Origin: Euzebya tangerina | GTDB lineage: Bacteria; Actinomycetota; Nitriliruptoria; Euzebyales; Euzebyaceae | DNA length: 64,000 nucleotides | Direction: 5' to 3' | NCBI RefSeq assembly: GCF_003074135.1 | Contig: NZ_PPDK01000001.1 | Span: 1,364,001 to 1,428,000 of the forward strand | Shown: positions 1-64,000 of the stretch, piece after piece | Numbering within the stretch: position 1 is the first letter of the stretch | Layout: each line of letters begins with the position of its first letter | Notes under the pieces: model-generated | Seen by the model: the letters and a program-made list of their open reading frames with translations, nothing else | Told to the model about the DNA's origin: nothing | Databases searched by the model: none | Made by a program: the position numbers and the translations under genes

Positions 1-457
1 GGTGGTCGGGCCCGAACGTCGTCAACGCCATCGCTGCGGTGACCAGCTTGGACGTGGAGGCGGGGATGCGAGGCGTGCCACCCTCGAAGTCGAAGACGAT
101 CTGCCCCTCGGCGTCCATGACGTGGACCGAGGACTGGCCAGCCGCCCCGGCCTGCTCGATCGCGTCGAGCAGTGCCAGCGTGAGTGGTGCTGGTTGGGCG
201 TCGGGCGCTGGAGGATCCGGCACGCTGACCGGTGCAGCGGTGTCGGCCAACTGGACCAGGCCGGGTTTGGCGGTCTCCCCGACCAGCCGACGTTTGAGGG
301 GGGCCGGCTTCTCGCCGACCACGCCTGCGACCGCGCGGGGCAGGGGGTCGCCGACGACCAGCTGCGGCTCGGCGTACCAGATTCCGGCCGCGATCAGGCT
401 GAGCACGAGGATCAGCACGAGCAGGCTGCGCCAGAACACGCCCTGTCGGCCGGCCAT
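1..457 (-). CDS. dacB: D-alanyl-D-alanine carboxypeptidase, PBP4/S13 family (5' part only)
   Basis: The gene runs off the left edge, so only the first 152 codons are visible. Translation from ATG at 457 gives MAGRQGVFWRSLLVL, followed by a hydrophobic stretch (about residues 10-27) that reads as a signal anchor or signal peptide. A low-complexity Pro/Ala spacer follows, then VHVMDAEGQIVFDFEG and the motif PASTSKLVTA. This is the SxxK active-site motif (STSK) in the context expected of family S13 penicillin-binding proteins, which trim the terminal D-Ala of peptidoglycan or cleave cross-links outside the membrane. The ATG overlaps the TGA of the upstream methyltransferase by one base, so the two are probably co-transcribed. 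The SxN and KTG motifs lie outside the window, so PBP4-type identity is a family-level inference. Confidence 0.8.
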   Translation of the reverse strand, partial: MAGRQGVFWRSLLVLILVLSLIAAGIWYAEPQLVVGDPLPRAVAGVVGEKPAPLKRRLVGETAKPGLVQLADTAAPVSVPDPPAPDAQPAPLTLALLDAIEQAGAAGQSSVHVMDAEGQIVFDFEGGTPRIPASTSKLVTAAMALTTFGPDH

Positions 458-1740
458 CAGCCTCCCGTCGGCGGGTCAGCGATGGTGAAGACCGCGACGG
501 CCTCCACGTGGGCCGTGTGCCCGAAGAGGTCCAAGGGCTGGACCGACTGCAGTGCGTAACCGCCCGCGAGCAGTGTGCGGGTGTCCCGGGCCAGCGCCGC
601 GGGGTCACACGCCACGTAGACGATCTGCCGTGGTTCGAGGCCGAGGAGCCCCCGCACCACCTCGGCGCCGGCGCCCGGCCGGGGTGGGTCGAGGACCACG
701 ACATCCACGGTGGCGTCGTTGGATGCCAGCCACCGCTCGACGGTGGTGGCGCGAACCTCGGTGCTGCCGGCGTGGCCGGGCCGCGAGCTGCCCTCGCGTC
801 GGTCGGCGTGGGAGAGATTGGTGCGGGCATCGTCGGCGGCGACGGGGTCGGCTTCGACAGCGATCAGGTGGGCAGCGTGCGCAGCCAGGAAGACCGACAG
901 CAGACCGCCGCCGGCGTACAGGTCGGCGACGGTGTCATCGGGTCGGATGTCCACGGCAGCCAGCACCGCCTCGACCAGCGCCTCCGCACCCGACCATCCG
1001 GCTTGGAAGAACGACCCGGCCGTGGCGACCAGGCTGATGCCGTGGACGGAGACCTGGATGGACGACGGTGGCTGTTGCACTCGGCCATCGACGACGATGC
1101 CGAGGCGCGGGTCGTCGGCTGGTCCGCCGTGGACTTCGCCGGGCGGGTCGGCTGTTGTGACGGCGACGACCTGGCCGTCGCTCCCGGCGAGGAGCGTGAC
1201 CTCGGTGGCGCCGGCCCAGTCGTCGCCTGCCCGCTCACGGAGCTGCTGGGCGTCCGGCTGGAGCAGCAGGCACTCGTCGACGGGCTGGACCGTGTGGGCG
1301 CGCGGCCTGCGGAAGCCCAGAACACCGCCGTCGCTGACCGCCATCCGCGCCCACGAGCGGTAGCCAGCCGGCCAGCCGCTGGTTGGTGTGATCACGTCGG
1401 CGACGGGGGGATCGATGACGCCGCCGAGTCGCTGCAGTTGCTCGATCACGACCCGCCGCTTCAGGGCCAGTTGGTGTGCCGGGTCGACGTGCTGCAGTTG
1501 GCAGCCGCCACAGCCCTCGTACAGCGGGCAGGGCGGGTCGACGCGATGCGGGCTGGGAGTCAGGACCTCGAGGAGGTCGGCGACCGCGTGCCGCTTCTTC
1601 ACGGTGTGGACAGCCACTCGGACGCGCTCGCCCGGGATGGCACGGGGAACGAAGCAGGCACGGCCGTCGGGCAGCCGACCGACGGCCTGGCCGCCGTGCG
1701 CCCAGCCGTCGAGCGTGATCTCGACGGGTGGCTCCCTCAC
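457..1740 (-). CDS. 23S rRNA (uracil-C5)-methyltransferase, RlmD/TrmA family
   Basis: A SAM-dependent RNA m5U methyltransferase of the RlmD/RumA/TrmA class. An N-terminal TRAM-like domain (residues 1-60) is followed by CPLYEGCGGCQLQH. Its cysteines at about 71, 77 and 80, with one more near 157, match the [4Fe-4S] ligands of RlmD. The C-terminal Rossmann domain has DLYAGGGLLSVFLA (SAM site), VVLDPPRPGAG, and VYVACDPAALARD with the catalytic Cys at about 378. The general-base Glu sits in FGHTAHVE. Length (about 427 residues) is normal. I place the start at GTG 1740 because the protein begins naturally there; a TTG at 1758 is possible and neither has a clear ribosome site. The iron-sulfur cysteines favour an rRNA rather than tRNA substrate, but the exact uridine is not known. 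Confidence 0.88.
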   Translation of the reverse strand: MREPPVEITLDGWAHGGQAVGRLPDGRACFVPRAIPGERVRVAVHTVKKRHAVADLLEVLTPSPHRVDPPCPLYEGCGGCQLQHVDPAHQLALKRRVVIEQLQRLGGVIDPPVADVITPTSGWPAGYRSWARMAVSDGGVLGFRRPRAHTVQPVDECLLLQPDAQQLRERAGDDWAGATEVTLLAGSDGQVVAVTTADPPGEVHGGPADDPRLGIVVDGRVQQPPSSIQVSVHGISLVATAGSFFQAGWSGAEALVEAVLAAVDIRPDDTVADLYAGGGLLSVFLAAHAAHLIAVEADPVAADDARTNLSHADRREGSSRPGHAGSTEVRATTVERWLASNDATVDVVVLDPPRPGAGAEVVRGLLGLEPRQIVYVACDPAALARDTRTLLAGGYALQSVQPLDLFGHTAHVEAVAVFTIADPPTGG

Positions 1741-1870
1741 GCCGGTGTCGCCGCCCAACCGGGCAGCCGAGCGGCGTTGTTGCGGAGGCCGAGTGCGTGA
1801 CCCGCCTCATGTCCGCAGTGACCCATCGCGGGGATGTTAGCGTCCAGCCGATGCCCAGCTGCCGGACTGC

Positions 1871-2725
1871 ATGCCGCCGATCGTGTCCCGTCTGACCAGT
1901 CGTCTGCTGCTGGCTGCGGCGCTGGTGGTCCTGGTCGGCTGTGGCCCGTCGAGCCCGACCCAGGATCCCGTCCTCGACCTCATCGGCCACGTGCCGGCCG
2001 AGGTGGCCGCCGCTGGGCTCCACGTCCGTGCGGACACCGAGGGGCACGAGCAGCTGCTGGAGGCACTCCAACTCGACCCGGATCAGGTCCAAGCGGTGGG
2101 GCGGACCGGTGCCCCGGCGCTGCGGGTGGTGACCGGTCGTGGGTTCGGGGCCGTGGCCGAGCGACTGCGCGATCTGGGCTTTCCCTCGACCGCCAGCGCC
2201 ACCTCGGAGGATCCTGCCTGGGAGATCTTCGAACGGCCTGCCGAGTTGGAGGGGTTCATCGGGATGCCGGCCATCGCGATCGCAACCGGGGTGACCAGCG
2301 ATGCCGGAGGGGTTCGCGACCTCATCGCGATCGGGGACCTCGAGCAGTTGGCCGCCGTGGAGCGCGGAGGGAGGAGCCTGTCGGTGACCCGGCAGGAGCT
2401 GGTCGGCGCCAGCTCGGCACTCGTCGGCAGGCCGGGGGACGTCACGGTCTCCGTGGTCACCCTCCCCGCGGAGGAGGGGGGACCCTCCACCGGGATGGTC
2501 CTGCTGGAGTATCCCGCCGCGGTCGAGCAGTCCGAGGCCGTCGCGGTCGCGGTCACCCTGCGCACGCTGGCTGCGGAATCGCCCGAAGCGCTGTGGAGCG
2601 TCGGCGCTCCTCTGGCCAGGGATGCGGTCGTCACCGTTCCCCTCGAGTGGCTGGCCGATGGGGACGTGGTCCTGCGGCGTGGCCTCGACACCGACCTGCT
2701 CGAGCGCATCACCCAGGACGACTAG
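1871..2725 (+). CDS. Putative lipoprotein of unknown function
   Basis: I do not recognise the family. The 284-residue product starts with a lipoprotein signal: positive residues, a Leu/Ala-rich core and the lipobox LVGC with Cys24, predicting a lipid-anchored protein on the outer face of the membrane. The mature part is acidic and mixed alpha/beta in appearance, with no Cys pattern or catalytic motif I can name. It is divergent from the rRNA methyltransferase and is followed, about 150 bases downstream, by a strong terminator hairpin. Another ATG lies 20 bases upstream in a different frame; the ATG at 1871 is chosen because it gives the signal peptide directly. Confidence 0.7.
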   Translation: MPPIVSRLTSRLLLAAALVVLVGCGPSSPTQDPVLDLIGHVPAEVAAAGLHVRADTEGHEQLLEALQLDPDQVQAVGRTGAPALRVVTGRGFGAVAERLRDLGFPSTASATSEDPAWEIFERPAELEGFIGMPAIAIATGVTSDAGGVRDLIAIGDLEQLAAVERGGRSLSVTRQELVGASSALVGRPGDVTVSVVTLPAEEGGPSTGMVLLEYPAAVEQSEAVAVAVTLRTLAAESPEALWSVGAPLARDAVVTVPLEWLADGDVVLRRGLDTDLLERITQDD

Positions 2726-2871
2726 TTAATTCTTTTGTGAATTTAGGCACAGACTCCGCCGCCAACCTGCCGAACACTCTGACGTACAACGACCTATCTC
2801 GACGCCGGCGAGATGGACACGGCGGTTCATGTCGCCCGGCGATGTGTTGGGCGCGGCGGCTCGACACATCA

Positions 2872-2913
2872 CCCAACGCCCCGAGGATCACCTCGGGGCG
2901 TTGGGCTTTCTTC
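2872..2913 (+). terminator. Strong intrinsic terminator overlapping the 3' end of prmA
   Basis: CCCAACGCCCCGAGG (2872-2886) pairs perfectly with CCTCGGGGCGTTGGG (2891-2905) around an ATCA loop, and CTTTCTT follows on the plus strand. The 15-bp stem and T-rich tail fit a rho-independent terminator for transcripts arriving from the lipoprotein side. The hairpin also encodes the last codons of prmA on the opposite strand, whose TGA lies in the loop. Confidence 0.8.
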
Positions 2914-3730
2914 CGCGCGCTGTCGCGACCTCGCCAGCGCGGTGGCCGACCAGCACCGCCCACTCGGCACCGGAGGTCACCGCCATCGTCACGCCCAGCC
3001 GCTCGAACCGGTGGACGGCTTCCGCCTCCCTGCCGACGGCCACACCGGAGGTGATGACCGTGCCGCCTGGTGCCAGGAGAGCCACGAGGTCCTCGGCGAT
3101 GGCCAGCAGCAGGTCGGTGATGATGTTGGCGACGACGACGTCGCCGGCCGCCTCGACCTCCGCACACGAGCCGACGCGCAGGCTGATCTGATCGAGATCG
3201 TGGGCGGCCACGTTGGCTTGCGCGACCTCGATGGCCTGGGGGTCGAGGTCGACGCCGGTGACCCGCGCCGCCCCCAGGGCACGCGCAGCCAGTGCCAGAA
3301 CGCCGGTCCCGGTGCCGATGTCGACCACGTGGCGGCCACGCAGGTCCTGCGCCTGCAGAGCCTGGAGACAGCCGGTGGTCGTCTCATGGTGGCCGGTCCC
3401 GAACGCCAGGCCCGGCTCGATCACCAGCACGATGTGGTCCGCGCCGCCGGCCGGATCTGCCACGGCGTCTGCTGCCGGCAAGATCGTGACCCGCCCGACG
3501 GTCACCGGCGTCAACCCACGCTTCCACTCCTGCGACCAGTCCGTCTGGCGTACGTACTCCCAAACCCCCTCCACCGGCAGCGCGTCGTCGGGCCGCTCGG
3601 TGAACCACACGGTCGTCACGAAGCCGTCCTCGCTCAACCCTGCCGTCTCGATGCCTCCTAGCGTCAGCGCATCGGACACGGTCTCCAGATCCAGGCCGGT
3701 CACCCGATAGGCCCAGGCGTCGGTTGTCAT
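2888..3730 (-). CDS. prmA: Ribosomal protein L11 methyltransferase
   Basis: PrmA trimethylates ribosomal protein L11 using SAM, in the cytoplasm. The 280-residue length is close to the family norm. An N-terminal ferredoxin-like recognition domain (1-60) includes the typical DWSQEWKRGLTPVTVG. Next come GLAFGTGHHETTTG (about 107-120) and the SAM motif VVDIGTGTGVLALAA (about 135-149). Then VDLDPQAIEVAQ and VVANIITDLLLA, the latter carrying the NxxxxxL substrate-side motif. The ATG at 3730 is separated by only a few bases from the divergent neighbour's longest possible reading frame. The C-terminus (RKPNAPR) is encoded inside the terminator stem at 2872-2913. Confidence 0.93.
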   Translation of the reverse strand: MTTDAWAYRVTGLDLETVSDALTLGGIETAGLSEDGFVTTVWFTERPDDALPVEGVWEYVRQTDWSQEWKRGLTPVTVGRVTILPAADAVADPAGGADHIVLVIEPGLAFGTGHHETTTGCLQALQAQDLRGRHVVDIGTGTGVLALAARALGAARVTGVDLDPQAIEVAQANVAAHDLDQISLRVGSCAEVEAAGDVVVANIITDLLLAIAEDLVALLAPGGTVITSGVAVGREAEAVHRFERLGVTMAVTSGAEWAVLVGHRAGEVATARGRKPNAPR

Positions 3731-3793
3731 CAGGTGCCTGTCGCGGTCATGGGCTCGGGGTACGGATCGGGAAGAGTGGGAAGGGTCCTGGCC

Positions 3794-4609
3794 ATGGCCG
3801 ACCTGCTGGATGACGCGAAGCGCGTGGTGCTCGCCTGGCCGGGGCGAACCGTACCGCTCCTCTCACCGATGGCGTTCTGGTGGGACGGTCGCAATGTCTG
3901 GTTCTCCACCTCCAGCGCCTCGGTCAAGGCCAGGATGCTGGGCGGCAACGGTGAGTGCGCACTCTACGTCCCGCCCGTGGACGACGGCGACGACGGGCTG
4001 GTCGCCCGCGGTCAGGCGAGGGTCTTCGGTCTGGCCGATCCTGTCGGCCTGGCCACCCACGCGGGGATCCTGGCGGCCGCGCAAGCGGCGCTGATGTTGA
4101 AGAACGCCCAGTCCATGGTCGGGTACCTGACCGACGCGCCGAAGATTCCGCGGGAGTTCCTGCCGCCCAACCGTGTCCTGGTCCGGGTGGCCCTCGAGGA
4201 CCACCAGTCCGTCGTCCCACCCGGGATCGGCAAGGGCATCGCACCGGGGCTGCCGACCGAGGTGCCCCCCGAGATCCGCCGCTCGCTGGGTGGTGCTCGT
4301 CGGGTTGTGCTCGCCACGCAGGCGGACGGGGTGCTCGGCCTCATGCCGGCGGTGTGGGGCGCGGGGTTCAGCCTGGTGGTGCCGAAGGGGATGGTGCTGC
4401 AGGACGGCAGCGCGGTCACCGCCGTGTTGGATCACGACCCCGGGTTCCGCCCCACGGAGGTGGCGGGCATATCGCTCAGCGGCACCGTCACGACGAGCGG
4501 CCCGAAGCCGAAACTGCAGCCCGAGAAGGTGCGGTGGTGGTCGGGCTTCGATCTCGACACTGCCGAGGTGTCGAGCTCACCGACCAGCACCATCGTGATC
4601 CCGGACTGA
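3794..4609 (+). CDS. Pyridoxamine 5'-phosphate oxidase-like (FMN/F420 split-barrel) protein
   Basis: The N-terminal part (MADLLDDAKRVVLAW, then SPMAFWWDGRNVWFSTSSAS and VKARML) has the pattern of the FMN-binding split barrel found in PNPOx-like and F420-dependent proteins: a small beta barrel that recognises flavin phosphate through a Ser/Thr and a K/R after the third strand. The C-terminal half (about residue 130 on) looks like a second degenerate barrel-like domain. Two such domains in one chain of 271 residues suggests a general-stress or heme-degrading type subfamily, but I cannot assign a substrate. Start chosen at ATG 3794; the frame stays open upstream to 3734, where the added residues look unlike protein. 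Confidence 0.65.
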   Translation: MADLLDDAKRVVLAWPGRTVPLLSPMAFWWDGRNVWFSTSSASVKARMLGGNGECALYVPPVDDGDDGLVARGQARVFGLADPVGLATHAGILAAAQAALMLKNAQSMVGYLTDAPKIPREFLPPNRVLVRVALEDHQSVVPPGIGKGIAPGLPTEVPPEIRRSLGGARRVVLATQADGVLGLMPAVWGAGFSLVVPKGMVLQDGSAVTAVLDHDPGFRPTEVAGISLSGTVTTSGPKPKLQPEKVRWWSGFDLDTAEVSSSPTSTIVIPD

Positions 4610-4644
4610 CCCCCCGCACGCAGCGTGTCCGCTCAGTCGGGCCA

Positions 4645-5802
4645 TCAGGACCCAGAGGACACGCACTCCAGGGACTGAGCGGCGATCATCCGCTCCTCGT
4701 CCGTGGCGACCACCAGCACGGCCGCTGAACCCGTGCCGATGTCGACCGGCCCATCGCTGGCGTTGCAGGACGCGTTCACCGCGGCGTCCAGTGACAGACC
4801 CAGGTGGCCCAACGGCTCGACGACAGCTGCTCGCATCCGGGCCGAGTGCTCGCCGATGCCGCCGGTGAACACCACCGCGTCCAGCCCACCCAGGACCGCG
4901 ATGTACGCACCGACGTACTTCCGCAGCCGGTGAGCGGCCACCTGGATGGCGAGCTCTGCGGCGGGATCCCCGTCGGCTGCGGCCGCCTCCACCGCTCGCA
5001 TGTCGTTGGAGCCGGACAGGCCGACCAGGCCGGACTGTCGGTTGAGCGCCGTCTCCACCTCGCCGGGGGAGAGGCCCTCCCGGAGCAGGTGGAAGATCAC
5101 CGTGGGGTCGACGTCCCCGCTCCGCGTCCCCATCACCAGCCCCTCCAGTGGTGAGAGGCCCATCGAGGTGTCCACTGATCGGCCGCCGTCAACGGCACAC
5201 GCCGAGGCGCCGTTGCCTAGGTGCAGGGTGATCAGCTTGAGGACACCCAGCGGGCGACCGAGGGCCTGGGCCGCTCGGCGGGCAACGTAGTCGTGGGAGG
5301 TGCCGTGGAAGCCGTAGCGGCGGACGCCGTGGTCGTCGTACCAGTTCTGCGGGACGGCGTAGCGGTACGCCTCCTGCGGCAGGGTGCCGTGGAACGCGGT
5401 GTCGAAGACGGCCACGTGGGGCAGGTCCGGTCTGAGCGCGCGGGCCACACGGATGCCCTCCAGGATCGGCGGGTTGTGCAGCGGCGCAAGCGGCGAGAGC
5501 TGCTCCAGCGTCTCGATGACCGCATCGTCCACAATGGTCGGTTGGGTGAAGGCCTCGCCGCCGTGGACCACCCGATGGCCGATCACCGAGAGGTCGTCGA
5601 GCAGGCCCTCCTCGCGCAGGCGGCTCGCGATCGCATCCAGCCCCGCGGCGTGGTCGGGGACCTGGCTGCCCGCCTCACCGATCCCCTCGACGATGCCGCC
5701 GGTCACCGCCTGAAGGGTGTCCAACGGATCACCGTCACCCTCGGGTGTGAAGACCTCGTACTTGATCGAGGAGCTGCCGCAGTTCAGGACAAGAACGGTC
5801 AT
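4645..5802 (-). CDS. ackA: Acetate kinase
   Basis: Catalyses acetyl phosphate + ADP to acetate + ATP, the second step of the Pta-AckA acetate pathway. The 385-residue chain begins MTVLVLNCGSSSIKYEVF, the sugar-kinase/Hsp70-like phosphate-1 motif of acetate kinases. It continues with VFDTAFHGTLP, ITLHLGNGASACAVDGG, the signature SMGLSPLEGLVMGTRSGDVD, and VFTGGIGEHSARMR near the C-terminus. ATG at 5802 overlaps the TGA of pta by four bases (ATGA), so the two are translationally coupled, as in many bacteria. Downstream there is a weak 8-bp inverted repeat around 4623-4664. Confidence 0.96.
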   Translation of the reverse strand: MTVLVLNCGSSSIKYEVFTPEGDGDPLDTLQAVTGGIVEGIGEAGSQVPDHAAGLDAIASRLREEGLLDDLSVIGHRVVHGGEAFTQPTIVDDAVIETLEQLSPLAPLHNPPILEGIRVARALRPDLPHVAVFDTAFHGTLPQEAYRYAVPQNWYDDHGVRRYGFHGTSHDYVARRAAQALGRPLGVLKLITLHLGNGASACAVDGGRSVDTSMGLSPLEGLVMGTRSGDVDPTVIFHLLREGLSPGEVETALNRQSGLVGLSGSNDMRAVEAAAADGDPAAELAIQVAAHRLRKYVGAYIAVLGGLDAVVFTGGIGEHSARMRAAVVEPLGHLGLSLDAAVNASCNASDGPVDIGTGSAAVLVVATDEERMIAAQSLECVSSGS

Positions 5803-7925
5803 GACGCGTCCGAGCCGGTTGGATTCTCCGGCGGCTGCGCCAGCTCCATCTGCGCCTGCACCGCCGTGATCGCCACCGTGTTCACGATGTCGGCGACCAG
5901 ACAGCCGCGGGAGAGGTCGTTCACGGGTTTGTTCAGACCCTGCAGGACCGGGCCGATCGCCACAGCTCGCGCGGAGCGCTGCACCGCCTTGTAGGTGTTG
6001 TTGCCCGTGTTCAGGTCGGGGAAGACGAACACGGTCGCGCGGCCGGCCACGTCGGAGTCCGGCAGCTTCTTCTGCCCCACACCCGCGTCGATCGCGGCGT
6101 CGTACTGGATCGGACCCTCCACCGGGAAGTCCGGGTTGCGCTCCTTCACCAGCTTCGTGGCCTGCCTGACCCGGTCGACGTCCTCGCCGGCCCCGGACCC
6201 ACCGGTCGAGTACGACAGCATCGCCACGACCGGGTCGATGCCGAACGTCCGTGCCGTCTGGGCCGACGACATGGCGATGTCGGCGAGTTGCTCCGCCGTG
6301 GGGTTCGGGATGATCGCGCAGTCGCCGTACACCAGCACGCGGTCGGCCAGGCACATCAGGAAGACGCTGGAGACGTTCTCGACCCCCGGCCGGGTCCGCA
6401 CGAACTCGAACGAGGGGCGGATCGTGTGCGCCGTGGTGTGGGCGGCACCGCTGACCATCCCGTCGGCGTCCCCCAGGTGGACCATCATCGTCCCGAAGTA
6501 GGAGACGTCCCCCATCACTTCGAGCGCCCGGTCCAGCACCATGCCCTTGTGCTTGCGGGCCTCGACGTAGGCCTGCGCGTATCGCTCGCGGGTCTCCTCG
6601 GCCGCCTCGCTGTCGGGATCGATCATCGAAGCACCGCTCAGGTCGACTCCCACTGCCGAGGCCGTCCGGCGGATCTCCTCGACCGACCCCAGCAGCGTGA
6701 GGTCGACCACCTGCCGACGCAGCAGCAGGGCCGCAGCCTTGACGATCCGCTCATCGGTTCCCTCCGGCAGCACGATGTGCCGCCGATCGGCCCGGGCCCG
6801 CTCGATCAGGTCGTACTCGAACATCAGCGGGGTCACACGATCGGACCGGGTCAACTCGAACTGGGCCAGCAACTCCTCGGTGTCCACGTGCTCTTCGAAC
6901 AACCCCAGCGCCGTCGCGATCTTCCGCTCGGAGGTCGCGGTGATGACGCCGGCGACGTTCGAGACGGCCTTGGCGGTCTCATAGGTGTCAGTCGGCACCG
7001 CGTAGACGGGGATGGGCACGCCTCCGAGGCCTTCCAGCAACTTCATGATCTGCGGCGCGGGGGTGATGCCGCCCGACAGCAGGACACCGGCCGCGTCCGG
7101 ATAGGTGTCGGCGAGTCGACTGGCCAACGCGCCGACCAGCACATCAGGCCGGTCCCCGGGCGCGATGATGAGCTCGGCCGCATCGATCCGGTCCAGCATG
7201 TTCGGCAGCGACATCGCCGCCACCTTGAAGGAGGACACCTCGACGTCGGTGGTGCCCCTGCCCGCATGGATCTCGGTGGCGTCGAGGCTGTCGAGGATCT
7301 CCGCCAGCGTCGGCATCCCGAGTCGTTGGTGCTCGGGGATGACGGCGGTCAACGGGCTGGTGTCGGCGAGGAGGTCCCGGACCGCGTCCACCTGCTCCGG
7401 AGGCACCCGGTTGAGCACGATGGCACTGGTCGCCACGCCCTCGCCGTCCAGCGCCTGGGCGGTGACCTCGGCTGACTCGGCGATGTCGTCGGTCGTCTGG
7501 CCCGAGCCGTTGACCACCGCAACCACGGATGCGCCCAGGTGGTTGGCGACCTTGGCGTTGAAGTCGAACTCGAGTGCCGACCGGGATCCGGTCTGGTCCG
7601 TCCCCTCGATCAGCACGATGCTGCAGCTCTCGGCCAGGTCGCGGTAGGCGGCGATCATGCCCTTGAAGATCTCGTCGCGCCGGCCCTCGGCCAGCATGGC
7701 GTCGACCTGCTCGTCGGTGTAGGCGTACGTGGCCCGGTCGCCCAACTGGTAGCGGTCGCGCATCAGTGCCATGCGGTGGTCGGCCTCGCCGCTGGCCACC
7801 GGTCGGAAGTACCCGACGTCGTCCACCCGGCGGGAGAACAGCTCCATCAGGCCGAGCGCAACCATCGACTTGCCCGCCTGGGGTTGGACTGCGGCGAGGT
7901 ACACGGACGTCGGCGGGGTGCTCAT
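5799..7925 (-). CDS. pta: Phosphate acetyltransferase (long form with BioD-like and DRTGG domains)
   Basis: Interconverts acetyl-CoA and acetyl phosphate. At 708 residues it is the long Pta class. It has an N-terminal P-loop BioD-like domain (AAVQPQAGKSMVALGL near residue 11), a central DRTGG regulatory domain (about 215-330), and a C-terminal PTA/PTB catalytic domain from about residue 380 (ERARADRRHIVLPEGTDER, then MVSGAAHTTAHTIRPS and MLSYSTGGSG). The start MSTPPTSVYLAAVQ at 7925 has GGAGG eight bases upstream; the frame extends to 7973 but the added residues are not needed. The N-terminal regulatory domains suggest allosteric control, as known for E. coli Pta. The gene is first in an operon with ackA and is divergent from the gene at 8000. 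Confidence 0.95.
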   Translation of the reverse strand: MSTPPTSVYLAAVQPQAGKSMVALGLMELFSRRVDDVGYFRPVASGEADHRMALMRDRYQLGDRATYAYTDEQVDAMLAEGRRDEIFKGMIAAYRDLAESCSIVLIEGTDQTGSRSALEFDFNAKVANHLGASVVAVVNGSGQTTDDIAESAEVTAQALDGEGVATSAIVLNRVPPEQVDAVRDLLADTSPLTAVIPEHQRLGMPTLAEILDSLDATEIHAGRGTTDVEVSSFKVAAMSLPNMLDRIDAAELIIAPGDRPDVLVGALASRLADTYPDAAGVLLSGGITPAPQIMKLLEGLGGVPIPVYAVPTDTYETAKAVSNVAGVITATSERKIATALGLFEEHVDTEELLAQFELTRSDRVTPLMFEYDLIERARADRRHIVLPEGTDERIVKAAALLLRRQVVDLTLLGSVEEIRRTASAVGVDLSGASMIDPDSEAAEETRERYAQAYVEARKHKGMVLDRALEVMGDVSYFGTMMVHLGDADGMVSGAAHTTAHTIRPSFEFVRTRPGVENVSSVFLMCLADRVLVYGDCAIIPNPTAEQLADIAMSSAQTARTFGIDPVVAMLSYSTGGSGAGEDVDRVRQATKLVKERNPDFPVEGPIQYDAAIDAGVGQKKLPDSDVAGRATVFVFPDLNTGNNTYKAVQRSARAVAIGPVLQGLNKPVNDLSRGCLVADIVNTVAITAVQAQMELAQPPENPTGSDAS

Positions 7926-7999
7926 GTGTGCGATCCTCCCCAAAGCGAGGCCGGTCCACAACACCGCCCTCACCCCGACGCGAGATCACCACCATCCCC

Positions 8000-8632
8000 A
8001 TGGCACCGACCACCCATCACCACCTGTTCGAGGGTGCGATCACCGCCGCGGCGTTCGCCAGCGGCGATGCCGTGGTGGTCGGGACGTGGGCCCGGTCGCC
8101 GCTCGGGACCTTCATCGACGTCATGTGGCGGACCGATGCGGGCCGTCGGATCCTGCTCGCCCCCACCACAGACGTCGCCACCTACGTGGACGGCCTGTAC
8201 GCGTTCGACGAGGTCCGGGTCGGTCCGATCAGTGGCGGCGTGCGCGGCGACTTCCTCGACGTCGTGGCGGGGCCGCTCCACCTCACCGCGGTCCTCGCCG
8301 GACGGCAGTGGCAATCCCTGCTGTTCGCCCTCCGACCACGCGTCCTGCGACGCGCTCCGAGCTGGATCCGCATCGAGGACCAACTGGCTCGACCGGTCAT
8401 CGGGCGTCTCCTGGGTGGGGGCGCCGGCGTGCGTGCCGCCGGTGTCGCGCCGGGCGGCCAGACCGAGTTCTACGGGGCCGACGACTGGCGGCGCCTTCGT
8501 GACGCCCAACTGTTGGTCGCGGGGGAGGACGCTGGGGCGCTCTCGCCGATGCCCGCCGACTTCGGTGTCGGCCTGTCGGCATTCCCCACGATCCCCGCAT
8601 CGGTCCGCGTCGGTACGATCGTCCAGCCGTGA
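8000..8632 (+). CDS. Conserved hypothetical protein
   Basis: I recognise no named domain. The 210-residue soluble protein begins MAPTTHHHLFEGAITAAAFA and contains GTFIDVMWRTDAGRRILLAP and FDEVRVGPISGG, alternating beta-like stretches without membrane segments or a signal peptide. Similar short proteins of this style occur in actinomycetes, but I cannot give a function. Its TGA overlaps the GTG start of the class IV aminotransferase by four bases (GTGA), which makes co-translation likely and is the best functional hint. ATG at 8000 is the first plausible start after the divergent pta gene. Confidence 0.7.
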   Translation: MAPTTHHHLFEGAITAAAFASGDAVVVGTWARSPLGTFIDVMWRTDAGRRILLAPTTDVATYVDGLYAFDEVRVGPISGGVRGDFLDVVAGPLHLTAVLAGRQWQSLLFALRPRVLRRAPSWIRIEDQLARPVIGRLLGGGAGVRAAGVAPGGQTEFYGADDWRRLRDAQLLVAGEDAGALSPMPADFGVGLSAFPTIPASVRVGTIVQP

Positions 8633-9480
8633 CCATCGCCTCCTCCGAGCCGCATGCCGCACCGTTGCCTGCCACGCGCCAGACCGCGCGCATCAACGGC
8701 GTGTCCTGTCCACTGGCGGACGCCGCCCTCGCCGTGACCGACGCTGGCGTCGCCCGCGGGGACGGCGCGTTCGAGACGGTCGGCGTGTGGGGCGGTCGGG
8801 CCTTCCGGCTGGAGGACCACCTGGATCGTCTGGAGGCCTCGGCCGCCGCCATCGCCTTGGACCCGCCTCCCCGTGAGGACTTGCTGGCCGACGCGAGGGC
8901 CGTGCTCGACGGCGTGGCGGCCGACGCCGCCCTCCGGCTGTACGTCACAGCGACGGGCAGTCGGATCGTCACCCTCTCGGCGCTGCCGGAGCGGGGGACG
9001 GTTCGTGTGCTCAGCCCCCAGCCAGCGCCGTGGATCCAACCCCCCGCGGCGTACCATCCCGCCGGAGCCAAGACCATGTCGTACGGGCCGAACATGACGG
9101 CTGGTCGGCTGGCGGTGCGCGACGGCGCCGATGACGCACTGCTGATCAGCCATCCCGATGCCTGGATCCTGGAGGGGCCGACGTTCGGTGTGGTCTTTGC
9201 GTCGGGTGGCGTGCTTCATGCCCCCTCCGTCGACCTCGGCATCGTCGACTCGATCTCACGGCGGACGCTCCTCGAGATCGCGGGTGACCGGGGCATCGAG
9301 GTCCTCTACGGGCACTGGCCGCTGGCTGAGCTGGCCACTGCGGATGAGGTGATCATCTCCTCCTCCCTCCGGCCGGCGACGGCCGTCGCCCGGGTGGGAT
9401 CGTGGACCTTCGGCGAGCATCCCATCGCTGATCTCCTGGATCGGGAGCTTCGAAAGCGTCGGCGCGAATTCTCGAGCTGA
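8629..9480 (+). CDS. Class IV PLP-dependent aminotransferase (aminodeoxychorismate lyase-like)
   Basis: Fold-type IV aminotransferase of 283 residues. The N-terminal part has ARINGVSCPLADAALAVTD and GVARGDGAFETVGVW, the pattern shared by 4-amino-4-deoxychorismate lyase (PabC), branched-chain and D-amino acid aminotransferases. AKTMSYGPN (about 147) holds the expected PLP lysine; WILEGPTFGVVF and DSISRRTLLEIA complete the cofactor site, and DEVIISSSLRPATAVARV matches the C-terminal phosphate-binding loop. A PabC role in folate synthesis would fit the nearby metF, but no pabA/pabB is present, so the substrate is open. GTG start overlaps the upstream stop. Confidence 0.8.
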   Translation: MTIASSEPHAAPLPATRQTARINGVSCPLADAALAVTDAGVARGDGAFETVGVWGGRAFRLEDHLDRLEASAAAIALDPPPREDLLADARAVLDGVAADAALRLYVTATGSRIVTLSALPERGTVRVLSPQPAPWIQPPAAYHPAGAKTMSYGPNMTAGRLAVRDGADDALLISHPDAWILEGPTFGVVFASGGVLHAPSVDLGIVDSISRRTLLEIAGDRGIEVLYGHWPLAELATADEVIISSSLRPATAVARVGSWTFGEHPIADLLDRELRKRRREFSS

Positions 9481-9531
9481 TGGGCTAGCCTCGGGCGCAA
9501 CCCACCAGCAGGATTTTGACGAGGAGACCTC

Positions 9532-10209
9532 GTGAGTCAGTCAGAGGCACCAGCAGCCGATTGGTATCAGGACCCGTCGGGGCGGTTCCAGTTCCGCTAC
9601 TGGGACGGCGAGACCTGGACGGGGCACGTCTCGACCGACGGTGAGACCGAGTGGGACCCACCAACCGACGAGCCCGACGGAGGCTCTGAGGATGCCGGGG
9701 TCGAGGATGCCGGCGCTGCGGGGACGGATGGCCAGTGGGCCCCGGAGGAGGCCGCCGCCTCAGCTGAAGCAGCCGCGCAGCCAGCCGCAGAGTCGGCCGA
9801 GCCGGTCGGCGGTGCGATCGAGGAGGGGGAGCCCTCGGACGCCAACCTCGTCGCCAACAGTCGCGCCGGCGTTGACGACGACATCCAGGAGTGGGTGGAC
9901 GAGGTCGCGGCGCAGGTCGACCCACGCCTCAGCCGCATCAACCGGGCCTGGACGTCACAGCCGCAGGCCGAGGCCGCGCGCGCCTGTGCCTACGGGCTGC
10001 TGCTGGGTCACCTGGCGCACCTCCACCCGCACATGCGCGGCGAGCTGTCCCAGGTGGCGGAGGCCCACCCGTCCTTCACCACGCTGGAGGCCGGCAGCCG
10101 GCTGGAGACCCTGGAGCAGATCGCCGGCGACCCGCAGCGCAGCGCCGCCTGGCTGGGTCCGCTGATCGGCGAGGAGAACCCGGACCAGGTCCGGATGCTG
10201 TTCGACTGA
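9532..10209 (+). CDS. DUF2510 domain-containing protein
   Basis: The N-terminus ADWYQDPSGRFQFRYWDGE followed by TWTGHVS is a DUF2510 motif: a short Trp-rich module, common in actinomycete proteins, that often sits at the cytoplasmic end of membrane or secretion-linked proteins. Here no membrane segment follows. Residues about 40-105 are an acidic Ala/Glu linker, and about 115-225 is a predicted helical domain (NRAWTSQPQAEAARACAYG and so on) that I do not recognise. GTG at 9532 has GAGGAG eight bases upstream. It ends convergent with metF. Confidence 0.75.
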   Translation: MSQSEAPAADWYQDPSGRFQFRYWDGETWTGHVSTDGETEWDPPTDEPDGGSEDAGVEDAGAAGTDGQWAPEEAAASAEAAAQPAAESAEPVGGAIEEGEPSDANLVANSRAGVDDDIQEWVDEVAAQVDPRLSRINRAWTSQPQAEAARACAYGLLLGHLAHLHPHMRGELSQVAEAHPSFTTLEAGSRLETLEQIAGDPQRSAAWLGPLIGEENPDQVRMLFD

Positions 10210-10274
10210 TCGGTCCCAGAACGCGCGGACGGGCCGCCCGGTTCACCGGCGACCCGAATGGTGTCCTCTCCGTC

Positions 10275-10311
10275 CCGCATGCCGAACCGAGGGGACATAC
10301 TCGGCGTGCGG
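10275..10311. terminator. Possible bidirectional terminator hairpin
   Basis: CCGCATGCCG (10275-10284) pairs with CGGCGTGCGG (10302-10311) with one G-U pair and a 17-base loop, placed between the convergent DUF2510 and metF genes. No T-tract follows on either strand, so this is suggested mainly by position. Confidence 0.35.
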
Positions 10312-10317
10312 TAGGCC

Positions 10318-11286
10318 TCAGCCCACGAGGTCGCGGAGAGGCTCGGCGACCCGCACCACGTGGCGGGCCGTCGACATGATGTAGAAGTGGATGCCGGGGA
10401 CGCCGGCCTCCAGCAGCTCCTCGGCCTGCTCGCGGGCCCAGGCCACGCCGACGTCGGCGACCTGGCCGTCCGGAGCGGCCATTGCCTCGTCCGCCAGCGC
10501 CTCCGGGATCTCGGTGTAGAAGCTGCGGGGCAGCAGGCTGAGCTGCCGCTTCGAGGTCAGGATCTTCAGGCCCGGCACGATCGGCACGCCGATGCCAGCT
10601 TCCCGGCAGCGCTTGGCCCAGTCGAGGAAGTGGCGGTTGTCGAAGAACATCTGGCTGACGACGTAGTCCGCACCGGCCTCGACCTTCTGCTTGAGGTGCT
10701 CGATGTCCCAGCTCGCGTTCGGCGAGTCGACGTGGGTCTCTGGATACCCGCCGACGCCCACACAGAAGTCCGTCGGTGCGGCGTCGAGAAGGTCAGCGAG
10801 GTACCGGCCCTCGTTCATGTCGCTGATCTGAGCGACGAGGTCGCTGGCGTACTCGTTGACCGTCCGGTCCGCCCGGGTGTCGGCCCGCTTCCCGGTCTCG
10901 TCGCCGCGGACCGCGAGGAGGTTGTGGATGCCGAGGTAGTTGAGCTCGATCAGCGCATCCTCGGTCTCCTCCTGGGTGAACCCGCGGCAGAGGATGTGGG
11001 GGACGGCGTCGATGCCGAAGCGGTACTGGATGGCAGCACACAGACCGAGGGTCCCGGGTCGCTTCCGTGTGGTCCGCTTCTGCACGGTGCCGTCCGACTG
11101 CTCCTCGTAGGTCACCTCCGCCCCATGGCTCGTGACGTCGATGAAGGGCGGATCATAGGGGGCCAGGTCGTCCACCACGGCCAGGACGTCGGCGACGGAG
11201 CTGCCCCGCTTCGGCGGGATGATCTCGTAGGAGAACAGCGGCCGCTCGGCCTGGGCGTAGTGCTCGGTGACCTTCATGGCCTCCAA
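10318..11286 (-). CDS. metF: 5,10-methylenetetrahydrofolate reductase
   Basis: FAD-dependent TIM-barrel enzyme that reduces methylene-THF to 5-methyl-THF for methionine synthesis. Early residues FSYEIIPPKRGSSVADVL match the family's F.FEffPPk motif. Further on are FIDVTSHGAEVTY, HILCRGFTQEETEDALIEL, NLLAVRGDET (THF/FAD site), FCVGVGGYPETH and GADYVVSQMFFDNRHF. The length of about 320 residues is typical for a single catalytic domain without the eukaryotic regulatory region. The reading frame opens at TTG 11286 with AGGA seven bases upstream; ATG at 11277 is the alternative, with GGAGG unusually close to it. Confidence 0.93.
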   Translation of the reverse strand: MEAMKVTEHYAQAERPLFSYEIIPPKRGSSVADVLAVVDDLAPYDPPFIDVTSHGAEVTYEEQSDGTVQKRTTRKRPGTLGLCAAIQYRFGIDAVPHILCRGFTQEETEDALIELNYLGIHNLLAVRGDETGKRADTRADRTVNEYASDLVAQISDMNEGRYLADLLDAAPTDFCVGVGGYPETHVDSPNASWDIEHLKQKVEAGADYVVSQMFFDNRHFLDWAKRCREAGIGVPIVPGLKILTSKRQLSLLPRSFYTEIPEALADEAMAAPDGQVADVGVAWAREQAEELLEAGVPGIHFYIMSTARHVVRVAEPLRDLVG

Positions 11287-11313
11287 GAGTAGTCCTGCGG
11301 GGTTACCGCTTCG

Positions 11314-12354
11314 TCAACCAGTCGACGGCCCATCGGCCGACGTGCTGCTGGTGCGGATGACCAGCCTCGTCGGCATGACATGCCGTTCGGGCGGGGCACC
11401 CTCGGCCATCTCGGTCAGGAGAAGCCGGGCTGCTGTGCCACCGATCTGATCGATTGGCTGCTCAACCGTCGAGAGGCCGGCGAGTTCGGCGATCTCGTCG
11501 CCATCGGTGCCGACGACCGCGACGTCTCCGGGCACCGTCAGACCCAACGACCGAAGGGTCTGGATGACTCCGACTGCCAGATAGTCGGACATGCAGTAGA
11601 TGGCCGAGGGAAGGCGCGCACGGCTGAGGAGCGCGGCTGCGGCCGCCCGGCCGCCCGCGATGGTGAACTCCCCGGCTGCCTCGATGACCTGGTCGCCGAT
11701 GCCCGCGGCGTTCATCGCGGCCAGGTAGCCGGCGCGGCGCTGGGCCACGACCGACCCTGCGCACGTGGAGAGTTCTCTGCCCGCCACCAGTGCCACGCGG
11801 GTGTGGCCCGCATCGATCAGGTGCGTCGTTGCCGACTCGGCGACCTGCTTGTCGTCGATCCGAACGGACGAGAAGCCCTCATGCTCGCGTCCGCCGACGA
11901 ACACCACGGGGACGTTCCAGCCACGAAGTCGTTCCATCGTGGGTGGTTGAAGATCCTGGTTGACCACGATCGCACCATCCACCCGTCCGTCCGTCACACC
12001 GCCGACGACCCCCGTGGGGAGGATGGTCGGGTCTTCGGCCGCCATCGCCACGGTGTCGTAGCCCGCCTCGAACAGTCGGGTGTGGATGGCAGAGAGGATC
12101 TCGCGGTCGTACCAGGGCTGGAGCGATCGCAGAACGATGGCCACCGCACGGTTCGCGCGTGCCCGCAGGCTTCGGGCCTGGGCGTTGGGCCGATAGGCAA
12201 GTTCGGTCGCAGCAGACAAGACGGCGGCGGCCGTGCTGGGAGCGACGTTCTCCATGCCACGGAGAGCCCGACTGGCCGTCGCGATGGACACGCCGGCGTG
12301 TCGGGCGACGTCCTCGAGCGTCGCCGGAGCCGAAGAGCTCGGTTGCCCACTCAT
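11314..12354 (-). CDS. LacI-family transcriptional regulator (first of a tandem pair)
   Basis: A 346-residue repressor with the N-terminal LacI helix-turn-helix TLEDVARHAGVSIATASRAL (about 12-31), the hinge helix region, and a periplasmic-binding-protein-like sensor domain. The sensor domain shows DGRVDGAIVVNQ, FSSVRIDDKQVAESATTHL, GHTRVALVAG, PSAIYCMSDYLAVGVIQ and VGTDGDEIAELAGLSTVEQP. The ligand is probably a sugar. ATG at 12354 overlaps the stop of the second LacI gene by four bases. Both face away from the sugar-binding lipoprotein at 13586, so both are candidates for controlling it. I see no reason to call either one broken. Confidence 0.9.
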   Translation of the reverse strand: MSGQPSSSAPATLEDVARHAGVSIATASRALRGMENVAPSTAAAVLSAATELAYRPNAQARSLRARANRAVAIVLRSLQPWYDREILSAIHTRLFEAGYDTVAMAAEDPTILPTGVVGGVTDGRVDGAIVVNQDLQPPTMERLRGWNVPVVFVGGREHEGFSSVRIDDKQVAESATTHLIDAGHTRVALVAGRELSTCAGSVVAQRRAGYLAAMNAAGIGDQVIEAAGEFTIAGGRAAAAALLSRARLPSAIYCMSDYLAVGVIQTLRSLGLTVPGDVAVVGTDGDEIAELAGLSTVEQPIDQIGGTAARLLLTEMAEGAPPERHVMPTRLVIRTSSTSADGPSTG

Positions 12355-13400
12355 GGCGGTGTTCCCGTGGTCTCGCGAATGAGCAAGTCGGCGGGCAACA
12401 CCACATGACGGTTCGTCGCCGGGTCAGCCAGGCACTCCAGGAGCAGCTCTGCTCCGGTGGCGCCGATCGCTGGGACCGGTTGCCGAACGGTGCTCAGCCC
12501 ATAAGCATCGGCGAGTTGATGGCCGTCGACGCCGACGACCGACACGTCTGCCGGGACGGCGAGACCCATCTCCCGCAGCGCGATCAGCGCGCCGACTGCC
12601 ATCCGATCCGACATGCAGAACAGCGCGGTCGGCGGTCTGCCACGCCGCCCCAGCAGCTGGCGGGCTGCGTCGTAGCCGCCGCGAAGGCTGTAGTTGCCGC
12701 TGGCTTCGAGACCGGCGGGTTCGAGATCTCCCTGTGCGTGTGCCTCCAGGAACCCCTGATAGCGCCGTTCGGAGGAGTCGAACTGGAACGGTGGGCGGCT
12801 CTCGCCCTTGATCAGACCGATTCTCGAGTGGCCGAGCGCCAACAAGTGGGCCGTCGCCATCCTGCCGACCGCGACATCGTCGATCATCACACCCGGGACG
12901 TCTGGAACCAGGCGTCCCGTGGTCGCCGTCGGCACGCCCATCCTCCGAAGCTCCCGCAGCGCGTCGGCCGGGATCGGCACATCGACCACCACGAGGCCAT
13001 CAACCCGGGAGCGGCTCGGATCGGCGTCAGCGAAGAGTCGGCGGAGGCCTCCCGGCTCGTCGATGACCGCGACGACGGTGTCGTAGTCCCGGTCCGCCAG
13101 GAACGTCTGGGCCCCGGAGACGACCTCAGCCGAGTACCAGTGATTCAGGGCCGGGACGGCCACGGCGATGTTCCGCGTGGCTCCCCGACGAAGGTTCGAC
13201 GCGACCTCGTTGCGGCGAAACGCGAGGTCCTCAGCGGCCCGCTGAACCCGCTGCCGGGTCGCGGACGCCACATTGGGGTTGTTGGCCAGCGCTCGGCTGA
13301 CGGTGGCGACTGACACACCAGCTCGCTCTGCAACGTCCGCCATGGTCGCACGGCTCGCGGCCTCGCGGTTCCGCTGCAGGGCTCGGGATGTCTCGACCAT
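12351..13400 (-). CDS. LacI-family transcriptional regulator (second of a tandem pair)
   Basis: A 349-residue LacI protein, first gene of the pair in transcription order. The helix-turn-helix is TMADVAERAGVSVATVSRAL (about 19-38). The sensor domain includes SRVDGLVVVDVPIPADAL, VMIDDVAVGRMATAHLLALG, TALFCMSDRMAVGALIALRE and VGVDGHQLADAYGLSTVRQP. It aligns along its whole length with the next gene, as expected of an old tandem duplication. The divergent intergenic region carries several palindromes of LacI type, so autoregulation and control of the neighbouring solute-binding protein are likely. Confidence 0.92.
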   Translation of the reverse strand: MVETSRALQRNREAASRATMADVAERAGVSVATVSRALANNPNVASATRQRVQRAAEDLAFRRNEVASNLRRGATRNIAVAVPALNHWYSAEVVSGAQTFLADRDYDTVVAVIDEPGGLRRLFADADPSRSRVDGLVVVDVPIPADALRELRRMGVPTATTGRLVPDVPGVMIDDVAVGRMATAHLLALGHSRIGLIKGESRPPFQFDSSERRYQGFLEAHAQGDLEPAGLEASGNYSLRGGYDAARQLLGRRGRPPTALFCMSDRMAVGALIALREMGLAVPADVSVVGVDGHQLADAYGLSTVRQPVPAIGATGAELLLECLADPATNRHVVLPADLLIRETTGTPP

Positions 13401-13429
13401 GGTCTCCAGTATCGCCCGCGCCAGCGCAG

Positions 13430-13530
13430 ACTGACGATTGGTCAGTAAACGATTGCGCTTGCAATGGGTAAGGTTCGGCGAAAGCGCTTTGAAAGTGGTG
13501 TTGTAATCGATTGCAGGTTGGTGTTACATA
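13430..13530. promoter_or_regulatory. Divergent control region with LacI-type operators
   Basis: Between the LacI pair and the sugar-binding gene lie a perfect palindrome AAAGCGCTTT (13481-13490), a near-perfect one TGTAATCGATTGCA (13502-13515), an inverted repeat ATTGC-gctt-GCAAT (13452-13465) and another ACTGAC-gattg-GTCAGT (13430-13446). The first two have the central CG of LacI/CcpA-type operators. A possible promoter for the binding protein is TTGTAA (13501) and TACATA (13525), 18 bases apart, with the second palindrome lying across the -35. Which protein binds which site cannot be seen. Confidence 0.6.
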
Positions 13531-13585
13531 CGTCATCGCTCGCCCCTGGCCGGGGGCGGAACCGACGATCGACTGGAAGCCGACG

Positions 13586-15013
13586 ATGAGAACACGTGGA
13601 CGCCTCGAAGGAGTGCTGCTCGTCCTTGCCCTCTTGGCAGCTGCCTGTGGCGGTGCTGAGGAGAGCACTGGCGACCGGGCAGCCACCCCTGCCTCGGAGC
13701 CTGCTGATGAGGTAGCTGAGGAGGCCGGTGGTGCCGTGACCGAGGGCGCTGCCGAGGATGACGGCGGAACGGCCGGTGAGGGCGGTGCTCGTGACTTCGG
13801 TGGTCAGTCGATCACCATCACCGGGTCGGAGCGCGATGAGCCGTCGGTGACCGCGATCAACGCGGCGCTCGACCGCTTCGAAGAGCGCGCCAACCTCGAG
13901 ATCGAGTTCCTGGGCGATGCCGACTGGGAGGCCAACATCAACACCCAGGTCTCGGGCGGCAATCCCCCCGACATCTCCATCTTCCCGCAACCCGGCAAGC
14001 TGATCGCCTTCGCCCGAGATGGGCTCGTGGTGCCGCTCGCCGAGGAGACCAACACCGCGGTCGATGAGTACTGGGACGCGAGCTTCCAGACCGACGTCGA
14101 GTTGGACGGCGTGCTCTACGGCGTTCCGGTCAAGACCGACCTCAAGTCGCTGGTGTGGTACCAGCCGGCTGCCTTCACCGAGGCCGGCTATGAGGTGCCG
14201 CAGACCCTCGAGGAGTTCACCGCCCTGGTCGACCAGATGGCGGCCGATGGCGGACCGGCGCCGCTCTGCGTCGGCATCGAGTCCGGCGCCGCCACGGGCT
14301 GGCCGTTCACCGACTGGACCGAAGACCTCGTCCTGCGGCAACACGGTCCGGAGGTGTACGACCAGTGGGTGTCCCACGAGATCCCCTTCGACGACGAGCG
14401 GATCGTCGAATCCATGCAGACGGTCGTGGACCTGTGGTCCGGCGACAACGTCTTCGCGTCAGGCGGTTCGGTCGCTGCCACCGCCTTCGGTGACAACGCG
14501 CAGCCGATCCTCGACGGCAACTGCTGGATGCACCGGCAGGCCAACTTCTTCGCGGGATTCTTCCCCGACGGGACACCCTTTGCGGATCCGGACGACCCGA
14601 ACGCGGTTGATGCCTTCTACTTCCCGAGCGACGGTGATGAGAACCCGGTCCTGACCGCCGGCAACTTCGCCGCGGTGTTCAACGATGACCCTGCAGTCCA
14701 CGCCGTCGTCACCTACATGGCCAGCGCCGAGTACGCCGAAGCACGCCAACTGGCCCAGACCGAGGCGCTGGAGGGCAGCATCTCCGGCTACCTGTCTGCC
14801 GCCCGCGGTCAGGACATGAGCGTCTACCAGCCGCTGGAGCAGGGCTTCATCGACATCCTGACCGGCACGGAGGTCGCTCGTTTCGACGGCTCGGACCTCA
14901 TGCCCAATGAAGTAGGTGCCGGCAGCTTCTGGACCCAAGGGGTCGACCTCGTGATCGGCGACGTCGATGCTGAGACCGCAGCCGAGGCGATCGAGGCCAC
15001 CTGGCCTGAGTGA
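13586..15013 (+). CDS. Extracellular sugar-binding lipoprotein of an ABC importer
   Basis: A family 1 solute-binding protein of 475 residues. It has a lipoprotein signal with Cys21 after LLAAA, then a long acidic linker (about 25-75), then the binding fold: SQITITGS-type first strand, TQVSGGNPPDISIFPQPGKL, VLYGVPVKTDLKSLVWYQPA, YEVPQTLEEFTALVDQMAAD, TGWPFTDWTEDLVL, and AYPSDGDENPVL-like later segments, all typical of alpha-glucoside/maltose-type binding proteins. ATG at 13586 is preferred over an upstream TTG because it gives the signal peptide. No permease or ATPase gene is next to it; transcription ends at a hairpin just downstream. The substrate is inferred only as a sugar or oligosaccharide. 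Confidence 0.88.
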   Translation: MRTRGRLEGVLLVLALLAAACGGAEESTGDRAATPASEPADEVAEEAGGAVTEGAAEDDGGTAGEGGARDFGGQSITITGSERDEPSVTAINAALDRFEERANLEIEFLGDADWEANINTQVSGGNPPDISIFPQPGKLIAFARDGLVVPLAEETNTAVDEYWDASFQTDVELDGVLYGVPVKTDLKSLVWYQPAAFTEAGYEVPQTLEEFTALVDQMAADGGPAPLCVGIESGAATGWPFTDWTEDLVLRQHGPEVYDQWVSHEIPFDDERIVESMQTVVDLWSGDNVFASGGSVAATAFGDNAQPILDGNCWMHRQANFFAGFFPDGTPFADPDDPNAVDAFYFPSDGDENPVLTAGNFAAVFNDDPAVHAVVTYMASAEYAEARQLAQTEALEGSISGYLSAARGQDMSVYQPLEQGFIDILTGTEVARFDGSDLMPNEVGAGSFWTQGVDLVIGDVDAETAAEAIEATWPE

Positions 15014-15047
15014 CGTTCGTCTCTCCCTCCTTCCTCTCGGGAGAGCG

Positions 15048-15083
15048 CGTGTGCCCGCCGATCCGACGCTCGGCGGGCACACG
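15048..15083. terminator. Bidirectional terminator hairpin
   Basis: CGTGTGCCCGCCGA (15048-15061) pairs perfectly with TCGGCGGGCACACG (15070-15083) around an eight-base loop. It lies 35 bases after the sugar-binding gene and 20 bases before the end of the convergent oxidoreductase gene. There is no strong T-tract. Confidence 0.6.
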
Positions 15084-15102
15084 GCGTTCCTCCGCCGACA
15101 AC

Positions 15103-16134
15103 TCACGTCTCGTGAGCGTTCGGGACCAGCACGACCTTGCCGCGCGCTCGGCCTGAGCGGAGGTGGGCGAAGGCGTCGGCGACGTGGTCCAACGGGAAGG
15201 TCCGATCCACCATCGGGGTGACCAGGCCGCGGTCGACCAGGTCCGCCAGGCGCTCCAGGTGATCGGCGTCCTCGGCCGCGATGAAGGTCGTCAGGCGCTG
15301 GCTGACGACGGCCGAGGTGATCCGCGCCCGGAGTTGCCGGTCGAGCCCGCCGAGCAGGCGACCACCACCCTCGCCACCCACGATGACCAGGCTGCCGGAC
15401 GGGGAGAGGGCACGACGCAGCGCACGCAGTGACCGGTTGCCTCCGGTGTCGATGATGATGTCGTACTGACGGCCCTCGCCCAGCGGGTCGGTGACCGTGT
15501 AGTCGATGACCCGGTCAGCGCCCAGCGAGCGGACCAGGTCGTGCTTCGCGCCCCGGGCGACGCCCGTCACGACGGCATTCCGTGCCTTGGCGATCTGGAC
15601 GACGACGTGGCCGACCCCTCCGGAGGCACCCAGCACCAGGACCTCGTCTCCGGGTCGGACCCGGGCGTGGACATCCACGGCCTGGAGTGCGGTCGAGCCG
15701 GTCACGGCCAGCGCGCCGGCGTCGACGACGTCCATGCCACGCGGGATTGCCGCCAGCTTGGTCTCGGGGGCGACGGCGAACTCGGCATACGTGCCCGTCC
15801 CATGTCCGAAGACACGGTCGCCCGCGGCGAACCGCGTCACCGCTGGTCCGACGTCCCGGACGACCCCGGCAAGGTCGAGGCCGGGGATCGGCGTCTTGGG
15901 TCGACGGAGGCCGAAGGCGAGGCGTGTTGGGTAGGGGAGGCCTGTCATGAGATGCCAGGCGCCGTGATCGATGCCCGCGGAGGCGACGGCGACGAGGACC
16001 TCGAGGTCGCCGATCTGTGGCATCTCGACGCTGCGGACCTCCAGCGTCTCGGGCGGTCCATAGCGGTCCTGGACGACAGCGCGCATCGTCGTGTGGCCCT
16101 GGTGGATGGGTGTGGTGGTGGGTGAGGTCGTCAT
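15103..16134 (-). CDS. Zinc-less MDR oxidoreductase (quinone oxidoreductase-like)
   Basis: Medium-chain dehydrogenase/reductase, about 343 residues, probably NADPH-dependent. MRAVVQDRYGPPETLEVRSV starts the catalytic domain. The usual zinc-ligand Cys and the structural zinc Cys quartet are absent, as in quinone oxidoreductases. ARVRPGDEVLVLGASGGVGH followed by VVVQIAKARNA is the nucleotide-binding motif, and RVIDYTVTDP and IIDTGG follow. ATG at 16134 has AAGGAG seven bases upstream, which supports it over the internal Met at 16086. It follows a DUF4386 membrane protein by about 31 bases, with an AraC regulator divergent to both. The substrate is unknown, possibly a reactive carbonyl or quinone. 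Confidence 0.85.
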   Translation of the reverse strand: MTTSPTTTPIHQGHTTMRAVVQDRYGPPETLEVRSVEMPQIGDLEVLVAVASAGIDHGAWHLMTGLPYPTRLAFGLRRPKTPIPGLDLAGVVRDVGPAVTRFAAGDRVFGHGTGTYAEFAVAPETKLAAIPRGMDVVDAGALAVTGSTALQAVDVHARVRPGDEVLVLGASGGVGHVVVQIAKARNAVVTGVARGAKHDLVRSLGADRVIDYTVTDPLGEGRQYDIIIDTGGNRSLRALRRALSPSGSLVIVGGEGGGRLLGGLDRQLRARITSAVVSQRLTTFIAAEDADHLERLADLVDRGLVTPMVDRTFPLDHVADAFAHLRSGRARGKVVLVPNAHET

Positions 16135-16165
16135 GGCTGACTCCTTCTCTCTCGTGATGTGGTCG

Positions 16166-16882
16166 TCAAGGGTTGGTGGTCGCGTGTGGCGCGAGGCCGT
16201 GGCGGATCAGACGGACGGCGAACGCCGGCTCGACCACCATCGCGATCAGGTACAGCGGGTCGATCGCGGCGCTGAGCGAGGGCGCCCACAGCGCGGCTGC
16301 GGAGCCGACGAGGTAGACGACACCGGTCGCGGCCATGCCGACGGCAAGCCACCGTGGGACCAGCCGGTAGGTCCACAGCAGCCGCGCGAGGAACAGGCAG
16401 GAGAACCCGAAGGCGATCAAGCCGGCGTCGTAGCCCAGGGCGTGGGCCTCCATGAGCTCCATTGCGGTGGCCCCAGCGGAAGTCTGTGCGGCCATCAGGG
16501 CGCGGGTCAGGTTCAGCAGGTTGACGGCGATGACGGCGCCCTGCAGGACGCGGAACAGGGTCGTGGCGAGAGCAAGTCGCCGGTCGAGGTGCCGGAGCAG
16601 GAGGTACAGACCCACACCGACCATCAGATCGAAGCCCACCATGATCAGGTCCGCGGCGATGCCTGCCTGGAACAGGCCGGTGTTGGCCAGGATGTTCGAG
16701 GCCGTCCGCGCCGCGTCGTCCGCGACGAGCAGCTGTCCACGGACGACGAACTCGGCGAAGATCCCCGTTGCGATGATGCCGATGTAGGCAAGGCCGACGA
16801 CGATCGAAATGGCTCGATGTCGGTCGGCAGCCGGACCTCGAGCCGGTGTGGTCTGGGGGTGACGGGTGGTGGTGGCGGTCAT
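16166..16882 (-). CDS. DUF4386 family membrane protein
   Basis: A 238-residue polytopic membrane protein with about six hydrophobic segments. The pattern of the DUF4386 family is visible: an early helix ISIVVGLAYIGIIATGIFAEF, then NTGLFQAGIAADLIMV, GVGLYLLLRHLDRRLALA, FGFSCLFLARLLWT and AVVYLVGSAAAL-like late helices. Function of the family is unknown. ATG at 16882 has GGAGG six bases upstream. It is the first gene of a two-gene unit with the MDR oxidoreductase; the divergent AraC gene probably controls both. Confidence 0.82.
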   Translation of the reverse strand: MTATTTRHPQTTPARGPAADRHRAISIVVGLAYIGIIATGIFAEFVVRGQLLVADDAARTASNILANTGLFQAGIAADLIMVGFDLMVGVGLYLLLRHLDRRLALATTLFRVLQGAVIAVNLLNLTRALMAAQTSAGATAMELMEAHALGYDAGLIAFGFSCLFLARLLWTYRLVPRWLAVGMAATGVVYLVGSAAALWAPSLSAAIDPLYLIAMVVEPAFAVRLIRHGLAPHATTNP

Positions 16883-16903
16883 GAGAGCCTCCGTGGTCGG
16901 GGT

Positions 16904-16971
16904 TCAAGCGATGTCGGTGACGCTACGGACCGCCCCGGCTGCGGTATTGGCCCTCGCCGCCAATCGCTTGA
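16904..16971. promoter_or_regulatory. Widely spaced 9-bp inverted repeat in the divergent AraC/DUF4386 region
   Basis: TCAAGCGAT (16904-16912) and ATCGCTTGA (16963-16971) form a perfect inverted repeat with a 50-base spacer. The region lies between the DUF4386-oxidoreductase unit and the AraC gene. Paired sites at several helical turns suit looping or double binding by an AraC-type regulator; this is inference. Confidence 0.5.
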
Positions 16972-17019
16972 CCATCTCCGCCACACCGCCTCAGAGCTCC
17001 CTCGCCACCTCCGTCGGAC

Positions 17020-18033
17020 ATGGCAAACTGCGCCATGGCCTCGGTCGGGACACCGGTGATCAGGCGGATCGTGCAGGTCTCCCGGGGCCCCGAGCCCCCG
17101 GAGAGGCTGCTGGCCCAGATGGGTCTGCCGGCCGATGTCGACCCGGGGAGCTGGACCACCGAGGCCGTGGACGTGGAGGTCTACTACGAGCTGCTGGAGC
17201 GCGTCGCCGGCTACCACGATCCCGGGTTGCCCTTCCGCTACGGCCGCAGCATCCAGGTGGACGACTTCGGCGCGCTCGGCCTGGCCATGAAGACCGCACC
17301 GAGGGTGCGCGACGCACTCCTGCGCCTGGTCCGCTACGTCCTGGTGCTCAGTGACACCCTGTCCTACGAACTGGAGGAGGGTCCGGGTGGCCCGCGCTTC
17401 CTGCTGAGGGGCAGGTCACACCACCGACGCGGGGCCCAACTGGCCAACGAGTGCGCGCTCGCTGCCGTCACCTCCGTCCTGCGACAACTGGTCACCGGGC
17501 CGATCGGGCTGCGCGGGGTGTCCTTCTGCCACGCCGCGCCGGAGTCCGATGAGCCGCATCGGGAGTACTACCGGGTGCCCGTGAGGTGGTCATCCGAGGT
17601 CGATGGCCTGCTCCTCGTCCCTGCCCTCCTCGAGCGACGGACCCGGCTGGGGGACCACGGGCTGTCGGCCTATCTGCTGGACCGGCTGGAGGATCTGTAC
17701 AGCCAGACCGTGGACCGGTCGCTGGCTCATCGAGTCTCGGTGGCCGTCGCCAGTTCGCTGCCCGACGGCCAGCCCAGCAAGTCGCAGGTCGCCCGGCAGC
17801 TCGGGTACAGCGAGCGGACCCTGCACCGGCGGCTGGCCGACGAGGGCCACTCGTTCCAGGAGTTGGCCACCCAGGTCCGCCGGGAGGCCGCCGAGTCGCT
17901 GCTGCAGCGCGGCACGCACTCGCTGACCGACGTCGCCTTCCTGACCGGCTTCTCGGACCAGGCGGCGTTCACGCGGGCCTTCAAGCGCTGGACCGGCCGG
18001 ACGCCGGGGCAGTGGCGGGTGTCGGTCGGGTAG
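17020..18033 (+). CDS. AraC-family transcriptional regulator with arabinose-binding-like N-terminal domain
   Basis: A 337-residue regulator. Residues about 20-205 match the long N-terminal sensor domain seen in OruR/ArgR-type AraC proteins (FRYGRSIQVDDFGALGLAMK, RYVLVLSDTLSYELEEG). The C-terminal 85 residues are the double helix-turn-helix: SKSQVARQLGYSERTLHRRL, DEGHSFQELATQVRREAAES, then SLTDVAFLTGFSDQAAFTRA and FKRWTGRTPGQWR. Two ATG codons (17020 and 17035) are possible. Its position divergent from the DUF4386-oxidoreductase pair suggests it activates that unit in response to a small ligand. Confidence 0.9.
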   Translation: MANCAMASVGTPVIRRIVQVSRGPEPPERLLAQMGLPADVDPGSWTTEAVDVEVYYELLERVAGYHDPGLPFRYGRSIQVDDFGALGLAMKTAPRVRDALLRLVRYVLVLSDTLSYELEEGPGGPRFLLRGRSHHRRGAQLANECALAAVTSVLRQLVTGPIGLRGVSFCHAAPESDEPHREYYRVPVRWSSEVDGLLLVPALLERRTRLGDHGLSAYLLDRLEDLYSQTVDRSLAHRVSVAVASSLPDGQPSKSQVARQLGYSERTLHRRLADEGHSFQELATQVRREAAESLLQRGTHSLTDVAFLTGFSDQAAFTRAFKRWTGRTPGQWRVSVG

Positions 18034-18055
18034 CGCGCGCCGAGCCGAGCCAGGA

Positions 18056-19306
18056 CTAGCCGGGGATGCGCTTGCGCAGATATCCGACCGTCTGGGCGGC
18101 GGCCGCCGCCACCGGCACGGCCAGGAACGCGCCGAGGATGCCCAGCAGGAAGCCGCCGACGGTCAGGGCCAGGATGATCGCGAGCGGGTGGAGTTCCAGC
18201 GTCCGTCCGAGGATCAGCGGCTGGAGCAGCTGACCCTCCACGTTCTGCACCACGAGCACCAGGATGATGACGAAGACGGCCGTGGTCGGGCCGTTCGACG
18301 CCAGGGCGACCAGCGCCGCGAGCAGCCCCGAGATCCCGGCACCGACCACCGGGAAGAGCCCACCGAAGAACACGATCACGGCCAACGGCAGCGCCAACTC
18401 GACGCCCAGGATCACCAGCCCGATCCCGATGAACACCGCGTCGACGATGGCGACCAGCAGCTGGCCCTGGATGTACCCGCCGATGGTCTGCCAGCCCATC
18501 CGCCCGATGATGTCCACGTCCTCGTGCAGGAACTCGGGGAACACCGACTTGACCCACTCGGCGATGGCTGATCCGTCCTTCAGGTAGAAGAACAGCACGA
18601 TCAGGGTCAGCAGGATGCCGGTCGCCGTGTTGAACACGGTCTGGAAGGCCGAGACCACTCCGTCGGTGGCCTGCCCGCCGGCTGCCGCCTCCCGCACCGC
18701 CGTCGTGGCCTGGTCGATCAGGTCGTTCAGGTCGACGGGTTGCAGGCCGAACGGGCCGCTGGCCAAGAACTCGTCGAGCTGCCGGTACCCCTCGCGGATC
18801 GAGGCCTCGAGCGAGTCGAACTGCTCGGCCACGGCCGGAGCGATGAACGACACGATCGCGGTGACGATCCCGAAGAAGCCGAGCAGGGTGATCAGGGCGG
18901 AGAGCGCGTCCGGCACACCCTGGGCCTTGATCCGCCGATTGATCGGCTCGAGACCCGCGGCCGGGAACAGCGCGATGATCACAGGAATGATCACGGCGGA
19001 CAGACGTGCGGTCACCAGTGCCAGACCGATGGTGATGATCGTGATCCCGATGAAGGACCAGGCGTACACCCCGGCACGGACGGTCGGCCGTTGGCTGAGC
19101 GGCTCCACCAGCTTGGCGGCAACGTCAGCGGTCTTGACCTTGGGCTCGACCTTCTCGGTCAGCCCGGCCTCGTCGGCGACCGCAACCGTCATCTCCGTCG
19201 GCTGGCGGTCCTCGTCGGTCACCGCCGCCACGGACTCCGAGGGCGGCGTGTCCGCTCGGTCCGCCTCCGCCATGCTGGACTCGTCTGTCACATCAGCGTC
19301 GCTCAC
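18056..19306 (-). CDS. AI-2E family transporter
   Basis: A 416-residue permease of the AI-2E/PerM/TqsA family. About 75 acidic N-terminal residues precede the first membrane segments (VYAWSFIGITIITIGLALVT, then SAVIIPVIIALFPAAGL). The family's soluble loop (about 165-245, with DSLEASIREGYRQLDEFL) comes next. The signature region follows: QTIGGYIQGQLLVAIVDAVF, LALPLAVIVFFGGLFPVVGA, and a late helix with QLLQPLILGRTLELHPLAII. Members export autoinducer-2 or act as Na+/H+ antiporters; the substrate here is unknown. ATG overlaps the M18 stop by four bases. Confidence 0.9.
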   Translation of the reverse strand: MSDADVTDESSMAEADRADTPPSESVAAVTDEDRQPTEMTVAVADEAGLTEKVEPKVKTADVAAKLVEPLSQRPTVRAGVYAWSFIGITIITIGLALVTARLSAVIIPVIIALFPAAGLEPINRRIKAQGVPDALSALITLLGFFGIVTAIVSFIAPAVAEQFDSLEASIREGYRQLDEFLASGPFGLQPVDLNDLIDQATTAVREAAAGGQATDGVVSAFQTVFNTATGILLTLIVLFFYLKDGSAIAEWVKSVFPEFLHEDVDIIGRMGWQTIGGYIQGQLLVAIVDAVFIGIGLVILGVELALPLAVIVFFGGLFPVVGAGISGLLAALVALASNGPTTAVFVIILVLVVQNVEGQLLQPLILGRTLELHPLAIILALTVGGFLLGILGAFLAVPVAAAAAQTVGYLRKRIPG

Positions 19307-20601
19307 GCCGTCAGATGATTGCGCAGCGCGCCCACCAGATACAACACGTCGACCGTGGCCGACTGTTCACGGATCGAGTGCATCGACAGCAGCGGGTTGC
19401 CGATGTCCACCGTCGGGAGCCCGAGACGGGTCGCGGTCAGCGGACCGATGGTCGAGCCGCTCCGGGCGTCGGCCCGGTTGCTGAAGTACTGCACGGGGAC
19501 GCCCGCGGCCTCGCACCGCTGCCGGAACCAGGCCAACGTGGCGGCGTCCGTGGCGTAGGCCTGGCTGGCGTGGGTCTTGATCACCGGGCCGCCACCCAGA
19601 CGTGGTCGGTGGCCGCCGTCGTGCTTGTCGGCGTAGTTGGGGTGGACCGCGTGCGCGGCGTCGGCGCTGATGAGGACCGAGCCGGCCACGGCCCGCGCCA
19701 GCGACTGCGCGTCGTCATCACCCGAGGCGCTGATCAGCCGCCCCAGCACATCACCGAGCATCGGTCCGGCCGCGCCCTCGGCCGACCCCGAACCAACCTC
19801 CTCGTGGTCGTTGCACACCACCACCTGGGTGGCGTCGCCCTGCCCGGCCCGGAGGAGCGCCTGCAGGCCGGCGTAGCAGCTGACCAGGTTGTCCTGCCGT
19901 GGTGCGAAGAGGAACTGCTTGTCCACCCCACCCAGCGCCGAGGGTTGGGTGTCGCACAGCACCAGGTCCCAGCCGATGATCTCGCCGTCGACGTGGTCGG
20001 CCAGCAGGTCCGCCAGACCGAGGTCCTGAGCCGCCGCGGCGAACAACGGCACGATGTGGCTCTGCGGGTTGAGCTTCAGGCCCTCCTCGTTCAACTCACG
20101 GTTCAGGTGGATGGCCAGCGAGGGGATGCGCAGGATCGGCCGGTCGACGTGAACGGACCGGATGGACCCGTCGGCCAGCACCACCCGCCCCGCCAGACCA
20201 AGGTCCCGGTCCAGCCAGGTGTAGGCCAGCGGACCGCCGTACACCTCCACCGAGAGCTGCCCGTACCCGACCCGTGAGGTCACGCCGTGGGGGCGAACCT
20301 TGAAGGTCGGTGAGTCCGTGTGGGCACCGACGAGTCGGAAGCCCGCCTCGGCGATCGGCGCGGACCCCACGCGGAAGGCCACGATCGTCCCGCCGTCGCG
20401 GATGACGTAGCCGGTCGTGCCGGGCTCGACGGTCCAGGCGTCCCGCTCGTCGAGGGCCACGAAGCCCTCGTCATCCAAGCGCCGGGCCATCTCCTCGCAG
20501 GCATGGAAGGGGGAGGGGCTGGCATCGATGAAGCCACAGAGGTCCGTGGCGGCCTCGACGTCGACGTGGCGGGGGCGCGCGTCGGGCGGACCGTCCGCCA
20601 C
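19303..20601 (-). CDS. M18 family aminopeptidase (aspartyl aminopeptidase type)
   Basis: A cytoplasmic zinc aminopeptidase of 432 residues. LVGAHTDSPTFKVRP carries the metal ligand His94; VEVYGGPLAYTWLDRDLGLA, VVVCNDHEEVGSGSAEGAAG (catalytic Glu pair) and SADAAHAVHPNYADKH follow, and MHSIRE near the end supplies the last ligand His. The length is as usual for bacterial M18 enzymes. GTG at 20601 shares a base with the TAG of kgd, and its own stop overlaps the AI-2E gene, so three genes are read in close succession. The link to 2-oxoglutarate metabolism is not obvious. Confidence 0.93.
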   Translation of the reverse strand: MADGPPDARPRHVDVEAATDLCGFIDASPSPFHACEEMARRLDDEGFVALDERDAWTVEPGTTGYVIRDGGTIVAFRVGSAPIAEAGFRLVGAHTDSPTFKVRPHGVTSRVGYGQLSVEVYGGPLAYTWLDRDLGLAGRVVLADGSIRSVHVDRPILRIPSLAIHLNRELNEEGLKLNPQSHIVPLFAAAAQDLGLADLLADHVDGEIIGWDLVLCDTQPSALGGVDKQFLFAPRQDNLVSCYAGLQALLRAGQGDATQVVVCNDHEEVGSGSAEGAAGPMLGDVLGRLISASGDDDAQSLARAVAGSVLISADAAHAVHPNYADKHDGGHRPRLGGGPVIKTHASQAYATDAATLAWFRQRCEAAGVPVQYFSNRADARSGSTIGPLTATRLGLPTVDIGNPLLSMHSIREQSATVDVLYLVGALRNHLTA

Positions 20602-23600
20602 TACGCCTCACCCGAGCCGATGCCCGCGAACGCGTCACGCATCAGCTTGTCCTGCTCCAACTCGTGGACCGTGTGGGATCCGGTGGCGGGGCTGGCGCTC
20701 TCGAACCGTGTGGCCCGCTTCAGCCGCAGGTCGTCACGGACGGCCTCGCAGGCGTTGTAGAGCCGACTGCCGGCGAAGGGCCAGGGGCCCATGTTCTCCG
20801 GTTCGTCCTGGACCCACATGACGTCGACGGCGTTCGGGTAGCCACGCAGCGCCTTCTCCACCTGGGCCTGGGGGAAGGGGTAGAGCTGCTCGATCGACAC
20901 CACCGCGGCGGGATGATCGTGCTCGTTCCGGTAGGCGATCAGGTCGTGGCGGACCTTGCCGGAGCACAGCACCACACGACGGACGCTGTCAGCGTCCGGT
21001 CCGTCTGGCTCGAGCAACGTCTCGTTGAACCCGCCCTCGGTGAAGGCCACCGCCGGGGACTGCGCCTCCTTCGCGCGTAGCATCGACTTCGGGCTGAACA
21101 CGACCAGGGGCTTCAGCACGTCGTGGTGCATCTGTCGACGGAGCAGGTGGAACCACTGCGCGGCTGTGGACGGCTGCGCGATCTGGATGTTGTCCTGGGC
21201 ACAGAGGGTCAACCAGCGCTCGATGCGGGCCGAGGAGTGCTCGGGCCCCTGCCCCTCATAGCCGTGGGGCAGCAGCACGACCAGGCCTGACTTCTCCTCC
21301 CACTTGTCCTCAGCCGCGGTGATGAACTGGTCGATGATGACCTGGGCGCCGTTGGAGAAGTCGCCGAACTGCGCCTCCCACAGGGTCAGCGCGTCGGGTC
21401 GGGCGACCGAGTAGCCGTACTCGAAGCCGAGGGCGCCGAACTCGTGAAGTGGGCTGTCGTAGATCATGAACTGGCCCGGCTGGTCGTCCAGGCCCTCCAG
21501 GTGCCGCAGCGGGATGTACTCGCTGGCGTCGTTGTGGTCGATCAGCACCGAGTGCCGCTGGGAGAAGGTGCCGCGACGTGAGTCCTGACCGGCGAAGCGG
21601 ACACTGATCCCCTCCTGCACCAGCGAACCCAGCGCGAGCATCTCAGCGGTCGGCCAGTCGACGGCGTCCTCGGCCAACTGGTCGGCCCGCCGCGACAGCA
21701 GCCGGGCCAGCTTGGGGTGCGGCTCGAAGTCGGCCGGCCAGGACGTCAGCGCCTTGGTGATCCGGTTCAGGTGGTCCAGGCTGACGGCAGTGGGGATGTG
21801 GTCGAGCACCCCCCGCACCTTGGGTGGTGGAGGCAGCTCGTTGGTCTCTGGCTTGGACTCCCTGGTCTGGCTGAGCGCCTCCTCGAGCTTGGACTTGAAG
21901 GAGTCCAGCGCCTCCTCCGCCTGCTCGATCGTCAGGTCGCCCCGGTTGACCAGCTCCTCGGTGTAGACCTTCCGAACGCTGCGGTGGTTCGCGATCGCCC
22001 GGTACATGATCGGCTGGGTGAACGCGGGCTCGTCACCCTCGTTGTGGCCGTGCTTGCGGTAGCACACCATGTCGACCACGACGTCGCGACCGAAGGTCTT
22101 GCGGTACTCCAGGGCCAGCTTGACGACCCGGACACACGCCTCGGGGTCATCGCCGTTGACGTGGATGATCGGCGCCGACACGGTCTTGGCGATGTCGGTG
22201 CAGTACTCACTCGACCGGGAGTGGTGCGGGGCGGTGGTGAACCCCAGCTGGTTGTTGATGATGATGTGGACCGTGCCGCCGGTCTCATAGCCCTTCAGCT
22301 GGGACATCCCCAGCGTCTCGGCGACCACGCCCTGGCCGGCGAACGCGGCGTCCCCGTGGATCAGGATCGGCAGGATCGGCCCGGCGCTCGGAGGGTGCTG
22401 CCGGACGTCCTGCTTGGCGCGGACCATTCCCTCGACCACCGGGTTGACCGCCTCCAGGTGGCTCGGGTTGGCCGCCAGCGACACCGGGATCTGGTTGCCG
22501 CCGGGCGAGGTGTGTGAGCCCGTCGAGCCGAGGTGGTACTTGACGTCACCGGAGCCTTGGACGGACTCCTCCCCGATGTCGCCCTCGAACTCGCTGAAGA
22601 TCTTGTTGTAGGACTTCCGGAGGATGTTGGCCAGCATGTTGAGGCGGCCGCGGTGGGCCATGCCGATCACGGCCTCCTGCAGGCCGTCATCCGCCGCGGC
22701 AGAGAGCAGCCCGTCCATCATCGGGACCAGGGACTCGGCCCCCTCCAGGGAGAAGCGCTTCTGACCCAGGTACTTGGTTCCGAGGAAGCGCTCGAACGCC
22801 TCGGCCTCGTTCAGCATCTCGAGGATCTGCTGCTGCTCGTCGGACGACAGGTCGGTCTTGACGCCCTCGAGCCGGGCCTGGAACCACTCCTTCTGCTCGG
22901 GGTCGGAGATGTGCATGTACTCGATGCCGACCGTGCGGCAGTAGGCGTCGCGCAGCAGGCCCAGCAGGCTGCCGAGCGTCATCACGTCGTGGCCGCCGAT
23001 GCCGTCGGTGAAGAACTCGCGGTCGAGGTCCCAGATCGTCAGGCCGTAGGACGCGGGGTCCAGTTCGGTGTGCACCTTGCGGAAGGTGTGCTGGAGGGGG
23101 TTCAGGTTCGCGATCAGGTGCCCGCGGACCCGGTACATGTTGGTCATCCGCTGGACGGCCATCTGCTTGGTGGCCCGCGCCGCCTCGTTGTCGACGACCT
23201 TGGAGGAGTTGTCGGTCCGCCAGCGCACCGGCTCGTACGGGATCCGCAGCGAGTCGAAGATCTCGTCGTAGAAGTCGTCCTCGCCCAGCAGATAGGTCTC
23301 CATGGAGCGCAGGAACAGGCCGGACTCGGCGCCCTGGATGACCCGGTGGTCGTAGGTGGAGGTCATGGTGATGACCTTGCCGATGCCGAGCGAGGCGACG
23401 GTGCGCGGGTCTGACCCCTTGAACTGGGCCGGGTAGTCGATGGCACCCACGCCGATGATCGCCGACTGGCCCTTCATCAGCCGTGGGACCGACCCGACGG
23501 TGCCCAGACCACCCGGGTTGGTCAGGGTCGCCGTCGTGTTCTCGAACATCTCCGGGGAGAGCTTGTTGGACTGGACCAGTCGGATCATGTCCTCGTAGGC

Positions 23601-24257
23601 CCGCCAGTACTCCGCGAAGGTGAGGGTGTCGACCTCCTTGATGTTCGGCACCAGCAGCACCCGGCCGTTCTTGCGCTGGATGTCCACGGCCAGGCCCATG
23701 TTGATGTGGTCGGGCTGATGGACGTAGGGGGTCCCGTCGGCATCCTCGTGGTAGCTCTTCGTCATGGCCGGGTGCGCCATCAGCGACTTCACCATGGCCC
23801 AGCCGATGAGGTGCGTGAACGAGACCTTCCCACCACGGGTGCGGACGAGTTGGTTGTTCAGGATCCGCCGGTTGACCTCGAGCAGCTTCGCGGGGACCTC
23901 CCGCAGTGACGTCGCCGTCGGCACGGTGAGCGACGTCTGCATGTTCTCGGCGATCGCGGCCGAGACACCGCGGATCTTCGTCGCGCCGTCAGGGACGATG
24001 ACCTCCTCGGCGTCTGGCTCCTCGGCGTCTGGCTCCTCAGCGGGGGTCGACGGCGCTTCCGCTGTAGCCCCGTTGGTCGAGGGCGAGGTGTCGGTCGGGG
24101 CGGTGGGAACACGAGAGGGTGCCCCGTTCGGCACGTAGTCGGCGAAGAAGTCGTGCCACGACTCCGGGACGCTGTCCGGATTGGCCAGGAAGTCGCGGTA
24201 CATCTCCTCCACGATCCAAGCGTTCGAGCCGAAGGACGTGGTGGACGAGTCAGCCAT
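20601..24257 (-). CDS. kgd: Multifunctional 2-oxoglutarate decarboxylase / dehydrogenase E1-E2 (Kgd)
   Basis: The actinomycete-type fused enzyme of 1218 residues. An N-terminal OGDH segment (NAWIVEEMYRDFLANPDSVP) is followed by a Pro/Glu-rich linker (about 50-85). Then comes an E2 acyltransferase domain (about 95-330) without a lipoyl domain; it has VSFTHLIGWAMVKSL and the catalytic STYDHRVIQGAESG. The ThDP E1 domain fills the rest: YRVRGHLIANLNPL, IGMAHRGRLNMLANI, HGDAAFAGQGVVAE, IINNQLGFTT and HVNGDDPEACVRV. It decarboxylates 2-oxoglutarate and, with E3 and a lipoylated E2, makes succinyl-CoA. In mycobacteria it is inhibited by GarA; no garA is in this window. Confidence 0.96.
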   Translation of the reverse strand: MADSSTTSFGSNAWIVEEMYRDFLANPDSVPESWHDFFADYVPNGAPSRVPTAPTDTSPSTNGATAEAPSTPAEEPDAEEPDAEEVIVPDGATKIRGVSAAIAENMQTSLTVPTATSLREVPAKLLEVNRRILNNQLVRTRGGKVSFTHLIGWAMVKSLMAHPAMTKSYHEDADGTPYVHQPDHINMGLAVDIQRKNGRVLLVPNIKEVDTLTFAEYWRAYEDMIRLVQSNKLSPEMFENTTATLTNPGGLGTVGSVPRLMKGQSAIIGVGAIDYPAQFKGSDPRTVASLGIGKVITMTSTYDHRVIQGAESGLFLRSMETYLLGEDDFYDEIFDSLRIPYEPVRWRTDNSSKVVDNEAARATKQMAVQRMTNMYRVRGHLIANLNPLQHTFRKVHTELDPASYGLTIWDLDREFFTDGIGGHDVMTLGSLLGLLRDAYCRTVGIEYMHISDPEQKEWFQARLEGVKTDLSSDEQQQILEMLNEAEAFERFLGTKYLGQKRFSLEGAESLVPMMDGLLSAAADDGLQEAVIGMAHRGRLNMLANILRKSYNKIFSEFEGDIGEESVQGSGDVKYHLGSTGSHTSPGGNQIPVSLAANPSHLEAVNPVVEGMVRAKQDVRQHPPSAGPILPILIHGDAAFAGQGVVAETLGMSQLKGYETGGTVHIIINNQLGFTTAPHHSRSSEYCTDIAKTVSAPIIHVNGDDPEACVRVVKLALEYRKTFGRDVVVDMVCYRKHGHNEGDEPAFTQPIMYRAIANHRSVRKVYTEELVNRGDLTIEQAEEALDSFKSKLEEALSQTRESKPETNELPPPPKVRGVLDHIPTAVSLDHLNRITKALTSWPADFEPHPKLARLLSRRADQLAEDAVDWPTAEMLALGSLVQEGISVRFAGQDSRRGTFSQRHSVLIDHNDASEYIPLRHLEGLDDQPGQFMIYDSPLHEFGALGFEYGYSVARPDALTLWEAQFGDFSNGAQVIIDQFITAAEDKWEEKSGLVVLLPHGYEGQGPEHSSARIERWLTLCAQDNIQIAQPSTAAQWFHLLRRQMHHDVLKPLVVFSPKSMLRAKEAQSPAVAFTEGGFNETLLEPDGPDADSVRRVVLCSGKVRHDLIAYRNEHDHPAAVVSIEQLYPFPQAQVEKALRGYPNAVDVMWVQDEPENMGPWPFAGSRLYNACEAVRDDLRLKRATRFESASPATGSHTVHELEQDKLMRDAFAGIGSGEA

Positions 24258-24342
24258 GAAGGGGTCCCAGGGGAGAGGGTTCGGAGGACGGGTGGTGCAG
24301 CCGTGATGGTATCAACGTCCTTCTCCTAGACTCCTTGCAGGT

Positions 24343-25008
24343 ATGGGCGCTCTCAACACCCCTGGCGGTCACGCCCCGACGCCCCCGACAGCCAAGCCGC
24401 GAGGCCGCGGTCTGATCCGTGCCGGCGTCCTCTGCATGGTGCTCGCGGTGGTCCTCGGGGCCGTCGCGCTGTTCCAGGCCTTCGGGCCACTCGTGCAAGC
24501 CTCGCCGGAGCCCATCACCGGGCCGACCACGGTGCAGATCGAGGAGGGTGGGTCCTACGCGATCTACTCGGTCGGCCGAGTTGGCGCCGTCGGGGACAGT
24601 GGGTGCGCGGTCACCGGTCCGAACGGGGAGGTGGGGCTGCAGGCGGCGTTCGGGAACCAGACCCTCACGACGGGAGGGCAGACCTACTCCCTGCGCCAGA
24701 CCTTCGACGTGGAGCCCGGCACCTACACGGTGTCCTGCGCCGAGAGCAACGCCCGATACGCCGTCGGCCCCGAGGTGAACGTGTTCCGGACGGTCGGCCT
24801 CGGCTTCATCGGCATCTTCGGGGGCATCACGATGTTCATCGTCGGAGTCGTGTTGCTCATCGTGGGCCTCGTCGTCCGCAGCCGGAGCAAGAGCGGCGGG
24901 TCGCCCCCGGGATACCCCGGGCAGCCACCCCCCGGACCGTACGGCCAGCCCTACCCCGTGCCGAACCAGCCGCACCCGGGCAACTACCAGGGACCAGTCG
25001 GATGGTGA
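24343..25008 (+). CDS. Two-helix membrane protein with Pro/Gly-rich tail
   Basis: I do not recognise the family. The 221-residue product has a short cytoplasmic start, a membrane helix (LCMVLAVVLGAVALFQAF, about 31-48), an extracellular beta-rich domain of about 90 residues with two Cys (GDSGCAVTGP and YTVSCAESN) that could form a disulfide, and a second helix (about 155-180). It ends with a cytoplasmic tail rich in Pro, Gly and Tyr (GYPGQPPPGPYGQPYP). Such tails are common in actinomycete envelope proteins. TAGACT lies ten bases before the ATG, consistent with a leaderless transcript. Confidence 0.7.
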   Translation: MGALNTPGGHAPTPPTAKPRGRGLIRAGVLCMVLAVVLGAVALFQAFGPLVQASPEPITGPTTVQIEEGGSYAIYSVGRVGAVGDSGCAVTGPNGEVGLQAAFGNQTLTTGGQTYSLRQTFDVEPGTYTVSCAESNARYAVGPEVNVFRTVGLGFIGIFGGITMFIVGVVLLIVGLVVRSRSKSGGSPPGYPGQPPPGPYGQPYPVPNQPHPGNYQGPVGW

Positions 25009-25098
25009 CCGAGTTCGGCGTGGCGCCTCCCGCCTCAGTGGAGGCACTGAAGTAGGTCTACCGACCTCCGCGGAGGGGTTTGTTAGGCTGCGGCGGTC

Positions 25099-27843
25099 AT
25101 GACGGAACCTAGCCATTGGCTGGTGGGGCGAGAGCGGGAACGGGCCCAAGTGGAACGGCTCGTCGCGGATGCGGCGGCCGGGAAGAGCTGTGTCCTGGAA
25201 GTCAGGGGTGAGCCCGGGATCGGCAAGACCACGCTGCTCGGCGAGACGATCCAGATCGCGGACCGGCATGGGGTCGCCCGCCTTCCGATCCACTTCCAGC
25301 AGGGCGAGGAGGAGCTACCGCTCGCGGCCATCCGGCGGGCCCTGTCGGCGGTCCGGGACGATCCCGACCAGCGGCGCCTCGAGCGGCTGTTCGGCGTCAG
25401 CGGCCGGGACGTCCGGTACATGATCGTTGACGCGGCCATCCAGGCGATGATGGGCGTGATCGAGCGGCACGAGCCGCTGGTGATCGTGTTGGAGGACTGC
25501 CAGTGGGCCGACGGCGAGAGCCTGCAGGTCATGCGGTCGGTGGTCCGGCGCTGTGCTGACCGCGGGGTGGCCACCCTGATCGCCGCCCGGCCCGTCCCGC
25601 GCCCCGGAGGCCTCCGCCGCCTCATGCGCATGGATGGCGTGCGAACCACCACCATCGAGTTGCCCCCCTTCCACACCAGCGCGCTCGACGACCTCGCCAT
25701 CGCGGAGCTCGGCGCTCCACCCGGGCCCCGCCTGCAGCAGCAGCTCGCGAGAACAGCCGGCAACCCGCTGATCGCCACCGAGATGCTGCGTGAGATCCGG
25801 CGCCAGGGCCTGCTCGAGATCGCCGACGGCGTGACCGACCTGCGGGACGGTGCCATCCCGCACGGGCCCGACCTCGACGGGCACGTCGACCGACGTCTCG
25901 CCGATCTCTCCTCCACCGCTCGGCAGATCGTGGTCCTCTGTGCCCTCAGCGACCTGACCGCCGTCCAGCTGGCGCGTCTGCTGGACCGCACCGTCGCGGG
26001 CATCTCCGTCGCCATCGCCGAGGCCGTCCGGGACGGCCTGGTCCGGGAGGACGGCGCCAGGCTCCGGCTGCGGCACGATCTGTTGCGAGACGCGGTCCTG
26101 GGGCGCACACCACCGTCCGTTCGAGCTGGGCTCCATGCCGACCTGTTCCGCCTGTTCACCGCCGAGGGCGCGGATGTCGAGCGAGTTGTCCCACACCTCG
26201 TCGGATCGGGGGATCAGGCGGACGAGTCGGACCTGATCACGATCGCAGAGGCCGGACGTCAGCTGGTGTTCACCGCGCCGACCGTGGCCGCCTCGCTGCT
26301 CCGCCGGGCCTTCGTCGCCGGGATCGAGTCCGCCCGCGCCGACCTCGCCTTCGCCCTGATCCTGCTGGGGGACGTCAGCGAGGCGAACCGGCTGATACCG
26401 GATGACGACACCACCGATCCGAAGACAGCGGCCTCCATGGGGCTTGCGACCGCGCAGGTCGACTTCCTCCGTGGCGAGCTGCGCTGGGCATCGCGGCGCT
26501 TCGAGTCCGTTGCACCGGAACTCCCTCCCGACGAGGGTGCGCTGGCGCTGGCCTACGCCGGTCTGTGCAGCCTGTTCATCGGCCAGCTGGACCGGGCCGA
26601 GCAGCTGTCGATGCGCGCTGAGAGCCCCGATCCCGGGCCAGCACAGTGGGCGGCGACGGGCACGGCCTTGCAGGTCCAGGGGTGGGTGGCCGCGCTCCGC
26701 GGGCGTGTGGAGCAGGGAGTCCGGTTGGCTCAGGAGGGCCACAAGCTGGCGTTGCAGGCACCCGGCGCCGAAGCCGACGCGAACCTGCCGGACTTCTTCC
26801 TCGGTCAGGCGCTGCTGTGGAACGAGCAGTTGGAGGAAGCAGAGGCGACCATCAGGCGCGGCATGGCCCGCTCGGAGGAGCGTGGCATGGGCTGGCACAT
26901 GGCCTCCCTCCACGCCGTGCAAGCGGACATCGACATCCGTCAGGGCCGCTGGGATGACGCGGAGGCGCACGTCGACACGGCTCTGTCGATCGTCTCCGAC
27001 CTGGAGGTCGAGCACGGTCTCCCGTGGTGCCTGGGCGCCAAGGCCGAGATGGCGATCGGCCGAGGCGAGGATGCCTCAGCTGTCCTCGCCGAGATGCAGC
27101 AGGTCCTCGGACGACTGGGCGGTCAGGGAACGGATCGGCTGCTGCTGCTCCGCGGGACCGCCCACCTCCGCGACGGCGACCACGCTGCTGCGGCTCAGGT
27201 CCTCGGGTTCCTCTGGGGAAGGCTTGATCAGACCGGCCTCACCCTGCGGCGGGTGCAGATCGCTCCCGACCTGATGCGGGCGGCCGTTCACGCGGACGGC
27301 GAGCGGGCGATCGCGGTGCGCTCGTGGCTGGCGGATCTGTCTGATCGGCTGGCGGGACGCCGACTGGACGCAGCCAGGCTGCACGCTCACGGGTTGACGA
27401 CCGGGGATGCAGCCAAGCTGGTCGAGGGAAGTGAGATCCTGTGGGAGCTCGGAGATCTCCTGCAGGCGTCGCGGATGTGCGCCGATGCGGTGGCGGTGGC
27501 CGCCGACGTCGTGCCGGCCGAGGTCGTCCAGCGGGCGGCGTCCTTCCTCGACAGTGCCGGGGCGACCGCCTGGTACGAGCAGCTGGCCGAGCCCGCCAGC
27601 AGCCTCGTCAAGCCGGTGGCCGCCGACGGGTGGGCCACCTTGACGCCGGCGCAGAGCCGGATCGTCTACCTGGTGGGTCAGGGACTCGGCAATGCCGCTA
27701 TCGCGCAGGAGCTGTCGATCTCCCGTCGCACCGTCGAGTCGCACCTGCACCACACCTATCCCAAGCTCGAGGTGGAGTCACGGGTGCAGCTCGGCCTTGC
27801 GGCGGCGAGGAAGATCGACGCGGGCTGGGACCCGATGGGCTGA
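25099..27843 (+). CDS. LuxR-family regulator with ATPase domain (LAL/MalT type)
   Basis: A 914-residue STAND-type regulator. The N-terminal AAA ATPase has Walker A GEPGIGKTTLL (about 37-47) and Walker B LVIVLEDCQWAD (about 130-141). A winged-helix region (about 250-340) and a long helical middle part with TPR-like repeats (about 380-780) follow, and a C-terminal LuxR/GerE helix-turn-helix ends the protein: LTPAQSRIVYLVGQGLGNAA followed by IAQELSISRRTVESHL (about 850-885). Such proteins use ATP-driven assembly to switch on operons, often sugar-related. The adjacent downstream ROK kinase could be a target. TAGGCT lies nine bases before the ATG and there is no ribosome site. Confidence 0.92.
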   Translation: MTEPSHWLVGRERERAQVERLVADAAAGKSCVLEVRGEPGIGKTTLLGETIQIADRHGVARLPIHFQQGEEELPLAAIRRALSAVRDDPDQRRLERLFGVSGRDVRYMIVDAAIQAMMGVIERHEPLVIVLEDCQWADGESLQVMRSVVRRCADRGVATLIAARPVPRPGGLRRLMRMDGVRTTTIELPPFHTSALDDLAIAELGAPPGPRLQQQLARTAGNPLIATEMLREIRRQGLLEIADGVTDLRDGAIPHGPDLDGHVDRRLADLSSTARQIVVLCALSDLTAVQLARLLDRTVAGISVAIAEAVRDGLVREDGARLRLRHDLLRDAVLGRTPPSVRAGLHADLFRLFTAEGADVERVVPHLVGSGDQADESDLITIAEAGRQLVFTAPTVAASLLRRAFVAGIESARADLAFALILLGDVSEANRLIPDDDTTDPKTAASMGLATAQVDFLRGELRWASRRFESVAPELPPDEGALALAYAGLCSLFIGQLDRAEQLSMRAESPDPGPAQWAATGTALQVQGWVAALRGRVEQGVRLAQEGHKLALQAPGAEADANLPDFFLGQALLWNEQLEEAEATIRRGMARSEERGMGWHMASLHAVQADIDIRQGRWDDAEAHVDTALSIVSDLEVEHGLPWCLGAKAEMAIGRGEDASAVLAEMQQVLGRLGGQGTDRLLLLRGTAHLRDGDHAAAAQVLGFLWGRLDQTGLTLRRVQIAPDLMRAAVHADGERAIAVRSWLADLSDRLAGRRLDAARLHAHGLTTGDAAKLVEGSEILWELGDLLQASRMCADAVAVAADVVPAEVVQRAASFLDSAGATAWYEQLAEPASSLVKPVAADGWATLTPAQSRIVYLVGQGLGNAAIAQELSISRRTVESHLHHTYPKLEVESRVQLGLAAARKIDAGWDPMG

Positions 27844-27862
27844 GGTCCGTATGATCGCCCGC

Positions 27863-28774
27863 ATGCCGGGCAACTTCATCGGGGTCGAAGCGGGCGGAAC
27901 CAAGGTCGTGTGCGCCGTCGGTCGGGACCCGGATGATGTGGAGGAGATCGAGCGCATCCCCACCACCACGCCGGATACGACGCTCGGGCTGGTCGCCGGG
28001 TACATCGAACGACAAGCGGCCGTCCGTCCCATCGCCGGGGTGGGTGTGGCGTCGTTCGGGCCCCTCGACCTGGTGCCCTCCTCGGCGACCTACGGGCACC
28101 TGACGACCACACCGAAGCCGGGCTGGCAGGGGGCCGACCTGTTGGGGCCGCTCTCGCACGTGACCTCGGCCCCGGTCGCGCTCGACACCGATGTGAACGG
28201 CGCCGCGCTGGGCGAGCTGCGGTGGGGGGCCGGCGTCGGCCTGGACTCGCTGGCCTACGTGACGGTCGGGACCGGGATCGGCGTCGGCCTGATCACCGGT
28301 GGGCGCACCGTCACCGGGCTGGCCCACCCCGAGGGCGGCCATCTGCTGGTCCGTCGGCATCCGTCGGACCCGCTCGAGGGACGCTGCCCGATCCACGGCG
28401 ACTGTCTGGAGGGGCTGGCGGCCGGCCCGGCCTGGATGGACCGGTGGGGCGTGACCTCATCGGAGATGTCAGCAGCGCAGCTGGAGCAGGCCCTGGACAT
28501 CCAGGCCTACTACCTGGGCCAGCTGGTGATGACGTTGGTCCTCGTCGCCTCACCCGAGCGGATCGTGATGGGCGGTGGCGTCCTCGCGGCCGACGGGCTG
28601 TTGGATCGGGTTCGCCAGTCCGCGACGACCGTACTGAACGGATACGTCAGCGTGCCGTCGGTGATGGCACGCCCAGAGGGTGAGGCGATGGCCGAGTACC
28701 TGGTCCCACCCGGCCTGGGCGACCGTGCCGGCGTGCTGGGTGCGATCGCGCTCGCGCAGGACCTGGTCGAGTAG
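27863..28774 (+). CDS. ROK-family sugar kinase (fructokinase-like)
   Basis: A ROK kinase of 303 residues. NFIGVEAGGTKVVCAVG is the ATP-binding phosphate-1 motif; VALDTDVNGAALGELRWGAG and YVTVGTGIGVGLITGG include the catalytic Asp and phosphate-2 motif. HPEGGHLLVRRHPSDPLEGR with CPIHGDCLEGLAAGPA holds the zinc-binding His/Cys set of B. subtilis YdhR-type fructokinases, the reason for favouring fructose over glucose. RIVMGGGVLA supplies the adenosine motif. I choose ATG 27863 over 27851 because TATGAT (27850-27855) sits seven bases upstream as a probable -10, implying a leaderless message. Confidence 0.88.
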   Translation: MPGNFIGVEAGGTKVVCAVGRDPDDVEEIERIPTTTPDTTLGLVAGYIERQAAVRPIAGVGVASFGPLDLVPSSATYGHLTTTPKPGWQGADLLGPLSHVTSAPVALDTDVNGAALGELRWGAGVGLDSLAYVTVGTGIGVGLITGGRTVTGLAHPEGGHLLVRRHPSDPLEGRCPIHGDCLEGLAAGPAWMDRWGVTSSEMSAAQLEQALDIQAYYLGQLVMTLVLVASPERIVMGGGVLAADGLLDRVRQSATTVLNGYVSVPSVMARPEGEAMAEYLVPPGLGDRAGVLGAIALAQDLVE

Positions 28775-28815
28775 CCCGGCCGGCTGCCGGGGGGCGCGGA
28801 CGCGGGTCGGGCTTC

Positions 28816-30087
28816 TCAGCGAGGCCCCGGCCGGTGGACCCGGACCCAGGTCGCCATGGCGATGCCGCTTGCCACCCCCGCGTTGATCGAGCGGGTCGAC
28901 CCGAACTGGGGGATGTGCAGGGTCGCCCGGACGGCCTTGCGTGCGGGGGCGGACAGGCCCGGGCCCTCCTGGCCCAGCAGCAGCACCGAGCGCTCGGGCG
29001 GCGGATGCTCGTGGATGCTGACGGAGCCCGGCAGGTTGTCGATCCCGATCAGGTGCAGGTCCTGCCCGGCCGCCCACTCGGCCAGGGCAGCAGCATCCTC
29101 GTGGTAGTGGATCTGCAGGTAGCGGTCCGTCACCATCGCTCCGCGCCGATTCCAACTCCGGCGCCCGACGATGTGGACGCCGGCGGCCCCGAACGCATTG
29201 GCGTTGCGCACCACGGTCCCGATGTTGTTGTCGTGCCGCCAGTTCTCGATGGCGACGTGGAACGGGTTGGCGGTCGCCGCCAGGTCTGCCACGATCGCGT
29301 CGTGGCGCCAGTAGCGGTAGCGGTCGGCGACGTTTCGGCGGTCGCCGTCGCGGAGCAGGGACGGGTCGTAGTGGTCACGTGTGGGCCAGGGCTCCGGGTG
29401 TGGACCGACACCGACGTCGTCGTCCCGCTCGTCGCGCCGCATGCGGTGGCGCGACGTGTCCCACTCATCGGCCAGGACTCCCCAGCCGTAGGTGTCATCC
29501 ACACCGACACCCTCGATCCACCGGTCCTGGCGTCGCCGCATCTCCCGACGGACCGCCAGTGCCTTCAGCAGCCCGTGTGCTGGGGCATTGGACCCGGCGC
29601 TCTCGAACGTGACCCGGTTCAGCCCCCAGCCCCCCTCGTCCTGTGGCCGGAGGAACGCCGAGATGACCCGGCTGACGGCCTCCCGTGCCAGCCCACGGCG
29701 CTGGTGGGTCTTGCCGATCAGGAATCCCACCTCCGTGGCCGCCGTTCGGGCGTCGATGCCGTTGCAACTCAGCGCACCCACGAGACCGCCGGTTGCGGCC
29801 TCGTAGATCCCCAGCAGTCGGGGCTCCGTGCGGTCGTGTGCATGTGCTGCCGCCCGGTCGGCGAGGTTCGTCGCCGTCTGCTCGACCGTCAGGTACTCCG
29901 TGGTGGCCCACGCCATCCACGGGAGCAGGGTGTCTCGGTTGCCGTCGATGAGTTCGAAGTAGGCCGGGGCGTCGTCGACGGTGAGGGGACTGATGATCGT
30001 CCTGGGGGTCAGGACCGGGGTGTCGAGCGCGCTCGACGGCTGCGGCGGCGTCCACGGCCGCGGCTTGCGGCGGGAGGGCAGGTCCAT
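28816..30087 (-). CDS. GNAT acetyltransferase fused to a SpoU/TrmH RNA methyltransferase
   Basis: One continuous frame of 423 residues holds two enzymes. Residues about 20-200 are a RimJ/RimL-like GNAT domain: VLTPRTIISPLTVDDAPAYF, EVGFLIGKTHQRRGLAREAV (acetyl-CoA loop QRRGLA) and GWGLNRVTFE; it ends with YGWGVLADEW. Residues about 215-420 are a SpoU domain: DPSLLRDGDRRNVADRYRYW, then motif 1 NNIGTVVRNANAFGAAG, motif 2 SVLLLGQEGPGL and motif 3 IPQFGSTRSINAGVASG, the knotted SAM site of 2'-O-ribose methyltransferases. TACCGT lies seven bases before ATG 30087, so the transcript may be leaderless. The RNA target and acetyl acceptor are unknown. Confidence 0.85.
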   Translation of the reverse strand: MDLPSRRKPRPWTPPQPSSALDTPVLTPRTIISPLTVDDAPAYFELIDGNRDTLLPWMAWATTEYLTVEQTATNLADRAAAHAHDRTEPRLLGIYEAATGGLVGALSCNGIDARTAATEVGFLIGKTHQRRGLAREAVSRVISAFLRPQDEGGWGLNRVTFESAGSNAPAHGLLKALAVRREMRRRQDRWIEGVGVDDTYGWGVLADEWDTSRHRMRRDERDDDVGVGPHPEPWPTRDHYDPSLLRDGDRRNVADRYRYWRHDAIVADLAATANPFHVAIENWRHDNNIGTVVRNANAFGAAGVHIVGRRSWNRRGAMVTDRYLQIHYHEDAAALAEWAAGQDLHLIGIDNLPGSVSIHEHPPPERSVLLLGQEGPGLSAPARKAVRATLHIPQFGSTRSINAGVASGIAMATWVRVHRPGPR

Positions 30088-30169
30088 CGCCGGTACGGTA
30101 TCGGCGATGGCTAAGAACCGGTCTGGCTGGTGACCGTCGTGGTGCAGATCGACGTGGCGGCTGATCCGC

Positions 30170-31624
30170 GTGGCTGAGCCACGATCGGGGGGCGGCGGGA
30201 TCGTCGCGTGGACGGCTCGCCACCGGCCGGAGATCCTGCTGGCCACGCTGGTCCTGGTCGTCTCGGGGCCGATCGTGCAGGTGCTGATGGCGCATCAGTC
30301 CTCGCGCCTGGCCTTCACGGCCGCGATATGGGATCAGGGCACCGTCCGGATCGATGCGTATGAGGACATCCTCGGGGTCGACTACGCGGAGCGCGACGGG
30401 CGCCTCTACAGCGACAAGGCGCCCGGGCAGCCGTTCCTCGCAGCGCCGTTCTACGGGGCTGCCCGGGCACTGGGTGCGGAGCCGGGTGAGGTCCAACGGC
30501 CCTTCAACAACTACACGCTGTGGTGGACCTCGTTCTGGTCGGCCGTGGTCCCGCTCATTGTGCTGTCGGTGCTGATGCGGCGGCTGGCCTTGCAGGTCGC
30601 CGGGCCGCGGGCAGCAACCGCGGCGGCGGTGGCGGTGACGTTCGGGACGTTGCTGCTGCCCTTCTCGACGGTGCTGTTCAGCCATGTGCTGGCGGCCGCC
30701 CTCTGCTTCGGGGCGTACCTCGCCGGTCGTGAACCGGAGGCCCCGCCGGCCCGTCTGGCCTCGGCCGGGTTCCTGGGGGGACTGGCCGTGGTGACGGAGT
30801 ACACGGCGGGGATCGTCGTGGTGGTCCTCGGCATCGTCGTGCTGCTGCGCCATCGAACGGGGATCCTGGCCTACGTCGCCGGGGGGCTGCCGGCCGCGGC
30901 GATGTTGGCGGTCTACAACACGGTGGCCTGGGGGTCCCCGACGCTGTTCAGCTATGACTTCTCGGCGTCCTTCGCGGACTTCCACCAGCAGGGGCTGTTC
31001 GGAATCCGCATCCCCGACCCGGTGCTCACCGTGCAGGTGCTGGCCGGGGAGCGCGGGTTGCTCACCATGACCCCGATCGTCCTGGTCGGGTTGATCGGGT
31101 TGGCGCAGTTGGCCCTCTCGTCCTCGTCTCCGCTCCGTGCTGGTGAGGCGCGACTGGTGCGCGGTCGCGAGATCGGAGTCGTGGGGCTGATCGTCTTCGC
31201 CGGCTTCGTGGCGGTGCAGGGCGGCTGGTTCAGTGTGACCGCGGGGGCATCTCCGGGGCCGCGGTACGTGGTCGCTGCCCTGCCGTTCGTGGCGGCGGGT
31301 GTGGCGCGGGTGTGGCGGTCCTCGCCGGTGCTGGTCGTGGGGGCGGGGTCGATCGGGGCTGTCGGCATGCTCGCGTCCATCGCCACGAACCCGCTGGCCC
31401 AGCCGACGGAGGACTTCGCGGTGGGGCACTGGATCTGGCGGCTGGTGAACGACCGGTGGGGGGACACGTTGCTCTCGCCGTTCATGCCCGACCCGTGGGC
31501 TCACGTGGTGCAGTTGCTGGTGGCACTGGGCGTGCTGGTGGCGCTGTGGCGTGCCAGTGGTCAGGCTGCGCCCAGGCAGGTTGTCCACAGGCGTCAGTCC
31601 CTCGATCTCGCCGACCATCCATGA
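30170..31624 (+). CDS. Polytopic membrane protein, glycosyltransferase 39/PMT-like
   Basis: A 484-residue integral membrane protein with roughly ten to twelve hydrophobic segments. The first extracytoplasmic loop has YAERDGRLYSDKAPGQPFLA, resembling the DKPPG-type loop of lipid-phosphosugar-dependent glycosyltransferases (GT39/ArnT-like). Later segments such as GLAVVTEYTAGIVVVVLGIV and TAGASPGPRYVVAALPFV fit the same group. The acidic residues near RIDAYEDILGVDY may be the catalytic loop, but this is inference. GTG at 30170 is used. The stop lies just before the Uma2 gene, whose GGAGG ribosome site starts two bases later. Confidence 0.65.
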   Translation: MAEPRSGGGGIVAWTARHRPEILLATLVLVVSGPIVQVLMAHQSSRLAFTAAIWDQGTVRIDAYEDILGVDYAERDGRLYSDKAPGQPFLAAPFYGAARALGAEPGEVQRPFNNYTLWWTSFWSAVVPLIVLSVLMRRLALQVAGPRAATAAAVAVTFGTLLLPFSTVLFSHVLAAALCFGAYLAGREPEAPPARLASAGFLGGLAVVTEYTAGIVVVVLGIVVLLRHRTGILAYVAGGLPAAAMLAVYNTVAWGSPTLFSYDFSASFADFHQQGLFGIRIPDPVLTVQVLAGERGLLTMTPIVLVGLIGLAQLALSSSSPLRAGEARLVRGREIGVVGLIVFAGFVAVQGGWFSVTAGASPGPRYVVAALPFVAAGVARVWRSSPVLVVGAGSIGAVGMLASIATNPLAQPTEDFAVGHWIWRLVNDRWGDTLLSPFMPDPWAHVVQLLVALGVLVALWRASGQAAPRQVVHRRQSLDLADHP

Positions 31625-31640
31625 TGGAGGTGTGACGACC

Positions 31641-32207
31641 GTGATCCCAACCGCACTGGCTGATCTGCCGGAGGACGCCTTCCGTCCGCTCCGGCGGGTT
31701 GAGTTCCAGGCCATGGTCGATCAGGGCCTGTTCGAGGGCACCAACGTGGAGCTGGTGGGCGGGGTGTTGGTGGAGATGAGTCAGCAAGGTCAGCCGCACA
31801 GTCAGCTGATCCGGCTCTTGACTCGGCTCATCGTCAGGAGTGTCGGCGATGATTATGAGGTCGGGATCCAGACACCCCTGGCGGTGGATGAGATCTCGCT
31901 GCCAGAGCCGGATCTGCAGGTCCTGCCGGCCGGCCCGTACTGGGACGCGCATCCCGAGCAGGCGCTGCTGGTCATCGAGGTGTCGAACTCCTCGCTCCGG
32001 TTCGACCTGGGTGAGAAGGCTCGGCGGTACGCCGCGAGCGGATACCCCGAGTACTGGGTGGTGGACGTCGAGGGCCGCCAGATCCATGTCCACAGGCAGC
32101 CGAGTAATGAGGGTTGGAGATCGGTGGAGATTGTCTCGAGCGGGGTGTTGCGATCCTCAGCCGTCCCTGCCGTGGTCGTCCGGGTCGACGAGTTGTTCGG
32201 GTACTAG
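31641..32207 (+). CDS. Uma2 family (DUF820) endonuclease-like protein
   Basis: A 188-residue Uma2 protein, a PD-(D/E)xK nuclease-fold family of unproven role abundant in cyanobacteria and some actinomycetes. Typical features are NVELVGGVLVEMS near residue 33, HSQLIRLLTRLI, EISLPEPDLQVLPA (catalytic Asp), ALLVIEVSNSSLRFDLGEKA (ExS core) and YAASGYPEYWVVDVEGRQIH. GTG 31641 is chosen because GGAGG (31626-31630) is ten bases upstream; GTG 31632 in the same frame would be only one base from it. Confidence 0.85.
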   Translation: MIPTALADLPEDAFRPLRRVEFQAMVDQGLFEGTNVELVGGVLVEMSQQGQPHSQLIRLLTRLIVRSVGDDYEVGIQTPLAVDEISLPEPDLQVLPAGPYWDAHPEQALLVIEVSNSSLRFDLGEKARRYAASGYPEYWVVDVEGRQIHVHRQPSNEGWRSVEIVSSGVLRSSAVPAVVVRVDELFGY

Positions 32208-32217
32208 AGGGAGACGG

Positions 32218-33000
32218 ATGATGGACGGGGAACGGGGCTGGACCCTCGACGTGCGGTCGTACGCCCTTGGGATTGTGATGGGCCTCATCCCGTTCCTGCT
32301 CTGGCCCTGGGCTTCCGAGTGGTTCGACAACGACGAGCCGGCAGTAGACCCGACTAGAGCCGAACCACTGGTGGACCACGGCCCCCACGAGGGCGTGGCC
32401 GTGCAGGTCGATGCACGGGGAGAGCGGATCGTCGCCCAGCTCTACGCCACCAGTGGTCCCGGGGGAGCGGTTGATCTCGGTTCGTCCGAGGGGATCGACC
32501 GGGTGATCGTTCCCGACGCGGCAGATGCGCAGGCCCCGGCGGCCGCCTGGACGTCTCGTCGCCGGGACGATGTCGTGCTCACGATCGTGGATGACGTTGC
32601 CCTGACAGCTGAAGACCCGCCAACGATCGACATGCCAGTGCCTGTGGATGAGATCATCGACCTGGCGAGCCTGGTTCCAACCGAGCTCGGGCTCCGGTAT
32701 CAGTTGGTGGTGTTCGGACGTGTGGCGGGCGACGTGGTGAGCGTTCCCATTACCGTGGCCGAGGAGCAAGCTGGTGCCGACGGAGGGGTCATCGTCGGCG
32801 ACGTCCAGCGCATGGGGATGAGAGAATTTCCGCCACAGTTGGAGCTCCTTCGGTTCAATGTGCCGAACGGCGCGGCCACGGCGGTCGTCGTCGGCCAAGA
32901 CCCACTGGTGGTCGTGGACGAGACTGGCCGTAGGATCCAGACGGGCGATCTGACCCTTCGTTCGCCCATCGAGCTGCACGAACCTCCACCGGCGGAGTGA
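32218..33000 (+). CDS. Hypothetical protein with one N-terminal membrane anchor
   Basis: I do not recognise it. The 260-residue product has one hydrophobic segment near the N-terminus (YALGIVMGLIPFLLWPWASE, about 15-34) followed by an acidic, beta-rich extracytoplasmic region without cysteines. Repeated Val/Asp-rich strands suggest a beta-sandwich-like fold, but no motif supports a name. ATG at 32218 follows AGAGGGAG at good spacing; ATG 32221 is equally in frame. It follows the Uma2 gene by ten bases and is probably co-transcribed with it. Confidence 0.6.
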   Translation: MMDGERGWTLDVRSYALGIVMGLIPFLLWPWASEWFDNDEPAVDPTRAEPLVDHGPHEGVAVQVDARGERIVAQLYATSGPGGAVDLGSSEGIDRVIVPDAADAQAPAAAWTSRRRDDVVLTIVDDVALTAEDPPTIDMPVPVDEIIDLASLVPTELGLRYQLVVFGRVAGDVVSVPITVAEEQAGADGGVIVGDVQRMGMREFPPQLELLRFNVPNGAATAVVVGQDPLVVVDETGRRIQTGDLTLRSPIELHEPPPAE

Positions 33001-33084
33001 TGCGTGCTGGTCCAGGCCATCGTTGGGTCGGGCTGTCAGCTCGAGCGCGGTCGAACACTGGGTCCGTACTCGGCGTCGGCAGTC

Positions 33085-33737
33085 TCAGTCGAACATCGCT
33101 CCACGCGTCGGATCACCGTGCACGTCGTGCAACGCGCGCAATTGCGCCGCCGTCGTCCGCCTCGTCGACAGGTCATCTGGCAGGTTGCCGAGTGCCCAGA
33201 ACGTGGGGTTGGCCGTTTCGGGGGTCTCGCGAAGCAACTCGCCGCCGATTCGTTCGCACTCGAAGAATGCCTTGTATAGACGCGGTGGGCCCCGGGTGGA
33301 TGGTTGTGCCGGTCACGATCGAGCAACGCGAGCAGTCGTGATGCACGTACCACAAGCCCGTCTCCTCCCCGACCTCGCGCTCGGCAACTTGGGCCGGTGT
33401 GTCCGTGACGTCAGCCCAGCCCCCCGGGCAGGGTCCACCGCATCTGATCCGACTTCTCCTGCACGAGAAGCATCCGGCTCTCCGAGTCGAATACGACTCC
33501 CCTCACGTCGATCTTCGGCGTGATATGACCGTGATCGGAGGCGAGCACGTCACGGATAGTCACCGGGTCTGTGTCAGAGCCAGCGGCCAAGATCTCTGCG
33601 GCGATTCCCTCGACGGCGCGGTAGCGGTCGGCGTCATAGGTGTTGGGATGGAAGCGTTCGTCCGTCGCGTAGAAGAACCCGGTTCGGCCGATGGCGGCAA
33701 GTTCACGGGCCCAGCGCAGCCACTGTGGCGGCGACAT
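33085..33737 (-). pseudogene. NUDIX hydrolase, disrupted by frameshifts
   Basis: The first part, from ATG 33737, reads MSPPQWLRWARELAAIGRTG and continues into the NUDIX core as LLVQEKSDQMRWTLPGG, which then hits a stop. A six-G run there has one extra base. The next frame continues as WADVTDTPAQVAEREVGEET, most of the NUDIX box REVxEExGU, with Thr where Gly is usual. A one-base loss near 33355 returns the original frame (VVRASRLLALLDRDRHNHPP), and a third shift near 33277 leads to AFFECERIGGELLRETPETA and the natural end GAMFD at 33085. Conceptually repaired it is a normal pyrophosphohydrolase with the N-terminal domain of PF12535-type enzymes. Sequencing error cannot be excluded, but three shifts in about 140 bases favour decay. 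Confidence 0.75.
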
Positions 33738-33869
33738 TCGTATCGCGCGTCCTTCGTTTCTGGGTGGTTGTCTGACGAACGATAGCCCGACCGCAGCAGC
33801 GGCAGCTCAGATGGTGTTCTTCATGACGTCGGCGACCGTGATGTCACACCCCCTGCGTAGACTTCAGGT

Positions 33870-35390
33870 ATGAAGATCAGGGGTCCGCGGGACAGCGAAG
33901 CTGCAGGTCAGGCTGCAGTTCGCTCACTCGCGTGGGCCCGCACTGACGGGGATGATGCGGATCCGGTTCGTACCGCGATCGAGGCGTTTGTCTCCGTCGA
34001 TCGGGCCATGGCTGTGGCGCTCCGGGCCCTGGCCGCGGCCGAGCCCGAGCATGGGGTGCCGGCCGACCGGCTGGTCGCCCTGGCCGCCAACGTGGCCGGC
34101 TGGGACGTCGGGTTCTGCATGCGGGCCATCGAGGTGCTGGCGGCCATGCCACTGACGTGGCAGGCCTTTGATGAGGGGCGGATCTCCTGGTCCCAGCTCC
34201 GCGGCATCATCAGCGCCGCAAAGGCCCTGCCGGTCGCCGACCGGGAGACGCTGGATGACCAGCTCACCGGTCTGGTCGACAGCAACAACCGGGCCGAGCC
34301 CGAGCGGCTGCCCGATGTGGCGGCTGATCTGGCCCGCCGACTGGCAGATGCCCGGCAGGCTGAGCGGGAACAGGCCCAGGCCGAGCAGTCCTTCATCCGC
34401 TTCCAACCCTCTCTGCTGGGTGGCGCCGACTTCTACGGCCGCGGTGATGATGACCAGATCGCCACCCTGACCGCCGCCCTTGACGCCGCCGCTGACCCAC
34501 CCGTAGCAGACGACGACGATCTGCCCACCGATACTCAGGGCCGACCGGTCCCTGCTGCGTGGCGGCGTCACACCGCCCGCGCCACCCAACGGATGGAAGC
34601 GCTGCGCCGCATCGCCGCTCACAGTCTCGCTGGTCGTGCCCAAGGTACCGCCCGGCCATCCATCACCGCGGTCGTCGACATCACCGACCTCACTCCACAT
34701 CGATCGGCCAGCGTGGGTGGCGCACCGAGCCATCGAGGATCGTCTGAATTTGGAGCGGCCCCTCGATCCCACGACGCCGAATCGAGATCGGACCAGTCCG
34801 ACGTGTTGAGCCGGGTGCCGAATGCGGCGCCAGCGGCAACGGCTCGGATGTTGTGGAACCTCGCCGGTGGCCGGCGGCCGCTCTCGACTGCAGCGGTGCG
34901 GATGTTGGCCTGTGATGCCAGCCACACCCCACTCCTGACCGACGGCACCAGGCTCTTGGCCATCGGCGACGCCTATCACCCGATCTCGAGTGGCCTCCGA
35001 CGCGCCGTCACGACCCGCGATCAGGGCTGCCGGTTCCCGGCATGCCGGGCACCAGCCGCCCACACCGATCTGCACCATGTCATCCACCGCGCCGAGGGTG
35101 GCCCCACCGAGGCGGCCAACCTGGTCGCGCTGTGCCGCCCCCACCACCGCCTGGTCCACCAGCACGGCTGGACCCTCACCCTCGCCCCCGACGGCAGGCT
35201 GGATCTCAAACGGGGCCGCTGGCACCTCACCAGCCAGCCTCGCCTCCGCCCACCCCCACCAAGCCGTGCTGCCTCGCACTCCGGCGACCCGCCGAACGGA
35301 TACCGACAAGCCGCCCGCCATCGCCGAGACGGGCCCGCACACCAAACGGGCGCCGATCCTCCAGGCCAGTCCGTGCCGCTGCCCTTCTGA
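33870..35390 (+). CDS. DUF222 and HNH endonuclease domain protein
   Basis: A 506-residue protein of the DUF222-HNH family, common and multi-copy in actinomycetes. Residues about 20-330 form the helical DUF222 region (SVDRAMAVALRALAAAEPEH, ISWSQLRGIISAAKALP). The HNH domain is near 380-430: RDQGCRFPACRAPAAHTDLH, then HVIHRAEGGPTEAANLVALC and RPHHRLVH, with Cys pairs for zinc and the His-Asn-His catalytic set. The C-terminal tail is low-complexity. The family is often linked with mobile or selfish DNA, but no terminal repeats are visible. TAGACT lies seven bases before the ATG. Confidence 0.88.
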   Translation: MKIRGPRDSEAAGQAAVRSLAWARTDGDDADPVRTAIEAFVSVDRAMAVALRALAAAEPEHGVPADRLVALAANVAGWDVGFCMRAIEVLAAMPLTWQAFDEGRISWSQLRGIISAAKALPVADRETLDDQLTGLVDSNNRAEPERLPDVAADLARRLADARQAEREQAQAEQSFIRFQPSLLGGADFYGRGDDDQIATLTAALDAAADPPVADDDDLPTDTQGRPVPAAWRRHTARATQRMEALRRIAAHSLAGRAQGTARPSITAVVDITDLTPHRSASVGGAPSHRGSSEFGAAPRSHDAESRSDQSDVLSRVPNAAPAATARMLWNLAGGRRPLSTAAVRMLACDASHTPLLTDGTRLLAIGDAYHPISSGLRRAVTTRDQGCRFPACRAPAAHTDLHHVIHRAEGGPTEAANLVALCRPHHRLVHQHGWTLTLAPDGRLDLKRGRWHLTSQPRLRPPPPSRAASHSGDPPNGYRQAARHRRDGPAHQTGADPPGQSVPLPF

Positions 35391-35493
35391 GGCGACCGGC
35401 CCTCGACCCAGGCAGCCGGGATGGCTGCCATCAAGCCGCAGCATGACGACCCGTCACCACGACGTGCCGTTCGTGTGCCCGAAGACGGACGAC

Positions 35494-36009
35494 TCAGCCC
35501 AGGTCCCTGACCAGCAGCCAACCTCTCGCCACGGACACGGACCGTGAGCCTTCGGAGCGCCGGCCCGCCACAGTGAGTGAAGGCTGCAAGTCGGCTCGCC
35601 AGGCGTCGCCAGGGGGCCTGACATCCCGCGCTCTCGCCCACTCGACCCCAGCCCGCAGGTCGCCGATCGCTGCGCGGGGGATGACAACCGGATCAAGACG
35701 AGAGAGCGGCGAGACGGGAAGGTCATCCCGGCCGTAGATGACCTCACCCGTCGTGCGCATCTCGAGCAGCCTGACGACGGCGCCGGTTCCTAGTCGCTGT
35801 TCCTCTGTTGCGAGGTGAAGGGTCTCCGCGGACGCCGACCACCGCAGCCACAGGGGAACGGAGTCCAGCAGCGGGGAGAGCCGGCGAACAGCTCCGATCC
35901 GCAGCGACTCACCTGACCGATCCTTGGCCGAGACGACGACCTGGCTTGCGCCGCCCACTGCATCAGGCCGCAGCCGGAATGAGCCACGAATCTGCGGGCC
36001 GCAACCCAC
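35494..36009 (-). CDS. Truncated paralogue of the adjacent 808-residue membrane protein
   Basis: This 171-codon frame starts with GTG six bases after the stop of the 808-residue gene. Residues about 10-118 closely resemble that protein's residues about 690-800: RRLSPLLDSVPLWLRWSASA against ARLLPLLDSVPLWVRWSATA, and RLDPVVIPRAAIGDL against RIDPVVVPRDALDEL. The remainder (about 119-171) is unrelated basic sequence. It has no signal or membrane segment, so as it stands it could not be placed outside the cell. It looks like the remnant of a tandem copy rather than an independent gene, although translation by reinitiation is possible. Confidence 0.6.
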   Translation of the reverse strand: MGCGPQIRGSFRLRPDAVGGASQVVVSAKDRSGESLRIGAVRRLSPLLDSVPLWLRWSASAETLHLATEEQRLGTGAVVRLLEMRTTGEVIYGRDDLPVSPLSRLDPVVIPRAAIGDLRAGVEWARARDVRPPGDAWRADLQPSLTVAGRRSEGSRSVSVARGWLLVRDLG

Positions 36010-36015
36010 GAGCGG

Positions 36016-38442
36016 CTACTGGCCACTGCCGTCGGGCAACTCGTCCAGTGCGTCTCGCGGTACCACGACAGGGTCGATTCGCGACAGAAGCGAGATGGGC
36101 AGGTCATCGCGGTCCCTAAGCACCCGCCCGGTGGTGCTCATCTCCAGCAACCGCACGACCGCAGAGCCATCATCCGCGCCCGAGATGACTGCGACGTGCA
36201 CCGTCGATGCGGTAGCGGACCAGCGAACCCACAACGGAACCGAATCGAGCAACGGCAACAACCGGGCGACGTCGCCAATCCCAATCTCTGGACCGGAACG
36301 GTCGATCTCGGCGACCACAAGCTGGCTCGGACCGCCTTCCGGCTGATCCCCGAGGCTCACCGCGAACGTCACGTAGGTTCCGTCTGGCGAGAGTTGAATG
36401 GACTCGGCCTGGACAGTCTCGTCAGCGGATCCGTTTGACTCCACCACACTCACCTCGCCGGGACGGGCCACGTCGACCACGGCAACTCGGTCACAGGTCG
36501 TGGGCTCCCGGCCGTCTGGCTCGTCTGATTCGCAGAAGGCCAGGAGGCTGTCGGCCTGCGTGACGTGTCGGAGCGTTCTGGGGGAGACCTCGATCAACCT
36601 GTCGGGCTCCGCTGGATCCCACAGGTGGAGCGGAAGGGCGCCGACCTCTCTGAGCACAGCTAGACCGCCGGGAACGCCGTGAGCCACGGAGAAGCCGGCC
36701 GGCAGCGTGCCCTCGGCGATGACGGCCCCGTCGTGCACCTGGACATGCCGGACCGTGGGCGCACCCGGACCGATCCGATCGCCCGGGTAGTCCACGAGCC
36801 AGACCGTCCCATTCTCGGCTCCAGGTACGGCGTACTCGGCACGGCCGAGGAGCAACGGCCCGGACCCGTCGAGAGATGTCGAGTAGATCTCGCCCCAGCC
36901 CACGACCAGACGGCCACCGGTCGCGATCACCTGGAAGGGATGATCGCCCGGTCGGTCGCCGGCCACCTGAACGCCGGTGGCAGCTGAGCCCGTGGTCGGC
37001 GCGATGTAGGCCACCGTGTCGGGTTGGTCTCGCAGGATCAGGACATCGTCGCTTGTGTTCGACGGCGTCGGGGCCCCGGTGAGGTCAACCGGCGCCCATG
37101 TACACCCGCCCGCCGTGCGCCGACTGTCCACACAGGGCCGGAGGCCGGCAGCGGTCTCGGGCGGCACCGAGGTGGCACTCCGCCGGACCACCACGGTTGC
37201 TCCGCCCGGCACGAACACACCTGGTGCCTGATCAATATCGCTGGACCCGTCCAAGCCAATGCGCTGCAGGTTCCACACCGCATCGTCCGTCCCACCGACC
37301 TCCATGAAGCCCACGTACACGTCCTCGCCGGAGGTCGACCACTCGACGACCTGCGGTGTCCACCCCTCCGCCAGCGGCACGTCAACGACCAACTCCAGAC
37401 CATCACGCGTCGAGTCCCGGTCGCGACTGAGCGCGAAGAACGCTGCCACGGGGACCTCGCCCTCACCCTGGCCGAGGACCAGCAGGTGCCGGCCGTCAGG
37501 CGACAACCGGATGCTCGCGACGCTGGTACCGGGTGAGAGATCTCGGCCGGTCACGTCCCACTGGTCGGCCGACGCCGCCGTGTTCAACACGGTCAGGCGT
37601 TGGCAGTCGTTCTCGCAGAAGGCGACCAGTTCACCGGAGCTGTGCACGTGTTGAACGGGACCGGCGGTGGCGACTCGGTCCAACTCGGTCGGGGCATCCC
37701 GTCGCCAGACCTGGACCTCGGGTGACGCCGAGGCATCCATCGGCACGCCGACCAGTCCATCGGGCACGCCTCGAATCGGGGCCATCCCAGCCGGCAAGGT
37801 CGCCGCCTCGAGCACGGCTCCGCTGGCGGCGTCGACCCGTTCGACCTGACGACGCTTGGCCCCGTTGACCATGTCCACCAACCACACAGACCCATCCTCG
37901 GCGGCCGGGACAAGCCGATGCGACTCGCCCAGGACGATCTGGTCCGTGCCCTCGAGCGTTGTTGAGACGATGGTCCCAAGACCAGTCACGAGGCGATCGC
38001 CCGCAACGACCAGTGGGTGTGGCTCGTGTTGGAGGTCGTCCGGGATGGGGGGATGCACACCCATCGCCGCGCCCTCTCGGACCGTTCGGGCCGAAGGATC
38101 CACCGACGTCAGTCGGTAGGGACGGTCCAGGGTGAGGATGACGTCACCCGAACCCGCGACACCATCCGCGCCTCCGGGCACGTCACTGGCAGCCGGTTCG
38201 TCGACGATCCCGATCGAGTCCGTGTCGAGCCCGGGACGGGCCACCAACGCAATCGAGAGCACGACTACCGCGATCGTTCCGACGCCGAGCACGTTGCGTC
38301 GTACCCGTCGTTGCCGATGCCGAACGCGCAGAGCAGTTGGCGAGGGGCGCTCCTCATGAGGCAGCGCGGCCATGAGGTCACGGCTCGCCCTCCGAGCGAG
38401 CAGATCCAGTTCTGGTGCCTCTGGGCCACCGTCATCACTCAT
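36016..38442 (-). CDS. One-TM protein with duplicated beta-propeller-like outer domain, partner of ECF sigma factor
   Basis: An 808-residue protein of no named family that I know. Residues 1-48 are cytoplasmic and Arg-rich, 51-68 a membrane helix (VLGVGTIAVVVLSIALVA), and the rest is outside. The outer part consists of two related halves, about 143-415 and 503-795: DRLVTGLGTIVSTTLEG against GRLVVGWGEIYSTSLDG, GSVWLVD against GTVWLVD, LVAFCENDC against LLAFCESDE, and RLSPDGRHLLVL against QLSPDGTYVTFA. The strand-rich repeats suggest beta-propellers. ATG overlaps the sigma-factor stop by four bases, so by position it could be an anti-sigma or sensor protein, but it lacks a recognisable zinc anti-sigma motif. 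Confidence 0.7.
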   Translation of the reverse strand: MSDDGGPEAPELDLLARRASRDLMAALPHEERPSPTALRVRHRQRRVRRNVLGVGTIAVVVLSIALVARPGLDTDSIGIVDEPAASDVPGGADGVAGSGDVILTLDRPYRLTSVDPSARTVREGAAMGVHPPIPDDLQHEPHPLVVAGDRLVTGLGTIVSTTLEGTDQIVLGESHRLVPAAEDGSVWLVDMVNGAKRRQVERVDAASGAVLEAATLPAGMAPIRGVPDGLVGVPMDASASPEVQVWRRDAPTELDRVATAGPVQHVHSSGELVAFCENDCQRLTVLNTAASADQWDVTGRDLSPGTSVASIRLSPDGRHLLVLGQGEGEVPVAAFFALSRDRDSTRDGLELVVDVPLAEGWTPQVVEWSTSGEDVYVGFMEVGGTDDAVWNLQRIGLDGSSDIDQAPGVFVPGGATVVVRRSATSVPPETAAGLRPCVDSRRTAGGCTWAPVDLTGAPTPSNTSDDVLILRDQPDTVAYIAPTTGSAATGVQVAGDRPGDHPFQVIATGGRLVVGWGEIYSTSLDGSGPLLLGRAEYAVPGAENGTVWLVDYPGDRIGPGAPTVRHVQVHDGAVIAEGTLPAGFSVAHGVPGGLAVLREVGALPLHLWDPAEPDRLIEVSPRTLRHVTQADSLLAFCESDEPDGREPTTCDRVAVVDVARPGEVSVVESNGSADETVQAESIQLSPDGTYVTFAVSLGDQPEGGPSQLVVAEIDRSGPEIGIGDVARLLPLLDSVPLWVRWSATASTVHVAVISGADDGSAVVRLLEMSTTGRVLRDRDDLPISLLSRIDPVVVPRDALDELPDGSGQ

Positions 38443-38996
38443 CGCGGGTCACCTCCGTCGACGTCCTCGTCCGTGCTGAGCCGCCGGCGAAGACCAGCCC
38501 TGCCCTGATGCAGCAGGGCCTTGGCGGTTCCCTCGGCGATGTCCATCAGGCTGGCCACGTCACGCACCGACCGATCCTCCAGGTAGTGCAGGGCAACGGC
38601 TTCGGCCTGCCGTGGAGGAAGTGACCGGACGTGCTCCCAGAACTCCTCCGACTCCACGGTCGTGTCCAGTTCGAGTGGCTCCACTCGGCGCCGTGAGAGG
38701 CGAAGCACGGCCCGGAACTCCGTCCGCGCACGCCGGAGTCGCGAGCGAGCCAGGTTGACCGCCGCCGTCCGGACCCATCCCGGTGGGTTGTGGACCTCGC
38801 CGGCTGCCATCGCAGCCAGCAGCTTGATGAACGCATCCTGTGTAGCCTCCTCGGCCACGTCGACGCGACCGGACATCACATAGGCAAGGCCCAGCACCTG
38901 CGTGTAGTGCTCGGCGTAGACGCTCTCGAAGTCCTCACCGGGCGCGCCACCCAGTCCCCCGCCGACGTCGGGGTTCTCCCACCCGACATCCGTCAC
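38439..38996 (-). CDS. ECF RNA polymerase sigma factor (SigE/SigM-like)
   Basis: A 185-residue extracytoplasmic-function sigma factor. Sigma region 2 is FESVYAEHYTQVLGLAYVMS with VAEEATQDAFIKLLAAM; region 4 is RSLPPRQAEAVALHYLEDRS followed by VRDVASLMDIAEGTAKALLH. GTG at 38996 is taken as the start because AAGGAGG (39001-39007) is four bases upstream. The frame remains open to 39287 with ATG at 39017, but that upstream part is not sigma-like. It is coupled to the 808-residue membrane protein, a usual arrangement for a sigma factor and its membrane-bound controller. Confidence 0.88.
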   Translation of the reverse strand: MTDVGWENPDVGGGLGGAPGEDFESVYAEHYTQVLGLAYVMSGRVDVAEEATQDAFIKLLAAMAAGEVHNPPGWVRTAAVNLARSRLRRARTEFRAVLRLSRRRVEPLELDTTVESEEFWEHVRSLPPRQAEAVALHYLEDRSVRDVASLMDIAEGTAKALLHQGRAGLRRRLSTDEDVDGGDPR

Positions 38997-39089
38997 CCCG
39001 CCTCCTTCGTGTCGCATGACCGTACGACGCGCGAGCGGCCCGGCGGGGTTTAGTCCGACCTGGAGTCGTTCGCTGCTAGCCTCCGCGAC

Positions 39090-39371
39090 GTGCCGGGCGA
39101 ACCGATCCGACGCCACGTTCTCGTCACCGGGCGAGTCCAGGGTGTCTTCTTCCGGGCCAGCACGCGCGACGAGGCCCGGCGGCAAGGGGTAACGGGATGG
39201 GTGCGCAACAACCCCGGTGGGACGGTCGAGGCGGAGGTCCAGGGCCCGCCGGAGCGCGTTGAAGCCGTCGTCGACTTCTGCCGCCAAGGACCCCGGTTCG
39301 CCCGCGTCACCTCCTGCGACGTGCAGGAGATTCCGGTCGAGACCACCGAGTCCGACTTCGAGATCCGCTGA
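39090..39371 (+). CDS. acyP: Acylphosphatase
   Basis: Small enzyme (93 residues) that hydrolyses acyl phosphates such as 1,3-bisphosphoglycerate or acetyl phosphate. The catalytic loop VTGRVQGVFFRAST contains Arg22, and GWVRNNPGGTVEAEVQG contains Asn40; the C-terminal strand fits the ferredoxin-like fold. GTG start at 39090. It is followed after eight bases by the geranylgeranyl reductase-like gene, probably as one unit. It lies divergent from the sigma factor. The frame is intact and of normal length. Confidence 0.95.
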   Translation: MPGEPIRRHVLVTGRVQGVFFRASTRDEARRQGVTGWVRNNPGGTVEAEVQGPPERVEAVVDFCRQGPRFARVTSCDVQEIPVETTESDFEIR

Positions 39372-39379
39372 CCGCCGAC

Positions 39380-40561
39380 GTGGAGCGTTGGGACCTCATC
39401 GTCGTCGGAGCTGGACCGGCCGGGGCGACCGCCGCCATCACGGCCCGACGGAACCGACCGGACGCACGGGTCCTGCTCATCGACCGGGCCACGTTCCCGC
39501 GCGACAAGGCGTGCGGGGACGCCATCGCTGCCCACGCGTTCGAGGAGCTCGCCCACATCGGCGTCAGCGGCATCGAGGACGATTGGCCGGAGGTGTGGGA
39601 CCTGGACCTGCTCGGTCCGGGCGGCCACCACGTGACCGGCCGCGGTGCCAGGCCCAACCGCATCATCCCGCGAGTCGATTTCGATGCCCGACTGGTCGAG
39701 CACGCTGCCGCGGCCGGGGCGGTCGTCCGCACCGAGCGGGTCCGCACGCTCGAGACTGACGGCTCCACCTTCGTGGTCAACCGTCATCTCCGCGCGCCGC
39801 ACCTCATCGCTGCAGACGGGGCCAACTCGACCATCCGACGGCTGGTGCAGGACGGCACGTCCGACCCCCGACATCGCACCCGCAGCAGCCGTCACCACGC
39901 GATCGCGATCCGCGCCTACGCCCGGACGACGCGCCACGACCATCCCACAGCCGGACGTGCCCAGCACATCGAGTTCCTGGCGGACGGCTGGCCCGCCTAC
40001 GCCTGGTCCTTCCCGCTTCCCGACGGGCGCGCCAACATCGGCTACGGCCTGCGCACCTCGCAGCTGCGCGGTGGCGGCCGCCCGGAACTGCTCCGTCGAC
40101 TGCGACAGGCCCTCCCCGAGGCCGACATCGAGGAGGGGACCGTCGCTGGTCACCCCCTACCGTTCTCCACGGGGCGCCCGCCGGCAACGGGTCGCGGCGT
40201 GCTGTTCGTCGGGGACGCCGCCGGTCTGATCAACCCGCTCACCGGCGAGGGCATCTTCTACGCCATCGCGTCGGGTCGGATGGCCGCGCAGGCGGTGACC
40301 GGCACCCAACGTCACCCGGCGCTCCTGAGCCGGCCGGACGATCGCTACGACGCCATGCTCACGCGCCGGTTCGGCACGCACTTCGCGACGACGAGTCTGC
40401 TGGCCCGGCTGCTCGACATCCCATCGCTGATGCCGATCATGATCCGCGCCGGCCGGGACCCGGCGGCGTTCGCTGACCTGGCCGAGATCGGGCTCGGCGA
40501 GGGTCGGCTCACACCCCGCCTGCTCCGCGCCGTCCTCCGCGGCGCACTGCAGCGACGCTGA
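39380..40561 (+). CDS. FAD-dependent geranylgeranyl reductase family protein
   Basis: A 393-residue flavoenzyme of the GGR/digeranylgeranylglycerophospholipid reductase family. LIVVGAGPAGATAAITAR is the FAD Rossmann motif, followed by DRATFPRDKACGD, the family motif with the conserved Cys. Then come LIAADGANSTIRRLV, IEFLADGWPAYAWSFPLPDG, ANIGYG and GRGVLFVGDAAGLINPLTGE (FAD ribityl site). Such enzymes reduce isoprenoid double bonds, for instance of menaquinone or lipids; the acceptor here is unknown. The gene follows acyP by eight bases with a GTG start. Confidence 0.88.
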   Translation: MERWDLIVVGAGPAGATAAITARRNRPDARVLLIDRATFPRDKACGDAIAAHAFEELAHIGVSGIEDDWPEVWDLDLLGPGGHHVTGRGARPNRIIPRVDFDARLVEHAAAAGAVVRTERVRTLETDGSTFVVNRHLRAPHLIAADGANSTIRRLVQDGTSDPRHRTRSSRHHAIAIRAYARTTRHDHPTAGRAQHIEFLADGWPAYAWSFPLPDGRANIGYGLRTSQLRGGGRPELLRRLRQALPEADIEEGTVAGHPLPFSTGRPPATGRGVLFVGDAAGLINPLTGEGIFYAIASGRMAAQAVTGTQRHPALLSRPDDRYDAMLTRRFGTHFATTSLLARLLDIPSLMPIMIRAGRDPAAFADLAEIGLGEGRLTPRLLRAVLRGALQRR

Positions 40562-40618
40562 CATCACCACCGATCACGATGCGGCCCGGTGGGGCCTGTG
40601 AGCGGGTCCGCGGGGGCG

Positions 40619-41716
40619 TCAGCCGCGCAGGACGCCTCCGACGCCGTCGTCCAGGTCGAGCAGCGCCTTGTGGACGACGGTGATGTCAGCGCCGGTGGCC
40701 AGACCAGCGCGGATGGCCGCGTCGGCCAGCGGGACCCGGACGGCATCGAGCTCCAGGTCGTGCAGGATGGTCGAGTCGGCGGCGACCTGCTCGGCGGCCG
40801 GCCCGACGTGTGCGGTCAGACCCTCCGCCTCGTCGAGCACGACCAGCAGATCGGCAACGCGGCCCTCGAACAGGGCAGCCAGGACATCCGCTCGGCCCTC
40901 CGCACCCTCACCTCGGCCGAGCGCCTCGGCCAGCCGCTCGGTCACGGCGGTCCGGCGCGCCAGCGCCTCGTCCCGCACGGCCACGTCCACCGCGTCGATG
41001 AGTTGGTCGGTCGACCCATCCTCGGCACGACTGCCGCCCTCGATCTCGACCAGCATCTCTGCGGTGTGGGGGTCCAATGACTCGCGGAGCAGCGAGATCA
41101 TGCGGTCGGTCCCGGTGACCAGGACGAGGTCGATGTCGAGCCGCGCGACCTCGGCCCGCAGACGCTCGGCGACCAAGCGTGCTGTCGCTTCCCAGTTCTC
41201 CTCGGCACGTTGCTGGAAGCGCTGTTGGGACCACCCGCCCGGGTTGGACTTGGTGATGTGGGTCGTCGCACCCTCGACGGTGACGTCGTCGTCCTGATCC
41301 AGGGCCGACACCAGCTCGATGTCGGCGCCCTCTCGGTCGATCAGGACGACGGCGTGCGGTACCCAGGTCTGCTTGGCAGCCACGAGTCGACCGAGCGCCG
41401 GAATCGGGCCCGGCTGTACCTCGAGGTCCACGGCGGTCGGCATGGACCACACCTGGACGGCGTCGTCCGCCACCACCGCGACCAGACCGGATCCCGCGTC
41501 GTGGCCGTGATCGCGGAGCGCATCGAGCAGGCGCGAGACCGCATCCGCGTCGATCTCGTGCTGGCCCAGCTCCTGCTCCAGCGTGGCCAGGCGAGCCTGA
41601 AACTGCTCGTCGGCATCCTCCCCCTCGCTCGGTGCCGGTACGAACACGGTGGCGTCACAGCCCCGCTCGTACCACTGACGGAGGGAGCTGCCGGTCGCTT
41701 GATCCAAAGACGTCAT
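40619..41716 (-). CDS. Bacterial eRF1-like/Vms1-type peptidyl-tRNA hydrolase family protein
   Basis: A 365-residue protein of the bacterial archaeo-eukaryotic release factor (baeRF/Rv2629-like) group, related to yeast Vms1. The central motif KSNPGGWSQQRFQQRAEENW (about 155-174) corresponds to the GGxxxxRFxRR segment of Vms1 whose Gln takes part in cleaving peptidyl-tRNA on stalled ribosomes. The C-terminal L7Ae-like domain is seen as GRVADLLVVLDEAEG and LHDLELDAVRVPLADAAIRA. ATG at 41716 is followed by TSLDQATGSSLRQWYERG. It is divergent from fbp. The activity has not been shown for the bacterial family as far as I know. Confidence 0.82.
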   Translation of the reverse strand: MTSLDQATGSSLRQWYERGCDATVFVPAPSEGEDADEQFQARLATLEQELGQHEIDADAVSRLLDALRDHGHDAGSGLVAVVADDAVQVWSMPTAVDLEVQPGPIPALGRLVAAKQTWVPHAVVLIDREGADIELVSALDQDDDVTVEGATTHITKSNPGGWSQQRFQQRAEENWEATARLVAERLRAEVARLDIDLVLVTGTDRMISLLRESLDPHTAEMLVEIEGGSRAEDGSTDQLIDAVDVAVRDEALARRTAVTERLAEALGRGEGAEGRADVLAALFEGRVADLLVVLDEAEGLTAHVGPAAEQVAADSTILHDLELDAVRVPLADAAIRAGLATGADITVVHKALLDLDDGVGGVLRG

Positions 41717-41798
41717 GAGTCCGTGCTACCCGCGGACCGCGAGCCCTGACACGTGTCCGACGGTGACGGTGACTGTTTGGTCGCGGTAGGGTCCGACC

Positions 41799-42827
41799 AT
41801 GAGCGCGTTGGACCCCGACCCGGGACCACCACCAGTCGGCGGGGAAGCTGCCGAGGTCTTGGTCACCATCGAGCGGTTCCTGGCCGACCAGCAGCCGGGT
41901 GAGGCGAGCGGGACGTTGACCCGCCTGCTCGAGGACATCGCGCTGGCCGGCAAGCTGATCGCCAGCCGGACCAGACGGGCCGGCTTGACCGAACTGCTCG
42001 GCAAGGCCGGTGTCGTCAACGTCCAGGGCGAGGACCAGAAGCTGCTCGACGTCTACGCCGACGAGGTCATGACCTCGCTGCTCGGCGGCCACGGTCGGGT
42101 CTGTGCGATCGTCTCCGAGGAGCAGGCGGAGGTCAGGGTCCTGGATCCCGACGCCCCCTACGTGGTCGTGCACGACCCGATGGACGGCTCCTCCAACATC
42201 GATGCCAACGTCAGCATCGGCACCATCTTCGGCGTCTTCCGGCGGGAGGACCCGACGGCCGAGCCTGTCCAGACCGACTGGCTACGCCCAGGCCGCGATC
42301 TCGTCGCCGCCGGCTACGTGCTCTATGGCACCTCCACCATGCTGGTGTACAGCGTCGGTCAGGGCGTTCACGCGTTCACGCTTGACCCGGAGGTCGGTGA
42401 GTTCCTGGGCACCTGGACCGACCTGCGGTTCCCCGACGATGCGGCCTACTACTCACTCAACTTCGCCTCGCTGCCGCACTGGGACAGCGGGATGACCCGC
42501 TTCGTCGAGTGGTTGAACCGGGATGACACACCGACGCTGTCGCAGCGCTACATCGGGTCCGCCGTCGCCGACTTCCATCGCAACCTGCTGCACGGCGGCG
42601 TCTACGGCTACCCGGGCGAGATCGACCGCCCCGAGGGCAAGCTGCGGCTGGTGTACGAGGGGGCACCGCTGGCCTTCCTCGCCGCCCAGGCGGGCGGTCG
42701 CGGTTCTGATGGCGCCCGAGACCTGCTGGACATCACGCCGACCGACCTCCACGAGCGCACGCCGGTGTTCCTCGGCAACGCTGACCTCGTCGACCAGTTG
42801 GAGCGCTGTTTCGCCGACGGCGAGTAG
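41799..42827 (+). CDS. fbp: Fructose-1,6-bisphosphatase class I
   Basis: Gluconeogenic enzyme converting fructose-1,6-bisphosphate to fructose-6-phosphate, of 342 residues. The metal-binding motif HDPMDGSSNIDANVSIGTIF lies at about 125-144; earlier VNVQGEDQKLLDVYADEVM and IVSEEQ supply further metal ligands, and KLRLVYEGAPLAFLAAQAGG is the C-terminal sugar-phosphate region. Many actinomycetes rely on the class II GlpX instead, so a class I enzyme is worth noting. GTGACG and TAGGGT spaced 18 bases apart, the latter six bases before the ATG, suggest a leaderless promoter. Confidence 0.94.
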   Translation: MSALDPDPGPPPVGGEAAEVLVTIERFLADQQPGEASGTLTRLLEDIALAGKLIASRTRRAGLTELLGKAGVVNVQGEDQKLLDVYADEVMTSLLGGHGRVCAIVSEEQAEVRVLDPDAPYVVVHDPMDGSSNIDANVSIGTIFGVFRREDPTAEPVQTDWLRPGRDLVAAGYVLYGTSTMLVYSVGQGVHAFTLDPEVGEFLGTWTDLRFPDDAAYYSLNFASLPHWDSGMTRFVEWLNRDDTPTLSQRYIGSAVADFHRNLLHGGVYGYPGEIDRPEGKLRLVYEGAPLAFLAAQAGGRGSDGARDLLDITPTDLHERTPVFLGNADLVDQLERCFADGE

Positions 42828-42842
42828 CCGACGGCACGCTGC

Positions 42843-44399
42843 TCAGGACCGACGGAGCACGATCAACGAGTCAGTCATGGTGATGATCGTGCCGTCGTGC
42901 CACTGCGCGCGACGCTCGAGCGGCTCGGCGCGCACGACCTGCCAGCCACCCTCCAACTCGAGCGCATTGAGTTGCTCGTCGATGTCCGGGAGGTCGAAGC
43001 CGTCGTGGGCGTGGCCGGGGGTGGCTAGGTGGGAGAGGATCACGTAGGTCCCGCCCCGTGCCACCGCCGCCTTGGCTCGCCGCACGATCTGCTCGCGGGG
43101 GATCTCCACGGGTGAGAGGAGATAGGACGTGGTCACGAGGTCGAAGGACCCATCGACCGTGCCGGTGGCGAGGTCCTGCACCCGGCTGGTGACGAGATCG
43201 GCCACCCCCTCAGCCACGGCGGCGGCGTCCAGGCGGTCCATCGCGGTTCGGGAGACGTCCACCGCGGTCACGTCCCAGCCCTGCTTCGCGAGCCAGATGG
43301 CATCTCCGCCCTCCCCAGCGCCCAGGTCGAGCGCCCGACCCGGCCGAAGGTCTGAGACGGCATCCACCAGACCGACGTTGGGTCGGCCGGTCCACACCTG
43401 GCCTCGCTCGGCGTAGCGGGTGTCCCAGAAGGTCGCCAGGGTCTCGTCCGGATCCGGCTCCCAGTGGGCGTGCGGGTCCTCGCGGTCCACCGTCGTGGGC
43501 TCTGACCGTTCCGGCGTGGGCGGAGGGGTGATGCCAGCGCGCTCCAGCGTGATGGCGATGCCCGCGCGCGATCCGGCAGCCATTGCGGCCAGGACCTGGC
43601 CACCGGGTTGAGCGGAGGAGTCCGGCCAGGCGCAGTCGCCGACAGCCCACAGGCCCGGTAGCGATGTGCGGCCGTCGACGTCGGTGGCGACGAAGTCGTG
43701 GCGACGCTGCAGTGCAAGACCATCCACGGGGGAGGTGCGAGGCTGCGGTGTTGCATGGACGAACACCCCGTCCACCCGCAGTTCGCTGCCATCGGTCAGT
43801 CGGACGGCCACGCCATCAGCGGCGGCATCCGTGCTCGCGACGTCGCTCGGCGAGGCGGTCTGGACCTGATCGGTCCAGCCGGACAGCAGTCCGCCGAGGT
43901 GACCGGCGACGGGCTCGTCGGCGATCACCAGGACCGGCCGGCCGGCGTAGGGAGCCGCGTCGCAGAACGGGCAGCTGTGGGCCTGCCGGCCCCAGATGGC
44001 GGGGAGTCCCGCGATGCGGGGCAGGCTGTCACGGGCACCGGTGGCCAGGACGACATGGCGGGCACTGATCACGTGGTCATCGTGGCTACGGACCAACAGC
44101 CGCCCGTCCGACCCCTCCTCGACGGCGCTGACCATGCCCGTGCGCCTGGCAACGGTTGGCAAGGCGTCGACCTCCGCGCGAGCCGCGGCCAGCAGATCCG
44201 CCGGGTCGGCGCCCTCCCGTGTCGGCACGTTGTGGGCGTGGTCGGTCTCGGCATTGCGCGCTGGGCCGTCTCCGATGATCGTCACGTGGTGCTGGGCGCG
44301 TCCCAGCAGCAGGGCAGCGGCCAGTCCGGCGAAGGAGGCGCCGATGATCACGACGTCGGTGGTGGCGACGTCTGGGGTGGGGGTCTGTGGTGTGTCCAT
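42843..44399 (-). CDS. Bifunctional FAD oxidoreductase (thioredoxin reductase-like) and SAM methyltransferase
   Basis: A 518-residue fusion. Residues 1-310 resemble thioredoxin reductase: FAD motif VVIIGASFAGLAAALLLG (about 16-33), redox pair Cys143-Cys146 in HSCPFCDAAP, and GLWAVGDCAWPD near 250. A short linker leads to a class I methyltransferase (about 325-518) with TFWDTRYAERGQVWTGRPNV, the SAM motif ALDLGAGEGGDAIWLAKQGW and FDLVTTSYLL. The second domain is of the thiopurine/tellurite methyltransferase-like type, suggesting detoxification of a metalloid or thiol compound, which is inference. It lies divergent from an XRE-cupin regulator. Confidence 0.88.
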   Translation of the reverse strand: MDTPQTPTPDVATTDVVIIGASFAGLAAALLLGRAQHHVTIIGDGPARNAETDHAHNVPTREGADPADLLAAARAEVDALPTVARRTGMVSAVEEGSDGRLLVRSHDDHVISARHVVLATGARDSLPRIAGLPAIWGRQAHSCPFCDAAPYAGRPVLVIADEPVAGHLGGLLSGWTDQVQTASPSDVASTDAAADGVAVRLTDGSELRVDGVFVHATPQPRTSPVDGLALQRRHDFVATDVDGRTSLPGLWAVGDCAWPDSSAQPGGQVLAAMAAGSRAGIAITLERAGITPPPTPERSEPTTVDREDPHAHWEPDPDETLATFWDTRYAERGQVWTGRPNVGLVDAVSDLRPGRALDLGAGEGGDAIWLAKQGWDVTAVDVSRTAMDRLDAAAVAEGVADLVTSRVQDLATGTVDGSFDLVTTSYLLSPVEIPREQIVRRAKAAVARGGTYVILSHLATPGHAHDGFDLPDIDEQLNALELEGGWQVVRAEPLERRAQWHDGTIITMTDSLIVLRRS

Positions 44400-44430
44400 G
44401 ACGACACCGTAGACAAGCCGATGTCACTAC

Positions 44431-44453
44431 GGCATAGTTAATGCCATTATGGC
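44431..44453. promoter_or_regulatory. Overlapping inverted repeats, probable XRE operator
   Basis: GGCAT-agtta-ATGCC (44431-44445) overlaps GCCAT-t-ATGGC (44443-44453); the second contains the ATG of the XRE-cupin gene. They lie in the short divergent region shared with the oxidoreductase-methyltransferase fusion, so one regulator could control both. Confidence 0.5.
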
Positions 44454-44991
44454 AACAAGTCTGGAAGCTCGGCTTCGCATCGAACTCGGTCGCGCACGGA
44501 CGGCTGCGGGGCTGTCGTTGCAGCAGCTGGCCGACCGGTCGGAGGTGTCCGCCTCCACGCTGTCGCGGCTCGAGACCGGCGATCGACGGATCACCGTCGA
44601 GTTGCTCGACACCGTGGCCGATGCACTCGACACCAGTGCCGTGGCCCTGCTGGCCGAGGCCGCGCGGGAGGACCGGCTCTTCCTGCCCACACCGACGGTC
44701 GAGCTATCGGCAGGCATGAGCGGGGTGATCCTTCGAACCGAGGACGACGGCCGGCAGCTCATCCGCATCACCATTCCGCAGCGGCGTCGGCTCCCCGACC
44801 TGATGACCCATCCGGGCTCGGAGTGGTTCCACGTCCTCCGCGGTCGGATCCGACTGCGCGTCGGCGACCGGGACGTGGTCGTCGAGCCCGGTCAGACGGT
44901 GCAGTTCGACACCACACAGCCGCACGCCTTCGGCGGACTCGACGGGCCGGCGGAGATCCTCAGCCGCTTCGAGCCGGGCACCCACCGATAG
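44449..44991 (+). CDS. XRE-family regulator with C-terminal cupin domain
   Basis: A 180-residue regulator. The N-terminal helix-turn-helix (about 8-62) reads RIELGRARTAAGLSLQQLAD, then RSEVSASTLSRLETGDRRIT. A C-terminal cupin domain (about 105-175) has HPGSEWFHVLRGRIRLRVGD, VVVEPGQTVQFDTTQPHAFG and a metal-site-like His set. Such proteins sense a small ligand and repress a neighbouring catabolic or detoxification gene; here the divergent fusion gene is the obvious target. The ATG lies within one of the palindromes and has no ribosome site, so the message may be leaderless. Confidence 0.9.
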   Translation: MATSLEARLRIELGRARTAAGLSLQQLADRSEVSASTLSRLETGDRRITVELLDTVADALDTSAVALLAEAAREDRLFLPTPTVELSAGMSGVILRTEDDGRQLIRITIPQRRRLPDLMTHPGSEWFHVLRGRIRLRVGDRDVVVEPGQTVQFDTTQPHAFGGLDGPAEILSRFEPGTHR

Positions 44992-45010
44992 TCACGACCG
45001 ACCGCTCGTC

Positions 45011-48000
45011 TCAGTCGGCGACGACGACCAGCAGATCCTTCGCCGAGACCTGTTCGCCGGCGGACACGACCAGCCGCTGCACCGTGCCGGCCCGCTCGGC
45101 GTGGATGGCCGTCTCCATCTTCATCGCCTCGATGGACAGCAGCAGGTCGCCGGCCGCCACCTGCTGGCCCTCGGCCACGTTCACCGAGACGACAACCCCT
45201 GGGACCGGCGCCGCGACGTGAGACGGATCATCCGGATCCGCGGTGGGACGGACGACGACGGTGCTCGCCACCTGGCGATCATTGACGCGGACGGAGCGGG
45301 GTTGGCCGTTCAGCTCGAAGAAGACCCGGCGTTCCCCCTCGGCGGTCGCCTCGCCGATGGCGCTCAGCAGGATGTGCAGGGTCTTGCCACGCTCCAACTC
45401 CACCGAGATCGCCTGGCCGGGCTCCATCCCGTAGAAGAAGATCGGCGTCGGCAGCACCCGGACAGGCCCGAAGTCTCGGCGACGACCCATGTAGTCCAGG
45501 AAGACCTTGGGATACATGAGATAGGAGCAGAGGTCCTCCTCGCTGACGGGAAAGCCGTTGAGCTCCTCCACCAACCACGCCTTCGTGGCCTCCAGATCCA
45601 CCGGCGCCAGCGTCTCCCCCGGCCGAGTTGTGATCGGCGACTCGCCCTTGAGGACCTTGGCCTGCAACGCCGGAGGGAACCCACCCGGCGGTTGACCCAA
45701 GTTGCCGCGGAAGTAGTCGACGACCGACTCGGGGAAGGCGACCTCGCGGTCAGGGTCCTCGACCTCCTGCCTGGTCAGCCCGGCCGACACCATGAACAGG
45801 GCCAGATCACCCACCACCTTGGAGGAGGGGGTCACCTTGATGATGTCGCCGAACATGTCGTTCACCTCGGCGTAGGTGGCCGCGATCTCCTCCCAGCGGT
45901 CCTCAAGCCCCAGTGATCGGGCCTGACCCTTGAGGTTGGTGAACTGCCCGCCGGGCATCTCGTGCAGGTACACCTCCGACGCACCGGCGCGCATCGGCGT
46001 CTCGAATGCCGCGTACTGGTCCCGCACGGCCCCCCAGTAGGCGGAGATGCTCCGGATGGCCGCGCTGTCCAGGCCGGTGTCCCGTGGCGTGTTGCGGAGC
46101 GCTGCGACGATCGATCCGAGGTTCGGCTGCGAGGTCAGTCCCGACATGGAGTCCATGGCGGCGTCGACGGCATCGACGCCCGCATCGGCGGCAGCCAAGA
46201 GTGTAGCGCCGGCGATCCCGGAGGTGTCGTGGGTGTGCAGGTGGATCGGCAGGCTGACCGCCTCACGGAGGGTCCCGATGAGCTCGGTCGCCGCGGCGGG
46301 TTTGAGCAGCCCGGCCATGTCCTTCAGCCCCAGGATGTGCGCACCGGCGTCCTCCAGTCGGACGGCGAGGTCGGCGTAGTACGCCAGGTCGTACTTGGAC
46401 CGAGCCGGGTCGAGGACGTCGCCGGTGTAGCAGATCGTCCCCTCGCAGATGGCCCCGCTGTGGCGGACCGCGTCCATCGCGACGTGCATGTTGTCGACCC
46501 AGTTCAGGCTGTCGAACACCCGGAACAGGCCGACGCCGCTGTCTGCCGCCTGCTCGACGAACCGACGGACGACGTTGTCGGGGTAGTTGGTGTAGCCGAC
46601 GCCGTTGGAGGCGCGCAGCAGCATCTGGGGGAGCAGGTTCGGCATGCCGTCGTGCAGCTCGCGCAGCCGGTGCCAGGGGTTCTCCTGCAGGAAGCGCATG
46701 GCCACGTCGAACGTGGCACCGCCCCAGCACTCCACGCTGAACAGACCTCCCATCGTCTCGGCGTAGGCCTTCGTGGCGCCGAGCATGTCGAAGGTGCGCA
46801 TGCGGGTGGCGAGCAGCGACTGGTGCGCGTCGCGCATGGTCGTGTCGGTGATGAGCAGCCGCTCCTGCTGCTGCATCCAGGCGGCGACGGCCTCGGCGCC
46901 GTCGCGGTCGAAGATCTGGCGGGCCGTCTGCCATGGCTGGGTCTGGCGTTCGTCGACCGGCTCGAAGGTGCGCATCAGCACGGGCCCGGCGACCGGAGGG
47001 GCCGGGCGCTCAGCGGTGTCGGGATGCCCATTGACCGTGATCTCTGCGATGTACCGGAGCAGCTTGGTCGCGCGGTCGCGCGGCTCGGCGAAGTCGAACA
47101 GCTCCGGGTGGTTGTCGATGAAGCCGGTGGTGTAGCTCGCATCGCGGAAGGCCGGGTGGGAGACCAGGTTCTGCAGGAACGCCAGGTTGGTCGCGACGCC
47201 GCGGATGCGGAACTCGGCGAGGGCGCGCTGCATCCGCGCGATGGCCTGCTCGGGGTCCGGCGCCCACGCCGTCAACTTCTCGAGCAGGGAGTCGTAGAAC
47301 CGCGTGATGACGGCGCCGGAGTAGGCCGTTCCGCCGTCCAGCCGGATGCCGAAGCCGGTTGCGCCGCGGTAGGCGGTGATCCGTCCGTAGTCCGGGATGA
47401 AGTTGTCGGCCGGATCCTCCGTCGTGATCCGGCACTGCAGGGCGTGGCCGTTCAGGTGGACGCCGGCCTGGTCGGGCACCCCGGTCGCCTCGGCCAGCGT
47501 CGCCCCCTCGGCGATGCGGATCTGCGCCTTGACGATGTCGATGCCGGTGACCTCCTCGGTCACGGTGTGCTCGACCTGAACCCGGGGGTTGACCTCGATG
47601 AAGTAGAAGGCGCCCGTGTCGGCGTCCATCAGGAACTCGATGGTTGCGGCGCCGGCGTAGGTGACGCGGCGGCACAGGTCCAGGGCGAGGCCGCACAGCT
47701 CCTGGCGCTGGTCATCGTCGAGATACGGGGCTGGTGCGCGCTCGACCACCTTCTGGCGGCGCCGCTGCACCGAGCAGTCGCGCTCGTACAGGTGCATCAG
47801 GTCGCCGTGGCTGTCGCCCAGGATCTGGACCTCCACGTGACGGGCGCGCTGGACCAGCCGCTCTAGGTAGACCTCACCGTTGCCGAAGGCTGCCTCGGCC
47901 TCGCGCCGACCCTCCCGGACCAGCGCCTGCAACTGCTCGGGACCGGTGATGGGGCGCATCCCACGGCCGCCGCCGCCCCAGCTGGCCTTGAGCATCGCGG

Positions 48001-48487
48001 GGAAGCCGACCGCCTCGGCCGCGGCGGCGATCTCATCGGGGTCCTCGGATAGGGCTGCGGACGCGGGGACGACCGGCACACCCGCCCGCTCGGCAATGCG
48101 ACGGGCGCTGACCTTGTCGCCGAGCGCCCGCATGGTCTCGGGGGAGGGGCCGATGAAGGTGATCCCGTTCGCCGCACAGGCCTCGCCCAGCTCGGGGTTC
48201 TCCGACAGGAAGCCGTACCCCGGGTGGATGGCGTCCGCGCCCGACATGAGAGCAACGCGGATGATCTCCTCCACGGAGAGGTAGGCCTCGATCGGCCCGA
48301 GCTTCGGACGCCCGTCGCGCTCCTGGCCGATGGGATAGGCCTCGTCGGCCTTGAAGCGGTGCAGGCCGAGCGTGTCCTCCTCGGCGAACACCGCAACGGT
48401 CCGCTTGCCGAGTTCGGTGGCCGCCCGCATCACGCGGATGGCGATCTCGCTGCGGTTGGCGACCAGGACGGTCTCGAAGGTCGGCAT
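45011..48487 (-). CDS. pyc: Pyruvate carboxylase
   Basis: Biotin enzyme forming oxaloacetate from pyruvate and bicarbonate with ATP, complete at 1158 residues. Order: biotin carboxylase (VLVANRSEIAIRVMRAA, IHPGYGFLSENPEL, ASWGGGGRGMR, FYFIEVNPRVQVEHTVTEEV), then the carboxyltransferase (TTMRDAHQSLLATRMRT, HLHTHDTSGIAGAT, DAVDAAMDSMSG, which hold metal and catalytic residues). The C-terminal biotin carrier domain carries the biotinyl lysine in IEAMKMETA at about 1123. ATG at 48487. It is followed downstream by the stop-to-stop neighbour XRE gene on the other strand. Confidence 0.97.
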   Translation of the reverse strand: MPTFETVLVANRSEIAIRVMRAATELGKRTVAVFAEEDTLGLHRFKADEAYPIGQERDGRPKLGPIEAYLSVEEIIRVALMSGADAIHPGYGFLSENPELGEACAANGITFIGPSPETMRALGDKVSARRIAERAGVPVVPASAALSEDPDEIAAAAEAVGFPAMLKASWGGGGRGMRPITGPEQLQALVREGRREAEAAFGNGEVYLERLVQRARHVEVQILGDSHGDLMHLYERDCSVQRRRQKVVERAPAPYLDDDQRQELCGLALDLCRRVTYAGAATIEFLMDADTGAFYFIEVNPRVQVEHTVTEEVTGIDIVKAQIRIAEGATLAEATGVPDQAGVHLNGHALQCRITTEDPADNFIPDYGRITAYRGATGFGIRLDGGTAYSGAVITRFYDSLLEKLTAWAPDPEQAIARMQRALAEFRIRGVATNLAFLQNLVSHPAFRDASYTTGFIDNHPELFDFAEPRDRATKLLRYIAEITVNGHPDTAERPAPPVAGPVLMRTFEPVDERQTQPWQTARQIFDRDGAEAVAAWMQQQERLLITDTTMRDAHQSLLATRMRTFDMLGATKAYAETMGGLFSVECWGGATFDVAMRFLQENPWHRLRELHDGMPNLLPQMLLRASNGVGYTNYPDNVVRRFVEQAADSGVGLFRVFDSLNWVDNMHVAMDAVRHSGAICEGTICYTGDVLDPARSKYDLAYYADLAVRLEDAGAHILGLKDMAGLLKPAAATELIGTLREAVSLPIHLHTHDTSGIAGATLLAAADAGVDAVDAAMDSMSGLTSQPNLGSIVAALRNTPRDTGLDSAAIRSISAYWGAVRDQYAAFETPMRAGASEVYLHEMPGGQFTNLKGQARSLGLEDRWEEIAATYAEVNDMFGDIIKVTPSSKVVGDLALFMVSAGLTRQEVEDPDREVAFPESVVDYFRGNLGQPPGGFPPALQAKVLKGESPITTRPGETLAPVDLEATKAWLVEELNGFPVSEEDLCSYLMYPKVFLDYMGRRRDFGPVRVLPTPIFFYGMEPGQAISVELERGKTLHILLSAIGEATAEGERRVFFELNGQPRSVRVNDRQVASTVVVRPTADPDDPSHVAAPVPGVVVSVNVAEGQQVAAGDLLLSIEAMKMETAIHAERAGTVQRLVVSAGEQVSAKDLLVVVAD

Positions 48488-48499
48488 GGGACTCCCTGT

Positions 48500-49279
48500 T
48501 CAGATGACGCCGGGATCGGTGAGTTCAGCACGCGCCTGTCGCAGCGCGACGAGGTGGTCACGGGCGTCGGCCAAGGTGGCCTGGACGTGCGCCTGCGACG
48601 CATCACCATCGGCCTGCAGGTGGACGGCCTCATCAGCCAGGGCAACCAGCAGGTCGGCAAGCTCGCTGACCTGGGCACGCAACGGGGCCGACGGCGTGCC
48701 GCCGAGCTGCTCGGTCCGGCGGTCGGTCGCGAGCAGTCGGTGCAGACGAGTGATGCTCATGTCCAGCTCGGCCGTTGCAGCTTCGTGGATCCAGCCGTCG
48801 GCGGTCAGGTCGTGGACCAGCGTGCGGGCTTGCAGCAGACGGGACCACTCATCACGAACGTCCTCTGCCAGCTCACCTGGGGGCAACGTCGGCTCCTCCG
48901 AGGCCGTCGGCGTGACGGCTGGTGCGCTGGTCCCCGACCTGCCCGACCCGGACTTCCGTCTGCGCGTCCGTGCTCGGGGTTCGCGGAGCGTGACCGCCAC
49001 TGCCGCCGTGGAGAGGGTGATCACCAGGGTTGCCGCGGCCAGGGTCCAGCGAAGCAGTCCGGGATCGCCGACGAACGCAAGAGCGGCGGTGACGAGCCCG
49101 AAGAACACGGCGCTGACAGCTGCGGTGATCTGCAGCGGGCGACGGTACCGCCGCAACAGGGAGCCCTTGGACCGAGTGGCGCTGCGGAGCGTCCGCTTGG
49201 CTGCCTTGCCCGCGTCCTCCAACAGGTCTTCGAGCAGATCGTCAAGGTCCATCACCGTGAGCGTATCCGCGGGTGTCAT
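48500..49279 (-). CDS. Hypothetical two-helix membrane protein
   Basis: I do not recognise the family. The 259-residue product has an acidic amphipathic start (DLDDLLEDLLEDAGKAAKR), two membrane helices (about 52-72 and 77-96) joined by a short loop, and a cytoplasmic helical region of about 130 residues rich in Ala, Leu and Glu that may form a coiled coil. ATG at 49279 is preceded by GAGGG; ATG 49252 is an alternative. It lies just upstream of pyc and 27 bases from the end of ptsI, in the same direction. Confidence 0.6.
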   Translation of the reverse strand: MTPADTLTVMDLDDLLEDLLEDAGKAAKRTLRSATRSKGSLLRRYRRPLQITAAVSAVFFGLVTAALAFVGDPGLLRWTLAAATLVITLSTAAVAVTLREPRARTRRRKSGSGRSGTSAPAVTPTASEEPTLPPGELAEDVRDEWSRLLQARTLVHDLTADGWIHEAATAELDMSITRLHRLLATDRRTEQLGGTPSAPLRAQVSELADLLVALADEAVHLQADGDASQAHVQATLADARDHLVALRQARAELTDPGVI

Positions 49280-49306
49280 CGTAGCCCTCGGCGTTGGGGA
49301 GCCCGT

Positions 49307-50998
49307 TCAGGCGGTGTCGTAGACCAGACGCCGAGCGTCGGCCGGGTCAGCCGCCGCGAGGGCCGCCTCCGCTGCCGCACGGCAGGCGTCCAGCGACGCA
49401 CCGGCCAACGAGATCCGCACTTCGGCCACTGCCGGTGCTGACATCGACAGGCTGGTGATCCCCATCCCCACCAGCACGCGTGCCAGCAGCGGGTCACTCG
49501 CTGCCTCGCCGCAGACGCCGGCGGGGACGTCGGCCTCCCGGCCGGCCGCGCCAACCCTGGCAACGAGGTCCAGGACGGCCGGCTGCCAGGGGTCCAGCAA
49601 CTCGCCCAGTTCGCCGACCAGCCGGTCGGCCGCGAAGGTGTACTGCGACAGGTCGTTGGTTCCGATGGAGACGAAGTCCACGACCTCGACGAGGTTGCGG
49701 GCCTGGATGGCCATCGACGGCACCTCGACCATCACGCCGGCCGTGGACAGTCCGATGCTGTGTGCTCGTTCGACGAAGCCAGCCGCTTCGTCAACGGTCG
49801 AGACCATGGGCGCCATCGTCCACACCTCGCACGGTGCGTCCTCCGCTGCGGCTGCCAGGGCCTCGAGTTGCCGGTCGATGATGCCGGGCTCGAGTTCCCG
49901 CAGCCGCCAGCCGCGCAGGCCGAGTGCGGGATTGTCACCCGGACCGGGGTCGACGAACGGCAGTGGTTTGTCCGCGCCGACGTCGAGGGTCCGCACCACG
50001 ACACGTCGCCCGCCGAACGTCTCGAACAGCCGCCGGTAGCTGGCCGTCTGCTCCTCGACCGTGGGCTCCTCGGTCCGGTCCAGGAACAGGAACTCGGTGC
50101 GAAACAGCCCGACGCCCTCGGCGTCGACATCACCCGCACGAGTCTGTCCCTCACCCGCGGGCTCGGCGTTGCCCACGTTCAACAGCAGCTTGACGGCGTG
50201 GCCGTCGGCTGTACGGCCGGGTCCGGAGGAGGAGGCCAGCAGCTTCGCGCGCTCCTCCTGGCGCCGCTGCGCCGCGGAGATCTGGTCGTCGGTCGGGCTG
50301 ACCGTGACGATGCCGGTCGAGCCGTCCGCGATGACGGTGGTGCCCTCCTCCAGATCGAGCGCGCCGCCGCAGGAGACGATCGCCGGGAGGCCGAGTGACT
50401 TGGCGATGATTGCGGTGTGGGAGGTCGGCCCGCCCTTCTCGGTGACCAGCGCGAGGATCCGCTCGGGGTCGAGATCGACGGTGTCGGCCGGCGCGAGGTC
50501 CTCCGCGAGCAGCACGAAGGGCTCCTCCTGGTCGGGGATGCCGGGCATGGGCAGGTGCAGGAGCCTGGCGACCATCCGGTTGCGCAGGTCGATCAGGTCG
50601 GCCGCGCGCTCGGCCATGTAGCCGCCCATGTCCTCCAGCATCTGGCGGAAGTGGGTGATGGACTCATCCACCGCGTACACCGGCGTCTTCCCGCCCTTGA
50701 TGGCATCTGCGACCATGGTCCGCAATCCGGGGTCGCGGGCCATCATCGACTGGGCATCCAGCACGGCCACGGCCTCACCAGCGGCGCGGTCCCGCCGCGC
50801 CTCCAGGTCCTCCGCGACGTGGTCCATCGCTCGCTCAGCGCGGTCGATGTCCACCTCCGGGTCGCCCTTGATCTTGGCGGGCGGCAGCTCCTTGACCGGG
50901 GTGCCCATGTGGGCGACCGGAGCGATGCCGATGCCCGCGCACACCCCCGTCCCGATCAGCTCGACCCCGATCCCGTCCGTCGCCGTGTCGGTCGTCAT
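49307..50998 (-). CDS. ptsI: Phosphoenolpyruvate-protein phosphotransferase (enzyme I)
   Basis: Cytoplasmic enzyme I of the PTS, moving phosphate from phosphoenolpyruvate to HPr; 563 residues as usual. The phosphohistidine is His194 in EKGGPTSHTAIIAKSLGLPA. The C-terminal PEP-binding barrel has GLFRTEFLFLDRTEEPTVEE, RTLDVGADKPLPF, GLRGWRLRELEPGIIDRQLE, FVSIGTNDLSQYTFAADR and PAGVCGEAASDP with the catalytic Cys. It follows ptsH after four bases. The EII and DhaM genes upstream would be its clients. Confidence 0.96.
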   Translation of the reverse strand: MTTDTATDGIGVELIGTGVCAGIGIAPVAHMGTPVKELPPAKIKGDPEVDIDRAERAMDHVAEDLEARRDRAAGEAVAVLDAQSMMARDPGLRTMVADAIKGGKTPVYAVDESITHFRQMLEDMGGYMAERAADLIDLRNRMVARLLHLPMPGIPDQEEPFVLLAEDLAPADTVDLDPERILALVTEKGGPTSHTAIIAKSLGLPAIVSCGGALDLEEGTTVIADGSTGIVTVSPTDDQISAAQRRQEERAKLLASSSGPGRTADGHAVKLLLNVGNAEPAGEGQTRAGDVDAEGVGLFRTEFLFLDRTEEPTVEEQTASYRRLFETFGGRRVVVRTLDVGADKPLPFVDPGPGDNPALGLRGWRLRELEPGIIDRQLEALAAAAEDAPCEVWTMAPMVSTVDEAAGFVERAHSIGLSTAGVMVEVPSMAIQARNLVEVVDFVSIGTNDLSQYTFAADRLVGELGELLDPWQPAVLDLVARVGAAGREADVPAGVCGEAASDPLLARVLVGMGITSLSMSAPAVAEVRISLAGASLDACRAAAEAALAAADPADARRLVYDTA

Positions 50999-51002
50999 GG
51001 GA

Positions 51003-51284
51003 TCACGCGTCCAGGTCGCTGGCGATCAGGTCGGCCATCGCGTCGACGGACTCCTGTGCGCCGTCGCCGGAGGCCGTCACGGTCAACTCGTCGCCGTGCC
51101 CGGCCCCGAGCGCGAGCACCATGAGCATGGACGCGGCTTGGGCCTTCTTGCCCTCGGCGGTCTCGAGGAAGACCTGTGCGGGCTGCTCACCCGCGGCCTT
51201 CACGACGGCGGCGGCAGGACGGGCGTGCAGCCCGACCGACGATCCAACGGTGACAGTGCGGCTGACGGTGTTCTCATCTGACAT
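51003..51284 (-). CDS. ptsH: Phosphocarrier protein HPr
   Basis: Carrier protein of 93 residues. SSVGLHARPAAAVVKAAGE holds the phosphorylated His20, and GKKAQAASMLMVLALGAGHG the region of the regulatory Ser (Ser52 in this numbering). The length and fold fit free HPr. It precedes ptsI by four bases and is separated by 55 bases, containing a hairpin, from the upstream dehydrogenase gene. A good ribosome site (AAGGAG) is upstream of ATG 51284. Confidence 0.95.
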   Translation of the reverse strand: MSDENTVSRTVTVGSSVGLHARPAAAVVKAAGEQPAQVFLETAEGKKAQAASMLMVLALGAGHGDELTVTASGDGAQESVDAMADLIASDLDA

Positions 51285-51301
51285 GGCTGGCTCCTTGTGG
51301 T

Positions 51302-51334
51302 GGCTCGACCGGGCCTGTCGGCTCAGGCCGAGCC
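51302..51334 (-). terminator. Hairpin between the dehydrogenase and ptsH genes
   Basis: A nested inverted repeat: GGCTCG (51302-51307) with CGAGCC (51329-51334) and GGCCTG (51312-51317) with CAGGC (51324-51328). No T-tract follows in the direction of transcription, so it may be a processing or mRNA-stability element that sets the ratio of EII to ptsH-ptsI rather than a full terminator. Confidence 0.35.
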
Positions 51335-51339
51335 GGATG

Positions 51340-52380
51340 TCATGGCTCGACGACGACCTTGATGGCCTCGCCGGAGATCACGGCCTCGATGGCTGCGTGG
51401 ACCTCCGACAGCGGCAGCTTGTGGGTGATCAGGTCGTCGACCGGCACCTCGCCACTTGCGATCATGTGCAGGGCTCGTCGGTTGTGGGTCGGGCTCGAGC
51501 CGTTCGCCCCGATCAGTGACAGCTCGGAGTAGTGGACCTTGTTGGAGTCGCACCTGATGTAGGGGTTGTCCTTCGGGAGCCCCCCGAAGAAGCTGACGCG
51601 CCCCTGCGCGGCCGCCATCTCGATGGCGTCCTCCTGGGCCTTGCCGGAGGGCGCAGCGGTGATGATCACGCTGGCCCCCCGGCCGTCCGTCAGACGCAAG
51701 ACCTCGTCGATAACGTCTTGGCCTGAGCCGACGATTGCGGCGTCCGGATCAACTCGATCGGCAGAGAGAGTGAGCCGTTCTTCGTTGATGTCGGTCAAGA
51801 AGACCTTGACCGCACCCTTCGCTCGCGCGAGCCGGACGTGCAGACAACCGATGGGGCCGGCCCCCATCACCACAACCGTGTCTCCCTCACCGACGCGCGC
51901 GAGTTCCTGGGCGTTGAGCGCACAGGCCAGCGGTTCGGTGACGGAGGCTTCGGCGTAGCTCAGCCCCTCGGGGATCGTGTTGACGCCGTTCACCCGGACG
52001 ACCAACTCGGGGACGATCATGTACTCGGCGAATCCGCCGGGGTACTGATAGCCCATCGACGTCTGGTTGGGACAGACCTGCATGATGTCGTCATCGCAGG
52101 CCCAGCAGTCGCCACAGGGAACAGCGGCGATGACCTGGACGCGGTCACCGATCTCGAAGCCTTGGGCGCCCTCGCCGATCTCCACCACCTCGCCGGCCAG
52201 CTCGTGGCCGATGATCTGCGGTGGATCGAGTCGCGGGTGTCCGTGGTTCCAGATCTTTGCGTCGGTGCCACAGGTGGACGTGGCGTGCATCCGCAGCTTG
52301 AGCTCCCCAGGCCCAGCGGAGGGTTCCTCGACGTCGTCGACCCGGAGGTCGCCGGGTTCGTAGAACGTTGCAGCAAGCAT
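51340..52380 (-). CDS. Zinc-dependent medium-chain alcohol dehydrogenase, probable hexitol-phosphate type
   Basis: A 346-residue MDR dehydrogenase with intact zinc sites: catalytic Cys37 (TSTCGTD) and His59-Glu60 (IIGHELAGEVVEIGEG), structural zinc Cys89, 92, 95 and 103 in VPCGDCWACDDDIMQVC. The NAD site is GDTVVVMGAGPIGCLHVRLA. The protein resembles sorbitol and galactitol-1-phosphate dehydrogenases. Its place between PTS EII genes and ptsHI argues that it oxidises the phosphorylated sugar alcohol imported by the EII proteins; no MtlD is present in the window. The substrate is inferred from context only. Confidence 0.85.
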   Translation of the reverse strand: MLAATFYEPGDLRVDDVEEPSAGPGELKLRMHATSTCGTDAKIWNHGHPRLDPPQIIGHELAGEVVEIGEGAQGFEIGDRVQVIAAVPCGDCWACDDDIMQVCPNQTSMGYQYPGGFAEYMIVPELVVRVNGVNTIPEGLSYAEASVTEPLACALNAQELARVGEGDTVVVMGAGPIGCLHVRLARAKGAVKVFLTDINEERLTLSADRVDPDAAIVGSGQDVIDEVLRLTDGRGASVIITAAPSGKAQEDAIEMAAAQGRVSFFGGLPKDNPYIRCDSNKVHYSELSLIGANGSSPTHNRRALHMIASGEVPVDDLITHKLPLSEVHAAIEAVISGEAIKVVVEP

Positions 52381-52423
52381 GGTGTGATGGTCCTTCGGGT
52401 GGTGGTTGTCGTGGGTGTGTTCG

Positions 52424-52894
52424 CTAGGAGCGGGCGGTGTTGCTCAGCAGCGCGAGAACCCGGTCCGGGTCGTCGGTGCTGCGAAGGGCTTCGGCTTGAT
52501 CGGCATCCATCAAGATGGTGGCCAGGGCCGACATGACGGCCAGGTGCTCGTCCGCCGCAGCCGCGATGGCGATGGCGACCTTGACGTCCTGGCCCTCCCA
52601 GTCGATCCCGTCAGGGAACTGGAGGAAGGCGAGGCTGGCCCTGCGGACGTACTTCTTGGCCTCGTTGGTGCCGTGGGGGATGGCGACACCTTCGCCGACG
52701 AAGGAGGAGACCATCTGCTCACGTTCCTGCATCGCTTCGGCGTAGTGGGACTCCACCGCACCGATGCTCACCAGGACTGCCCCCGCCTGCTCTACGGCAT
52801 CCTCACGGGTGGTCGATGGGAGGCCCAGCTTGATGGCCTCCCGCGGCAGCAGAGCTGCGATCCCTGCTGCCGCTCCGGTGGAGGAGTCACTCAC
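52424..52894 (-). CDS. PTS EIIA, mannitol/fructose type
   Basis: A free EIIA of the mannitol/fructose (PtsN-like) family, 156 residues. The phosphohistidine is His74 in VGEGVAIPHGTNEAKKYV; FPDGIDWEGQDVKVAIAIAA and LATILMDADQAEAL fit the rest of the domain. In many organisms EIIA is fused to EIIC-EIIB; here the three units are separate genes. Its ATG overlaps the EIIB stop (52887-52894), ensuring coupled translation. Confidence 0.92.
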   Translation of the reverse strand: MSDSSTGAAAGIAALLPREAIKLGLPSTTREDAVEQAGAVLVSIGAVESHYAEAMQEREQMVSSFVGEGVAIPHGTNEAKKYVRRASLAFLQFPDGIDWEGQDVKVAIAIAAAADEHLAVMSALATILMDADQAEALRSTDDPDRVLALLSNTARS

Positions 52895-53198
52895 CCAGGG
52901 TCCCCCCGTCCCGGATGGCGGCCTCCAGCGTGTCGAAGGCCGGGTCGCCCATGAACATCATGTAGGGCAGCAGCGGAGAGTTGGGAGCCGCCTGTTTGGC
53001 TCGGTCGGCCAGCCCCTGGTGGCACAGGACCACGTCCGCCGTCTCGTCGGTGAGCTGGTTGACCGGGCTGTGCGACACGCTCACCCCGTAGGGCTTCAGT
53101 CGGGCTGCCAGCTGGTTGGTCAGCAGCACGCTGGACCCCATCCCGGCCTCGCAGGCCACCACGACGGTCTTCACGTCGCTTCCGTTGATCGTTGCCAT
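52887..53198 (-). CDS. PTS EIIB, mannitol type
   Basis: A stand-alone EIIB of 103 residues. TVVVACEAGMGSSVLLTNQL carries the phosphorylated Cys16 in the P-loop typical of mannitol-type EIIB; VVLCHQGLADRAKQAAPNSP and MMFMGDPAFDTLEAAI complete the fold. It lies four bases after the EIIC gene and overlaps EIIA by eight bases. It transfers phosphate from EIIA to the sugar alcohol bound to EIIC. Confidence 0.92.
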   Translation of the reverse strand: MATINGSDVKTVVVACEAGMGSSVLLTNQLAARLKPYGVSVSHSPVNQLTDETADVVLCHQGLADRAKQAAPNSPLLPYMMFMGDPAFDTLEAAIRDGGTLGE

Positions 53199-53202
53199 GG
53201 CG

Positions 53203-54327
53203 CTACGCTCCTGCCGGGTTGACCTTGACGCCCTTGTTGGCCTTGCTCTGCGCCGTTGCCTCGTCCAGGTCGACGACCTCTTCGGTGCGCTCAGCCTTCA
53301 GCAGAACGATGCCGACGACGGCCGCGACGATGGTCGAGAGCGTGATGCCGAGCAACGGGCTGACGAAGCCGCCTCGTGGAGTGACGGCCAGCCACGCGAA
53401 GATCGAACCGGGTGAGGGAGTGGCGACCAGGCCACCACCCGTGACCATGAACGTGGCGACACCGGTGGCACCGCCGGCGATGGCCGCGATGATCATCTTC
53501 GGCTTCATGAGGACGTAGGGGAAGTAGATCTCGTGGATGCCGCCGAAGAAGTGGATGATCATCGCACCGGGGACGGACTGTCGGACGTTGCGGGGACCGG
53601 CGACCAGGAAGGCGATCAGGATGCCGAGCCCGGGACCGGGGTTGGTCTCGATCATGAACATGATCGACTGGCCGAGTTCCTCGGCCTCGACCGCTCCCAG
53701 CGGCGACAGCACGCCGTGGTTGATGGCGTTGTTCAGGAACAGGACCTTGGCCGGCTCCACGATGATCGAGGCCAAGGGCAGCAGGCTGTTCTCGACCAGG
53801 AAGTCGACGCCGTTGCCCAGTGCGGTGGTGATGCCGCTGACGATCGGGCCGATGATGTAGTAGCCGCCGATGGCCAGCAGCGTCCCGAGGATGCCGAGCG
53901 AGAAGTTGTTCACCAGCATCTCGAAGCCACTCTTGACCTTCGGGACGACGATGCTGTCGAACTGCTTGAGGACCCAGGCGCAGGCCGGCCCCCAGATCAT
54001 CGCGCCGAGGAACATGGGGATCTCGGTGGCCACGATGATGCCCATCGTGCCGACGGCCGCGATCACCGCGCCGCGCTGACCGTGGACCAGCCGCCCGCCG
54101 GTGTAGGCGATCAGCAGCGGGAGGAGAGTGAGGATCATGGGGCCGACCATCGAGGAGAGCCCCTCGTTGGGTAGCCAGCCCGTTTCGATGAAGAGGGCGG
54201 TGATCAGACCCCAGGCGATGAACGCGCCGATGTTGGGCATGACCATGGCGGCGAGGTTGCCGCCGAACTTCTGGACGCTGGCCTTCCACCCACCTGAGGT
54301 GGGGGGCGCGGCTGCTGCTGTGCTCAT
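53203..54327 (-). CDS. PTS EIIC, mannitol type
   Basis: Membrane permease of the PTS, 374 residues from ATG 54327, which has GGAGG eight bases upstream. Features of MtlA EIIC: KFGGNLAAMVMPNIGAFIAW at the start of the first membrane segments, LAYTGGRLVHGQRGAVIAAV-like loop, and KVLFLNNAINHGVLSPLGAV, the signature around the sugar site. GPGLGILIAFLVAG and IIHFFGGIHEIYFPYVLMKP follow. The frame could extend to 54351. The domain ends in a short acidic tail with no EIIB fused to it. Confidence 0.93.
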   Translation of the reverse strand: MSTAAAAPPTSGGWKASVQKFGGNLAAMVMPNIGAFIAWGLITALFIETGWLPNEGLSSMVGPMILTLLPLLIAYTGGRLVHGQRGAVIAAVGTMGIIVATEIPMFLGAMIWGPACAWVLKQFDSIVVPKVKSGFEMLVNNFSLGILGTLLAIGGYYIIGPIVSGITTALGNGVDFLVENSLLPLASIIVEPAKVLFLNNAINHGVLSPLGAVEAEELGQSIMFMIETNPGPGLGILIAFLVAGPRNVRQSVPGAMIIHFFGGIHEIYFPYVLMKPKMIIAAIAGGATGVATFMVTGGGLVATPSPGSIFAWLAVTPRGGFVSPLLGITLSTIVAAVVGIVLLKAERTEEVVDLDEATAQSKANKGVKVNPAGA

Positions 54328-54405
54328 TTTGGGTTCCTCCAATAGACCCACGTGACGTGGATCGGCTCGTGCGGGTGGGTGAGTGGGCTGAGCTGCCCGG
54401 TTGAC

Positions 54406-55371
54406 CTAGGCCGCCAGTCGGCGGTCCAGATCGAGATCGGTCGTGATGGTGATGTCATCCGGCCGCAGGTGGGCCGGGCCGGGCATCGAACTGCCCGGAA
54501 GTTGGACCGCAGCCGTGCCGTAGGCGACGGCGAGTCGAAGGGCGGCGGCGTGGTCGGCGGCGTGGTCGTCGGTGTCACGGACGCGCGCGATCAGGTAGCC
54601 GGTCAACGTCGAGTCGCCGGCGCCGACGGAACTGACCGGCGTGATCGGCGGACTGGATGCCAGCAGCGCCTGATCCGGGGTGACGAGGACGGCACCGTCG
54701 GCCCCGAGGCTGGCCAGCACCGCACCAGCGCCGCGGCGGATCAGTTCACGGCCCGCATCGACGACCGCACCGATCGTTGACAGTGAGGTCCCGACGGACT
54801 CCTCGAGCTCCTCGCGGTTCGGCTTGACCAGGTCCGGTCCGGCGTCCAGCGCAGCCTTGAACGAGGCGCCTGAGGTATCGATGGCGACCTTGGCGCCGAC
54901 CTGATGGGCTCGACCGGCCAGGCTCGCCCAGAAGTGGTCGTCGACACGGGGCGGCAGGCTGCCGCTGCCGACCAGCCAATCGCCCGCCTTCAGTTGGGCG
55001 ACGGTGACGTCGAGCAGCGCCTGGATCTCCTGTGGCTGCAGGGTGGGGCCCGTCTCGTTGATCTTCGTCGTCGTGCCGTCCGGCTCGGTCAGTGCGATGT
55101 TGACCCGGACGGGCTCTGCAATCGGCACGACGACCGGCGTGATGCCGCGGGCGTCGAGGAGTTCGACGAGGTGTCTGCCCTCAGCGCCGCCGCAGGGGAT
55201 GACGGCGCGACCCGAGACGCCGGCCTTGGCCAGCGCCCGGACGACGTTGATGCCCTTGCCGCCGGGATCCACTTGGGTGGTGGCAACCGACCGTATGACG
55301 GCGCCCGCTTGCATCGTGGTGATGCTCATGGTCCGGTCGACGCTCGGGTTGGGCGTCAGCGTGACGATCAT
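54406..55371 (-). CDS. PfkB-family phosphohexose kinase (1-phosphofructokinase/tagatose-6-phosphate kinase type)
   Basis: A 321-residue PfkB sugar kinase. MIVTLTPNPSVDRTM is the start typical of FruK and LacC. VDPGGKGINVVRALAKAGV is the first signature, GDWLVGSGSLPP and VKPNREELEESVG follow, and PVSSVGAGDSTLTGYLIARV is the ATP and catalytic motif with the general-base Asp in GAGD. The neighbours suggest that it phosphorylates the ketohexose phosphate made by the MDR dehydrogenase, giving a bisphosphate for aldolase. ATG at 55371 overlaps the DeoR stop by four bases. Fructose-1-phosphate versus tagatose-6-phosphate cannot be decided. Confidence 0.9.
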   Translation of the reverse strand: MIVTLTPNPSVDRTMSITTMQAGAVIRSVATTQVDPGGKGINVVRALAKAGVSGRAVIPCGGAEGRHLVELLDARGITPVVVPIAEPVRVNIALTEPDGTTTKINETGPTLQPQEIQALLDVTVAQLKAGDWLVGSGSLPPRVDDHFWASLAGRAHQVGAKVAIDTSGASFKAALDAGPDLVKPNREELEESVGTSLSTIGAVVDAGRELIRRGAGAVLASLGADGAVLVTPDQALLASSPPITPVSSVGAGDSTLTGYLIARVRDTDDHAADHAAALRLAVAYGTAAVQLPGSSMPGPAHLRPDDITITTDLDLDRRLAA

Positions 55372-56129
55372 GCCCGGATCACCTCCACGTCGGCCTGCTC
55401 GATCTGTGAGATCAGGCGGCCGTCAGCGCCGGAGTCCGTGATCAGGGTGTCGATGTCACTGATCTCGGCGAAGCGGACGAGGTTGTCGTTGCCCAGCTTG
55501 GTGTGGTCGGCCAGCAGCACGACGCGTCGGGCCGCGCGCACCATCGTGCGCTTGGTGCCGGCCTCGCCAGCATCCGGGGTGGTGAGGCCACGCTCGACCG
55601 ACACCCCGTTCGTCGCGATGAAGGCCACGTCGACGTACAGCTCGTCCAGCACGCTGGAGGCCCAGGTGTCGACCGCGGCCAGGGTGCGGCTGCGGACACG
55701 GCCGCCGATGGTGAGCAGGGTGACGTTCGGACGGTTGGCCAGGTCGACCGCGATGTCCAGGGCGTTGGTGACCACCGTGAGCTCCCGGTCCTGCGGGAGC
55801 GCCTTGGCGACCTGGGCCGTCGTGGTCCCGGCGTCCAGCAGGATGGACCCCTCGGCTGGAAGCTCCGCGAGTGCGCGCTTGGCGATGCGCTCCTTCTCAG
55901 CCACCATCCGCTGTCCTCGGTCTTCGACAGCCGGCTCGAAGCCGATGCGGTCCAAGGGGATGGCCCCGCCGTGAACGCGCTTGAGGACGCCGCGGCGCTC
56001 GAGACGGGACAGGTCGCGCCGGATCGTCTCGGGTGTGACCGCCAGCTCATCGGCGAGGCGGACCACTTCCACACGACCCTGTTCACGGGCCTGTGCGGCA
56101 ATCACCTGCTGTCGTTCCTCGGCGTACAT
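55368..56129 (-). CDS. DeoR-family transcriptional regulator of the hexose-phosphate/PTS operon
   Basis: A 253-residue DeoR regulator. The N-terminal helix-turn-helix is EVVRLADELAVTPETIRRDL (about 21-40) with SRLERRGVLKRVHGGAIP. The sugar-phosphate-binding domain shows ILLDAGTTTAQVAKAL, LTVVTNALDIAVDLA, VDVAFIATNGVSVERGLTTP and VVLLADHTKLGND. It is the first gene of an apparent operon that continues with the PfkB kinase and the EII genes, and probably represses it until a phosphorylated hexose accumulates. Three direct repeats lie upstream of its start. Confidence 0.93.
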   Translation of the reverse strand: MYAEERQQVIAAQAREQGRVEVVRLADELAVTPETIRRDLSRLERRGVLKRVHGGAIPLDRIGFEPAVEDRGQRMVAEKERIAKRALAELPAEGSILLDAGTTTAQVAKALPQDRELTVVTNALDIAVDLANRPNVTLLTIGGRVRSRTLAAVDTWASSVLDELYVDVAFIATNGVSVERGLTTPDAGEAGTKRTMVRAARRVVLLADHTKLGNDNLVRFAEISDIDTLITDSGADGRLISQIEQADVEVIRA

Positions 56130-56234
56130 CGTGTCTGCTCCTGGTCGCGTGACCGCAACCTACACAACAGTCAAACACAAAGCAACACAAAAACAGAAAA
56201 ACGGACAGAAACGCAGATGCGGGTGAGGCGGAGG
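56130..56234 (-). promoter_or_regulatory. AT-rich promoter region with DeoR-type direct repeats
   Basis: Three copies of ACACAA on the plus strand (56162-56167, 56175-56180, 56185-56190; TTGTGT when read in the direction of the DeoR gene) are spaced 13 and 10 bases apart in a stretch far richer in A and T than its surroundings. Direct repeats about one helical turn apart suit a DeoR-family operator. No clear -10 or -35 is claimed. Confidence 0.5.
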
Positions 56235-57116
56235 CTACTCTCCGTCAGCGATCCGTCGCTGGATGGCAGCAGCGAAGCGGGCTGCGGCGCTCTCCTCGTG
56301 GCGGAGGAAGAGGGAGGGCTCCGCCATCTCGAGCTCCAACAGAACCGGACCTTGGCTGGTGTGAAGCAAATCAACTCGGGCATAGACGGGCACACCCAAC
56401 GAGGTGGGCATGGCCTCGAGCGTGGTCTGCGCCACCTCCAACTCCGCATCCGATGCCGACGCCGGGGAGATGTCCTCAGGGGCGAACAACTCCTCGGTCG
56501 GTGCACCGCTCAGCTCGAGGAGCGCCTCCTTCCGGACGGCGTGGGAGAACTCGCCGTCGAGGAAGACCAGAGCCGTCTCGCCGCGGATGTCGACCGACTC
56601 CAGGTACGGCTGGATCATCACGGTACGGCCCGAGTCGAGGATCCCCTGGGCGTGTCCGACCGCGGCCATGCCGTCGGACTTGGCGTCGTACCGGGCTGTG
56701 TCGCGTGAGCCCGCCGACACGGTGGGTTTGATGACGAACTCGCCGTTGGTCGGCAGGCGCAGGTACCCGCCAGGTTGGACGTACCGCGTCGGCACGGTCG
56801 GGACACCGCCCGCGCCCAGGACTCCGAGGTAGCCCTTGTCCATGTTCCAGGCGATCAGCTTCGACGGGTTCATCACCAGGGAGGCCTTGGCCGCCCGGTC
56901 CAGCCACTCGACGAACTCGTCGTGCTTCTCGGCGTAGTCCCACGTCGACCGGATGACCACTGCGTCGTACTGCTTCCACCGGACCCCAGGATCGTCCCAG
57001 ACCACGACATCGACGGAGGCTCCCGTGGCCTCGAGGGCGGGGATGAGGAGCTGGTCGTCCTCGTCGAGTTCGGGAACGTCGGCGCAGGTCGCCAGCGCGA
57101 TCGAGGGGTCGGCCAT
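56235..57116 (-). CDS. ATP-grasp domain protein
   Basis: A 293-residue ATP-grasp enzyme resembling RimK/glutathione synthetase and cycloserine-pathway ligases. It begins IALATCADVPELDEDDQLLI and has VVIRSTWDYAEKHDEFVEWL. NGEFVIKPTVSAGSRDTARY (about 125-145) gives the ATP lysine and glycine loop, and MIQPYLESVDIRGETALVFL the core. VDLLHTSQGPVLLELEMAEP SLFL near the end carries the metal-ligand Glu and neighbouring residues. It should ligate a carboxylate to an amine or thiol, but the substrates are unknown. AGGA lies about ten bases before ATG 57116. It is downstream of the M20 hydrolase. Confidence 0.82.
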   Translation of the reverse strand: MADPSIALATCADVPELDEDDQLLIPALEATGASVDVVVWDDPGVRWKQYDAVVIRSTWDYAEKHDEFVEWLDRAAKASLVMNPSKLIAWNMDKGYLGVLGAGGVPTVPTRYVQPGGYLRLPTNGEFVIKPTVSAGSRDTARYDAKSDGMAAVGHAQGILDSGRTVMIQPYLESVDIRGETALVFLDGEFSHAVRKEALLELSGAPTEELFAPEDISPASASDAELEVAQTTLEAMPTSLGVPVYARVDLLHTSQGPVLLELEMAEPSLFLRHEESAAARFAAAIQRRIADGE

Positions 57117-57145
57117 GAGAGAGGAGTCCTTGTGTCTGTGGGGGG

Positions 57146-58471
57146 TCAGGGGTACAGCGCCTCGACATCGACGACGCCGCCGCCGGCCGCGAAGTCCTCG
57201 TCGACGGCCGCCCGCAGATCTGCATCACTCAGGTAGTCCAGCGCGGTTCCAGCCAGGGCGTAGGCACCGTCCGTAACTCCAGCGTCACCGGTTTCGCTTC
57301 TGGCAAACGCGGCGAACTCCGGGGTGTGCAGCGACACACCGAACGGCGCGATGTCCAGCAGGGCGTGGATGGAGGGAACGCGGACGGAGACGTTGCCGAG
57401 GTCGGTGGACCCGGTCAGCGCCTCGGGGATCACGCCCCCCGGCAGCACCCGTCTGCCGCGGGCGGTGGCGTGGACGGCGTAGCGCTGACTGAGGGGACCG
57501 TTCAGCCGGGTCGGCATGTACACGGGTGTGCGGTCCCACGTCACCTCCACCGAGCAACCCGCCTGGATGGCAGCGCCCTGGAAGATCGCGTCCACGCGGG
57601 TGCACAGCTCCTGGAGCGTCGCCGGCTCCGCCGAGCGGACGTAGAACTCGACCTCGGCCCGGTCGGGCACGATGTTCGGCTTGGCGCCGCCGTCGGTGAA
57701 CACGCCGTGCACGCGGTCGGTCGGCAGCATGTGCTGCCGCAGTTGGGCGATGCCCGTGTAGGCCTGCACCGCGGCATCGAGGGCGTTGCGACCCAGGAAC
57801 GGCAGGGCGGCGGCGTGGGCGTTGATGCCCGTGAAGGTGGCCACGACGGTTCGGACACCGATGAAGGGGTGCTCGGCGACATCGGCGAAGAAGGGGTGCA
57901 GCATCACCACGGCGTCGACGTCGTCGAACCCGCCGGCCCGGGCGATGGCCTCCTTGCCTCCGCCGCCCTCTTCGGCGGGGGTGCCGATCAGCTCGACCGA
58001 GCCGCCGGTGGTGCCGAGCTGCGTGGCGGCCGCCAGGAACCCGCCCACGGCGGTGGTGCAGATGACGTTGTGGCCGCAGGCGTGGCCGATGCCGGGCAGG
58101 GCGTCGTACTCCGCCAGGAACGCGACTCGCGGGTGGCCTTCGCCGGCACGGACGTGGACGGCGGTGTCGAGGCCGTACGCGCCGGGTGTGGTCTCGTGTC
58201 CCCGCTCGGTCAGGAAGGTGGAGACGGCGTCGGCGGCGTAGGTCTCTTCATACGCCAGCTCCGGGTGGTCGTGGATGTCATGGGAGAGGTCGACCAGCGC
58301 GTCGGCGTGGCGCTCGACTGCCTGGCCGGCGCCGTCGAGCACGGCTTGCTCTGCCCCACGGACCTCGCTGTCGGCCTCCACCCCGGGATGCCGTTCGATC
58401 TCGCCGATGAGGCGCTCGAACATCTGGCTGTAGTCGGGGGGCGGGGCGGGGTGTTCCTCCGAGATGGTCAC
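57146..58471 (-). CDS. M20 family metallopeptidase/amidohydrolase
   Basis: A 441-residue M20 family enzyme, AbgB/HyuC-like. HDIHDHPELAYEETYAADAV is the N-terminal helix with the family's HxxPExxxxE, HPRVAFLAEYDALPGIGHAC contains the metal-binding region GHACGHN, and EGGGGKEAIARAGGFDDVDA holds the catalytic Glu of EEGGGG. VATFTGINAHAAALPFLGRN is the dimerisation domain. GTG at 58471 is the likely start because the next upstream residues look foreign. The gene begins 16 bases after the DHA kinase and precedes the ATP-grasp gene, suggesting co-transcription, though its link to glycerol use is unclear. Confidence 0.87.
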   Translation of the reverse strand: MTISEEHPAPPPDYSQMFERLIGEIERHPGVEADSEVRGAEQAVLDGAGQAVERHADALVDLSHDIHDHPELAYEETYAADAVSTFLTERGHETTPGAYGLDTAVHVRAGEGHPRVAFLAEYDALPGIGHACGHNVICTTAVGGFLAAATQLGTTGGSVELIGTPAEEGGGGKEAIARAGGFDDVDAVVMLHPFFADVAEHPFIGVRTVVATFTGINAHAAALPFLGRNALDAAVQAYTGIAQLRQHMLPTDRVHGVFTDGGAKPNIVPDRAEVEFYVRSAEPATLQELCTRVDAIFQGAAIQAGCSVEVTWDRTPVYMPTRLNGPLSQRYAVHATARGRRVLPGGVIPEALTGSTDLGNVSVRVPSIHALLDIAPFGVSLHTPEFAAFARSETGDAGVTDGAYALAGTALDYLSDADLRAAVDEDFAAGGGVVDVEALYP

Positions 58472-58487
58472 ACGGTGACCGTAGCGC

Positions 58488-60113
58488 CTACAGCGCCTCG
58501 AAGAGTCTGGCCACCGCCTCCGCGCCCGGATCGACGTGGCCGCGGAGCTGATCGGCCGAGACGTAGCTGGCTCGACCCGCGGCGGCGGTGTCCATTGCCG
58601 CCGTCTCCTCAGCACCCTGGCGTGCGGCACGCGCGGCGGCCGACCACCCCTGTCTGCTGGCGTCCAGCGCTGGGGCGAGGGCATCGATCATCGTTCGATC
58701 CCCAGGTCCCGCTCCGCCGACCTCGCTGACCCGCTGCAGGCCGGCTTGAAGGGCCGTGATGGCGCCGGCACCGTTGTCGGCTGCGTCCCCTGCGGCTGCG
58801 AAGAGGATGGCGAGGAGGACGCCGGAGGATCCGCCCATCTCCCTGCTCATGGTGGTGGACAGGACGTGGAAGAGGGCGGCGTGGTCAGCCAGCGGCAGGG
58901 TGTCGAGCTTCTTCAGAAGGGCGGTTGCGGCGACCTTGACCGTCGAGCCGGTGTCGCCGTCACCCGACTTGGCGTCGAGCTCGTTCAGGTCGGCCTCGGA
59001 CTTGATCATCGCCTCACAGCAGCGCTCGAGGAGCCGCCGGGTCTCCGGGTGCTCGGATGGCTCGGGCTGGTCGTGCTCCAATCCGTCCGGGAGGGGGATG
59101 GTCCTGAGATCCTCCGGCTGGCTGGCGCCTGGCCAGGCAGGCGGCGCGGGCTCGGCGAGCAGCGCCGCGAGGTCGTCATCATCAACGGTCAGCAGCGATA
59201 GGGAGAAGCCGCGCATGTCCAGCGAGGTCATGAGCGGTGCGGGTCCGACCAACCAGTCGATCGACCGGCCGACGGGGCTGGCGGCCAACTCAGCGGTCAG
59301 GATGCCCATCTCCAGCGCGGTGACCCCGCCGAGGTTGTTCAGCAGCGCGACGCGATGCCCGGCGTCGTCGGTGAGGGGCCTGTGGTCCGACAGCCGTTCG
59401 ACGACCAGGTGCATGGCCTGCCCGGCGTCGGTGAACTCCACCTGGTCGACTCCGGGTTCGCCGTGGATGCCCAGCCCGAGCTCGGCCATGCCGACGGAGA
59501 TCCGCTCCTCCTTGGGTGAGCCCGGGACGGTGCAGGTGTCGAGCGACATGCCGATCGAGGAGACTCCAGCCACGGTCCGCCGCGCGGCCTCGGCGACGGT
59601 GTCGAGGTCGTTCCCCGCGTGCGCCAGCGCTCCGGCGATCTTGTGGACGAACAGGGTGCCGGCCAGTCCACGTGGTTGAGGCAGCTCGGGGAGGGCGATG
59701 TCGTCGTCGACGACGACCATCTCAACCCGCTTGCCCAGTGCGCGGGCGCGTTCGGCTGCGAGGCCGAAGTTCAGACGGTCGCCCGTGTAGTTCTTGACGA
59801 TCAGCAGGCAGCCGGGATCGCCAGTGACGGCCAGGATCCCGGCGAGGACTGCGTCGACCGAGGGTGAGGCGAAGACCTCGCCGCAGACTGCCGCAGTCAA
59901 CATCCCCGGCCCGACGAACCCGGCGTGGGCTGGCTCATGACCGGAGCCGCCGCCGGAGATGACGGCGACCTGGCTTGCGTCCCAGTCGGTGCGAACGACG
60001 ACCTTGGTGGCTGGGTACCCATCCAGTCGCGCCAGGCGTCCGCCGCCGGCTCGGACCACGCCGTCGATCGCGTCGCGCACCAGCGTGTCGGTGTCGTTGA
60101 TGAACTGATCCAT
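58488..60113 (-). CDS. ATP-type dihydroxyacetone kinase, fused DhaK-DhaL
   Basis: A 541-residue fused kinase. Residues about 1-335 are a DhaK domain with [34 protein letters not shown], and the substrate-binding His217 in LGIHGEPG. Residues about 345-541 are a DhaL domain with AKSGDGDTGSTVKVAATALL supplying the Asp residues that hold Mg-ATP. This arrangement is that of ATP-dependent dihydroxyacetone kinases, making dihydroxyacetone phosphate without the PTS. It is separated by 121 bases from dhaM in the same direction, so the locus carries two kinds of kinase. A linker between the domains is acidic and Pro-rich. Confidence 0.92.
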   Translation of the reverse strand: MDQFINDTDTLVRDAIDGVVRAGGGRLARLDGYPATKVVVRTDWDASQVAVISGGGSGHEPAHAGFVGPGMLTAAVCGEVFASPSVDAVLAGILAVTGDPGCLLIVKNYTGDRLNFGLAAERARALGKRVEMVVVDDDIALPELPQPRGLAGTLFVHKIAGALAHAGNDLDTVAEAARRTVAGVSSIGMSLDTCTVPGSPKEERISVGMAELGLGIHGEPGVDQVEFTDAGQAMHLVVERLSDHRPLTDDAGHRVALLNNLGGVTALEMGILTAELAASPVGRSIDWLVGPAPLMTSLDMRGFSLSLLTVDDDDLAALLAEPAPPAWPGASQPEDLRTIPLPDGLEHDQPEPSEHPETRRLLERCCEAMIKSEADLNELDAKSGDGDTGSTVKVAATALLKKLDTLPLADHAALFHVLSTTMSREMGGSSGVLLAILFAAAGDAADNGAGAITALQAGLQRVSEVGGAGPGDRTMIDALAPALDASRQGWSAAARAARQGAEETAAMDTAAAGRASYVSADQLRGHVDPGAEAVARLFEAL

Positions 60114-60234
60114 GGGGGGTCTCTCCTCTGTTGTCGTGTGCGTTGGGGGAATCGTCGGTGTGCGGGCGCGGCGTGGTCAGGCCGTTCCCGCCGGTGTCGC
60201 GGCCAACCCCGTGTTGGCTCGGGCTGCCGACCGC

Positions 60235-61014
60235 TCAGTCGGAGAGGGCGTCGGGGTCGACCTCGCCGAAGCCGGATCGGGCGAGCCCCGCGATGGCGGC
60301 AACCGCAGCGGCCCGGTCGGGACCGGTCGCGCTGATCAGGATCTCGGTGCCGGTCTCGACCTTGAGCGCGACCAGGCTGAGCACGCTTGCGGCGTTGGCG
60401 CTGCGGCCGGATTCCGGAACGCTGATGGTCACCGTGGCGTCGTGCGCCCCCGCCTCGGCCACGAGGGCGGCCGCGGGACGCAGATGAAGTCCGGAGGGGT
60501 TGTGCAGCGTGACCCGTGTGCTGCTGCTGGTCGCCTCGTCACTCGCCTCACCCGCGGTCGCTGACGGTGGCAGCGGGGTGTCGGCCAGTTGGGTTTCCTT
60601 GGGGACGGTGCCGGCCGCGGCCTCTGTGGCCACCGTGTGCAGCGTCGCCCCGGCGGCGGCGGCGACGACGGCGCCGACCAGCCCTTCCACCAGCGGTGCG
60701 GGACTGAGGACCACGGGCACGTCGTCGGTGTCGGTCAGTTCCAGCGCCATCTCTGCCGACAGCACCGCGCTGCCGAGGTCCATCAGCACCAGCACGCCGC
60801 CCGGAGCCTTGGCCGCCACGTCGGCGATCGCGCCGGACACGGCCACGCCGTCGGTGCCGAAGCCGCCGTCGTCGGTGCCGGCCGCGATGGCGACGGGGGG
60901 CGGTTCGTCGACCATCTGCAGGGTGAGTGCGACGGCGGCCTCGGCGAGGGCTCGGCTGTGGGACACCACGACCAGCCCGACCGCGCCGGCCGAGTCCTGT
61001 TGGGTGCCGGTCAC
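60235..61014 (-). CDS. dhaM: PTS-dependent dihydroxyacetone kinase phosphotransferase subunit DhaM
   Basis: A 259-residue subunit. The N-terminal EIIA-Man-like domain has GLVVVSHSRALAEAAVALT with phosphorylated His19. After a low-complexity linker (about 130-165) an HPr-like domain follows, with NPSGLHLRPAAALVAEAGA and His177. There is no C-terminal EI-like domain as in E. coli, so HPr/EI encoded 10 kb away would be required. ATG overlaps the DhaL stop by four bases. The protein rephosphorylates the ADP bound to DhaL. Confidence 0.93.
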   Translation of the reverse strand: MTGTQQDSAGAVGLVVVSHSRALAEAAVALTLQMVDEPPPVAIAAGTDDGGFGTDGVAVSGAIADVAAKAPGGVLVLMDLGSAVLSAEMALELTDTDDVPVVLSPAPLVEGLVGAVVAAAAGATLHTVATEAAAGTVPKETQLADTPLPPSATAGEASDEATSSSTRVTLHNPSGLHLRPAAALVAEAGAHDATVTISVPESGRSANAASVLSLVALKVETGTEILISATGPDRAAAVAAIAGLARSGFGEVDPDALSD

Positions 61015-61673
61015 GAGGTACCGGGCGCACCGGTGCCGAGGGCTGCGGCAAGCGCCTCCATCAGCAGCGCGGCTGAGGCGGCGCCGGGGTCGATGTGCCC
61101 GATCGAGCGTTCACCGAGGTAGCTCGCCCGACCCTTCCGGGCGAGCAGGTCGCGCGTCGCTTCGCGGCCGCCTGCTGCGGCCTCGGCCGCGCGGGTGGTG
61201 GCGACCGCCAGGTCCGCTCCCTCGGCAACCGCTGCGTCGAAGGCGTCGACCGCGGGGGTGAGCGCATCGATCATGGTCTTGTCGCCGACTTCGGCCTTGC
61301 CCCGGGCGATCACGCCCTCCAGGCCAGCTCGCAGCGCCTTGCCGAGCGCGGCTGCGTCCAGCGCGTCGACCGCCCCGCCGGTCGTGCCCAGTCGGAGGAA
61401 GAAGGTCCCGTACAGCGGACCAGAGGCGCCCCCGACCTTGCTGACCAGGGTCATGCCGATGCTGCCGAACGCCTTGGCGACGTCGTCGGTCGCCAACTCG
61501 TCCATCGACTCCATCACCGCGGCCATTCCCCGCTGCATGTTGATGCCGTGGTCGGCGTCCCCGATGGCTGAGTCCAGTCGGGTCAGTTCCTGCTTGTGCT
61601 CCTCGACCCGTGTCGCGAAGACACGCACCCAGTCCAGCAGGGCGGCCGCCGTCGCTGTGCGGTCATCGGGCAC
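61011..61673 (-). CDS. dhaL: Dihydroxyacetone kinase subunit DhaL
   Basis: A 220-residue all-helical nucleotide-binding subunit. LDSAIGDADHGINMQRGMAA has the Asp residues that hold two Mg ions and ADP; GASGPLYGTFFLRLGTT and GDKTMIDALTPAVDAFD complete the family signature. In the PTS-dependent enzyme the bound ADP is not exchanged but is rephosphorylated by DhaM. The gene is six bases downstream of dhaK and overlaps dhaM. Confidence 0.94.
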   Translation of the reverse strand: MPDDRTATAAALLDWVRVFATRVEEHKQELTRLDSAIGDADHGINMQRGMAAVMESMDELATDDVAKAFGSIGMTLVSKVGGASGPLYGTFFLRLGTTGGAVDALDAAALGKALRAGLEGVIARGKAEVGDKTMIDALTPAVDAFDAAVAEGADLAVATTRAAEAAAGGREATRDLLARKGRASYLGERSIGHIDPGAASAALLMEALAAALGTGAPGTS

Positions 61674-61679
61674 CGCTGC

Positions 61680-62681
61680 CTACACCCCCCACCGCAGACC
61701 CGGTGTGTTCACCGGTGCGTCCCACAGGCGCAGCATCTCGTCGTCCACCTTCAGGAGTGTGAGCGAGCACCCGGCCATCTCCAAGGAGGTGATGTAGTTG
61801 CCCACCAACGACCGCTCCACGGCGATGTCCCGGGCGTCGAGCAGTGCCGCGATCTCGCCGTACATGAGGTAGAGCTCCAGCAGTGGCGTGCCGCCCATCC
61901 CGTTGAGCATGGCGATGACGCGGTCCCCGCCCGTGAGTGGCAGGTCCTCGACGACGGGGTCGAGGAGCTCGGCTGCGATCGCGCTGGCGGGCGCGACGGG
62001 TACCCGCCGCCGGCCGGGCTCGCCGTGGATCCCGATGCCGATCTCCATCTCGTCCTCGGGGAGATCGAAGGTCGGCTCGCCTGCTGCGGGGACGACGCAC
62101 GAGGTCAGGGCCATCCCCATGGACCGGCCCGCCGCGTTGACACGCCGTGCCAGGTCGGCAACCGACTGGAGGTCCTGTCCCTCCTCTGCCGCGGCGCCGA
62201 CGATCTTCTCGAGCAGGACGGTCACCCCCACCCCGCGACGACCCGCGGTGTAGAGGCTGTCCTGGACGGCGACGTCGTCATCGGTCACCACCGCCACGAC
62301 CTCGATGTCCCCGTCCGCGGCCGCGAGTTCGGCGGCCATCTCGAAGTTCATGACGTCGCCGGTGTAGTTCTTGACGATGTGGAGCACGCCGGCGCCGCCG
62401 TCGACCAGCTTGGTGGCGGCGACCATCTGGTCCGGCGTCGGGGAGGTGAAGACCTCTCCGGCGCAGGCGGCGTCGAGCATGCCCGGTCCGACGAAGCCGC
62501 CGTGGAGCGGCTCGTGGCCGGAGCCGCCGCCGGAGACCAGTCCCACCTTCCCCTCACGGGGTGCGTCGGCTCGGTGGATCACCTTGTGCTCGTGATCGAC
62601 GGCCAGATCGGGATGCGCGGCCTCCACACCCTTGAGGGCGTCGGCTACGACCTGCTCGGGGTCGTTGATGAGCTTCTTCAT
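61680..62681 (-). CDS. dhaK: Dihydroxyacetone kinase subunit DhaK
   Basis: A 333-residue subunit binding dihydroxyacetone. [20 protein letters not shown] holds the substrate-contact His, [17 protein letters not shown] the catalytic Asp, and [13 protein letters not shown] the His219 that forms a covalent hemiaminal with the substrate. ATG at 62681 has AAGGAGC about eight bases upstream and overlaps the GlpF stop (ATGA). A long open frame upstream of this point is not used. Confidence 0.95.
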
Positions 62682-63430
62682 GCTGCCTGCTCCTTCGCGT
62701 CGGTCATGGCCTCGGAGGCGGTGTCGGCGGATGTGGTCGAGATCGCCACGTAGATGATTCCAGCCATGACGCCGGCCAAGCACTCGGCCGCCACGTAGAC
62801 GGGCCACTGCTCCCACATCACCCCATCACCGAAGAGGCTCTGGATGATCATCGGGCCGGTGGTCCGTGCCGGGTTGATCGCGGCACCGGTGGCCGGCGCC
62901 ACCGGGATGATGGCCGCGAACACGACCAACCCGATCGCGAGGCCTGCGAACCCAGCAGGTGCCTTGGCGTGGATGGCGCCGAACACGACCAGGACGAGGA
63001 TGAAGGTGCCGACGAACTCCGCGGTGAAGGCCTGGATGGCGGGGATGTCGCCATAGCTGGCGACGCCGAGGCCGAGATCGACCGCCTCCATCCCCAGCAC
63101 GCCGATGATGGCCAACGAGCCGATGACCGCGCCCAGCACCTGTGCGCCGAGGTAGCTGGGGACACTCCGCCACGGGAACTTGCCCGTGATCGCCAGGCCC
63201 AGGGTGACGGCCGGGTTGATGTGGTTGCCGGAGATGTGCCCGAAGGCGTACACGGTGGCGACCACGATGGTGCCGAACGCCAAGGAGATCATGCCGAGCT
63301 CGGACATCGTGAAGGCCGCGTCACCCCCCACGATCAGGGTTGCCGGCACCGATCCGACCCCCACGAAGACCAGGAAGGCGGTGCCCAACACCTCCGCTGT
63401 CAGCTTCTGCCACAGTCGGTACTCGTCCAT
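62678..63430 (-). CDS. glpF: MIP family channel, glycerol facilitator
   Basis: An aquaglyceroporin of 250 residues with six membrane helices and the two half-helices carrying [22 protein letters not shown] and [20 protein letters not shown]. The Arg after the second NPA is the selectivity-filter residue. The Asp of GlpF-type channels is less clear, but position upstream of dhaKLM supports glycerol or dihydroxyacetone entry. ATG 63430 is taken because AAGGAG is eight bases upstream; the frame opens further to 63466. Confidence 0.93.
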
Positions 63431-63458
63431 TGCTTCGACTCCTTCTTTCTGAACAACT

Positions 63459-63473
63459 TTCGACATTATCGAA
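63459..63473. promoter_or_regulatory. Palindrome in the glpF/IclR divergent region
   Basis: TTCGA-catta-TCGAA is a perfect inverted repeat between glpF and the IclR gene. IclR-family (GylR-like) regulators bind palindromes of about this length, so it is a candidate operator for both genes. Confidence 0.45.
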
Positions 63474-63556
63474 TGGCAATCGTGAATCTAGGATGTCATG
63501 CTGTGGTTCGTCAAGAGGAAACTTGGCTTGGCGTCCCGACCCGGCAGGAGCGCGCA

Positions 63557-64000
63557 GTGATCCAGTCCATCGACCGCGCGGCGCAGGTGCTGCAGTCCCT
63601 GGCCGGTGCGCGTCGGCTGGGCATCACCGAGATCGGTGAGCGGTTGAATCTGCCGCCATCCACCGTGCACGGGATCGTCAAGTCACTGGCGATGCACGGG
63701 TTGGTGGCCAAGGAGCCGGGGGGATCGTGGTACATGCTGGGCCCGGCCCTGCTGCGACTGTCGAACGTGTTCCTGGACACCCACGAGGTCCGGCTCCGAT
63801 CGCTCCGCTGGGTCGATGAGTTGTCACGCCGTACCGGTCATGCCATCCGGGTCGGGGTCGAGTTGTTCGACGATGTGATGGTGGTCCACCACGCGACACG
63901 CTCCGACGGCAGCCAGCAGATGGCCGAGACGGGGATCTCGATTCCGGCCCACGCCTGCGCCATGGGCAAGGTGCTGATGGCCTATGACGTGGCGCGGGTC
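63557..64000 (+). CDS. IclR-family regulator (5' part only)
   Basis: The gene runs off the right edge after 148 codons. The N-terminal winged helix-turn-helix has SIDRAAQVLQSLAGARRLG, TEIGERLNLPPSTVHGIVKS and GLVAKEPGGSWYMLGPAL. The effector-binding domain begins with LRWVDELSRRTGHAIRVGVE. GTG at 63557 follows AGGAG at a spacing of six bases. It lies divergent from glpF, the position of GylR in streptomycetes, so it probably represses the glycerol/dihydroxyacetone operon. Confidence 0.9.
   Translation, partial: MIQSIDRAAQVLQSLAGARRLGITEIGERLNLPPSTVHGIVKSLAMHGLVAKEPGGSWYMLGPALLRLSNVFLDTHEVRLRSLRWVDELSRRTGHAIRVGVELFDDVMVVHHATRSDGSQQMAETGISIPAHACAMGKVLMAYDVARV

Follow-up and report, generated by a model that had tools for sequence, protein, structure and literature searches.

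The window, by which is meant the whole stretch of 64,000 nucleotides analysed here, carries the gene of an ECF sigma factor that runs directly into the gene of a large membrane protein. The locus raises the question of whether this membrane protein controls the sigma factor and, if so, whether it works in a way already known from other systems.

The two genes and their products

38439..38996, minus strand: ECF sigma factor, 185 aa, GTG start, Pfam regions 2 and 4 only
39001..39007, minus strand: ribosome binding site (AAGGAGG) preceding the sigma gene, read from the sequence
36016..38442, minus strand: partner, 808 aa, single-pass membrane protein and proposed anti-sigma factor/sensor (ATG at 38442, stop at 36016)
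38302..38442, minus strand: cytosolic N-terminus of the partner, residues 1-47, LDLLARRASRDL ... RVRHRQRRVRRN, proposed sigma-binding part (precedes the membrane helix; co-divergence, see below)
38242..38301, minus strand: membrane helix of the partner, about residues 48-67 (Kyte-Doolittle window of 2.38 at residues 50-68)

The product of the upstream gene matches Sigma70_r2 (2.1e-9, residues 27-91) and Sigma70_r4_2 (3.6e-13, residues 119-167), both above the Pfam cut-offs. It shows regions 2 and 4 without region 3, the arrangement by which an ECF sigma factor is recognized, and TIGR02937 passes its NCBIfam cut-off. The best NCBIfam model by E-value was TIGR02983 (SigE-fam_strep); membership of this SigE family was rejected, as the score of 94.6 bits lies below the cut-off of 141.55. 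The group may already be catalogued in the current ECF classification (ECF Hub). This classification of 2021, by Casas-Pastor, is said to comprise 157 numbered ECF groups.

The stop codon of the sigma gene and the start codon of the partner gene share ATGA (38442/38439), the overlap of 4 nt that had been noticed in an earlier, sequence-only reading of this DNA. The partner has a sole strong hydrophobic segment, which starts at about residue 47-50, and the 15 residues preceding it carry a net charge of +6. The short basic cytoplasmic part (about 46 residues) and the one membrane helix described in that reading are thus borne out. The same is true of the missing zinc anti-sigma motif: because the first cysteine of the partner is residue 276, HxxxCxxC is absent, and a zinc anti-sigma factor was ruled out. 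Comparison of the partner with Pfam and NCBIfam gave no family over its cut-off. The sole Pfam hit, HPS6 (E=0.017), was below its cut-off and was rejected, and a whole-partner search of the genome contigs returned no close relatives.

Conservation of the pair

Relatives of the window sigma factor, gathered by sigma similarity alone, are present in 41 of 66 genomes of the class (E<=1e-12) and in 80 of 396 genomes sampled across the phylum (E<=1e-15). The 66 loci examined comprise 40 that come from the class-level search (including one in the window's genome), the window pair with five more loci of its genome, and 20 from the best phylum loci outside the class. In 64 of these 66 loci, the sigma gene is followed by one whose product has a short cytosolic N-terminus and then a first membrane helix at residues 36-70; the two exceptions, L056 and L138, may be frame problems. 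For comparison, the same layout was found at 2-3 of the 22 other ECF sites in the window's genome. Two of these 2-3 sites, L091 and L094, appear to be further members; they were included in the set used for the co-divergence analysis, which holds 66 pairs, nine of them from the window's genome. The genes are closely packed: the intergenic gap is -4 nt in 38 and -1 nt in 11 of the 66 pairs, and lies within -17 to 0 in all but one.

The sequence-only reading had proposed that the gene pair be sought in other genomes, and had named a lack of co-occurrence as the outcome that would speak against it. Since such a partner follows 64 of the 66 sigma relatives, the outcome is clearly the opposite.

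It should be mentioned that eight more candidate pairs are seen in the window's genome (L076, L084, L085, L086, L087, L088, L091 and L094), with mostly unrelated outer parts. Within the genus, three other genomes gave neither a partner match nor a close sigma relative, and one of them has the neighbouring reductase gene at 59% identity with no sigma operon beside it. This absence means that the pair is not a core feature of the genus.

Variation of the partner and co-divergence with the sigma factor

The N-terminus of the partners in the largest clade follows the pattern LEERLRxSLxxRAxDVxPxPxLWxxVxRRIxRRRR, and that of the group nearer the window pair is roughly LDxxARRAAxAxxxSVA...RRRRR. The window N-terminus resembles the sub-family of the nearer sigma relatives only weakly, with 33 of 1000 shuffles scoring equally well, and did not fit the main-clade profile. 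The N-terminal profile matched no PDB chain, solved anti-sigma factors included, beyond chance; domains of 40 residues diverge fast.

The outer parts are 83 to about 970 residues long. By similarity they group into six clusters, with 23 singletons left over, one of which is the window protein. Pfam domains recognized among them are PD40 propellers, Kelch propellers, AMIN-like, GerMN and LysM. The largest outer parts seen in the family belong to two partners of about 1000 residues (L136:1058-4036, minus strand, and L137:1106-4189, plus strand), of which the one tested has Kelch repeats. When the outer-part labels were placed on the sigma tree, 12 changes were counted, compared with a minimum of 6 and about 24 for shuffled labels. 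Outer parts have therefore been replaced occasionally, though far from randomly.

Over the 66 pairs, with species kinship not factored in, the distances between sigma factors and those between N-termini are correlated at r=0.80, a value reached in 0 of 5000 permutations. In the same proteins, the membrane segment gives a correlation of 0.31 and the outer part one of 0.35, where outer parts that cannot be aligned saturate in the distance comparison. This comparison of three segments within one protein is a useful control. When the largest clade was removed, r was 0.49 for the N-terminus, -0.01 for the membrane segment and 0.24 for the outer part. The co-divergence vanished in the more distant half of the sigma pairs (r=0.06), and among the nine paralogues of the window's genome it was not significant (r=0.29; 309 of 5000 permutations). 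A correlation of 0.82 is reported between ECF sigma factors and class I anti-sigma domains (PMC7406223), and the value of 0.80 found here is close to it. Taken together, the co-occurrence in 64 of 66 loci and the co-divergence of the N-terminus support the reading of the two genes as a signalling pair.

Outer part of the partner

37123..38151, minus strand: outer domain 1, beta-propeller-like, about residues 98-440 (repeat; model pLDDT 63.8, pTM 0.64)
36028..37053, minus strand: outer domain 2, beta-propeller-like, about residues 464-805 (repeat; model pLDDT 66.2, pTM 0.63)

Residues 98-387 and 464-758 can be aligned over 310 columns with 32% identity (E=5e-26), in agreement with the two related halves that had been seen in the outer part. 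Both halves were modelled with AlphaFold2 from an alignment of the three window copies only. The models are of moderate confidence and nearly all beta, with about 25 strands each. Foldseek searches of the PDB at E<=0.001 gave 442 matches for outer domain 1 and 321 for outer domain 2. The recognisable ones among the matches listed are beta-propellers, TolB, YncE and WD40 proteins among them, and TolB and other propellers are among the best matches of outer domain 2. The TM-scores are modest, mostly 0.25-0.5, so that the propeller class of both predicted folds is well supported and the blade number is not. Structure prediction of the outer part, another of the checks suggested beforehand, thus gave propeller-like models for both halves (pLDDT 64 and 66).

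Relatives of the outer domain were found in three class genomes (L104-L106), none of them beside a relative of the window sigma factor. This means that the outer domain is not confined to the present system. One of these relatives (L104:1213-2610, plus strand) has an N-terminal zinc-ribbon-like CxxC and a hydrophobic segment before an outer part related to the propellers of the partner; its contig carries no relative of the window sigma factor.

Candidate promoter of the operon

39023..39053, minus strand: candidate ECF promoter for autoregulation, CTAAACC-N16-GCGTCGTA, ahead of the sigma gene

This element had no place in the earlier reading. The search covered 330 nt ahead of the sigma match in 53 loci, with single-base shuffles as the control. 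AACC-N16-CGT occurs in 33 of the 53 upstream regions, compared with 0.2 in the shuffles, and the spacer profile is sharply peaked at this length. The family promoter is roughly CAACCT-N15-GCGTC, for example in L047, L065 and L075, with the -35/-10 spacing of the ECF type. Its presence in 33 of 53 regions points to autoregulation across the sigma family.

The spacer of the candidate promoter in the window is one base longer than that of the family. Its -35 element CTAAACC is also found in two of the nearer sigma relatives, L047 and L126. The strict pattern TAAACC-N15/16-GCGTC has one match in the whole genome, at the window operon, and the reversed control likewise has one; the window copy alone is therefore weak evidence, whereas the family pattern is strong. 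With one genomic match each for pattern and control, nothing can be inferred of a regulon beyond the operon.

Truncated third copy and neighbourhood

35647..35955, minus strand: third, truncated copy of the partner's C-terminus, covering 103 residues (60% identical to residues 703-805, E=1e-33)

The ORF that holds this copy (35494-36009, minus strand) starts right after the stop codon of the partner and had also been overlooked before. Between the remnant and its parent, dN is 0.36 and dS is saturated at about 2.6. These values indicate that the copies diverged mostly as proteins under selection, and that the frame of the partner is real. The third copy is what a tandem duplication and a later deletion have left: the locus formerly carried either another related gene or a longer gene, one end of which survives.

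Two further ORFs of the neighbourhood were characterized by eye. The one adjoining the operon (33870-35390, plus strand) looks like a protein of the DUF222/HNH endonuclease type, and another (42843-44399, minus strand) seems to join an FAD-dependent, thioredoxin-reductase-like portion to a methyltransferase-like one.

Proposed mechanism and alternatives

The operon probably encodes a sigma factor together with its membrane-bound anti-sigma factor; that the partner binds, inhibits and then releases the sigma factor, and what kind of signal is sensed, is what we infer. When there is no signal, the basic N-terminus of about 46 residues would bind the sigma factor and keep it membrane-bound. Outside the cell, the two beta-propellers would sense an extracytoplasmic ligand or the state of the envelope. 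A signal would free the sigma factor, via proteolysis of the partner or a conformational change, and the freed sigma factor would transcribe its own operon, and possibly other genes, from the CTAAACC-N16-GCGTC promoter.

The partner might instead bind the sigma factor mainly as a positive or dual regulator, with a released N-terminal fragment needed for activity in a FecR- or RskA-like manner. A short, basic and co-diverging N-terminus would suit binding in either sense, and RskA is reported to have a dual role (PMC7509140). This alternative is nevertheless considered unlikely, since Tt-TolB, the closest anatomical precedent, is an inhibitor (PMC3397946). The partner might also not bind the sigma factor at all and be a surface protein that is the translationally coupled output of an autoregulated sigma factor. 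Outer parts as varied as six clusters and 23 singletons are what cargo would show, and the strict promoter pattern is found only at the window operon. A conserved cytosolic motif would not be expected of such cargo, yet LEERLRxSLxxRAxDVxPxP is conserved in the large clade. Furthermore, it is the cytosolic end that tracks the sigma factor and the outer part that changes, and the operon partners of ECF sigma factors are commonly anti-sigma factors, which makes the output explanation distinctly improbable.

A degenerating or non-functional locus, in which tandem duplication and deletion left the truncated third copy and possibly a chimeric partner, would account for the remnant directly downstream of the partner. 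It would also fit the three congeneric genomes without a partner match or a close sigma relative, one of which has the neighbouring reductase gene without the sigma operon. But both main frames are long and intact, remnant and parent diverged under selection, and a candidate promoter and a ribosome site are present, so that decay of the locus seems very unlikely.

If the anti-sigma reading is true, a pair annotated as "sigma factor plus hypothetical protein" would be one of many modular surface-sensing switches in the phylum. A peptide of about 45 residues would be enough for testing its sigma-binding part, a promoter is already predicted, and the paralogues within a single genome would supply natural sets of pairs for studying how cross-talk is avoided.

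Comparison with known systems

Class I anti-sigma factors (RsiW, RsrA and RskA type, often zinc-binding) are likewise operon partners of ECF sigma factors, and many are membrane proteins. Their anti-sigma domains average about 101 residues, with a threshold of 50 residues or more (PMC7406223). The window partner differs in lacking HxxxCxxC and in having an N-terminal domain of about 46 residues; with neither the zinc motif nor a domain of at least 50 residues, assignment to class I (ASDI/ZAS) was rejected. CnrY, the class II partner of CnrH, has a cytosolic part of fewer than 50 residues followed by one membrane helix, and class II is further marked by a pair of helices wrapped about the sigma factor. 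The partner falls under the same length limit of the CnrY type. In contrast to this likeness in layout, comparison of the N-terminal profile with the PDB revealed no sequence similarity to CnrY, and the outer part of the window protein is far larger. The class III pair BldN/RsbN of Streptomyces (PDB 6dxo) is similar in being actinobacterial and in having a membrane-anchored anti-sigma factor outside class I; for the window, gene content and sigma families point to an actinobacterial host. The N-terminal profile gave no above-chance PDB match with 6dxo in the library, which is to be read with the fast divergence of 40-residue domains in mind.

SigI is not an ECF sigma factor. The SigI/RsgI system of Clostridium thermocellum consists of many paralogous pairs, with nine RsgI proteins and exchangeable outer sensors (PMC12203970). 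It resembles the present system in the several pairs per genome (nine, against nine candidates here), the single helix, the N-terminal sigma-binding part and the swappable sensors. It differs in its own N-terminal and autocleaving periplasmic domains, to which the partner shows no Pfam match. Classification of the partner as an RsgI was rejected, its N-terminus having no Pfam match to the RsgI N-terminal domain, and no carbohydrate-binding module was found in it.

The closest likeness is to Tt-RpoE1/Tt-TolB of Thermoanaerobacter tengcongensis, in which 2 bp separate the genes and the anti-sigma factor has a membrane helix at residues 39-61 and a TolB-like outer part (PMC3397946). Residues 1-39 of Tt-TolB suffice for a two-hybrid interaction with Tt-RpoE1, and the full protein inhibits transcription by Tt-RpoE1 in vitro (PMC3397946). 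The locus was read in Caldanaerobacter subterraneus (L108), where it was found via the published primer sequences. In this system, the partner lies directly downstream of the sigma gene and has about 39 cytosolic residues, one helix and a TolB-like outer part of about 590 residues, and the sigma factor is autoregulated with a CGTC -10 element. The window pair shows the same anatomy: a sigma gene directly upstream, an N-terminus of about 40 residues, one helix and an outer propeller. The Tt-TolB outer part is weakly similar to those of two partners of the family (E=4e-5 and 8e-5). The differences are that Tt-RpoE1 is only about 25% identical to members of the family and comes from another phylum, and that the window outer part is made of two related propellers. 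Between the N-termini of the window protein and Tt-TolB, the similarity could not be distinguished from shuffles (44 of 500 and 775 of 1000 were as good).

The pair is real and widespread and is most likely a sigma/anti-sigma pair working like the Tt-TolB and RsgI systems. The earlier proposal of an undescribed signalling pair is supported for the pair, on account of the co-occurrence and N-terminal co-divergence, but not for "undescribed", given Tt-RpoE1/Tt-TolB (PMC3397946). An unfamiliar mechanism was likewise too strong a claim in view of the anatomy and the inhibition known from Tt-TolB (PMC3397946). It still applies to the N-terminal domain, which by sequence comparison matches no described anti-sigma class and is the unfamiliar part. 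It is conceivable, though we put this forward tentatively, that the phylum as a whole has a family of anti-sigma domains, about 40 residues long and zinc-free, that belong to none of classes I-III. They would be joined to interchangeable outer sensors (propellers, Kelch, AMIN-like, GerMN, LysM) and form several separate pairs per genome, many of them autoregulated from AACC-N16-CGT. New here are a family of zinc-free, short N-termini, outer sensors that are exchanged in this phylum, a promoter shared by the family, and a double propeller accompanied by a truncated third copy.
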